Part shown: piece by piece, positions 1 to 37,558 of the stretch
Position numbering within the stretch: position 1 is the stretch's first letter
Layout: the number at the start of each line of letters is the position of its first letter
Assembly: GCA_025964115.1 (NCBI GenBank)
Contig: JAOPZM010000251.1
Coordinates: 1 to 37,558 of the forward strand
Reading direction: 5' to 3'
Length of the DNA: 37,558 nt
Source of the DNA: Solirubrobacterales bacterium
Lineage (GTDB): Bacteria > Actinomycetota > Thermoleophilia > Solirubrobacterales > Solirubrobacteraceae
Notes under the pieces: model-generated
Database searches by the model: none
What the model was told of the DNA's origin: nothing
Seen by the model: only the letters and a program-made list of their open reading frames with translations
Made by a program: the position numbers and the translations under genes

Positions 1-9
1 GCCCTGGCC

Positions 10-366
10 GTGCTCGCCGTGGGCCTCCTCGCACCCGGCGGAGGGAGCGGTCGCGCGCGCGTGATTCGCGCCGAGGTGCACGCGCCGGGGGCAACCGCAC
101 TGCTGCGGCTGGCCCACGGCCAGGCACAGCTCACGATCTCAGGACTGCCGCAGCCGCCACGCGACCGCGTCTATGAGGTGTGGCTGAAACGCTCCGGAGA
201 GCCGCAGCCGACAGATGCGCTCTTCACCGTGAGCTCCAACGGTGACGCGACCGTTGGGGTGCCGGGGGTGGGGAAGGGCGTAAGGGAAGTGATGGTCACC
301 TCGGAGCCGCTCGGAGGCAGCCTGCGCCCGACGCGTGCGCCGGTGATCGTCGCGCGGCTGAGCTGA
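10..366 (+). CDS. Anti-sigma factor C-terminal domain (RskA/anti-sigma-K type), 5' end outside the window
   Basis: Translation has the RskA C-terminal pattern (GLPQPPRDRVYEVWLKR...PTDALFTV...VMVTSEPLGGS..PT.APVIVARLS); the N-terminus probably lies upstream of the window. Confidence 0.8.
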   Translation: MLAVGLLAPGGGSGRARVIRAEVHAPGATALLRLAHGQAQLTISGLPQPPRDRVYEVWLKRSGEPQPTDALFTVSSNGDATVGVPGVGKGVREVMVTSEPLGGSLRPTRAPVIVARLS

Positions 367-392
367 CGGCTCGATCATCCCGGAGGCGGGGC

Positions 393-635
393 TCAGCCCG
401 GCTGCGCGGGCGGCGCCGCGATCACGCGCAGCTCGAGCCCCGCCGCGCGAACGAGGTCGCCAGGCCGCAGCTGGCGCCCACGGCGGGTCTCACGCTCGCC
501 GTTCACAGTCACCGCCCCGGTCGCGAGCAGTTCCTTCGCGGCGCTGCCGCTGTCGATCACCCCGGCGAGCTTCAAGAGCTGCCCGAGCCTGATCGTCTCG
601 CCCCTGATCGCGATCTCGCGAGGCATTGCAGGCAA
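393..635 (-). CDS. RNA-binding S4 domain protein
   Basis: 80 aa; IRLGQLLKLAGVIDSGSAAKELLATGAVTVNGERETRRGRQLRPGDLV is a typical S4 domain. Confidence 0.85.
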   Translation of the reverse strand: MPAMPREIAIRGETIRLGQLLKLAGVIDSGSAAKELLATGAVTVNGERETRRGRQLRPGDLVRAAGLELRVIAAPPAQPG

Positions 636-693
636 TCTAGCGACGCAGGCGCGGCTCGCCGCGGGATCGGCGAGGAGGCGCTAGCCTCGGCCG

Positions 694-1473
694 ATGAGCG
701 AGAGAACGCAGTACCCGCCGGGGACCTTCTGCTGGGCCGACCTGACGACCACCGACCAGGAGGCGGCGAAGGCCTTCTACGGCGGGCTCTTCGGCTGGGA
801 AGCCGAGGACATGCCGGTCGGCGAGGGCGTCTATTACTCGATGCAGCGGCTGCGCGGCAAGGACGTCGCGGCGATCTCACCGCAGCCACAGCAGCAGCGC
901 GACGCCGGTGTTCCCCCCGCGTGGAACTCCTACGTCTCGGTGGAGAGCGCCGACGCGGCGGTCGAGCGGGCCAAGGAGCTCGGCGGCACCGTGCATGCCC
1001 CGGCGTTCGACGTGATGGAGGCCGGTCGCATGGGCGTGATCCAGGACCCGCAGGGGGCGTTCTTCCTCGTCTGGGAGCCGCGCCAGCATGTCGGGGCGGC
1101 GCTCGTGAACGAGCCCGGCGCCTTTGTGTGGAACGAGCTCAACACGTCGGATCCCGAGGCCACGATCCCCTTCTACAGCGGGCTCTTCGGCTGGAAGGTC
1201 GAGGCCGCCGAGGGCAGCGCCGAACCGTATCTGTCGATCAAGAACGGCGACGCCAACAACGGAGGCATACGCGGGCTGAACCAGCCAGGCGTGCCACCGC
1301 ACTGGCTTGTCTACTTCGGCGTCGAGGACATCGACCAGGCGACCGCGAGCGTCGAGCGGCTGGGCGGCTCGAAGATGGTCGGGCCGATCGACATCCAGAT
1401 CGCCAAGATCGCCGTCGTGTCGGATCCGCAGGGAGCGTTCTTCGCCCTGTACGCCGGCCAGATGGACCTGTAG
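694..1473 (+). CDS. VOC (glyoxalase/bleomycin-resistance) family protein, two tandem domains
   Basis: Two repeated modules PGTFCWADLTTTDQEAAKAFYGGLFGWE and PGAFVWNELNTSDPEATIPFYSGLFGWK, each ending in DPQGAFF. Confidence 0.9.
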   Translation: MSERTQYPPGTFCWADLTTTDQEAAKAFYGGLFGWEAEDMPVGEGVYYSMQRLRGKDVAAISPQPQQQRDAGVPPAWNSYVSVESADAAVERAKELGGTVHAPAFDVMEAGRMGVIQDPQGAFFLVWEPRQHVGAALVNEPGAFVWNELNTSDPEATIPFYSGLFGWKVEAAEGSAEPYLSIKNGDANNGGIRGLNQPGVPPHWLVYFGVEDIDQATASVERLGGSKMVGPIDIQIAKIAVVSDPQGAFFALYAGQMDL

Positions 1474-1487
1474 CACGCGGCGAGAGG

Positions 1488-2282
1488 ATGAGCTCGCCAG
1501 CAGCAAGCGACGCGGAGGGCGCCGCTCCCAGCGATCGACGATCGCCACGCAAGCGTGAGGCGCTCGAGCTGTTCAGCGGCCTTCCCCGCCGCTACGACCA
1601 GCTGTCGGCGGCACTCAGCTTCTGGCAGGACCCCCGCTGGCGGAGGGCGCTGGTCGACGCCGTGGCGCCCGTGGCCGCTGAGCGGCTGCTCGATGTGGCG
1701 ACCGGTACGGGCATGGTCGCGGCCGAGCTCCTGGCGCGCGCCGAATGCACGGTCGTGGGCATCGACCAGAGCCCGCAGATGCTCTCGGCCGCCCGCACTC
1801 GCTTCACGGGGGAGGACTCCGGTCGCGTGCAGCTGCTCGAGGGCCAGGCCGAGGCGCTGCCGTTCCCCGACGCCAGCTTCGACGCGCTCACGTTCACGTA
1901 TCTGCTGCGCTATGTCGATGACCCGCGGGCGACGATGCGTGAGCTGGCCCGGGTGCTACGCCCCGGCGGACGGATCGCCTCGCTGGAGTTCGGCGTCCCG
2001 CCCGGTCTTCCGGCACGGGCGGCCTGGCGGCTGTACACAGCGGTGGGTCTGCCGCTGCTCGGCGGGCTGTTCTCGCGCGAGTGGAATGAGGTCGGCCGCT
2101 TCCTCGGGCCGAGCATCCGCGGCTTCTATGAGCGCCATCCGATCGAGCAGATCGTCGGCTACTGGCGGGATGCGGGGCTCGAGGAAGTGGAGGTGCGGCG
2201 GATGAGCCTGGGCGGCGGGATCGTGATGTCCGCAAGGAGGTCCGCCGGGCCCAGATCATCCGGCGACGCCGGCGAGGGTTGA
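1488..2282 (+). CDS. Class I SAM-dependent methyltransferase, UbiE/MenG-like
   Basis: LLDVATGTGMVAAELL (motif I), FDALTFTYLLRYVDDPRATMRELARVLRPGGRIASLEFG; in-frame ATG at 1488 inside ORF 921..2282. Confidence 0.85.
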   Translation: MSSPAASDAEGAAPSDRRSPRKREALELFSGLPRRYDQLSAALSFWQDPRWRRALVDAVAPVAAERLLDVATGTGMVAAELLARAECTVVGIDQSPQMLSAARTRFTGEDSGRVQLLEGQAEALPFPDASFDALTFTYLLRYVDDPRATMRELARVLRPGGRIASLEFGVPPGLPARAAWRLYTAVGLPLLGGLFSREWNEVGRFLGPSIRGFYERHPIEQIVGYWRDAGLEEVEVRRMSLGGGIVMSARRSAGPRSSGDAGEG

Positions 2283-3022
2283 GCGCGGCGATGCCGGCGA
2301 GCACGGACCGTCCGGCGTTCTACGCGCTCGGCCGCGGGAGGCTCGGCGACCTGGTGACGCTGCTACATCCGCCATACACGGCCTGGCATCTCAGCTATGT
2401 GGCGCTCGGGGCGGCGGTCGCTCCAAGGTTTCACGTCGACCGGCTGCTGTGGGCGCTGGCGGCGTTCGGCCTCGCAGTGGGCGTCGCCGCCCACGCGCTC
2501 GACGAGCTCCACGACCGGCCGCTCGGCACGCGCTTCTCGGACCGCACGCTGATCGCGCTGTCGGTCGTCAGCCTCGCCGGCGCGCTGGCGATCGGCGTGG
2601 CGGGCGTGCTGACCGTGTCGGTGTGGCTCGTGCCGTTCGTGCTCGCCGGGGCGCTGTTCCTGCCGGCGTACAACCTCGAGCTGATCGGCGGCCGCCTGCA
2701 CGGCGACCTGTGGTTCGCGGTCGGATGGGGTGCCTTTCCCGCGTTGACCGGCTACTTCGTCAACGCCGAGAAGGTGGCGCTCCCGGGGCTGCTGATCGCG
2801 GCGGGCTGCCTGGTGATGAGCGTCGCGCAGCGGCGCCTGAGCTCGCCCGCACGGGAGCTACGACGGCGTACCCGCTCGATCAGCGGCGTGCGCACGCTCC
2901 CCGACGGCGGCGCCGAGGAGCTCACGCTAGCCGGCCTGCTCGCCCCGCTGGACGGTGCCCTCGCGGCGCTCTCGCTCGCGATCGTCCTGACCGCCTGCGC
3001 GCTCGTGATCGCACGCCTCTGA
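2279..3022 (+). CDS. Multi-pass membrane protein, UbiA-prenyltransferase-like (divergent)
   Basis: Hydrophobic protein with a degenerate Asp motif ALDELHDRPLGT and YNLELIGGRLHGDLWFAVGWGAFPALTGYF; overlaps the methyltransferase stop; alternative ATG at 2291. Confidence 0.6.
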   Translation: MSAAMPASTDRPAFYALGRGRLGDLVTLLHPPYTAWHLSYVALGAAVAPRFHVDRLLWALAAFGLAVGVAAHALDELHDRPLGTRFSDRTLIALSVVSLAGALAIGVAGVLTVSVWLVPFVLAGALFLPAYNLELIGGRLHGDLWFAVGWGAFPALTGYFVNAEKVALPGLLIAAGCLVMSVAQRRLSSPARELRRRTRSISGVRTLPDGGAEELTLAGLLAPLDGALAALSLAIVLTACALVIARL

Positions 3023-3023
3023 G

Positions 3024-4094
3024 CTACGCGTCGAGCATTCGTGCGCCCGGCCCCGGCCGGACCTCGCGCGCAGCCGCAGGCGGCTCGCTGCCGGGCGCGA
3101 ACAGCCCGAGCACGCTCCCGCCGAAGCCGCCGCCAACGAGGCGCGCGCCGGCCGCTCCGGCCTCCAGCAGCTGCGAGACGGCGGCCTCGACGGCCGCCGT
3201 GGAGATCTCGTAGTCGTCGCGGAGGCTCGCGTGAGAGGCGTTGAGCAGCTCGCCGACAGCCGCAAGATCGCCGGCTCGCAGCGCGGCGACCGCGTCGAGC
3301 ACCCGGCGGTTCTCGCCGATCACGTGCGCGACCCGCCTGCGCAAGGGCTCCGGCAGGCGCTGGGCTGCATCGGCGTCGGCATCGCGCAGCGACGGCACGC
3401 CGAGCAGCTCGCAGGCCCGTGCGCATTCCTCGCGGCGCTGGTTGTAGCCGGAGCTCGCGAGAGAATGCCGCTCGCCGGAGTCAAGGACCACGAGCCTCCA
3501 GCGCCCGAGCCGCAGCGGCACAGGATCGACGCGCAGGCTCTTGAAGTCGATGCACAGCGCCGTGTCGCTGGTGCCGTAGAGCGAGGCCAGCTGGTCAAGC
3601 AGGCCGGTCTGGGCGCCCACCCAGTCGCTCTCGACTCGCGAGCACAGCCGTGCGAGCTCGATCCGAGGGATCCGCTCCAGCGGCGAGGCCCATGCGGGCT
3701 CGCCGCCGAGGTCGAGCAGCGCGAGGACCAGAGCGACCTCGAGCGCCGCCGAGGAGGAGAGCCCCGCGCCCTGCGGCACGTCTCCGCCGAACTCCACGCG
3801 GGCCCCGATCAGCGGGAAGCCCGCACGACCGAGCTCGGCCACGGTTCCGCGCACGAACGCGCGCCAGCCCGCCTCCGGGGGCGGGTCCTGGAGCGGAAAC
3901 TCGTCGCGCTCACCCAGGTCGCTCGCATACGCCTCGATGCGCTGCTCGCCGTCCGAGCGCGTGCTCGCCTCGGCGCGCACGGTGACCCCCTCGCCGATCG
4001 CGAACGGCAGCGCGAGGCCCTCGTTGTAGTCGGTGTGCTCGCCGATCAGGTTGACCCGGCCGGGCGCGAACGCGGCGCTGCGCTCACGCGGCAC
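3024..4094 (-). CDS. galK: Galactokinase
   Basis: FAPGRVNLIGEHTDYNEGLALPFAI and VPQGAGLSSSAALEVALVLAL; GTG start at 4094 overlaps the galT 3' end; longer ORF runs to 4229. Confidence 0.93.
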   Translation of the reverse strand: MPRERSAAFAPGRVNLIGEHTDYNEGLALPFAIGEGVTVRAEASTRSDGEQRIEAYASDLGERDEFPLQDPPPEAGWRAFVRGTVAELGRAGFPLIGARVEFGGDVPQGAGLSSSAALEVALVLALLDLGGEPAWASPLERIPRIELARLCSRVESDWVGAQTGLLDQLASLYGTSDTALCIDFKSLRVDPVPLRLGRWRLVVLDSGERHSLASSGYNQRREECARACELLGVPSLRDADADAAQRLPEPLRRRVAHVIGENRRVLDAVAALRAGDLAAVGELLNASHASLRDDYEISTAAVEAAVSQLLEAGAAGARLVGGGFGGSVLGLFAPGSEPPAAAREVRPGPGARMLDA

Positions 4095-4998
4095 GGGCGA
4101 TCGCCTCGCGCAGCATGCCCGCCGACTCCTCCGGCAGGGTGTCGGAGATGAACGTGCCCGCGCCCTGCTCCGATCCCGCGAGGTACTTGAGCTTGTCGGC
4201 GGTGCGCAGCGGGGGATAGAACTCGACATGCAGATGGCCGTCCGCCGCGGCCGCGGTGGTCGGCGCCTGATGCACGACCATCACGTAGGGAAAGGGCCTG
4301 TCGAAGAGGGCGTCGTAACCGCGGGCGATCGCCTGCAGCGCCTGCGCGAGGTCGCGGAGCTCGGCGGCTTGGCAGGCGAGCAGGCTCGGCCGGTGCTCAC
4401 TCATGACCACGTGCACTTCGAAGGCCCAGCGTGCGGCGTAGGGGACGTACGCGACGACGCTCTCGTTCTGGTGGACGATCCGCCGCGCGTCTTCGAGCTC
4501 GCGCTTCATCAGCGTGCACGGCGCGCAGCCGCCGAGCCGTAGGTCCGCTTCCTGCTCGAGGGCCGGGATCGGTGGCAGGAACGGGTAGCCGTAGATCTGG
4601 CCGTGTGGATGATGGAGGGTCACGCCCACCTCGACCCCGCGGTTCTCGAAGATCATCACGTAGTCGATGTCCTCACGAGCGCCGAGCTCCATGTAGCGGT
4701 GGCGCCAGACCCACATCAACGCCTCGGCGCGCTGCGGCTCGAGCGAGCCGAACGAGCCGTCGTGCTGGTCGGTGTAGACGACGACCTCGGCCGCACCGAG
4801 GGGCGACTCGAATGCGGGGAAGCGGTTGTCGAACACGGCGATCTCAAACGACGGGAAGGGGATCTCCGTCTGTGGCCCCCCGGGGCGCGTGGCGTCGAGC
4901 GGGCAGTGCTCGCGGGACGGCAGGAAAGTGCGCTCCTGCCGATGGATGGCGTAGACGACCTCCTCGCCGCGCAGCTCGTTGAAGCGGAGCTCGCTCAC
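4084..4998 (-). CDS. galT: Galactose-1-phosphate uridylyltransferase
   Basis: EVGVTLHHPHGQIYGYPFLPP active-site HxH motif; FEVHVVMSEHRPS; LHVEFYPPLR. Confidence 0.93.
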   Translation of the reverse strand: MSELRFNELRGEEVVYAIHRQERTFLPSREHCPLDATRPGGPQTEIPFPSFEIAVFDNRFPAFESPLGAAEVVVYTDQHDGSFGSLEPQRAEALMWVWRHRYMELGAREDIDYVMIFENRGVEVGVTLHHPHGQIYGYPFLPPIPALEQEADLRLGGCAPCTLMKRELEDARRIVHQNESVVAYVPYAARWAFEVHVVMSEHRPSLLACQAAELRDLAQALQAIARGYDALFDRPFPYVMVVHQAPTTAAAADGHLHVEFYPPLRTADKLKYLAGSEQGAGTFISDTLPEESAGMLREAIARAA

Positions 4999-5174
4999 GT
5001 GGGCGCTTCCTCAACGCGGGTGTAGAGCAGAAGCGCGCGGCCGTCGTCTTTCTCGTGCCTCGCGATCTCGACCGCGCCGAAGCGTTCCGGCGGACGGACC
5101 TTTGCGGCCTGCTCGCCTACGGCGTCGGACGTTGTCCGGCCCGGTGGCTCTGGTGAGGCGCTGTCTGCAGACAT
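4995..5174 (-). CDS. Small 59-aa protein upstream of and ATGA-overlapping galT
   Basis: ATG at 5174-5172; stop TGA (4997-4995) overlaps the galT ATG (4998-4996); C-terminal half RFGAVEIARHEKDDGRALLLYTRVEEAPT looks protein-like. Confidence 0.5.
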   Translation of the reverse strand: MSADSASPEPPGRTTSDAVGEQAAKVRPPERFGAVEIARHEKDDGRALLLYTRVEEAPT

Positions 5175-5274
5175 TTCTCGAGGGTATTGACTGGGACTGC
5201 GATAACGGGGAAGGTAGAGCCTACGTCGCATAGCATGTGCGCAGCTCTGCAAACCAGGCGGATAGGAGGACGGA

Positions 5275-6390
5275 ATGTCAGACACCGACCAGGTCAACGA
5301 AGCCTTGGGAACCGTTGAGCAGCTCGATGGTTTCGAGACAGGAAGACCAGGCTTCGACCGGCGCGCGTTTCTGCGGCGCACCGCGCTGACCGGCGTCGCA
5401 GCCGGCTCGGTGGGGACGATCTTGAACGCATGCGGCTCAAGCGCCTCGAGCGGTGGCGGAGGCTCCTCGAGCGTCTTCGGATCGCACAAGAGCTACAAAT
5501 TCGTGTTCGTCAACCACGTCACGACGAACCCCTTCTTCACGCCGACGCAGTACGGCGCCGCCGACGCGTGCAAGCTGCTCGGCTGCTCCTACCAGTGGAC
5601 CGGCTCGGAAAACAGCAACGTCAGCCAGATGGTCAACGCGCTCAACACCGCGGTGACGAGCGGCGCCGACGGGATCGCGGTTGCTCTCATCGACCTGCAC
5701 GCCTTCAACGCCCCGGTCGAAGCCGCCATCAAGGCGGGCATCCCCGTGGTGGCCTACAACGCCGACGCGGCCGGCAACGCCCGCCTCGCCTACATCGGAC
5801 AGGACCTCAAAAAGGCCGGCGAAGAAATGGGCAAGCGAATCGTCTCGGCGGTCGGCTCAGGGGAAGTGGGGCTGTTCATCGCCACGCCCGGGTCGGCCAA
5901 TCTGCAGCCCCGCATCGAAGGCGCGGAAAAGGCGATCAAAGCGGCAGGCGGTTCGATCACGGCGCACTCGGTCGCGACCGGAGCCGCGGTCGCTCAGGAG
6001 CAGTCGGCCATCGAAGCCTGGTACCTGAGCCACAAAAGCGCCAAGGGCATGTACGCGGTCGACGGTGGTAGCACGGAAAGCCTCGCCAAAGTCATGCAGA
6101 AGCTCGGCTTGGCCGCCAAAGGGATCAAGGCCGGCGGTTTCGACCTGACCGAACAGACCCAGAAGCTGCTCTCGGAAGGGAACATCGAATTCACGATCGA
6201 CCAGCAGCCGTACCTGCAGGGCTTCCTGCCGGTCTTCGAGTTGTTCATGTACAAGGTCTCGGGGACCCTCACGGGCCTGTTCGAAGCGAACACGGGGCTC
6301 AAGTTCGTGACCAAGGAAACCGTCGGGCCGTACCTCAAAACGAAGAGTCGGTACGAGGGCACGTCCACGGCGGCCGCAGTCATCGCCTAG
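5275..6390 (+). CDS. Sugar ABC transporter substrate-binding protein (RbsB/LacI-type), Tat-lipoprotein signal
   Basis: RRAFLRRTALTGVAAGSVGTILNACGSS (twin Arg + lipobox), periplasmic-binding fold PVVAYNADAAGNARLAYIGQDLKKAGEEMGKRI; strong SD ggaggacggaATG. Confidence 0.88.
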   Translation: MSDTDQVNEALGTVEQLDGFETGRPGFDRRAFLRRTALTGVAAGSVGTILNACGSSASSGGGGSSSVFGSHKSYKFVFVNHVTTNPFFTPTQYGAADACKLLGCSYQWTGSENSNVSQMVNALNTAVTSGADGIAVALIDLHAFNAPVEAAIKAGIPVVAYNADAAGNARLAYIGQDLKKAGEEMGKRIVSAVGSGEVGLFIATPGSANLQPRIEGAEKAIKAAGGSITAHSVATGAAVAQEQSAIEAWYLSHKSAKGMYAVDGGSTESLAKVMQKLGLAAKGIKAGGFDLTEQTQKLLSEGNIEFTIDQQPYLQGFLPVFELFMYKVSGTLTGLFEANTGLKFVTKETVGPYLKTKSRYEGTSTAAAVIA

Positions 6391-6415
6391 CGGCTGTGCG
6401 GTTGGAGGAGCGGTA

Positions 6416-7543
6416 GTGGCTGGCGTGGCGCAAGAGTCCGGCAGGGGCCCCTCACCGGGACAGGAGGGGCCGGCCGGGTTGCGCCGGTCCCTCCCCACGG
6501 GCCGCCAGGTGCTCCAGCGGCTTCTTTCGCTGCGCGAGGGCAGCATCATCGTCGTCACCATCGTGGCCGCGGTCTACTTCGCGATCAACACGAGCACCTT
6601 CCTCACCGGCGCCAACTTCAAGACGTTGCTGCCCTACTTCGCGCCGCTGGCGATTCTCGGCGCGGGCGAGGTGTTCGTGATGATCCTGGGCGAGATCGAT
6701 CTGTCGATCGGGGCGATGTACATGTTCGCTCCGATCGTCTTCTACAAGCTGGACACCGCTGGCCTGGGGCTCGTGCCGTCGGTGATCCTCGCACTCGTGG
6801 TCTGCACCGCGGTGGGCGCGATCAACGGCGCCTTCGTCTCGATCCTGGGTGTCAGCTCGTTCGTGACGACGCTGGGGATGTTGTTCACCTTCGAGGGGCT
6901 CAGCCTGATCATCTCGCACGGCACGCCCGTGGCGACCCCCGGGGCCCAGGTCCATCAGACGACGGCGCAGGTCCATCACATCGTCAACGGCCACGACATC
7001 GTGCTGCCGGAAAAGATCAACCACATCGGGACCTTCGCCAAAATCTTCGGCGGCGGCGTCTACTCCGAGCTGATCTGGGCAGTGGTGATCGTGATCCTGC
7101 TGCAGGTGGTCCTGACGTTCACCCGCTGGGGGCTCTACACGGTCGCGATCGGGTCGAACAAGATCGGCGCGGCCGAGGCCGGGGTGAAGGTCAGGCTGGT
7201 CACGATCCGCAACTTCGTCCTGTGCGCCGTCCTGGCTGGGTTGGTGGGCATCTTCGAGGCCGTCCGCTCGCAGACGATCCAGCCGGACCCCTCGGGCCCC
7301 AACAAGATCCTGCTGCTCGCGATCGCGGCGGCGGTGATCGGCGGGACGCTGCTCGCGGGTGGCTCGGGCACGGTCGTCGGTGCGCTGATCGGCGCGCTGT
7401 TCCTGGGCATCCTCGAAGACGGCCTGATCCTGCAGGGCGTGAACGCGAACTACCTGCTCTTCTACACGGGGATTGCAATCGTCGTCGCTATGACCGCCAA
7501 TGTGTACGTGGGTCGTGCGAGAAGGGGGCACAGCAGTGGCTGA
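6416..7543 (+). CDS. Sugar ABC transporter permease (RbsC-like)
   Basis: GTG start; ILGAGEVFVMILGEIDLSIGAMY and AIAAAVIGGTLLAGGSGTVVGALIGALFLGILEDGL are hallmark RbsC-family segments. Confidence 0.9.
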   Translation: MAGVAQESGRGPSPGQEGPAGLRRSLPTGRQVLQRLLSLREGSIIVVTIVAAVYFAINTSTFLTGANFKTLLPYFAPLAILGAGEVFVMILGEIDLSIGAMYMFAPIVFYKLDTAGLGLVPSVILALVVCTAVGAINGAFVSILGVSSFVTTLGMLFTFEGLSLIISHGTPVATPGAQVHQTTAQVHHIVNGHDIVLPEKINHIGTFAKIFGGGVYSELIWAVVIVILLQVVLTFTRWGLYTVAIGSNKIGAAEAGVKVRLVTIRNFVLCAVLAGLVGIFEAVRSQTIQPDPSGPNKILLLAIAAAVIGGTLLAGGSGTVVGALIGALFLGILEDGLILQGVNANYLLFYTGIAIVVAMTANVYVGRARRGHSSG

Positions 7544-8399
7544 TGCCGGGACAGCTCCCGTTCCGAGCGCTCCGGCCCCGGCGTCCGACGACGTCCTGCG
7601 CGTTGAGCACATCGCCAAGCGCTTCGGACCCGTGACGGCACTTCAGGACGTCAGCCTGCACCTGAAAAAGGGCGAGGTCCTGGGCCTGCTCGGCGATAAC
7701 GGCGCCGGCAAGTCGACGCTGATCAAGATCATCTCCGGCTTCCAGAAGCCTGATTCAGGCCGAATGTTCCTGGACGGGCAGCCCTACGAACCGAAAAGCG
7801 TGGACGACGCGCGGGCGAAAGGCATCGACACCGTCTACCAGGACCTGGCGCTGATCGACGAACTGTCCGTCTACCACAACATGTTCCTGCGCCGCGAGCG
7901 CGTGCTGCGGCCGGTGCCGCTGCTGAACAACCGGGAGATGAAGCGCGAGGCCCGGCGTGCGCTCGACAGCATCGGCATCAACATTCCCCGCATCGACGTG
8001 GCCGTCGCGCGGCTGTCCGGCGGGCAACGCCAGGCGATCGCCGTCGCGCGCACCGTCAACTCGGCCTCGGACATCATCCTGCTCGACGAGCCGCTCGCGG
8101 CGATGGGGGTGAAGGAGGGGGCGCAGATCCTCGACCTCGTCGCCCGCCTGAAGGAGGAGGGCAATGTCTCGATCATCATGATCCTGCATAACTACGTCCA
8201 GGTGTTCGAGGCATGCGACCGCGTGAACATGATCCAGGAAGGCAGGATCGCACTCGACAAGCCGACGTCTGAGACCTCGGTGGAAGAGATCACGAACATC
8301 GTCGTGGACGAGTATCGCCGCGCGCGCGAAGAAGAGCACGCCAACAACGCGCACGGCGAGCATGAGCCCCCCTCGGCGGAGCCTCCGCAGCAGTCCTGA
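7536..8399 (+). CDS. Sugar ABC transporter ATP-binding protein, single ABC domain (FrcA-like)
   Basis: Walker A GDNGAGKSTLIK, signature LSGGQRQAIAVAR, Walker B IILLDEPLAAMG; one nucleotide-binding domain only. Confidence 0.92.
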   Translation: MADAGTAPVPSAPAPASDDVLRVEHIAKRFGPVTALQDVSLHLKKGEVLGLLGDNGAGKSTLIKIISGFQKPDSGRMFLDGQPYEPKSVDDARAKGIDTVYQDLALIDELSVYHNMFLRRERVLRPVPLLNNREMKREARRALDSIGINIPRIDVAVARLSGGQRQAIAVARTVNSASDIILLDEPLAAMGVKEGAQILDLVARLKEEGNVSIIMILHNYVQVFEACDRVNMIQEGRIALDKPTSETSVEEITNIVVDEYRRAREEEHANNAHGEHEPPSAEPPQQS

Positions 8400-8493
8400 G
8401 CCGGCCACCGTCCGCAAGCGGGCTTGCAGCCCTATGCCGACGGGTACACTCGGTTGGTCTGAATTCGTCTCGCCGAAACTCGCGTGAGGACCC

Positions 8494-9573
8494 ATGGCCG
8501 CTTCCTCGGTAGATCGTCTCGCCGCCGTGTCCCGCCGCCGGTGGCTGCCGTTCGCGGCGCTCGGCGCGGCTGTCGTCGTCGCCCTCGCGCTGGCGATGTA
8601 CCTCTACGACCACTCGCGTCGCGACGTGATCGCCAACGGGGTGAGGATCGACGGCGTCTCGGTCGGGGGCCTGAACGCCGCGGCGGCGCGGGCGAAGGTC
8701 CAGCGAGACCTCGGCGGCCGGCTCGCGCAGCCGGTGACAGTGCGCTATGGCGCTGAGAGCTGGGTGCTGAACCCGCGCGCGGCGGGCGTGAAGGTGGACG
8801 TCAGGAACATGGTCGAACAGGCGGTCAGCGCGAGCCGAGAAGGGTCGATCCTGACGCGCACCCTCCGCGGGCTGACCGGAGGCGGCGTCTCGCGACAGGT
8901 CCCGCTCGTCGTCAGCTACTCGCACAACTCGACCCGAGCGCTGGCCGCGAAGGTGCGCGCCGCGGTGAGCCGCCCGCCGCGTGACGCGATCGTGCAGGCG
9001 AGCGCGAGTGGGCTGACCCTCGTGCCCGGGCAGAACGGAAGGACCGTCAGCTACACGCAGCTGGGCGCTTCGATCGACCGCGCGCTCATCGGGCAGGCGC
9101 CGAACCGGACCGTGATCGCACCCGTCCACAACATCAAGCCGGCCGTCACGACATCGCAGTTGGCAGCGCGCTATCCGTCATACATCGTGATCGACCGGGG
9201 CAGCTTCCGGCTGCGCTTCTACGACCACCTGAAGCTTGCGAAAACCTACGAAATCGCCGTGGGGATGGAAGGGCTTGAAACTCCAGCAGGCCTGCACAAG
9301 ATCGAATGGGAGCAGGTCAACCCGCCGTGGTACGTCCCGAAAAAAGCGTGGGCTGGCGCGCTCGCCGGGACGGTCGTCCCGCCCGGTCCGGGGGATCCGC
9401 TGAAGGCCCGCTTCATGTCATTCGAAGGCGGCGCTGGCATTCACGGGATCGATCCGAGCGAGTACTCGACGATCGGTCACGACGCCTCGCACGGCTGCGT
9501 GCGCATGCGGATCCCGGACGTGATCGATCTCTACAGCCACTCGCCGGTCGGCACGCCCGTCTACATCATCTAG
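8494..9573 (+). CDS. L,D-transpeptidase (YkuD) with N-terminal TM and YoaR-like/peptidoglycan-binding domain
   Basis: C-terminal YIVIDRGSFRLRFYDHLK...GIHGIDPSEYSTIGHDASHGCVRMRIPDVIDLY catalytic HxnSHGC. Confidence 0.92.
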   Translation: MAASSVDRLAAVSRRRWLPFAALGAAVVVALALAMYLYDHSRRDVIANGVRIDGVSVGGLNAAAARAKVQRDLGGRLAQPVTVRYGAESWVLNPRAAGVKVDVRNMVEQAVSASREGSILTRTLRGLTGGGVSRQVPLVVSYSHNSTRALAAKVRAAVSRPPRDAIVQASASGLTLVPGQNGRTVSYTQLGASIDRALIGQAPNRTVIAPVHNIKPAVTTSQLAARYPSYIVIDRGSFRLRFYDHLKLAKTYEIAVGMEGLETPAGLHKIEWEQVNPPWYVPKKAWAGALAGTVVPPGPGDPLKARFMSFEGGAGIHGIDPSEYSTIGHDASHGCVRMRIPDVIDLYSHSPVGTPVYII

Positions 9574-9615
9574 CGATCCGCCGCCCGAGCGCGCGACGCC
9601 GCGCGGGCCGCGAGA

Positions 9616-9816
9616 TCAGCCCTCGGGAGGCCGCCTCGAGGACAGGAGCTCCTCGTTCTGGCGGTGCTCGCCCCGAACCTGGATCGCGATGTAGATGATG
9701 ATGATGTTCACGATCACGCCGATTCCCAGGAAGGTGACGGCAAGGCCGAATGTCTTGCTGAAGGCTTCGCTGGCGGCGACGAGCACGAACGGAAGCCTAG
9801 CAACGAAGCCTAGCAA
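9616..9816 (-). CDS. Small single-TM membrane protein
   Basis: TFGLAVTFLGIGVIVNIIIIYIAIQVRGEHRQNEELLSSR; true start possibly an internal GTG because a tandem duplication lies in the first codons. Confidence 0.55.
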   Translation of the reverse strand: MLGFVARLPFVLVAASEAFSKTFGLAVTFLGIGVIVNIIIIYIAIQVRGEHRQNEELLSSRRPPEG

Positions 9817-9868
9817 CGGAGGACGCGCCCGTGTCGTAGCCTAGAGGGCGCGCCGAGATGGAGCGCCT

Positions 9869-9958
9869 GGAGAGGTGCCGGAGCGGTTGAACGGGCGCGA
9901 CTGGAAATCGCGTAACGGGGGTCAACCTCGTTCGAGGGTTCGAATCCCTCCCTCTCCG
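9869..9958 (+). tRNA. tRNA-Ser (GGA)
   Basis: Acceptor GGAGAGG/CCTCTCC, long variable arm, anticodon loop CTGGAAA, T arm GAGGG-TTCGAAT-CCCTC; 90 nt. Confidence 0.95.
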
Positions 9959-10000
9959 TGCCGGTCCGTTGACCCAGCCGTGTCCGCCTCGACCGTAGAC

Positions 10001-10687
10001 CTACCCCCAACCTGCGCGGAGTAGGACCGTTGTCGTCACGGACGCGCGGTGCCGCTGTCCATAGATGGCGACTATGCGCACGCGTGCGGATGTGGCATGG
10101 GCTCCTGCCCACCAGTAGCGGCCCCGGTCGGGGCGTACCTTCAGCGGGCCGTTCAGCATGCCAGCGGGTTGCAGGAAGCCCGTGAACATCGTCCGACGGC
10201 CGTGGAGCGCCGGCCCACTCCAGGTCGGATCGTCGAGCTCGATTGTCACTCCCGCGACCGTTGCTGTGACGGTCTCGGCGGGCCGGCGCAGCCAGACCGC
10301 GAGGCCCACACGGTCACAGCGGATGGAGTTCGGGACGCCGCAGGTGACGCCCAGGTCAGGTTCCCGTGCCAGCATCGGGCTCGCCGGGCTGATGCCCGGA
10401 GCGGCGCCCGTCCCCGCCGCGCGCAGCGGGTGGGGCCGGTGCACGGCGCCGGTCCCGCGAAGGAGTCCCCCAGCGATCAGAGCCGCCATGAAGATGACGG
10501 AGAGTCCCAGCGCCCGCCGGCGTCTTTGGCGTCGCCGGGCCTCTTTGATCACGCCATCGTCGATTTCCGTGCTCGGGCTTCCGGGGGCCCGGCGGGCAGG
10601 CGTCGCGCGTCTCGTTCCGGTGGGCCCGGAGCTTAGGGGCGGCCCGTTCCCGGGACCCTCGCGGTGCCGCTTGTGGGGGGCGAGCAC
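10001..10687 (-). CDS. Hypothetical membrane-anchored protein with basic RRRQRRRR juxtamembrane motif
   Basis: IDDGVIKEARRRQRRRRALGLSVIFMAALIAGGLLRG then extracytoplasmic domain; directly downstream of the GntR gene; start uncertain. Confidence 0.6.
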   Translation of the reverse strand: MLAPHKRHREGPGNGPPLSSGPTGTRRATPARRAPGSPSTEIDDGVIKEARRRQRRRRALGLSVIFMAALIAGGLLRGTGAVHRPHPLRAAGTGAAPGISPASPMLAREPDLGVTCGVPNSIRCDRVGLAVWLRRPAETVTATVAGVTIELDDPTWSGPALHGRRTMFTGFLQPAGMLNGPLKVRPDRGRYWWAGAHATSARVRIVAIYGQRHRASVTTTVLLRAGWG

Positions 10688-10698
10688 GCTGGGCAGGC

Positions 10699-11046
10699 TC
10701 AGGTGATCCCCTGAATGATCGCGACCAGCTCGTCGGGCCGATAGCCCTGATTGCGGGCGAATGCAACAAGGTCTCTCACCCGTTCCGTGACGACACCTCG
10801 CTCGGGGCTGCCCGTAACGCGGATTCCGCGCCCTTGGCGGATCTCCAATAGTCCCTCATCACGCAGCGTGCGTAACGCACGCAGCACCGTGTTTGCGTTG
10901 ACGTGCATGATCGCGGCGAGGTCACGAGCCGGTGGGAGACGCTCACCGGGCTTCGCCTCGCCGTCGGCGATCGCGCGGCGAATCTGCGCGGCGACCTGGT
11001 CGTGGAGTAGCACGGGGTTCGAACGGTCGATCTTGAAGTCCATCAT
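10699..11046 (-). CDS. GntR-family transcriptional regulator (YtrA-like short form)
   Basis: MMDFKIDRSNPVLLHDQVAAQIRRAIADGEAKPGERLPPARDLAAIMHVNANTVLRALRTLRDEGLLEIRQGRGIRV. Confidence 0.92.
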   Translation of the reverse strand: MMDFKIDRSNPVLLHDQVAAQIRRAIADGEAKPGERLPPARDLAAIMHVNANTVLRALRTLRDEGLLEIRQGRGIRVTGSPERGVVTERVRDLVAFARNQGYRPDELVAIIQGIT

Positions 11047-11126
11047 TGTGCTAGTTATAGTAGCGCAATGCCCTGCTCGAAGGTTTGGCCTGGATGGCCG
11101 TAGCCGCCCCGCCACCGACACGGGAG

Positions 11127-11747
11127 ATGCCCGACGCGGGCCTCATCGACGATGCTCGGAAACGTCAACGCCGGCGCCGGGGGCGCGCCGCAGCAATCGC
11201 GCTCGCCGCACTGCTTGCAGGGGGTGGCGCGATGTTCGGTGGCGCATCAGGGGGCGGTCGCGGTAGCTCCCTCCCGTCGGGGGGCGGGACGTGGTCGAGC
11301 GCCAGCATCGGACACGCGATCAGCGTGAGCTACCCACGCGGGTGGCATCTCTTCGGGCCGCCGTTCACCTCGCTTGCCTATCCCTACGATCGCATGCTCC
11401 TGACGTCCTACCCGGCGGCGAGGGGCGGTGGATGCAGTCCGACCCGGGCCGAGCAAGCGCTGCCGCCCAACGGCGTGCTCATCTATCTCTTCGAATACTC
11501 CGCCTCCGCTGGCCGCGTTCTCGGGCGGCCAAACGGCATGGAGTTCCCGCCGCAGTCCGCGGGCTTCACGCTCAAACGTCGCGACCTTGCCAACTATGAG
11601 TGCTGGACGGTGCCGGGGTATCTGATGCGGTTCACGGCCGCTGGGCGACTCTTTCAGGTTCACGTCGCTTTCGGACCGGGCGTCTCGGGTAGCCGCCGGG
11701 CGCAGGCGCTACTCATCCTGCGACGCCTCCGAATTCGCCGGCTGTAG
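11127..11747 (+). CDS. Hypothetical membrane-anchored protein with basic RKRQRRRR juxtamembrane motif
   Basis: MPDAGLIDDARKRQRRRRGRAAAIALAALLAGGGAMFGG then secreted domain; ORF opens at 11085, ATG at 11127 has a GGGAG-like RBS. Confidence 0.65.
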   Translation: MPDAGLIDDARKRQRRRRGRAAAIALAALLAGGGAMFGGASGGGRGSSLPSGGGTWSSASIGHAISVSYPRGWHLFGPPFTSLAYPYDRMLLTSYPAARGGGCSPTRAEQALPPNGVLIYLFEYSASAGRVLGRPNGMEFPPQSAGFTLKRRDLANYECWTVPGYLMRFTAAGRLFQVHVAFGPGVSGSRRAQALLILRRLRIRRL

Positions 11748-11869
11748 GGAGACAGTGCACGACCTGGCAGTTGCTGTAGGTCCGGATCGTCATGAACTGA
11801 AGTGCCTGTCCTACGCCGGCACGTTCTTCGGCCTCGGACGCGAGCCCGTTGCGGGCCCGTCGTCACAGC

Positions 11870-11929
11870 CATCGCTTGCCGGCGGTCAGGCGCTCGTCTC
11901 GCCTGGAGACGCAGAGCGGGCAAGCGATG
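11870..11929. other. Strongly structured intergenic element (bulged long hairpin)
   Basis: CATCGCTTGCC (11870-11880)/GGCAAGCGATG (11919-11929), CGCTC (11891-11895)/GAGCG (11914-11918), GTCTC (11896-11900)/GAGAC (11906-11910). Confidence 0.6.
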
Positions 11930-12046
11930 CTGAGGCGCGCCCCGAGGCCTGATCTCGCAATCTGTGCAGCTCGCCGACGGGCTCGCACCCAGGGTTCCGG
12001 TTTCGAGCAACTGCCCCCTCACATTTCATCCCGCTGGGGCCCAGCA

Positions 12047-12086
12047 CCGGCCCGTCCCATCGTCAGGTTCCAATGGGACGGGCCGG
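12047..12086 (-). terminator. Terminator-like hairpin 3' of the ScyD/ScyE-like gene (no U-tract)
   Basis: Perfect 14-bp inverted repeat CCGGCCCGTCCCAT / ATGGGACGGGCCGG, 12-nt loop, 20 nt past the stop of the minus-strand gene. Confidence 0.6.
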
Positions 12087-12105
12087 CCACGCGGCTGGCG
12101 AGACG

Positions 12106-13260
12106 CTAGGGCGTGATGCGAACGACTTCGCCCGTCGGTCCACCACCTGAGTTCGAGGGAGCCACGCTCCAGTTCGAGACGTAGATCGCGCCATTCGGTC
12201 CAGCGGCGAAACCGCCGGGGAAGGACAGACCCGAGGCGATCAGCACCGGGCTCGCACTGTGCGGCGGAACACTCACGACCGCTCCCGTCCCGGGGCCGCC
12301 GGTTTCCCACCCTGCGGTGGAGAACTCGGTGGCGTAGAACTGGCCGTCAGAGCCAAACCCGCAGCCCGTGACGCCGGTCAGCCCTTTCGCCCATTCTTCG
12401 GGCTGCTGTCCGGGCGCCAGACGCCAAACCACCGACTTGCCGGGGCCATTGCCGAAACCCGTCAGCTCGCCGATGTAGAAGGCACCGTCACGGCCCCGAT
12501 CAAGACAGGTTGGGACCGAGTCAGACACGGGCGGGCTCGGGATGAAGGCGGCCACCTTCACCGATCCGTTTGGGCGTACTTCGTCGATGACGTTGGCGGC
12601 CGCGTCGGCGACCCACCGTTCCCCGCCCGTGGCGAACACGCCGTAGGCGTTCGAGTCCGGCGGCTGTTCGACGCCGAGTTCCTTGAAATGTTCTTCAGTC
12701 CAGCGGAAGTCGACGTCACCGACGTTGGCGACGGCCCTCCAATGCCCGCTGGGGTTGGCCTGGATGAGCCGTCCGACCTGTTCCTGGGCCCGAGCGAGCG
12801 CCTGGGCAGACAGCGGAAATCCCAGCCGTTGGAGTCCGGGATGCGATTCGGTGATGATCCCGAAGATGCCGCCGTCGCCGTGTGCCGATACCCCATCGAT
12901 TCCGGTAGCGCCAAAGCCTCCCTGGCCTGCAAACGAGACCAGGTTGGACACGAAGCGCCGGTGATTTCCCGACGAAACGTCGATGGTGCTGATCCCACCC
13001 GTGAAACCGATGCAGAAGGCTTCTTCTTCGGGGTGTTCCGGCGGAAGGCATGCTTCTTCGCCGCCGTTGCCGGCTTCGGCGACATAAAGCCGACCATCCG
13101 GTCCGAACGATAGGCCCCTTGGGTTGTCCAGCCCGCTTGCCACCGGTGTCACGGTTGCAGCGGCGGACATTGCAGTCGATGCAAAGCCTGAGACGGCCAA
13201 GGCCGTGAGGCCCACTGTCGCGTATGCGACGAGTGCTCGTCGCAATCGAGAGACGTTCAT
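12106..13260 (-). CDS. ScyD/ScyE family secreted beta-propeller protein
   Basis: Signal peptide; VTPVASGLDNPRGLSFGPDGRLYVAEAGNGG...ISTIDVSSG...PGGFAAGPNGAIYVSNWSVAPSNSGGGPTGEVVRI. Confidence 0.85.
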   Translation of the reverse strand: MNVSRLRRALVAYATVGLTALAVSGFASTAMSAAATVTPVASGLDNPRGLSFGPDGRLYVAEAGNGGEEACLPPEHPEEEAFCIGFTGGISTIDVSSGNHRRFVSNLVSFAGQGGFGATGIDGVSAHGDGGIFGIITESHPGLQRLGFPLSAQALARAQEQVGRLIQANPSGHWRAVANVGDVDFRWTEEHFKELGVEQPPDSNAYGVFATGGERWVADAAANVIDEVRPNGSVKVAAFIPSPPVSDSVPTCLDRGRDGAFYIGELTGFGNGPGKSVVWRLAPGQQPEEWAKGLTGVTGCGFGSDGQFYATEFSTAGWETGGPGTGAVVSVPPHSASPVLIASGLSFPGGFAAGPNGAIYVSNWSVAPSNSGGGPTGEVVRITP

Positions 13261-13508
13261 GTCTCCTCCTCAGTCGGACGCGAACACAGAAGTCCGCGTA
13301 TTTTGCGGATCGTCCTGCCGAGTCACCCCCCCGGGATCGGCGTCGGCCAGCGGACGATGCGCCTCCTTTCGCGGCACTCTATCGACTCAAGTGCGGGCCG
13401 GGATGGAATTCGATCGTTGCCACGCCGTCGAGCCTCCCAAAGCTGCCTGCGTCGGGGATCCCACGGGCTGCCCGCCGGGAACGCTCCCGACGCCGAGGCT
13501 GGGAGTGA

Positions 13509-14663
13509 TCATGCGTGTTGTTTTGGCGGGTGCTTCTGCGGCGGCGGCGTGAACGCGACGGGCGTCGCTCCGCGAATCGCTGGACGGCCGGTACCGAAGC
13601 CGAGCTGGTGGTAGTCGTTGTAGCCCCAGCAGTCGGCTGCCCCGGTGGAGAGCACCGAACAGGCGTGCCCGGCGCCCGTGCTGATCGAGACGGCGCTCGT
13701 CAGCCCTGGGACCCTGACCGGAACAGGGCTCCCGCTCGACGGGTGCCCTATGCCGAGCTGCCCCTTGTCGTTGTGTCCCCAACACTCGACGCCGCCGTTG
13801 CGCAGCACCGCGCAGGAGTATCCGCGCGTGGCCACAGCGACGGCCTTGGCGTTGGTGATGCCCATGACCCGCACCGGCACCGCGCTGGACGTCCTGGTTC
13901 CATTGCCGAGTTGGCCCACGTCGTTCCTGCCCCAGCAATCGACACGCCCGCTTGCGAGCACGGCGCAGACGTGGCTCCCGCTCGCCGCCGCCTGGATCGC
14001 GTGGGTGATGCCTCTGACGCCCACCGGCACCGTGCTCTTGGTGTGCGTGCCGTTGCCGAGCTGACCGTCGCGATTCGGTCCCCAGCACTCGACGCTCCCC
14101 GTGGCGAGAACGGCACACGTTTCATCCTGCAGGAACCCGGCCGTGACGCCGACCGCGTTGGTGATCCCGTGTACCTGCACGGGCACGTGGCTATCGACAA
14201 TGGTGCCGTCGCCCAGGGCCCCGCCGACGTTGCGACCCCAGCACTCGATCCTGCGGGTGGACAACAGCGCACAGGCGTGGGCGCCACCGGTCGAGACGGC
14301 GACGGCGTTGGAGATGCCGCTCACCGGGACCGGGACCGGAGAATCTTCGGTCGAGCCGTTGCCGAGCTGGCCGAAGCCGTCGTCGCCCCAGCACTCAACG
14401 GACCCGCCCGCCAGGAGGGCGCAGTTGTAGCGGATGCTCGCCTGCACAGCGACGGCACCGCTGATCCCCGGGAACTGCACCGGAACGCTGCTCAGAGTGT
14501 GTGGGAGATAGCTCTTGCCCCAGCAGTCGACGGTGCCGTCTGCCATTGAGGAGCATGTGTGTCCGCTCGTGGCCGAGATGCTCGTCGCCACCGGATTCGC
14601 ATCAGCACGACTCGCGAGCACCAGCATCATGACCAGGAAGAAGATCGGTCTGAGGGCCGGCAT
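13509..14663 (-). CDS. Secreted RCC1-repeat (seven-bladed) protein, Cys-pair type
   Basis: Signal peptide; seven repeats of the type [C]AVL..G.VECWG.N..GQLGNGT...S.VPV.V.GI. Confidence 0.9.
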   Translation of the reverse strand: MPALRPIFFLVMMLVLASRADANPVATSISATSGHTCSSMADGTVDCWGKSYLPHTLSSVPVQFPGISGAVAVQASIRYNCALLAGGSVECWGDDGFGQLGNGSTEDSPVPVPVSGISNAVAVSTGGAHACALLSTRRIECWGRNVGGALGDGTIVDSHVPVQVHGITNAVGVTAGFLQDETCAVLATGSVECWGPNRDGQLGNGTHTKSTVPVGVRGITHAIQAAASGSHVCAVLASGRVDCWGRNDVGQLGNGTRTSSAVPVRVMGITNAKAVAVATRGYSCAVLRNGGVECWGHNDKGQLGIGHPSSGSPVPVRVPGLTSAVSISTGAGHACSVLSTGAADCWGYNDYHQLGFGTGRPAIRGATPVAFTPPPQKHPPKQHA

Positions 14664-14736
14664 CGGCCTCCCTTCGCGTTGGGCTGCTCGATGCTAGTAC
14701 CTCGGCAGGTCGCCGCGCTGCACCATGCGAGCTGCC

Positions 14737-16107
14737 TCAGTAGAGCCCGCCGCCGCCGGCGAACGCGAACAAGATGATCGCCGCGGCGGTCATGAGCGCG
14801 GCGGTGCTCCATCCGACTGCACGCGCGAGCTTGCCGTTGACGTAGTGGCCCATGATCTTCCTATCGCTCGAGATCAGCATGACGAGCACCAGGAACGGCG
14901 CGGCTGCGACCCCGTTCATGGCGGCGACGAAGACGAGCAGTCGGATCGGGTTGACGCCGATCAGGCTGAGGGCGGTCCCGCCAAGCGTGCCGACCAGGAC
15001 CAGCCCGTAGAAGACGGGAGCCTGCCTCGGTGAACGGGAAAATCCCGTGGCCTTGCCAAGCAGCCCGGCCATGCCAGCCGAGCCGGCACCTGCGAGTACC
15101 GGAATCGCGAGCATTCCCGCGCCGATGAAGCCAAGCGCAAATAGGGCAGAGGCAAACTGTCCCGCGATTGGTTTCAGGGCGCTCGCCGCGTCGGCTGCGC
15201 TCTGAATGTTGTGTTTGCCGTGCTTGCCGAGCGTCACCGCTGTGGTGACGATGATCGCGAACATGACGACGTTGGAGAAGGCCATACCGCCGAGGACATC
15301 GAAGCGACTCGTCCGCTGCTTGCGCTGCGCGGCGCGACCTCCGCGATCTCGAAGCGGCTCTGGCTTGCTGCCCCCCTCGGGTTCGTCGCGCATCTCCTCG
15401 ACCCGGTGCAGGCTTTGCCAGAAGAACAGATACGGTGAGATCGTCGTGCCCAGCACGGCCACGAGCAGTCCCAGGTAGCTGCTGCCCCCTTCGAGATGCG
15501 GGGCGAACATCGCCCTCGCGACACTCGTCCAATTGATGTGAACGATGAACAGCATCGCGATGTAACTGAAAAGGGCCAGGCAAAGCAGCTTGAAGACACG
15601 GGCGACCAAGTCGAAGGAGCCGGTCATCACGAGGACGCTGATTCCCGCGCCGGCGATGACGGCCCAGATCGTCGTGGGTCCTGCGTGGAGCAGATGAATG
15701 CCGGAGCCGATGGCGACGAGATCGGCGGCAATGTTGAGAGCGTTGGCGACGATCAGAATCCCAAGCAGGACAGCGATTACGGCGCGGCCTCTGCTCCCGA
15801 GGCGCTTGGTCGCGAGCTCACCGATTCCCTTTCCCGTCGCCAGGGCCGTGCGGTCGCAGATCTCCTGCACGGTTGCCATCAGCGGGAAGGTCAGCAACGA
15901 GGTCCACAGAAGGCCGAAGCCAAAGCTCGCTCCGGCCTGTGCATAGGTTGCAATTCCAGACGGATCATCATCTGAGGCACCGGTGATCAGTCCGGGCCCA
16001 AGCGCGCGCAGATATACACGCCAGAGTGGGCCACTTCCGGCTCGGGTCGTATCGACCCGTGTCCGGCCGCGACCTCGCGATCGCGCTTTCTGAGTTACGC
16101 TGCCCAA
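14737..16107 (-). CDS. Nramp-family divalent metal transporter-like protein
   Basis: ALGPGLITGASDDDPSGIATYAQAGASFGFGLLWTSLLTFPLMATVQEICDRTALATGKGI; about 11 hydrophobic segments. Confidence 0.88.
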   Translation of the reverse strand: MGSVTQKARSRGRGRTRVDTTRAGSGPLWRVYLRALGPGLITGASDDDPSGIATYAQAGASFGFGLLWTSLLTFPLMATVQEICDRTALATGKGIGELATKRLGSRGRAVIAVLLGILIVANALNIAADLVAIGSGIHLLHAGPTTIWAVIAGAGISVLVMTGSFDLVARVFKLLCLALFSYIAMLFIVHINWTSVARAMFAPHLEGGSSYLGLLVAVLGTTISPYLFFWQSLHRVEEMRDEPEGGSKPEPLRDRGGRAAQRKQRTSRFDVLGGMAFSNVVMFAIIVTTAVTLGKHGKHNIQSAADAASALKPIAGQFASALFALGFIGAGMLAIPVLAGAGSAGMAGLLGKATGFSRSPRQAPVFYGLVLVGTLGGTALSLIGVNPIRLLVFVAAMNGVAAAPFLVLVMLISSDRKIMGHYVNGKLARAVGWSTAALMTAAAIILFAFAGGGGLY

Positions 16108-16253
16108 GATTCAGTTCGGGTGGGGCTGACTGGACCGTTTACCAATCGTGCACCAGCGAGGTCCTCTCAGACACATGTCATTTACCTGCCCTGGATGAGA
16201 CTCTGGCAAACCTGTCGGCGCTTTCAACCACTGCAATCGGGTAAAACACGCGT

Positions 16254-16760
16254 GTGAATACCCCGGACACGTCGCTGATCTGCGTCGTCGAGATCCCCAA
16301 GGGCAGTCGCAACAAGTACGAGCACGACAGCCAGCTAGGTGGCATCAAGTTCGACCGGCTGTTGGCGGGCGCTGCGACATACCCAGCGGACTACGGTTAC
16401 CTACGGGACACGCTGGGACAGGATGGCGATCCACTCGATGCGCTGGTCTGTCTGTACGAGCCGACGTTCTCCGGGTGCCTGATCCCGGTCAAGCCGGTCG
16501 GGATGTTCAAGATGCGTGATGAGAAGGGCGTCGACGACAAGATCATCTGCGTGCCCCTCAACGATCCCTACTGGAACGAGAATGAGGAGCTGGAGGACCT
16601 GCCCCTGCTGCTGCGCCGGGAGATCGAGCAGTTCTTCTCGATCTACAAGGACCTCGAGGGCAAGCAGGTCGAGATCGGCGGCTGGTGCTCCAGGACGGAT
16701 GCTGCGCGCGAGATAGCGATCGCTCAAGAGCGCTGCGGCGAGCAGCGGCCCCAGCCTTGA
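16254..16760 (+). CDS. ppa: Inorganic pyrophosphatase (family I)
   Basis: GTG start; VVEIPKGSRNKYEHD...YPADYGYLRDTLGQDGDPLDALVC...DDKIICVPLNDP. Confidence 0.95.
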   Translation: MNTPDTSLICVVEIPKGSRNKYEHDSQLGGIKFDRLLAGAATYPADYGYLRDTLGQDGDPLDALVCLYEPTFSGCLIPVKPVGMFKMRDEKGVDDKIICVPLNDPYWNENEELEDLPLLLRREIEQFFSIYKDLEGKQVEIGGWCSRTDAAREIAIAQERCGEQRPQP

Positions 16761-16904
16761 GCTGCAGCGACCAGCCGGTTCGTGCGCATCCGCACTCGGC
16801 GGGTCCGTCATCGTTACGCAACCCGACCTTTACGTGGTCATTGATGGGTCCACCACGGCGCCGCGGCGTTCAGCTGCCGTCCATTTTCGTCGAGCACTAT
16901 TGGC

Positions 16905-18875
16905 ATGAATGCTCACGTCGTTGCGCCGCGCTCGCCGGCGCGACTGTTTGCGATCTACGCGGTGATCAGCCTCGTGCCCGTGCTGGTCCTGGGACTGGTG
17001 CTCGCTCGCAGCCTGCAAGGTGAGGCGCGCCAACGCGGGCTTGCCGAGGGTCGCTCCGAGGCGGCTCTCGTCGCGCAGACGGGGGTTGCGCCACTGCTCG
17101 ATGGGCGTCCGCTCAGTCGTGGCGTGAGCCCCGGCGAGCAGACCAGGCTGCGGCGCCTGGTGGCCCAGGCGGTCGGCGAGCGCCAGGTGCTTCGCCTGAG
17201 AATCCGCGACCTCGCCGGCCAGGTGGTCTTCTCAGATGACGGCTCGGGCTTTCAGGCCAAGCCCGAGGACGAGGCGCTCGCCGGGGCGCGTGGCTTCGTC
17301 GTCGCCCGTCTGACGCGCCTGAACACCGACAGCAACGACCAGGGCAGGACGGGTGTCGCCTCCGTTGAGATCTACCTGCCGCTCAAGGCAGGCACACCGC
17401 TCCGCCGGGTCGGCGTTCTCGAGCTCTACCTTCCGTACGCCCCGATCAGCCATGATGTAACCGCGGGTCTGCACGGCCTCTACGTCGACCTCGTGATCGG
17501 CCTGGCCATGCTGTATGTCGCGCTGTTCGCGATCAGCTGGTCGGTGAGCCGCGGCCTGCGCCGGGAGGTTGCCCTCAACGCCTTCCTGGCCGAGCACGAC
17601 GCCCTCACCGATCTCCCCAACCGGGCGCTGTTTCACCGCCGGGCTGAAGCCGCTGTGCGCGTTGGTAACCGCCGGTCGGAGCCCGTCGCAATCGCGATCA
17701 TCGACCTGGATCGCTTCAAGTACATCAACGACACGCTCGGGCACCACAACGGCGACCGGCTGCTGACCGAGCTCGCGGCGAGGGTCGCTGCCAACACGCG
17801 CCCACATGACACCGTCGCGCGACTCGGCGGCGACGAGTTCGGATTGATCCTCCGTGACGCCGCCGGCGCCGAGCAGGCGTTGCGCCGTCTGCGCGACATC
17901 ATCGACGAGGAGATCGAAGTCAGCGGGCTGCCGCTCTCGGTCGAGGCAAGCATCGGCTTCGTGATCGCTCCGGAGGACGGCACCCACGTGGACATCCTGC
18001 TCCAGCGGGCCGACATGGCGATGTACCTCGCCAAGGCACGTCACAGCGGTGTCATGCGCTACGCGCCCGCTCTCGACGACTACGACGCCGCCAAGCTGAG
18101 CCTCGTGGGCGAGCTGCGGCATGCCATCGACGCCGGCCAGCTGGTTCTCCATTACCAGCCGCAGACGAAGCTGGCCGATGGACGGGTTGAGGCGGTCGAG
18201 GCGTTGGTTCGCTGGCAACACCCCACTCAGGGATTGCTCTACCCCGACAAGTTCCTGCCGCTCGCAGAGCAGACCGATGTCATCGACAAGCTGACACTCT
18301 GGGTGTTGAGGACCGCCTTGCGCGAGGTTCGCAATCTGTCCTCGCCGGCGGATGAGCTTACGGTTGCGATCAACGTCTCGGCACGCAGCATCGGCCGCAT
18401 GGAGCTTGCCGAGGGCATCATCGAGGCGCTGGAGGACCTCGGCGTTCCCGCCGAGCGTCTCGTGGTCGAGGTGACCGAGACTGCGCTTCTGGCAGACCCC
18501 GAGCGCGCCGCGTCCGTGCTCAGGGAGCTGTCCTGCGCCGGAGTGAAGGTCAGCCTCGACGACTTCGGCCGTGGGCAGACGTCTCTCGGCCTTCTCTCAG
18601 CTCTTCCGATTCACGAACTGAAGATTGACAAGAGCTTTGTGCTGGACATGGTCGAGAACCCAGCTCATGCCGCGATCGTCCGCTCGATCGTGGACCTCGG
18701 ACACAACCTGGACCTGCGCGTCGTGGGCGAGGGGGTCGAGACCGATGTCGCCCTCGCCGCGCTGAGGGACTCCGACTGCGATGTCGCACAAGGCTTTCTG
18801 CTGGCCAGGCCGATGGCGGTGGATCAGCTGAGCGCCTGGCTCGCGCCGCGTTTAAGCCCGCGGGCAACCGCCTAG
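16905..18875 (+). CDS. Membrane-bound GGDEF-EAL protein (diguanylate cyclase/phosphodiesterase)
   Basis: ARLGGDEFGL with upstream RPHD I-site; EALVRWQHP, VEVTETALL, SLDDFGRGQTSLGLL, ELKIDKSFV, VVGEGVE. Confidence 0.95.
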   Translation: MNAHVVAPRSPARLFAIYAVISLVPVLVLGLVLARSLQGEARQRGLAEGRSEAALVAQTGVAPLLDGRPLSRGVSPGEQTRLRRLVAQAVGERQVLRLRIRDLAGQVVFSDDGSGFQAKPEDEALAGARGFVVARLTRLNTDSNDQGRTGVASVEIYLPLKAGTPLRRVGVLELYLPYAPISHDVTAGLHGLYVDLVIGLAMLYVALFAISWSVSRGLRREVALNAFLAEHDALTDLPNRALFHRRAEAAVRVGNRRSEPVAIAIIDLDRFKYINDTLGHHNGDRLLTELAARVAANTRPHDTVARLGGDEFGLILRDAAGAEQALRRLRDIIDEEIEVSGLPLSVEASIGFVIAPEDGTHVDILLQRADMAMYLAKARHSGVMRYAPALDDYDAAKLSLVGELRHAIDAGQLVLHYQPQTKLADGRVEAVEALVRWQHPTQGLLYPDKFLPLAEQTDVIDKLTLWVLRTALREVRNLSSPADELTVAINVSARSIGRMELAEGIIEALEDLGVPAERLVVEVTETALLADPERAASVLRELSCAGVKVSLDDFGRGQTSLGLLSALPIHELKIDKSFVLDMVENPAHAAIVRSIVDLGHNLDLRVVGEGVETDVALAALRDSDCDVAQGFLLARPMAVDQLSAWLAPRLSPRATA

Positions 18876-18899
18876 CGCGGCTCCAGCCACGCGCACTCA

Positions 18900-18940
18900 G
18901 ACCGGCGCCAGGCACACGCTCGATCGCGCTGGCGCCGGTC
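18900..18940. terminator. Bidirectional terminator-like hairpin between convergent genes
   Basis: Perfect 12-bp inverted repeat GACCGGCGCCAG (18900-18911) / CTGGCGCCGGTC (18929-18940), 17-nt loop. Confidence 0.6.
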
Positions 18941-18957
18941 CGGTATGCGGCTCCCCC

Positions 18958-19767
18958 TCAGCCGAGGAACGAGTGGAACTCGCCGAGCGGCTCGGGAAGG
19001 ACCGGCGTGAACGGCTGGAACTTGTAGGCCTTGCTCGTGTCGAACCCGGCCTTCCCGGCCGCCATCTTGTCGGCGAACGGCGTGAGCGCTGCCACGGCCT
19101 TGCTGATGGTGGTCCAGCGAAGCGTCCGCTCGTAGCCGTTGTTGTTCGGCGGGTCGACGCTCTCGGCCTTTTTCTGGATACCGGTGATGGCCTCGATCGG
19201 GCCGCCATCCTGCGCGGCGACACCCGGGGCGACGACCCTCGCGAGAGTCCGATGATCGCTCTCGATCCCCATGATGCGGGCGGCGGTCACGCGCAGATCC
19301 GCGGTGCTGAAGTCACGGACGCCGACGAGGTAGGCGGCGATGAAGGCATCCTCCAATGTGACGAGCACGTTCAGCGTTGTCTGCGCATCGGCGAACATCT
19401 TCGGTGGGTAGTAGAAGGTCGTAAACGGCGACGGCTTGTGCGTGACGCCTTCCTCGAGCAGGTAGTGAGACATCTCCTCCTGGCGCGCGGCCTTGAGGTA
19501 TCCCTGGTCGTCGGACGCGAGCCGCGTGAAGAACGCCGCGGTGTTGATGATGTTCGTGTACGTGGTGACTGCCAGCGCCTCCGCGATCTGCGCAGCACCG
19601 AGGATTTCGAGGTCGCGCTTCTTGACGCCCCCCTGCTTCGCGGCGGCGAAGGACGGGACGAGCGCTCCGAGCGCGCCTCCACCCACCACCACGCCGGCGC
19701 CGGTCGTTGCGGCGCGCCCGAGGAATTGTCGACGGTCGATTCCGGGATCAGGCTGACTGGCAGACAT
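18958..19767 (-). CDS. Ferritin-like domain protein with Tat signal
   Basis: DRRQFLGRAATTGAGVVVGGGALGAL Tat signal; EALAVTTYTNIINTAAF, EEMSHYLLEEG, ALEDAFIAAYLVGVRDF, IESDHRTLAR ferritin-like helices. Confidence 0.8.
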   Translation of the reverse strand: MSASQPDPGIDRRQFLGRAATTGAGVVVGGGALGALVPSFAAAKQGGVKKRDLEILGAAQIAEALAVTTYTNIINTAAFFTRLASDDQGYLKAARQEEMSHYLLEEGVTHKPSPFTTFYYPPKMFADAQTTLNVLVTLEDAFIAAYLVGVRDFSTADLRVTAARIMGIESDHRTLARVVAPGVAAQDGGPIEAITGIQKKAESVDPPNNNGYERTLRWTTISKAVAALTPFADKMAAGKAGFDTSKAYKFQPFTPVLPEPLGEFHSFLG

Positions 19768-20084
19768 GCGAGCTCCTTTTCGAGATGGTTACCAGCCGTG
19801 TATACGCGGGGCTCGCGCGGGCGGATCACAACCAGCTGTCAGCTCGGTCGGTCAGCGGCGTCCGCGCGGGCTGCGACCCGGCACGCGGCGAGGATCAGCG
19901 CCGTGACGGTCAGCCAAAGCAGCGGAAGGAGGATCACGAGCAGTTGGGTCACCATCGCTAAGCATGCTCGACCCCGTGGCTGAAGGCGGCCTTCGACATC
20001 GCTCAAGCTCGGCTTAATTCTCTCGGGGCCGGCGCGGGCCCGGACGCCGGATCCACGATCGAGCCGCCCTGCGCTCCCAGCTGC

Positions 20085-21683
20085 TCAGCCGGGCGCTGGA
20101 AGGCTCACGCCCGGCGCCGCGATGGGGGGCGTGACGCCGGTAGTCGGTACCGAGGGCGCCTGCACCGTCGGCGGTGTGACGCTGGGGATGGAAATCGGGG
20201 GGATGACCGGAGGACCCGTGACCGGTGGACCTGGGGGGACGGGAGGAGGGCCAGTCACGGGCGGCGTCGTCGGCAGCACGCCTGTGGGCGGTGGCGGGAG
20301 CGCGCCACCGGCCGGTTCGTGGGGGGCGCTGCTCATCGCCTGGCTCGGGCTGCGAGGTGTCGAGGCGTTAGCGACGCCGCTGCCAGCCGGAGCCGTGCGA
20401 ACGGCTCCATGGATCGGGGGACGGTGGGACATCTCCGGCTTGGTGTTCGTGGTGTGCCTGGCAGGCCGAGGGCCGGCGGCTGCGCGAGGGGGCGCGATCG
20501 AGCCGGCAGCGCCCGAGAGACCAGGCAGGCCGTGGCCGCCGCGCACGGCGATCGTGCTCTGGGGCAAGCCCGGGGAGAGGGCGAGCAGGCCCGCCGCGCC
20601 AACGCCCGGCAGGATCGACGCGACACCGCCCACGCCCGAGACCAAACCCTGGGACGCCGTCTGCAGCGCGTCGAGGACGCGTGCTGGGGCCGTCGTCAGG
20701 AGCGCCAGCCCGACCACCGAGCGCCGAGCGGAGTAGCGACCGCGGAAGGCTACGACGGCGGCGGGGTCGAGCTGCGTGCCGGCCTCGCTGGCGAGGACAT
20801 CCAGCGCCTTCTTCTGCGTGCATGCCGCTCGGTAGGCGCGGCTCGAGGTGATCGCGTCGAACGTGTCTGCGACGGCGATGATGCGGGCGCCGAGCGGGAT
20901 CTCCGGGCCGGCGAGGCCATCGGGGTAGCCGTGACCGTCGATGCGCTCGTGGTGGTGGCGGACCATGGCCACGATCTCGTGGTCTCCGACGGCTGAGAGC
21001 ATGCGCGCGCCCCACGCCGCATGACGCTTGGCGACCTCGTATTCCGCGTCGCTCAGGCGTCTCGGGTTGTTGAGGATCTCTCTCGGGGTGTAGAGCTTGC
21101 CCACGTCGTGGACGGCGGCGGCCGTCTGGATCTTCGCGATCTCGACGGGGGAGAGATGCATCGCCCGGGCCATACGCGCCGCGTGGCGTGCGACTCGCTG
21201 GCCGTGCCCATGGGTGTAGGCATCACGCGCTTCAAGCAAGCGGCTTAACCCCGTCACCAGCTCGATGCTCACCGCCGGGCCGGACTTGCGGGCCGAGTCG
21301 AACAGGCTGCGGGCCTGGGAGAGGCGTCGCTCTGCCCAGCAGCGACGCAACCAGCCCCACAGAAGGAGATCCGCGAAGACGATGTCGCGCGAGCCGGGCT
21401 GGCGCTTCCACAGGGCGGCCCCGGCCGTCGCGACCGCCATCGAGAGTGCCACGGCGGCCAGTCCGGATGCCGCGAGCATCAGTAGGCTGCCACGCGGCAC
21501 GATGGCGGATACCAATGCCGCCGGCAGGACGACCACGAGGGCGGTCGTGAGCAACACGAGCGGCAGATAGCGTCGCGTGCGCAGAGGTGGAGGGCGACGC
21601 TCGGCAACCACGTCGTGTGTCCTCGCACGCCAGGTGGCCGCGCCACGGCTAGACAGCCAAGGAGATGCAGTGAGTGAGGCCAT
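20085..21683 (-). CDS. HD-GYP domain protein with N-terminal TMs and Pro-rich C-terminal tail
   Basis: VHDVGKLYTPREILNNP...HHHERIDGHGYPDGLAGPEIPLGARIIAVADTFDAITSSRAYR; tail PPVTGPPPVPPGPPVTGPPVIPPISIPSVTPP; ATG at 21683 chosen since the upstream ORF extension is antisense to the P450. Confidence 0.88.
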   Translation of the reverse strand: MASLTASPWLSSRGAATWRARTHDVVAERRPPPLRTRRYLPLVLLTTALVVVLPAALVSAIVPRGSLLMLAASGLAAVALSMAVATAGAALWKRQPGSRDIVFADLLLWGWLRRCWAERRLSQARSLFDSARKSGPAVSIELVTGLSRLLEARDAYTHGHGQRVARHAARMARAMHLSPVEIAKIQTAAAVHDVGKLYTPREILNNPRRLSDAEYEVAKRHAAWGARMLSAVGDHEIVAMVRHHHERIDGHGYPDGLAGPEIPLGARIIAVADTFDAITSSRAYRAACTQKKALDVLASEAGTQLDPAAVVAFRGRYSARRSVVGLALLTTAPARVLDALQTASQGLVSGVGGVASILPGVGAAGLLALSPGLPQSTIAVRGGHGLPGLSGAAGSIAPPRAAAGPRPARHTTNTKPEMSHRPPIHGAVRTAPAGSGVANASTPRSPSQAMSSAPHEPAGGALPPPPTGVLPTTPPVTGPPPVPPGPPVTGPPVIPPISIPSVTPPTVQAPSVPTTGVTPPIAAPGVSLPAPG

Positions 21684-21770
21684 GGACCCTCCGACGCTAC
21701 CCTCAACCTCTGGTCGATACAGGGGTCCGGACGCATGTCGTAGGGCGATCGTTGGCTCTACACTGGCTCG

Positions 21771-23132
21771 ATGGCGCTCCCGCCAGGCCCGCGTACCCCG
21801 GCCGTAGTGAACACGGTGCGCTTCGCCCAGAGGCCGCTCGCGGCGCTGCGCGAATGGCACAGGCGCTTCGGCGACATCTTCACCGTGAAGATGCTCGGGT
21901 TTGGTGTCGGCGTGTACGTCGTGGATCCGGAGGCGATCCGCGAGCTGTTCACAGGAGACCAATCTGATCTCGAGGCCGGTGAGGCGAACTCGTTCATGGA
22001 GCCGATTCTCGGGCCCCACTCGGTGCTCGTGCTCGACGGGCCCGAGCACCTTCGCCAGCGCAAGCTCCTGCTTCCGCCGTTTCAGGGATCGCGGGTCGGT
22101 GCCTTCAGAGAGATCATCCGCGACGTCGCCGAGCGGGAGATCGCCGGATGGCGGCCGCGTGCCGAGATCGTGCTGCGCGAGCGGATGCGCGCGCTGACGT
22201 TCGAGGTCATCTGCAGGGCGGTCTTCGGCGTGACGCAGCGTGATCGGGTGGAGCGCCTGCGAGAGCGCCTGATCGCCGTCGTGGACAGCAGTCCGCTGTT
22301 CATGATCTCTCGGGCTGCCCGAGCGGACCTGGGGCCGCTGAGCCCGGGCGGGGTATTCGCTCGGCGCCTGCGCGCAGCGGACGCGTTGCTCGAGGAGGAG
22401 ATCGAGCGGCGTCGCGGAGAGCCCGACCTCGAGCAGCGCTCGGACGTCCTCTCGCTGCTGTTGAGGGCGCGCGACGAGCGGGGGGAGGGGATGACGAACG
22501 CGGAGCTGCGCGATGAGCTGTTCACGATGCTCGCGGCCGGGCATGAGACCACGGCGACCGGGCTCGCCTTCGCCTTCGAGCTGCTGCTCCGCACCCCCCG
22601 CGTGCTCGTCCGGCTGCGCGAGGAGCTCGAGCATGGTGAGGACGATGCCTACCTCGACGCGGTCGTCAAGGAGACGCTGAGGCTGCGCCCGGTGCTCGAC
22701 GCCGCCGAGCGGACACTCACGGCTCCCCGCACGGTTGCTGGCTGGGAGCTGCCGCCCGGCGTGAAGGTGTATCCCGGTATCGCTCTCGTGCACATGCGCG
22801 AGGACCTCTATCCGCGTCCCCGCGAGTTCCGTCCCGAGCGCTTCCTTCAGGAGGGAGCCGAGTCGTACTCGTGGCTGCCCTTCGGTGGCGGAATCCGTCG
22901 CTGCATCGGCGCCGCCCTTGCCCTGGCCGAGATGGCGGAGGTGCTGCGCGTGGCGGTGCCGGCTGTCCAGCTGCGACCGTTGCGCGAGCGACCAGACCCG
23001 GTCGTGCTGCGCGGCATCACGCTCGCGCCCAGATACGGCGTGCGCGTCGCCGTCGAGCGAAATGTCTCGCGTCTCCTGCGAGACGCCGGCGGCGATCGTC
23101 AGCCTTCGGAGTTCGTGTCCGCCTCGGCGTAG
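21771..23132 (+). CDS. Cytochrome P450
   Basis: I-helix AAGHETTATGLAF, K-helix KETLRLRP, heme loop FGGGIRRCIGAALALAEM. Confidence 0.96.
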   Translation: MALPPGPRTPAVVNTVRFAQRPLAALREWHRRFGDIFTVKMLGFGVGVYVVDPEAIRELFTGDQSDLEAGEANSFMEPILGPHSVLVLDGPEHLRQRKLLLPPFQGSRVGAFREIIRDVAEREIAGWRPRAEIVLRERMRALTFEVICRAVFGVTQRDRVERLRERLIAVVDSSPLFMISRAARADLGPLSPGGVFARRLRAADALLEEEIERRRGEPDLEQRSDVLSLLLRARDERGEGMTNAELRDELFTMLAAGHETTATGLAFAFELLLRTPRVLVRLREELEHGEDDAYLDAVVKETLRLRPVLDAAERTLTAPRTVAGWELPPGVKVYPGIALVHMREDLYPRPREFRPERFLQEGAESYSWLPFGGGIRRCIGAALALAEMAEVLRVAVPAVQLRPLRERPDPVVLRGITLAPRYGVRVAVERNVSRLLRDAGGDRQPSEFVSASA

Positions 23133-23179
23133 GTACGTCGGGAATGGCCCACAGGCACGTCCGCTAGTTTTCGCGTCCA

Positions 23180-23689
23180 GTGGCCGACAGCACCGTCTCC
23201 AAGTCACCCGCAGGCCACTCGATCGCGGTGGTGACGGACGGCGACCTCGCGGAGCTGCTGCCGCTGATGCGCGCCTACTGCGACTTCTATGCAGTGAAGC
23301 CGAGCGATCGCTCGTTGCTCGACCTATCGCGAGCGCTGCTCGACGCTCCGGAGCAGGACGGCCTTCAGCTAATCGCGCGCGACGCTGCCGGGGAGGCGGT
23401 CGGGTTCGCGACTCTCTTCTGGAGCTGGTCGACGACCGCAGCGGGGCGGATCGGGATCATGTACGACCTCTACGTCAGCCCGCAGGCGCGGGGACAGGGT
23501 CTCGCCGACCAGCTCATCGATGCGTGCGTGGAGCGCTGCGAGCGTCGCGGCGCCGTCAGGCTCGAATGGCAGACCGCTCCCGACAACCTCCGCGCACAGG
23601 CCGTCTACGATCGCGTCGGCGGCGTCAGGGAGACGTGGCTCAGCTACGTCATTGCGATCCCGCGTGCGAGCTCAGGTGAGCGCCGGTAG
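23180..23689 (+). CDS. GNAT family N-acetyltransferase
   Basis: GTG start; IMYDLYVSPQARGQGLADQLIDACVERCERRGAVRLEWQTAPDNLRAQAVYDRVG. Confidence 0.9.
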   Translation: MADSTVSKSPAGHSIAVVTDGDLAELLPLMRAYCDFYAVKPSDRSLLDLSRALLDAPEQDGLQLIARDAAGEAVGFATLFWSWSTTAAGRIGIMYDLYVSPQARGQGLADQLIDACVERCERRGAVRLEWQTAPDNLRAQAVYDRVGGVRETWLSYVIAIPRASSGERR

Positions 23690-23733
23690 GCGGCGAGGGC
23701 GCGCAGAGGACGCGAGCTAGACTAGGCCGCTCT

Positions 23734-23807
<74 letters not shown>

Positions 23808-24051
23808 CTCAGAACTGCCTGCTAATCACCACTTTTACGGAGGAGCACTCCGAAAGCTCCAGCCGGGCTGCCCTTGCTTTTGCCCTTGTCAGCCCTTGCG
23901 GGAGCGGCCAGTAGGTGGCCCCTAAGCCCGCGATACGGCTAGGCAGGGGTAGCTGTGGGTGCCCCCATTTCTGCGGCGTAGCGTCGGCACCGTGGCCGCC
24001 TTCGAGGTGCTCCGATCAGTAGGTAAAGCCCCACAGACAAGGAGGACCGAA

Positions 24052-24534
24052 GTGACCCAGGTAAATCCCGCCCAACTGAAAGCCGAGCTCGACGCGGGGG
24101 AGGAGATCCTGCGTACGGCAACGCTCGCCCGCCTTGCCTACGACGGAGTCGACGGCACGCCGCGCGTGATCCCGATCGGCTTCCTCTGGACCGGCCAGGC
24201 GGTGGTCGTCGCCACGCACCCGACCGCGCCGAAGTTCGCGGCCCTCCGCGCCCGGCCGCGGGTGGCGCTGACGATCGACACCCCGAGCCCGGCGCGCTCC
24301 CTGCTGCTGCGCGGCGAGGCCGAGATCGAGGTCGTCGACGGCCCGGTGCCGGAGTACCTCGAGGCAGCCGCGAAGTCGATGGAGGGCGAGGAGCTCGCCG
24401 CCTTCGAAGAGGCCTGCCGCGAAACCTACGACCGGATGGCGCGGATCAGTATCGTCCCCGACTGGGCGCGGTACTTCGACTTCGGCGCCGGCCGCTTCCC
24501 TGGCTTCCTGCGCGAGCTGACCTCCAAGGACTGA
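24052..24534 (+). CDS. Pyridoxamine 5'-phosphate oxidase-family (flavin split-barrel) protein
   Basis: ARLAYDGVDGTPRVIPIGFLWTGQAVVVATHPTAPKFAALRARPRVALTID; GTG start preceded by ggagga. Confidence 0.82.
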   Translation: MTQVNPAQLKAELDAGEEILRTATLARLAYDGVDGTPRVIPIGFLWTGQAVVVATHPTAPKFAALRARPRVALTIDTPSPARSLLLRGEAEIEVVDGPVPEYLEAAAKSMEGEELAAFEEACRETYDRMARISIVPDWARYFDFGAGRFPGFLRELTSKD

Positions 24535-24665
24535 GGCCCCGGTTTTGAGCGCCTGCAGGTCAGCGAGGTCGACGAACAACCGAGCGGATCACGGCGAGCA
24601 ATGACTTCGGGGCCTTCGCGCGTGTATGCAAGCAGCTGCAAGGCCGCTGTAAACTCGACGCCCGC

Positions 24666-25622
24666 ATGGCGGCTGCCTACAGCAGGGGGCTTCAGGAGGT
24701 GGGGGACGGCCTGTTCGCGTACCTGCAGCCCGACGGAAGCTGGGGCTGGAGCAACGCGGGCCTGGTCGCCGACGGCGAGCAGACGCTCCTGATCGACACG
24801 CTCTTCGACCTCAAGCTGACCGAGCAGATGCTCTCGGAGATGCGCCGCGCGGTCCCGGCGGCGAGCCGCATCGACACGCTCGTCAACACGCATGCCAACG
24901 GTGACCACTGCTATGGCAACCAGCTCGTCGGAGACGCGCGCATCGTCGCCTCCGAGCGCACCGCCGCCGAGATGGCGGAGTTGCCCGCGACGGCGATGGC
25001 GGCGCTCGTGCAGCAGGCGCCGAACATGGGCGAGCTCGGCGAGTTCTTCCTGCGCTGCTTCGGGGCCTTCGACTTCGACGGGATCGAAACGGTGCTCCCC
25101 GACGAGAGCTTCAGTGGCGAGCTGACGCTGCGCGTGGGCTCGCGCGAGGTGCGCCTGATCGAGGTCGGACCGGCTCACACGCAGGGCGACACCCTGGCGC
25201 TGCTTCCGGCCGACCGCGTGCTGTTCTCGGGCGACATCCTGTTCAACGGCGCTCATCCGATCGCCTGGGCGGGTCCTGTCTCCAACTGGATCGCGGCATG
25301 TGAGCGGATCCTCGCCATGGACATCGACGTGATCGTCCCCGGCCACGGGCCGCTCGCCGACCAGGAGTCAGTTCGCGAGCTGAAGGCCTATTTCGAGTAC
25401 CTGTACGAGCAGGCCCGTGCGCGGCATGCGGAGGGAATGACCTCGCTGGAGGCGGCCCGGTCGATATCACTCGACCGGTGGGCCGACTGGGGTGAGGGCG
25501 AGCGGCTGGCCGTGAACCTCGCCACGATCTACAGCGAGCTCTCAGACGACGTCGAGCCGCTCAATCCGCTCGAGGCGTTCGAGCAGATGGCCGCGCTCGC
25601 GCGTCCCGCCCCGCCCGGTTGA
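24666..25622 (+). CDS. MBL-fold metallo-hydrolase
   Basis: TLLIDTLFD...LVNTHANGDHCYGNQLV...VGPAHTQGDTLALLPADRVLFSGDILF...VIVPGHGP. Confidence 0.92.
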   Translation: MAAAYSRGLQEVGDGLFAYLQPDGSWGWSNAGLVADGEQTLLIDTLFDLKLTEQMLSEMRRAVPAASRIDTLVNTHANGDHCYGNQLVGDARIVASERTAAEMAELPATAMAALVQQAPNMGELGEFFLRCFGAFDFDGIETVLPDESFSGELTLRVGSREVRLIEVGPAHTQGDTLALLPADRVLFSGDILFNGAHPIAWAGPVSNWIAACERILAMDIDVIVPGHGPLADQESVRELKAYFEYLYEQARARHAEGMTSLEAARSISLDRWADWGEGERLAVNLATIYSELSDDVEPLNPLEAFEQMAALARPAPPG

Positions 25623-25643
25623 GCCGGGCCCCGTCCCCGATCG

Positions 25644-25661
25644 CACAACCAAGCGGTTGTG
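25644..25661. promoter_or_regulatory. Putative ArsR-family operator
   Basis: Perfect inverted repeat CACAACC-AAGC-GGTTGTG immediately upstream of the ArsR-family gene. Confidence 0.75.
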
Positions 25662-25673
25662 TATGCTGCGGCC

Positions 25674-26018
25674 GTGGTGGCTCACGCGATCACCCGCATC
25701 GGCGCCGCACGGCCGTCCGGCGCCCCCATGATCGCCGACGAGCTGCGGCCGGCTCAGGCGCGAAGGCTGGCGGTGCAGGCAAAGGCGCTTGCCGACCCCA
25801 CCCGATTGCGGATCCTCGACGTCCTGCGCAACGCTGCCCCCGGTGCGCTCTGTCAGTGCGAGCTCACGCCGCTGTTCGACATGAGCCAGCAGGCGCTCTC
25901 CAAGCACCTGAGGGTGCTCACCGGCACCGGCGTCATCGCCAGCGAGCGCTGCGGCGTCTGGACCTACTACTCCCTTGCCCCCGGCGGCCTCGAGGAGATC
26001 CGCTCGTGGCTGGCCTGA
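25674..26018 (+). CDS. arsR: ArsR/SmtB-family metalloregulator
   Basis: AKALADPTRLRILDVLRNAAPGALCQCELTPLFDMSQQALSKHLRVLTGTGVIASERCGVWTYYSLAP; Cys pair LCQCEL; start ambiguous (25659/25674/25728). Confidence 0.9.
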   Translation: MVAHAITRIGAARPSGAPMIADELRPAQARRLAVQAKALADPTRLRILDVLRNAAPGALCQCELTPLFDMSQQALSKHLRVLTGTGVIASERCGVWTYYSLAPGGLEEIRSWLA

Positions 26019-26890
26019 GCGGTGGCGAGGAGTCCGCGACGCACGTCGAGCACGAGATCCGGCTGAACGATCCGCAGACGCTCTACCGGCATTGGGAGGA
26101 CTCGCAGTGGTCACCCTTCGCGATCGATCTCTCCACCGACCGGGCGCAATGGGGCCAGATGGAGGGCGAGGACCGCGATCTGATCTTCTTCGTCCTGTCG
26201 TCGTTGATGGTCGCCGAGGAGCGGATCACGACCAAGTTCTCCGGCCTCGTCGGGGCCTACGGGAGCGAGGAGGAGGCGACGTTCCTCTCGACTCAGCAGG
26301 TCGACGAGGCGCGCCACATGCAGTTCTACGCCCGCTTCCAGGACGAGGTCGTCGCCGCGCCCGATGCCATCGCCGCCCATGTCGAACGGGCACGGGGGCA
26401 GGTATCGGACGCGTTTCGTCAGATCTTCGACGTAGAGCTCGTGCGGGCCCACGAGCGGCTCGTGCAAGAGCCCGCCAGCATGGACGCCAAGGTCCGCTTC
26501 GTCACCCTCTACCACATCATTCTCGAGGCCACCCTCGGCCTCACGAGCTTTAAGTTCACGACCGACCACCTCTCGCGCGAGGCGCTGCTTCCCGGCTTCG
26601 TCGAGGGCTACTCGCGGATCCACCACGATGAGACGCGCCATATCGCCTACGGCGTCTGGTTCCTGCGCGAGGCCGTCCGCTCGCGGCCGGAGAACGCGGA
26701 GACCGTTCGTGAGACGTTGCGCGACCTGCTGCCCTCGGTCGCCGCCTCGCTCGCGCCGCCGGACGCCGGTTCCGGACGGGACTTCGAGGGGATCGGCGCG
26801 AGCAGCGAGAGCATCAGCGCGTTCGCTCTTGGCGGCCTCGAGCGGCGCCTGGAGATAATCGGCGTGCCGCTGAGCTCGATAGTCGCCTGA
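26006..26890 (+). CDS. R2-like diiron/Mn-Fe oxidase (ribonucleotide reductase R2 / R2lox superfamily)
   Basis: WSPFAIDLSTDRAQWGQM; ligand pattern VAEERITTKF, VDEARHMQF, LYHIILEATLGLT, HDETRHIAYGVWF (4 carboxylates, 2 His); GTG start overlaps the arsR end. Confidence 0.85.
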   Translation: MAGLSGGEESATHVEHEIRLNDPQTLYRHWEDSQWSPFAIDLSTDRAQWGQMEGEDRDLIFFVLSSLMVAEERITTKFSGLVGAYGSEEEATFLSTQQVDEARHMQFYARFQDEVVAAPDAIAAHVERARGQVSDAFRQIFDVELVRAHERLVQEPASMDAKVRFVTLYHIILEATLGLTSFKFTTDHLSREALLPGFVEGYSRIHHDETRHIAYGVWFLREAVRSRPENAETVRETLRDLLPSVAASLAPPDAGSGRDFEGIGASSESISAFALGGLERRLEIIGVPLSSIVA

Positions 26891-27294
26891 TGGCTCACGT
26901 CCTCTTCGTGTGCCTCCACAACGCCGGGCGCTCGCAGATCGCTCGCGCGCTGTTCGAGAGAGACGCCGCGCCCCGCCACTCCTCCGAGTCCGCCGGCAGC
27001 ATCGCCGACCCGAACGGTCGTCCGCACCCGGAGGTCGTCGCCGTCATGGCCGAGCTCGGGATCGACATCGCGCAGGCCAGGCCGCGGCGGCTCACGGACG
27101 AGCTCGCCGAGCCTGCGGGCGTGATCGTGACGATGGGCTGCGGCGACTCCTGCCCCTACTTTCCCGGTAAGAGATACGTGGACTGGGAGCTCCCCGATCC
27201 GAAGGGGCAACCGATCGAGGCGGTCCGCGAGACGAGAGATGGGATCGGGCGGCGCGTCACCGAGCTGATCGCAGAGCTCGACGCAGCGGCCTGA
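26890..27294 (+). CDS. arsC: Arsenate reductase / low-MW protein tyrosine phosphatase family
   Basis: VLFVCLHNAGRSQIARALFE P-loop; VTMGCGDSCPYFPGKRYVDWELPDP; ATG overlaps previous TGA (TGATG). Confidence 0.9.
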   Translation: MAHVLFVCLHNAGRSQIARALFERDAAPRHSSESAGSIADPNGRPHPEVVAVMAELGIDIAQARPRRLTDELAEPAGVIVTMGCGDSCPYFPGKRYVDWELPDPKGQPIEAVRETRDGIGRRVTELIAELDAAA

Positions 27295-27345
27295 GCAGCT
27301 AGCGCCCGCGGCCGCCCTCGGGCGAGTCGCGCGCGCTGGCGGCGA

Positions 27346-30300
27346 TCAGCTGTAGGTGAAGTTGTCGGCGGGGGGTTGCCTCAGGCTCGTCACTTTGTTC
27401 ACGATCGCCACCACTTCCACCGTCGCAGCTGCATGCGCCGGGCTCAGCACGGTGCATTCGGTGCTGGAGGTGCAGTTGACGGACGTGCTTCGGGTCGTGC
27501 CGAAGAGGAATTTCGTGCCGGTCGTGCCGGGTGTGAATCCGGTTCCCGTGACGATCACGCTCGTTCCTCCTGCGACCGCGCCCGTGTTGGGGGTGACACC
27601 GGTGATCGTAGCCGCGAATTTGAACAGGTCCGCGCTGGTGGCTGCACTCGTGCCGTATTCAGTAGCCACGCTCACTGCGACCTGCCCCGCCGGCTCCGGT
27701 GGCGTCACGGCCGTGATCGACGTGCTCGAGTTGACGGTGAAGCTGCTCGCCGCCGTGCCGCCGAACCTGACCGCCGTGACACCGACGAAGCTCGAGCCCG
27801 TGATCGTGACCGACGTCCCGCCGCCCACCGGGCCGGTCTTCGTCAAGAGCTTCGTGATCGTCGGCGGCGGAACGTAGGTGAAGCGGTCGGCCGAGCTCAC
27901 GGGGCTCGTGCCGGCCGGCGTAGTGACGCGGACGTCCACCGTGCCGGTCCCGGCCGGGGCACTCGCCGTGATGGAGGTCTCCGAGTTGACGGTGAAGCTG
28001 GTCGCTTCGGCGGTGCCAAACTTGACGGCCGTCGCCCCCGTCAGGTTCGCGCCGCTGATGGTCACCGAGGTACCGGAGAGCGGCGCTTTGTTGGGGCTGA
28101 CGCCGGTGATCACCGGTATCGGTTCGCCGTAGGCGATCATGTGGAAGCCTCCGGCCGAGAGGCTTGCGACCTTGGTGATGCCGGCGACCGCGACGGGCAC
28201 GGCGCTCGGGTTGCCGGTTGCGCCGTTGCCCAGGGTGCCCCACTTGTTGACGCCCCAAGCCATGACGCTGCCCGTGTTCAGCAGAGCGGCACTGTCCTGG
28301 CCGCCCGCTGTGATCGAGCTCACGCCCGACAGTTCGCTCACCGCTACAGGCGCGTCCTGACGAGTTTTGATCGTGCCGTTACCGAGCTCGCCGTAGGCGT
28401 CTTCGCCCCACGCCATCACCGTGCCGCCGCTCACGAGCGCCAGGCCGTGCTGGGCTCCGGCCGCGATCGCCGTCACGCCCGAGAGCCCGCTCACCGAGAT
28501 CGGCACGTCGCTGTTGGGTTCTTCGAAGAGGGGGTTGCCGAGCTGTCCGGATTCGTCGCTGCCCCACGCCTGTACGGTCGCTTTGTTGGTGAGCGCCAGG
28601 CTGAACGCGCCACCGGCGGAGATCGCCGTGACCCCGCTCAGTCCTTTGACGGCCACCGGCACGGTGCTCGCGGCTTTGATCGTGCCGTTGCCCAGCTGTC
28701 CGCTTTCGTCGGCTCCCCATGCCATGACGGTCCCGTTCGACATGAGCGCGAGGCTGTGGTCGCGTCCGGCCGCGATCGCCCGTACGCCGGTCAGCCCTTT
28801 CACGGCCACCGGAACTTCGCTTTCGACCGTGTTGCCCGTGCCCAGCTGGCCGCTTTCGTTGTTGCCCCATGCCATCACGGTGCCGTTCGACATCAGGGCG
28901 AGGCTATGTGTGCCTCCAGCCGCGATCGCCCGCACGCCGGAGAGCCCTTCCGTGGCTACGGGCACTTCGCGCGTCCCGTTGGTGCCGTCGCCGAGCTGGC
29001 CGAATCCGTTGTTGCCCCACGCCATCACGGTGCCGTTGGCCAGAAGCGCGAGGCTGTGCAGCCCGCCCGCAGACACCGCGGTCACGAATTTCAGGTTGCT
29101 CACCGGCAGCGGCACGTCGCTCAGCGCGTTGGCCGTGCCGTCGCCGAGCTGACGCGACAGGTTCTGTCCCCACGCGACCGCGCTGTATTTGGTCGTCGCC
29201 ACGGTCAGCGTGGCAGCGTTCGTCGTCGCATTCCCGGCCGTGTTGGTGAAGACGGCGCGATACTGGTGGCCGCTTTCGGACAGCTGTGGGCTTGCGATCG
29301 CGTACTGGCTCGAGGTCGCTCCCGCGATCGCGCTCCAGGTTCCGCCGCCGTTGATAGAGACCTGCCACTGCACCGTGGGTGTGGGGAAGCCCGAGGCCGC
29401 CGCTTCGAACGTGGCGCTTTCGCCGACCTGGACGGTCGTGCTGACCGGATCGAGCGTCACCGTCGGCGGGGCGTAGACGGTCAGGGTGGCGGCGTTGCTC
29501 GTCGCCGTGGCTGCGGCGTTCGTGAACACGGCGCGGTATTGGTTGCCGTCTTCTGAGAACTGGGCGTTGGTGATCGTGAGCTTGGTCGCCGTGGCGCCCG
29601 CGATAGCGCTCCAGGTGCCGCCACCGTCGCTCGAGACTTCCCACTGCACGGTCGGCGTCGGGAATCCCGTCGCCGTCGCTTCGAACGTCGCGGTCTGCCC
29701 TTCGATGACCGTGGTGCTCGTGGGCTGTTTCGTCACGCTGGGTGCCTGATGGACGGTCAGGGTCGCCGCGCTGCTCGTCGCTTTGCCCCCCGCGTTCGCG
29801 AAGACGGCACGGAACTCGTGGCCGTCTTCGGAGATCTGCGTTTTCGCGATCGTGAGCGTGGCCGCGGTTGCGCCCGAGATCGCGGTCCAGGTGCTTCCGT
29901 GGTTGGTCGAGAGTTCCCATTGCACGGTCGGCGTCGGGGATCCCGTCGCGACCGCTTCGAACGTGGCGCTTTCGCCTGCTTCGACGGTCTTGCTGGTCGG
30001 GTTCTGTGTCACCGCGGGCGGGATGTGGACCGTCAGGGTGGCGGCGTTGCTCGTCGCCGTGGCTGCGGCGTTCGTGAACACGGCGCGGTATTGGTTGCCG
30101 TCTTCTGAGAACTGGGCGCTGGTGATCGTGAGCTTGTTCGCCGTGGCTCCTTCGATCGGGCTCCAGGTGCCGCCGCCGTCGCTCGAGACTTCCCATTGGA
30201 CGGTCGGCGCCGGGAATCCCGATGCGGTCGCTTCGAACACGGCGGTCTGGCCTTCGTTGACCGTCTGCGAGGTGGGCTGCTTGGTCACGGCGGGCGCCTT

Positions 30301-31056
30301 CTGCACGGTGAGCGTGGCCGCTTCGCTGAACACCCCTGCGGTGTTGGCCGCGTTCTTGAAGACCGCCCGGTACTGATGCCCGCTGATGGTCGTTTTGGCG
30401 CCGGTGATGGTCAGCTGGTCAGAGGTCGCCCCGGCGATGTTGGCCCAGTTGGCCCCGCCGTTCGACGACGTCTGCCACTGGACGGTCGGTGTGGGGACTC
30501 CCGAGGCCGTGGCTTCGAAGACCGCGTTCTGGCCTTCTTCGACGGTCACGTTCGCCGGTTGTTTGGTGACGACCGGCGCCTTCTGCACGGTGAGGATGGC
30601 CGCTTTGGTCGTGGCTTGGCCCACGCTGTTCGTGAAGACCGCCCGGAACTGGTACCCGCTTTCGGAGGTCGTGGTGCTCGCGATCGTGTACGGGCTTGCG
30701 GTGGCTCCTTCGATCTGGGTCCACGTCACGCCGCCGTTCGTCGAGATTTCCCATTGGATCGTCGGCGTGGGGACGCCTGAGGCGGTGGCCGTGAAGCTCG
30801 CGCTCTGGCCTTCTTCGACCGTGATCGAGAGCGGCTGTTTGGTCACGGCCGGAGCTTTGTTCGTCGTCGCGGCAGCGCTCGCGCGGGAGGGCCTCGCTCC
30901 GGCCGAGCCGCTCAGTAGACCCGAGAGCAGGACGACCGCGAGCAAGGCGAGGAGCAGGAGGCGAGTCGCGGCCACGCAGCACGCGGCGCGCAGGCCGGCA
31001 CCGGCGCCCGCGGCGTTGCCGACTGATCCGCTCCCCCTGGCAGTCCTGTAGGACAT
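27346..31056 (-). CDS. Large secreted/surface protein: signal/TM, six Ig-like repeats, seven RCC1 blades, three IPT/TIG domains
   Basis: Six repeats of AxxVTKQPxSxTVxEGQxAxFEATASGxPxPTVQWExSxxGGxTW; seven ..LALMSNGTVMAWGNNxxGQLGxGT..; three ITGVSPNxGxxxGGTSVTITGxxFxGxTAVxFG. Confidence 0.92.
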   Translation of the reverse strand: MSYRTARGSGSVGNAAGAGAGLRAACCVAATRLLLLALLAVVLLSGLLSGSAGARPSRASAAATTNKAPAVTKQPLSITVEEGQSASFTATASGVPTPTIQWEISTNGGVTWTQIEGATASPYTIASTTTSESGYQFRAVFTNSVGQATTKAAILTVQKAPVVTKQPANVTVEEGQNAVFEATASGVPTPTVQWQTSSNGGANWANIAGATSDQLTITGAKTTISGHQYRAVFKNAANTAGVFSEAATLTVQKAPAVTKQPTSQTVNEGQTAVFEATASGFPAPTVQWEVSSDGGGTWSPIEGATANKLTITSAQFSEDGNQYRAVFTNAAATATSNAATLTVHIPPAVTQNPTSKTVEAGESATFEAVATGSPTPTVQWELSTNHGSTWTAISGATAATLTIAKTQISEDGHEFRAVFANAGGKATSSAATLTVHQAPSVTKQPTSTTVIEGQTATFEATATGFPTPTVQWEVSSDGGGTWSAIAGATATKLTITNAQFSEDGNQYRAVFTNAAATATSNAATLTVYAPPTVTLDPVSTTVQVGESATFEAAASGFPTPTVQWQVSINGGGTWSAIAGATSSQYAIASPQLSESGHQYRAVFTNTAGNATTNAATLTVATTKYSAVAWGQNLSRQLGDGTANALSDVPLPVSNLKFVTAVSAGGLHSLALLANGTVMAWGNNGFGQLGDGTNGTREVPVATEGLSGVRAIAAGGTHSLALMSNGTVMAWGNNESGQLGTGNTVESEVPVAVKGLTGVRAIAAGRDHSLALMSNGTVMAWGADESGQLGNGTIKAASTVPVAVKGLSGVTAISAGGAFSLALTNKATVQAWGSDESGQLGNPLFEEPNSDVPISVSGLSGVTAIAAGAQHGLALVSGGTVMAWGEDAYGELGNGTIKTRQDAPVAVSELSGVSSITAGGQDSAALLNTGSVMAWGVNKWGTLGNGATGNPSAVPVAVAGITKVASLSAGGFHMIAYGEPIPVITGVSPNKAPLSGTSVTISGANLTGATAVKFGTAEATSFTVNSETSITASAPAGTGTVDVRVTTPAGTSPVSSADRFTYVPPPTITKLLTKTGPVGGGTSVTITGSSFVGVTAVRFGGTAASSFTVNSSTSITAVTPPEPAGQVAVSVATEYGTSAATSADLFKFAATITGVTPNTGAVAGGTSVIVTGTGFTPGTTGTKFLFGTTRSTSVNCTSSTECTVLSPAHAAATVEVVAIVNKVTSLRQPPADNFTYS
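29480..30118 (-). repeat. Two identical 87-nt blocks (29480-29566 and 30032-30118) inside the Ig-repeat region
   Basis: Direct comparison: identical gtcagggtggcggcg...ttctgagaactgggcg; offset 552 bp (184 codons, two Ig modules). Confidence 0.9.
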
Positions 31057-31462
31057 CCCGTCTCCCTCGATCGCCTACCGGCCCGCCGTACGCCGACCGG
31101 TTCCCCCCGCTCGCTGCCGGCCGAACACGCTACCGGTACATACGACCATGGTCAAGGCGACCATGCATGGGCCATCGAGCCGCCGCGCGCGGATGGCGTC
31201 CGGGGCTTCGCGCGGCGCTGCGGGAGGGGGCCGGCACGGGCGTGAACGCCCTGTAAACACGGGCAATATCGTGTTCAAACCGGTCCAACATCCAACTTTG
31301 GATTCGCGCGAAATCCCGTCCGCATCCGTGATAAGGTTCGCGCCTACGTCCTCCACGATGGACGGGGGAAGCAGGCCCGGAGCCGCACAGCGGGTCGGGG
31401 ATGGGACGGTGGCTGGACACATAGTCGCCCATGATGAGGCGACCGGTAACTAGGGAGAGACC

Positions 31463-32248
31463 ATGAGAAACATCAGGTTGGTTGGTGGCCTCGCCGCCGC
31501 GGTGTGCGTGCTCGCTGTTGGTGCGGCGCCTGCGATGGCCCACCAGTTCGTGGCGAGCAAGACCGGCAAAACGGCTGGGCGGGGCTTCGAAGAAATCATC
31601 GTCGAAAAAGGCGTGGCGCCGGAATTCGAACCCGCGCGTATGCAGGAATGGAGGCTCGGAGCCTTCCGGATCCTCTGCTACAAGGCCACGGGGGCCGGCG
31701 AAGTCACGGAAGGCGGGTCCGAAACCTTCACGACGACGACCAAATACTCGAAATGCGGCTGGTACCCGCAGGCCACGAACACGCTCCACGTCGGGGCCGG
31801 CTTCAGCAAAACGGGCATCCAGGTGATCTACCACGCCAACGGCTACACCGAAGCGGTCGGCAATGGCGAAGGCGAAGAATACGAATTCAAAAAAGCCGAA
31901 GTGCTCGAAACTTCGGCCTTCATCAAAATCTCCTCGACGAAACTGTGCAAGATCGTGATTCCCGCGCAGACGATTCCCGTCAGGGCGATCAGCCACCCCG
32001 GAGAAGAATTCTCGTCGGCGGTGTTCAGCAACACCGAATTCGAACTGAAAACGGGCGTGTTCCAGAAACGGCTCGTGATCCAGAACGAATTCAAGAAAAT
32101 GAAATTCAAATACGCAGGCGAAGAAACGCAATGCACGAGCGCGCCTGAATTCGAAAAACTGTCTGAAGAAGGCGGCGGCGGCTCGGCCGGCGTCTACAAA
32201 GGCAGCCTCGAAGAGCGCCTTGTAGGAGGCAGCCTGAGCTGGGAATAG
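31463..32248 (+). CDS. Secreted protein of unknown function (four Cys in predicted mature chain)
   Basis: SD gggaga + ATG; signal peptide MRNIRLVGGLAAAVCVLAVGAAPAMA; followed by a strong terminator. Confidence 0.85.
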   Translation: MRNIRLVGGLAAAVCVLAVGAAPAMAHQFVASKTGKTAGRGFEEIIVEKGVAPEFEPARMQEWRLGAFRILCYKATGAGEVTEGGSETFTTTTKYSKCGWYPQATNTLHVGAGFSKTGIQVIYHANGYTEAVGNGEGEEYEFKKAEVLETSAFIKISSTKLCKIVIPAQTIPVRAISHPGEEFSSAVFSNTEFELKTGVFQKRLVIQNEFKKMKFKYAGEETQCTSAPEFEKLSEEGGGGSAGVYKGSLEERLVGGSLSWE

Positions 32249-32277
32249 CCTCGCTCTGAAGTAACTCGTGCACGAAG

Positions 32278-32309
32278 GGAGCGGGCGCCATCGGCGCCCG
32301 CTCCTTTTT
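32278..32309 (+). terminator. Rho-independent terminator
   Basis: GGAGCGGGCGCC-ATC-GGCGCCCGCTCC followed by TTTTT; 12-bp perfect stem. Confidence 0.92.
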
Positions 32310-32403
32310 CTTCGCTCGAGCCGCCCCGCGCCGGGGGAGCAGGCTCATGCGCCTGGGTTCAGAGAGGGCGCGCCGTGGGCCCGGGACCGGGGCCCGGGAC
32401 CGC

Positions 32404-34164
32404 TCAGCGGTGATCCAGCACGGGCAGGCTCTGCCCGGCGTCCTTGGAGCGGTACATCGCGGCGTCGGAGCGCCTGACCAGCTCTTCGGCCGTGGTCGCA
32501 TCGGAGCTCGTGCACGCGACGCCCACGCTCGCTCCGAGCTTGACCGTGCCGCATGACAGATCGAAGGGACGGCGCAGTGACTCGCAGATCCGCTGGGCGA
32601 CGCGCATCGCGATGTGCTGGCCCGGGATGTCCCGCAGCACGACGAGGAACTCGTCTCCGCCCAAGCGTCCCACCTCGTCGTTGGCGCGACTTGCCACCTT
32701 CAGGCGCTCGGCGACCAGCGTCAGAAGCTCATCGCCCGCCGCGTGGCCGAGGGTGTCGTTGACAGGCTTGAAGTTGTCGAGATCTACGTACACGACCGCC
32801 GTCTCGGGTGAGCCCTCGAGGTCGAGCTCCTGCTGGAGGGCCTGCAGGATCGACGAGCGGTTGTGGCAGCGGGTGAGCGCGTCGAAGGTCGCGCGTTTCT
32901 CGAGCTCCCGGCGGGCGCGGGCGCTTTCGGTGACGTCGAGGACGCACGTGATCGCACCGTTGACCTCGCCGCTGGGCTTCAGCAGTGCCCGCACGCTCAA
33001 AAGGGCGCGCCGCCACACTCCCGACCGCAGCACGATGTCGACCTCCACGTCCCGGTCGACGCCGGTCTCGAGGACCTCGCCGAGCGCGGCGTCGAAGCTC
33101 GCCGTCCCCTCGTCGGTCAACGTCCGCAGGATCGTGGCGGCGGGCGGCCTGGCTGCGCGGCCGTTCTCGCCGGAGTCGGGTCCCTGCGTGCGGGCGTCGT
33201 GCTCCAGGGGCTCGGATCCATGCAGGATCTCGAGCAGGCGGGCGTTGCTGTAGACCACGTCGCGCTCGACGTCGAGATGCAGGAGTCCAACGGGCATCGC
33301 GTCGGTGAGGCGGCGCAGCAGCTCCTCGCGCTCCTGCAGCGCTTCCTGGGCGCTCATCTCGGCCGAGACGTCGATCAGCTCGACGAGCACGTAGTTGCGG
33401 TCGGGCTCGTTGAGGAAGTTGTGCAGGGTCGTGTCGACCCACATCCAGCTCCCGTCCTTGCGCCTGCGCCGCAGCCGCGTCTGCTGGGCGCGGCGCGTGG
33501 CGAGCACCGTCAGCCAGCCCTCGACGGCGCGGCCCTGGTCATCGGGATGGATCTGGTCGAGCACCGAGTTGCCGATCAGCTCCTCGGCCGTGTAGCCGAA
33601 CATCTGGGTGAAGGCCTCGTCGCACTCGAGCACCCTCGCGCCCTCGTCCTCCAGCAGCGTGGAGAAGCGACACGTCGCCGGTGCGACCTCCGGAATCTCG
33701 CCGGACTCGTCGGGCTGCTCGGCGCTCGGAAGGATCACGCACAGCACCGCGTCATGGATCTCGCGGACGTCGAGGAAATTCAGCGTCACCCACGTCGTCG
33801 GCCTGTCGAGCATGCGGACGGGGCCCGCCGCCGCGCCCTCCTCCTGTGCCCGCAGCCAGAGCTCGACGACTTTTTTGCGGTCCTCTGCGACCACGCCATC
33901 GATCACCGCGCGACCCTCGATCGCCGCCTGGCCCCACAGGCCCACCGACTGCGGCACGGGGACGATCAGCCCGTTGCTCGAGAGTCCGCACACCAGCGCA
34001 TCGGGGTGCTCGCGCAGGAGGGCCTCCGCGGCCCGCGCGACATTCTCGGGCTCATCGCGACTCCCAGCCGAGCTGGACATCGGCGTTGAAGGCGGCGGAT
34101 CGGAGACTGGGCTGGAAGGCGATGGCTGCATGGCAGCAAAAACTCTCTGCGAAACATCGGTCAC
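32404..34164 (-). CDS. PAS-domain diguanylate cyclase (GGDEF)
   Basis: PAS-like CRFSTLLEDEGARVLECDEAFTQMFGYTAEELIG; GRLGGDEFLVVLRD with RAND I-site; start uncertain. Confidence 0.92.
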   Translation of the reverse strand: MTDVSQRVFAAMQPSPSSPVSDPPPSTPMSSSAGSRDEPENVARAAEALLREHPDALVCGLSSNGLIVPVPQSVGLWGQAAIEGRAVIDGVVAEDRKKVVELWLRAQEEGAAAGPVRMLDRPTTWVTLNFLDVREIHDAVLCVILPSAEQPDESGEIPEVAPATCRFSTLLEDEGARVLECDEAFTQMFGYTAEELIGNSVLDQIHPDDQGRAVEGWLTVLATRRAQQTRLRRRRKDGSWMWVDTTLHNFLNEPDRNYVLVELIDVSAEMSAQEALQEREELLRRLTDAMPVGLLHLDVERDVVYSNARLLEILHGSEPLEHDARTQGPDSGENGRAARPPAATILRTLTDEGTASFDAALGEVLETGVDRDVEVDIVLRSGVWRRALLSVRALLKPSGEVNGAITCVLDVTESARARRELEKRATFDALTRCHNRSSILQALQQELDLEGSPETAVVYVDLDNFKPVNDTLGHAAGDELLTLVAERLKVASRANDEVGRLGGDEFLVVLRDIPGQHIAMRVAQRICESLRRPFDLSCGTVKLGASVGVACTSSDATTAEELVRRSDAAMYRSKDAGQSLPVLDHR

Positions 34165-34265
34165 CTGACGGAGGCTGGTTGAGCCGCCGGCGGCCCAATG
34201 GACGGTTGGCGGATGGCCGATTCGGCCCCGGCCCGGGCCCGCGGCGCGGGCGCCGCCGCCGAGGC

Positions 34266-35255
34266 TCAGCCGTCGCTGAACGGCGCGATCGGCACGCCGT
34301 GATCGCGATCGCGCATCCCAAGCTCGTAGGCCGCACCGTGCGCGGTGCGCAGCGTGCGGCGCCCGTCCCCGCCGGGCGGCTCCAGCGTGAGCGCGAGCGC
34401 GGAGACCGAGCAGTTGACGACGTCGTGGTCGCCTCCGCCCGGGTCGGTGTAGCGCCAGCCGGCGGCGGCGTCACGGGGCACGTCGACCCGCGCCTCGACG
34501 GCCAGGCCGCTCTCGCCGCGAAGCACCAGGGCACAGCCGCCGGCGCTCTCGCGGACGCGCAGGCCGCGCGCCACGAGCCCCCCCAAGCGGTGACGGCGAC
34601 CGTCGATCGCCAGTGCGCCGTTGGCAACCCACGGGGTCAGCCGGCCGGCGATCCGCACCCGGCCGAGGGTCACGTCCAACCATGCATCCGGCGCGTCCTC
34701 GAAGCCCACGCCGTGAAGCCAGATCCACCGCTCGGCGTGCTCGGAGCCCCAGTTGTGGCCCACCATCCCCGGCCACGAGCGCAGCTCGATCCGCCGGCCG
34801 GGCAGCTCGAGCACGCCGTCGAACTCCGCCATCGGGACCGGGCTCGTGGCCTTCGTTCGGGGCAGCGGCGCCCGGTACAGCCACCGTCGAGGGAGGTGTA
34901 GGAGCTCCGGCTCCTCGGAGCTGAAGCTCAGCGACCAGCGGGCCTCGCCGCAGCTGCCCGCCGCGCGGCCCGGGCCGAGGACGGCGCCCTGGGATCCCTG
35001 CTCGCCGACGGCGATCCAGGCGTCGGCGGGCGCGCTCAGCCGGTCGGTCGTCAGCTTGTGCATGAACGGGCGGCCACGGCGCGCATCGAACACCGTGCAC
35101 CACACCGATCCCCTGGGCCTGCGGCCCGGGTCCTTGTGGACCGTGTTGCGTATCCACACGCCAACGGGCTCCGTGGGTGAGACGGCGCGCAGGTAGAACG
35201 ACTCGTACATACCCGCCCGCTCCGGCGCGCTGGGAAAGACCGCCCGCGTGTTCAC
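34266..35255 (-). CDS. AttH/CrtC-like lipocalin-fold protein (hypothetical)
   Basis: ELRSWPGMVGHNWGSEHAERWIWLHGVGF motif resembling AttH/CrtC-type proteins; ELPGRRIELRSW. Confidence 0.5.
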   Translation of the reverse strand: MNTRAVFPSAPERAGMYESFYLRAVSPTEPVGVWIRNTVHKDPGRRPRGSVWCTVFDARRGRPFMHKLTTDRLSAPADAWIAVGEQGSQGAVLGPGRAAGSCGEARWSLSFSSEEPELLHLPRRWLYRAPLPRTKATSPVPMAEFDGVLELPGRRIELRSWPGMVGHNWGSEHAERWIWLHGVGFEDAPDAWLDVTLGRVRIAGRLTPWVANGALAIDGRRHRLGGLVARGLRVRESAGGCALVLRGESGLAVEARVDVPRDAAAGWRYTDPGGGDHDVVNCSVSALALTLEPPGGDGRRTLRTAHGAAYELGMRDRDHGVPIAPFSDG

Positions 35256-35299
35256 CGGACGATCGTAGTCGCCGAGCCGTTTCCTGAGAGGATGCCGCG

Positions 35300-36337
35300 A
35301 TGAAACGAGACGCCCTGGTCAGGCTGCCCGACGCGCTGACGCGGCCGAAGCGAGCTTCCGCCGGCGCTCGTTACGTACTCGGCGTCGACGGCGGTGCCAC
35401 GAAGACGCTCGCGGCCGTCCTCGACATGGACACCCGCCGGCTTCACGTCGGTCACGGGGGGCCCAGCAACCAGGATGCCGTCGGCGCCACCGCCGCGGTG
35501 CGAGCGCTCCTGGAAGCGGCCGATGAGGCGATCGCCGAGGCGGGCATATCTCCCGAGCGCCTCGCCGCCGCGGTGCTCGCGATCGCCGGGACCGACACCG
35601 AGGCGATCGTCCGCAACGTGCGCGCAGTCCGCACCGAGGACTGGCTGGTCGTCAACGACGTCGTCGCCGCCTGGGCCAGCGCCACCGGCACCGGACCGGG
35701 AGTCGCCGTGATCGCCGGCACCGGCTCGAACGTCTTCGGCGTCGGGCCTGACGACACCCCCTGGCGGGCGGGCGGCTGGGGCCACCTGCTCGGCGATGAG
35801 GGATCCGGCTACTGGCTCGGCATCCAGTCGATCAAAGCCGCGCTCGACGACCGCGAGGCGTCGGGGCCGGAGACCGCCTTGAGCGAGCGGGCGCCCGCCT
35901 TCTTCGGTCTCCAGACCGTCGAGCAGCTCGCCACCTATGTCTACTCGAAGCCACTCACCAAGGGCGAGATCTCGGCCCTGGCGGTGGAAACTGCGAGGCT
36001 CGCCCAGGCGGGCGACGCCGTCGCGCGCGAGCTCTACGTTCGCGGCGCGCGAGAACTCGGGCGGCAGATCCGCGCCGTCATCGAGCAGACCGGGCTACGG
36101 GGCAGCTTCCCCGTCGGCCTGATCGGGGGCGCCTTCAACGCCGGCGCCGCGTTCATCGAGCCGCTCACCGCGGTCATCCACGAGGCCGCCGTCGAGGCGC
36201 ACGTCGCGCGGGTCGAGCTGCAGCCGGTCGGCGGCAGCCTGCTGCTTGCCGCGCGCGCCTGTGGCCGCGCCGAGAGCCTGCAGCCGGCCGAGCTGGCGCG
36301 GCTCATCGAGGAGGCCCTCGCGCGCAAGCCGCTGTAG
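35300..36337 (+). CDS. BadF/BadG-family ATPase, N-acetylglucosamine kinase-like
   Basis: YVLGVDGGATKTLAAVLDMDT, GPSNQDAVG, GVAVIAGTGSNVFGVG, GGWGHLLGDEGSGYWLG. Confidence 0.9.
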   Translation: MKRDALVRLPDALTRPKRASAGARYVLGVDGGATKTLAAVLDMDTRRLHVGHGGPSNQDAVGATAAVRALLEAADEAIAEAGISPERLAAAVLAIAGTDTEAIVRNVRAVRTEDWLVVNDVVAAWASATGTGPGVAVIAGTGSNVFGVGPDDTPWRAGGWGHLLGDEGSGYWLGIQSIKAALDDREASGPETALSERAPAFFGLQTVEQLATYVYSKPLTKGEISALAVETARLAQAGDAVARELYVRGARELGRQIRAVIEQTGLRGSFPVGLIGGAFNAGAAFIEPLTAVIHEAAVEAHVARVELQPVGGSLLLAARACGRAESLQPAELARLIEEALARKPL

Positions 36338-36339
36338 CC

Positions 36340-37197
36340 TCACGGCACCGCGGCGGCCCGCACGCGCGACTCGACGGCGCTCCTGTCCGCGATGCCGCTC
36401 GTGCCGGCGGCGCCGATCCTCAGGGCGGCCGCCGCCCCGGCGAACGCCACGGCCGGCTTCGGCTGCTGTCCCTCGCCCAGAGCGATGAAGAACGCCGCTG
36501 CGAACACGTCGCCGGCGCCGACATCCTCGCCGGGCTCCTCCGTCGGCTGCGTCGGAGCGTGCAGCGTCTCGCCGTCCGGCAAGAGGATCGTCGTCGGGCG
36601 ATGCCCAGCCGTGATCGCGACCACCGCGCCCACCTTGCGCGCGCTGGACAGGAGCGCCGCACAGCTGTCGCGCTCGACCTCGCTGATCACGATCGCGTCG
36701 CACGTGGCTGGCAGCGCGAGGAGATCGACGGGCGTCAGCGAGATCTCGCCGCCGTTGCCCGCCCACTGCCTAACCAGGCCCTGCGGCGTCAGCCCGACGA
36801 AGTCCGTCTCTCCGCGCCAGCGCCGCGGGCTCTCGCGCGCCACCGGCGCCAGGTGGAGGATCGCGCTGTCCACGACAGGCTCCCCCTCGATCGGCCCGGC
36901 CCATGCGAGCAAGCGCTGGGAGCGCGTCGCACCCGAGCCCGACGTGTGGAGCGTCGTCGTCTGCCTCGACGGCTGGATCTCGATCGCGAGCTCGCCGCGG
37001 TAGGGCTCGAGCAGCGCCTCGATCTCCTCCTGGCGCCCCCGCGTGAGGATCAGAGCCCGCAGGCCGAGGCGGCTTGCCTGAAGCGCGCTGTAGAACGCGG
37101 AGCCGCCCGGCCGGCGCGTGCCGTCGGCCATCACGTCGACCGTCACATGGCCGACCGTCGTGTAGTCGAATCGTCCGCCCGGACTCGTCCTCTGCAC
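36340..37197 (-). CDS. PfkB-family carbohydrate kinase
   Basis: YTTVGHVTVDVMADGTRRPGGSAFYSALQASRLGL ... GEDVGAGDVFAAAFFIALGEG; GTG 37197 proposed, ORF opens at 37278. Confidence 0.85.
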   Translation of the reverse strand: MQRTSPGGRFDYTTVGHVTVDVMADGTRRPGGSAFYSALQASRLGLRALILTRGRQEEIEALLEPYRGELAIEIQPSRQTTTLHTSGSGATRSQRLLAWAGPIEGEPVVDSAILHLAPVARESPRRWRGETDFVGLTPQGLVRQWAGNGGEISLTPVDLLALPATCDAIVISEVERDSCAALLSSARKVGAVVAITAGHRPTTILLPDGETLHAPTQPTEEPGEDVGAGDVFAAAFFIALGEGQQPKPAVAFAGAAAALRIGAAGTSGIADRSAVESRVRAAAVP

Positions 37198-37319
37198 CGG
37201 GCCTGTGGCACGATGACGCGGTTCCTGCCCGGCCGGCGCGCGGCGGTGAGTCGCGTGCACCGGATATGCGTATACCAAATCGAATCCTCCCGTCGACTGT
37301 TCTCCTTGCCTGAACCGCG

Positions 37320-37558
37320 ATGACCGTCCCCTCCCCGAACAGGCGCCTCGCCTCGTCGTGCCTGGCGCTCCTCACGCTCGCCCTCGGCCTCGACCTGGCA
37401 CCCGCCGGGGCGCACGCCGCGGGGAGTGCGCGGTCGCCCTATCCGGCCGGCGCCACGCGCGCGTCGATCATCGCGCGGCCGTCTGACTTCGCGCGTCCCG
37501 CCGTCCACCGCAGCCGCGCCGGTGCGCGCGGGCGGTCGGCCGCGAGCCGCTCGCCACG
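37320..37558 (+). CDS. N-terminus of a secreted protein, truncated by window end
   Basis: ATG at 37320 then MTVPSPNRRLASSCLALLTLALGLDLAPAGAHAAGSARSPYPAG: signal peptide; open to the window edge. Confidence 0.6.
   Translation, partial: MTVPSPNRRLASSCLALLTLALGLDLAPAGAHAAGSARSPYPAGATRASIIARPSDFARPAVHRSRAGARGRSAASRSP

What the first reader, a model, noticed from the sequence alone, without database searches (positions are those of the whole stretch)
25644..27294. R2-like (R2lox-type?) oxidase translationally coupled between arsR and arsC
Seen: one tight operon, ArsR-type regulator -> R2-like ferritin-fold oxidase -> ArsC-type reductase, with a 13-nt overlap and then a TGATG overlap, behind a perfect operator palindrome. 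The middle gene has the six-residue dinuclear metal site (EE; EARH; E; ETRH). Family knowledge (from memory, not aligned): R2lox proteins carry a Tyr five residues before the third carboxylate and a branched aliphatic residue near the first, which form a Tyr-Val ether crosslink; here YHIILE keeps a Tyr at that spacing and EERI puts Ile near the first. No large RNR subunit (NrdA) is nearby, so a role in deoxynucleotide synthesis is unlikely from context. Inference: a metal-dependent oxidase recruited to arsenic (for example As(III) or organoarsenical oxidation) or to redox/metal stress.
Basis: partly seen in the sequence, partly recalled or inferred. Interest (0 to 1): 0.68.

Follow-up and report, generated by a model that had tools for sequence, protein, structure and literature searches.

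The report
Arsenic-operon oxidase with ferritin fold
In a group of soil actinobacteria, an enzyme built like the oxygen-activating half of ribonucleotide reductase has become a recurrent part of arsenic-resistance gene clusters, often next to the gene that methylates arsenic, so it is probably an undescribed arsenic-detoxifying oxidase.

Summary
Window 25674-27294 encodes ArsR, an R2-like ferritin-fold protein and an ArsC-type reductase, overlapping, behind a palindrome. The operon is not a one-genome accident. I found 32 distinct loci of the same R2 clade, all from Solirubrobacterales-type Thermoleophilia, and 26 carry arsR, arsM or arsC next door. None of 20 loci of non-clade homologues does. 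The commonest neighbour is arsM, directly upstream in 14 loci and often overlapping; the window has arsR-R2-arsC instead. The clade is monophyletic (99/100). Its structure matches R2lox, and all six metal ligands and the cross-link tyrosine are invariant. Two residues described as conserved across R2lox are replaced clade-wide: the cross-link Val is Ile and Ala171 is Gly. The homologues keep Val and Ala. It is not an RNR subunit: the only large RNR subunit found in the genome is class II. So it is a new R2lox-like clade dedicated to arsenic. Best guess: an ArsR-controlled, O2-dependent Mn/Fe or diiron oxidase detoxifying trivalent (methyl)arsenicals, a possible stand-in for ArsH, which was found in none of 221 genomes of the order. 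The chemistry is inferred; neither substrate nor metal is shown. Some clade genomes lack arsM.

The parts
25644..25661 (+). inverted repeat CACAACC-AAGC-GGTTGTG, probable ArsR operator
   Evidence: sequence; same element at the same place in L058 (exact) and L078 (with mismatches)
25662..25667 (+). probable -10 hexamer TATGCT, six bases before the ArsR start
   Evidence: same hexamer and same spacing to GTG in L058 and L078
25674..26018 (+). arsR, ArsR/SmtB repressor with CxC motif (ALCQCEL), probably leaderless GTG start
26006..26890 (+). R2lox-like ferritin-fold oxidase (start GTG 26006, or CTG 26015 by homology)
26216..26227 (+). EERI motif: metal ligand E71, and I74 at the R2lox cross-link valine position
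26306..26317 (+). EARH motif: metal ligands E101 and H104
26510..26527 (+). YHIILE motif: cross-link tyrosine Y169 and metal ligand E174
26537..26539 (+). G178, at the position of the conserved R2lox alanine A171 in the ligand tunnel
   Evidence: R2lox position from PMC6399176
26630..26641 (+). ETRH motif: metal ligands E209 and H212
26890..27294 (+). ArsC-type low-molecular-weight phosphatase-fold arsenate reductase (CX5R, GCGDSC, DP loop), TGATG-coupled to R2

Best explanation
The three genes are one ArsR-repressed arsenic operon. The middle gene makes a soluble ferritin-fold oxidase that binds two metals (Mn/Fe or Fe/Fe), activates O2 and probably carries a Tyr169-Ile74 ether cross-link. 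It most likely detoxifies trivalent arsenicals by two-electron oxidation, methylarsenite made by ArsM (its own or a neighbour's) being the favoured substrate, thus doing the job that flavin ArsH does elsewhere. Shown: operon anatomy, conserved ars linkage, clade, fold, residues. Inferred: arsenic induction, metals, cross-link, substrate.
For: 26 of 32 clade loci are ars-linked against 0 of 20 non-clade homologue loci with about 8-kb flanks (Fisher p 4e-9, loci not independent). ArsM (NF008823, over cut-off in the two checked) lies directly upstream in 14; an ArsI-type C-As lyase (NF041414, over cut-off in L037) takes that place in L037 and lies 0.5 kb upstream in L059. Clade support 99/100. 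Ligands and Tyr are invariant; Ile in 26/26 against Val in 19/19 homologues, and V72I R2lox still cross-links (PMC6060897). Foldseek ranks 1-34 are R2lox. ArsH was found in 0 of 221 genomes of the order, Caulobacter control positive. 21 of 26 clade proteins have no cysteine, against 6 of 19 homologues.
Against: No biochemistry. The window's genome (85% complete) shows no ArsM, ArsI or ACR3; 11 of 28 clade genomes have no ArsM hit, and genome-level co-occurrence with ArsM is weak (17/28 against 82/193, p = 0.10). Known R2lox proteins act on or bind aliphatic chains. ArsH is missing from the whole sampled order, so its absence is not specific to R2 carriers. Three clade members (L055, L071, L062), the divergent L075 and two uninformative loci (L049 fragment, L173 short contig) show no ars neighbour.
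Confidence: 0.42

Rival explanations
1. Oxidative demethylation: the enzyme hydroxylates a methyl group of methylarsenicals, breaking the C-As bond as ArsI does.
For: GkR2loxI is reported as an alkane hydroxylase (PMC10867098), so C-H hydroxylation is precedented in the superfamily; ArsM or ArsI adjacency.
Against: Coupling a demethylase to ArsM would undo methylation, and L037 already has ArsI directly upstream of R2.
Confidence: 0.15
2. Cytosolic As(III) oxidase feeding arsenate to the GAPDH/ArsJ export route.
For: ArsJ plus its GAPDH lie beside arsR in five loci (L034, L060, L063, L069, L080).
Against: The window and several other loci put R2 in one transcript with ArsC, which would reverse the reaction; most loci have no ArsJ.
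Confidence: 0.12
3. General stress oxidase: it limits metal or oxygen damage, or hydroxylates membrane lipids during arsenic exposure, without touching arsenic.
For: R2lox proteins bind fatty acids (PMC6060897, PMC6399176); some clade genomes have no ArsM; three clade loci with wide flanks lack ars neighbours.
Against: Specific, repeated coupling to arsM and arsC; non-clade homologues, the better candidates for lipid work, are never ars-linked in the sample.
Confidence: 0.2
4. A step making an organoarsenical natural product downstream of ArsM.
For: ArsM-R2 coupling; arsinothricin genes sit in ars operons (PMC8552651, abstract).
Against: R2 persists in genomes without an ArsM hit; clusters look like resistance sets, and no other biosynthetic gene recurs among the neighbour families.
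Confidence: 0.06

Closest known systems
[quoted passage not shown]
   Same: Fold (first 34 Foldseek ranks, TM about 0.8), six metal ligands, Tyr five residues before the third carboxylate
   Different: 20-26% identity in the structural alignments; separate branch; Val72 is Ile and Ala171 is Gly in all clade members; Phe at the Tyr175 position in 23/26; below NCBIfam R2lox cut-offs; ars-linked
ArsH organoarsenical oxidase
   Same: Proposed role: oxidation of trivalent organoarsenicals in an ars operon
   Different: ArsH is a flavoprotein; R2 is a ferritin-fold dimetal protein. No ArsH in 221 genomes of the order
ArsI C-As lyase
   Same: Non-haem iron, O2-dependent, occupies the same operon slot as ArsM upstream of R2 in L037
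   Different: VOC/glyoxalase fold, vicinal Cys pair; R2 has no conserved Cys
Class I ribonucleotide reductase R2 (NrdB/NrdF, R2c)
   Same: Superfamily PF00268; next best Foldseek matches
   Different: No class I large subunit found in the genome, only NrdJ; Gly, not Phe, at the A171 position; far below RNR cut-offs

Membership tests
R2lox | Six-residue dinuclear metal site | tested here: met
   E71, E101, H104, E174, E209, H212 invariant
R2lox | Cross-link tyrosine (Y162) | tested here: met
   Y169 invariant in 45 sequences
R2lox | Cross-link valine (V72), described as completely conserved in R2lox | tested here: not met
   Ile in 26/26 clade members, Val in 19/19 homologues; literature; V72I still cross-links
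R2lox | Conserved Ala171 lining the ligand tunnel | tested here: not met
   Gly178 in 26/26, Ala in 19/19 homologues; literature
R2lox | R2lox fold | tested here: met
   AlphaFold pLDDT 92; Foldseek ranks 1-34 all R2lox
R2lox | Score above NCBIfam R2lox cut-off | tested here: not met
   123 bits against 194
R2lox | Mn/Fe cofactor and bound long-chain fatty acid | not testable with these tools
   needs purified protein
Class I RNR R2 | Class I large-subunit partner in the genome | tested here: not met
   single PF02867 hit, class II NrdJ over cut-off; genome 85% complete
Class I RNR R2 | Phe at the A171 position | tested here: not met
   Gly178; literature
ArsR/SmtB arsenic repressors | winged-helix domain and thiol metal-site motif | tested here: met
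   HTH_metalloreg over cut-off; CxC conserved in all 22 aligned ArsRs; the N-terminal CC pair of most relatives is missing in the window
ArsR/SmtB arsenic repressors | derepression by arsenic | not testable with these tools
   needs experiment
LMW-phosphatase-type ArsC | CX5R P-loop, further cysteines, DP loop | tested here: met
   CLHNAGR, GCGDSC, DPKG; PF01451 over cut-off, but arsenate reductase equivalogs below cut-off
ArsH | TIGR02690 match | tested here: not met
   R2 matches other families; no ArsH in 221 genomes of the order

The most novel reading that the evidence does not exclude
A ferritin-fold Mn/Fe or diiron oxidase with a natural Tyr-Ile cross-link is the organoarsenical (methylarsenite) oxidase of Solirubrobacterales, a non-homologous replacement for ArsH and the first R2lox-type protein with an arsenic substrate.
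Probability: 0.33. Interest if true: 0.8.

Novelty: new variant of a known kind. Interest (0 to 1): 0.62.

Why it matters
The natural substrates of the R2lox superfamily are largely open. Here conserved gene order points to a small, testable set of substrates (arsenite and methylarsenicals). If right, it adds an oxygen-activating dimetal enzyme to the arsenic-resistance repertoire and could explain how ArsM-bearing actinobacteria without ArsH survive their own methylarsenite. The clade is also a natural version of the V72I variant that structural groups made by mutation. No paper in the held library joins R2lox and arsenic.

Tried and rejected
RNR small subunit: rejected. Chance neighbourhood: rejected. 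Spread beyond the order: none in 397 phylum genomes with the clade profile or among plasmids, where only relatives of about 26-29% identity appear; the genome-contig scan used the pattern VAEERI and is biased towards the clade, but the unbiased order search recovers most of the same loci. ArsH absence as evidence specific to R2 carriers: weakened, ArsH is absent from the whole sampled order. Genome-level ArsM co-occurrence: only weak (p = 0.10). The palindrome on its own: not significant. A first tree with E. coli NrdB and distant R2lox had very long branches and weak support (68) for the clade; a tree without them gave 99/100. Literature searches for R2-like genes in ars operons found nothing.

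Full report
Observation. The window holds arsR (25674-26018), an R2-like gene (26006-26890) and arsC (26890-27294) on the + strand. Family searches agree: ArsR HTH and metalloregulator models, Ribonuc_red_sm (3e-16) with R2lox models best in NCBIfam (1.2e-35 but 123 bits against a cut-off of 194), and LMWPc. First, the operator palindrome alone is not rare (18% of random 200-bp stretches). But L058 has the same palindrome, TATGCT, six bases and GTG, and L078 has the same layout with mismatches in the palindrome; this fixes a likely leaderless ArsR start at 25674. Second, several orthologues begin [GT]TG-AGC at the overlap; the aligned codon here is CTG 26015, so the overlap may be 4 rather than 13 nt.

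Not ribonucleotide reductase. The nearest solved sequences are R2lox. The AlphaFold model (pLDDT 92, pTM 0.90) matches R2lox structures in the first 34 Foldseek ranks, RNR R2c after that. The genome's only large RNR subunit found is B12-dependent NrdJ, over cut-off, which needs no R2. The genome is 85% complete, so a missed class I subunit cannot be fully excluded.

Conserved neighbourhood. A search of 299 genomes of the class, one of 221 genomes of the order and a genome-contig scan give 32 distinct loci of proteins roughly 52-78% identical to the window's, all in Thermoleophilia where the record names a taxon that fine. Of these, 26 have arsR, arsM or arsC of the same gene families close by: typically arsR-arsM-R2 with a divergent arsC, ACR3, aquaporin or ArsJ-GAPDH set; arsR-arsI-R2 in L037; arsR-R2-arsC in the window and L078; R2-arsC in L070 and L079. 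None of 20 loci of non-clade R2-like homologues from the same class, with about 8 kb on each side, has any (Fisher p 4e-9; the loci share ancestry, so this overstates independence). Representative neighbours pass curated cut-offs for ArsM, ArsI/CadI, ACR3, ArsJ and ArsJ-GAPDH. ArsM lies within about 80 nt upstream, sometimes overlapping, in 14 loci. Exceptions: L055, L071, L062 and L075 have no ars gene nearby; L049 is a fragment and L173 is on a 3.7-kb contig with a divergent ArsR-type HTH gene.

Clade and residues. With IQ-TREE the 26 ars-clade rows form one clade (99/100), apart from the homologues and from the two characterized R2lox rows kept in that tree. Metal ligands and Tyr169 are invariant in all. 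The cross-link position is Ile in 26/26 clade members and Val in 19/19 homologues; the A171 position is Gly in 26/26 and Ala in 19/19; the G68 position is Ala against Gly; the Y175 position is Phe (23/26) against Gln (17/19) (numbering transferred from the alignment). The literature states that Val and Ala are conserved across R2lox, that RNR R2 has Phe at the A171 position, and that the V72I variant still forms the cross-link (PMC6060897, PMC6399176). So the clade fails two literal R2lox criteria while keeping the chemistry feasible. 21 of 26 clade proteins contain no cysteine, against 6 of 19 homologues, suggestive for an enzyme meeting trivalent arsenic but not proof.

Mechanism. Induction by ArsR loss from the operator (inferred) makes R2 together with ArsC or ArsM. 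O2 activation at the dimetal site (inferred from conserved ligands and R2lox precedent) would oxidize an arsenical. [quoted passage not shown] As(III) oxidation fits less well with ArsC in the same transcript. Against: the window genome and ten other clade genomes show no ArsM hit, so R2 must be useful without its own ArsM, as arsH and arsI are in non-methylating bacteria that face methylarsenite made by others (general knowledge; PMC6205960 describes methylarsenite as a microbial antibiotic).

Verdict. A real, conserved arsenic-linked clade of R2lox-like oxidases, a new variant of a known kind. The substrate is a hypothesis with direct tests.

Noticed in passing
G000:C198:6926-7747 (L002) and G000:C65:5823-6626 (L003): Two further R2-like homologues in the same genome. 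L003 carries a C-terminal extension that resembles an SCP2-type domain by eye (not searched); many class members have similarly long open frames. Function open.
   Followed up: partly
window 21807-23132; L045 6688-7989; L173 1151-2500: A cytochrome P450-like gene (by eye) lies near the R2 gene in three loci, directly downstream of arsR-R2 in L045.
   Followed up: no
window 24666-25622: A metallo-beta-lactamase-fold hydrolase ends just before the operator on the same strand; not found beside other clade members.
   Followed up: partly
L078 8001-8818 (same locus as L047), L080 8001-8507, L049 1335-1679: R2 genes that look frameshifted or truncated, so the gene may be dispensable or these are assembly errors.
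   Followed up: no
L059 2430-2906: About 0.5 kb between the ArsI-type gene and R2 whose content was not examined.
   Followed up: no
window 27346-30975: Long minus-strand repeat protein (Ig-like, RCC1-like and IPT-like stretches by eye), probable surface protein.
   Followed up: no
L064/L038 1523-2236, L067, L081: A YfcE-type metallophosphoesterase recurs in the ars clusters beside arsC and aquaporin.
   Followed up: partly
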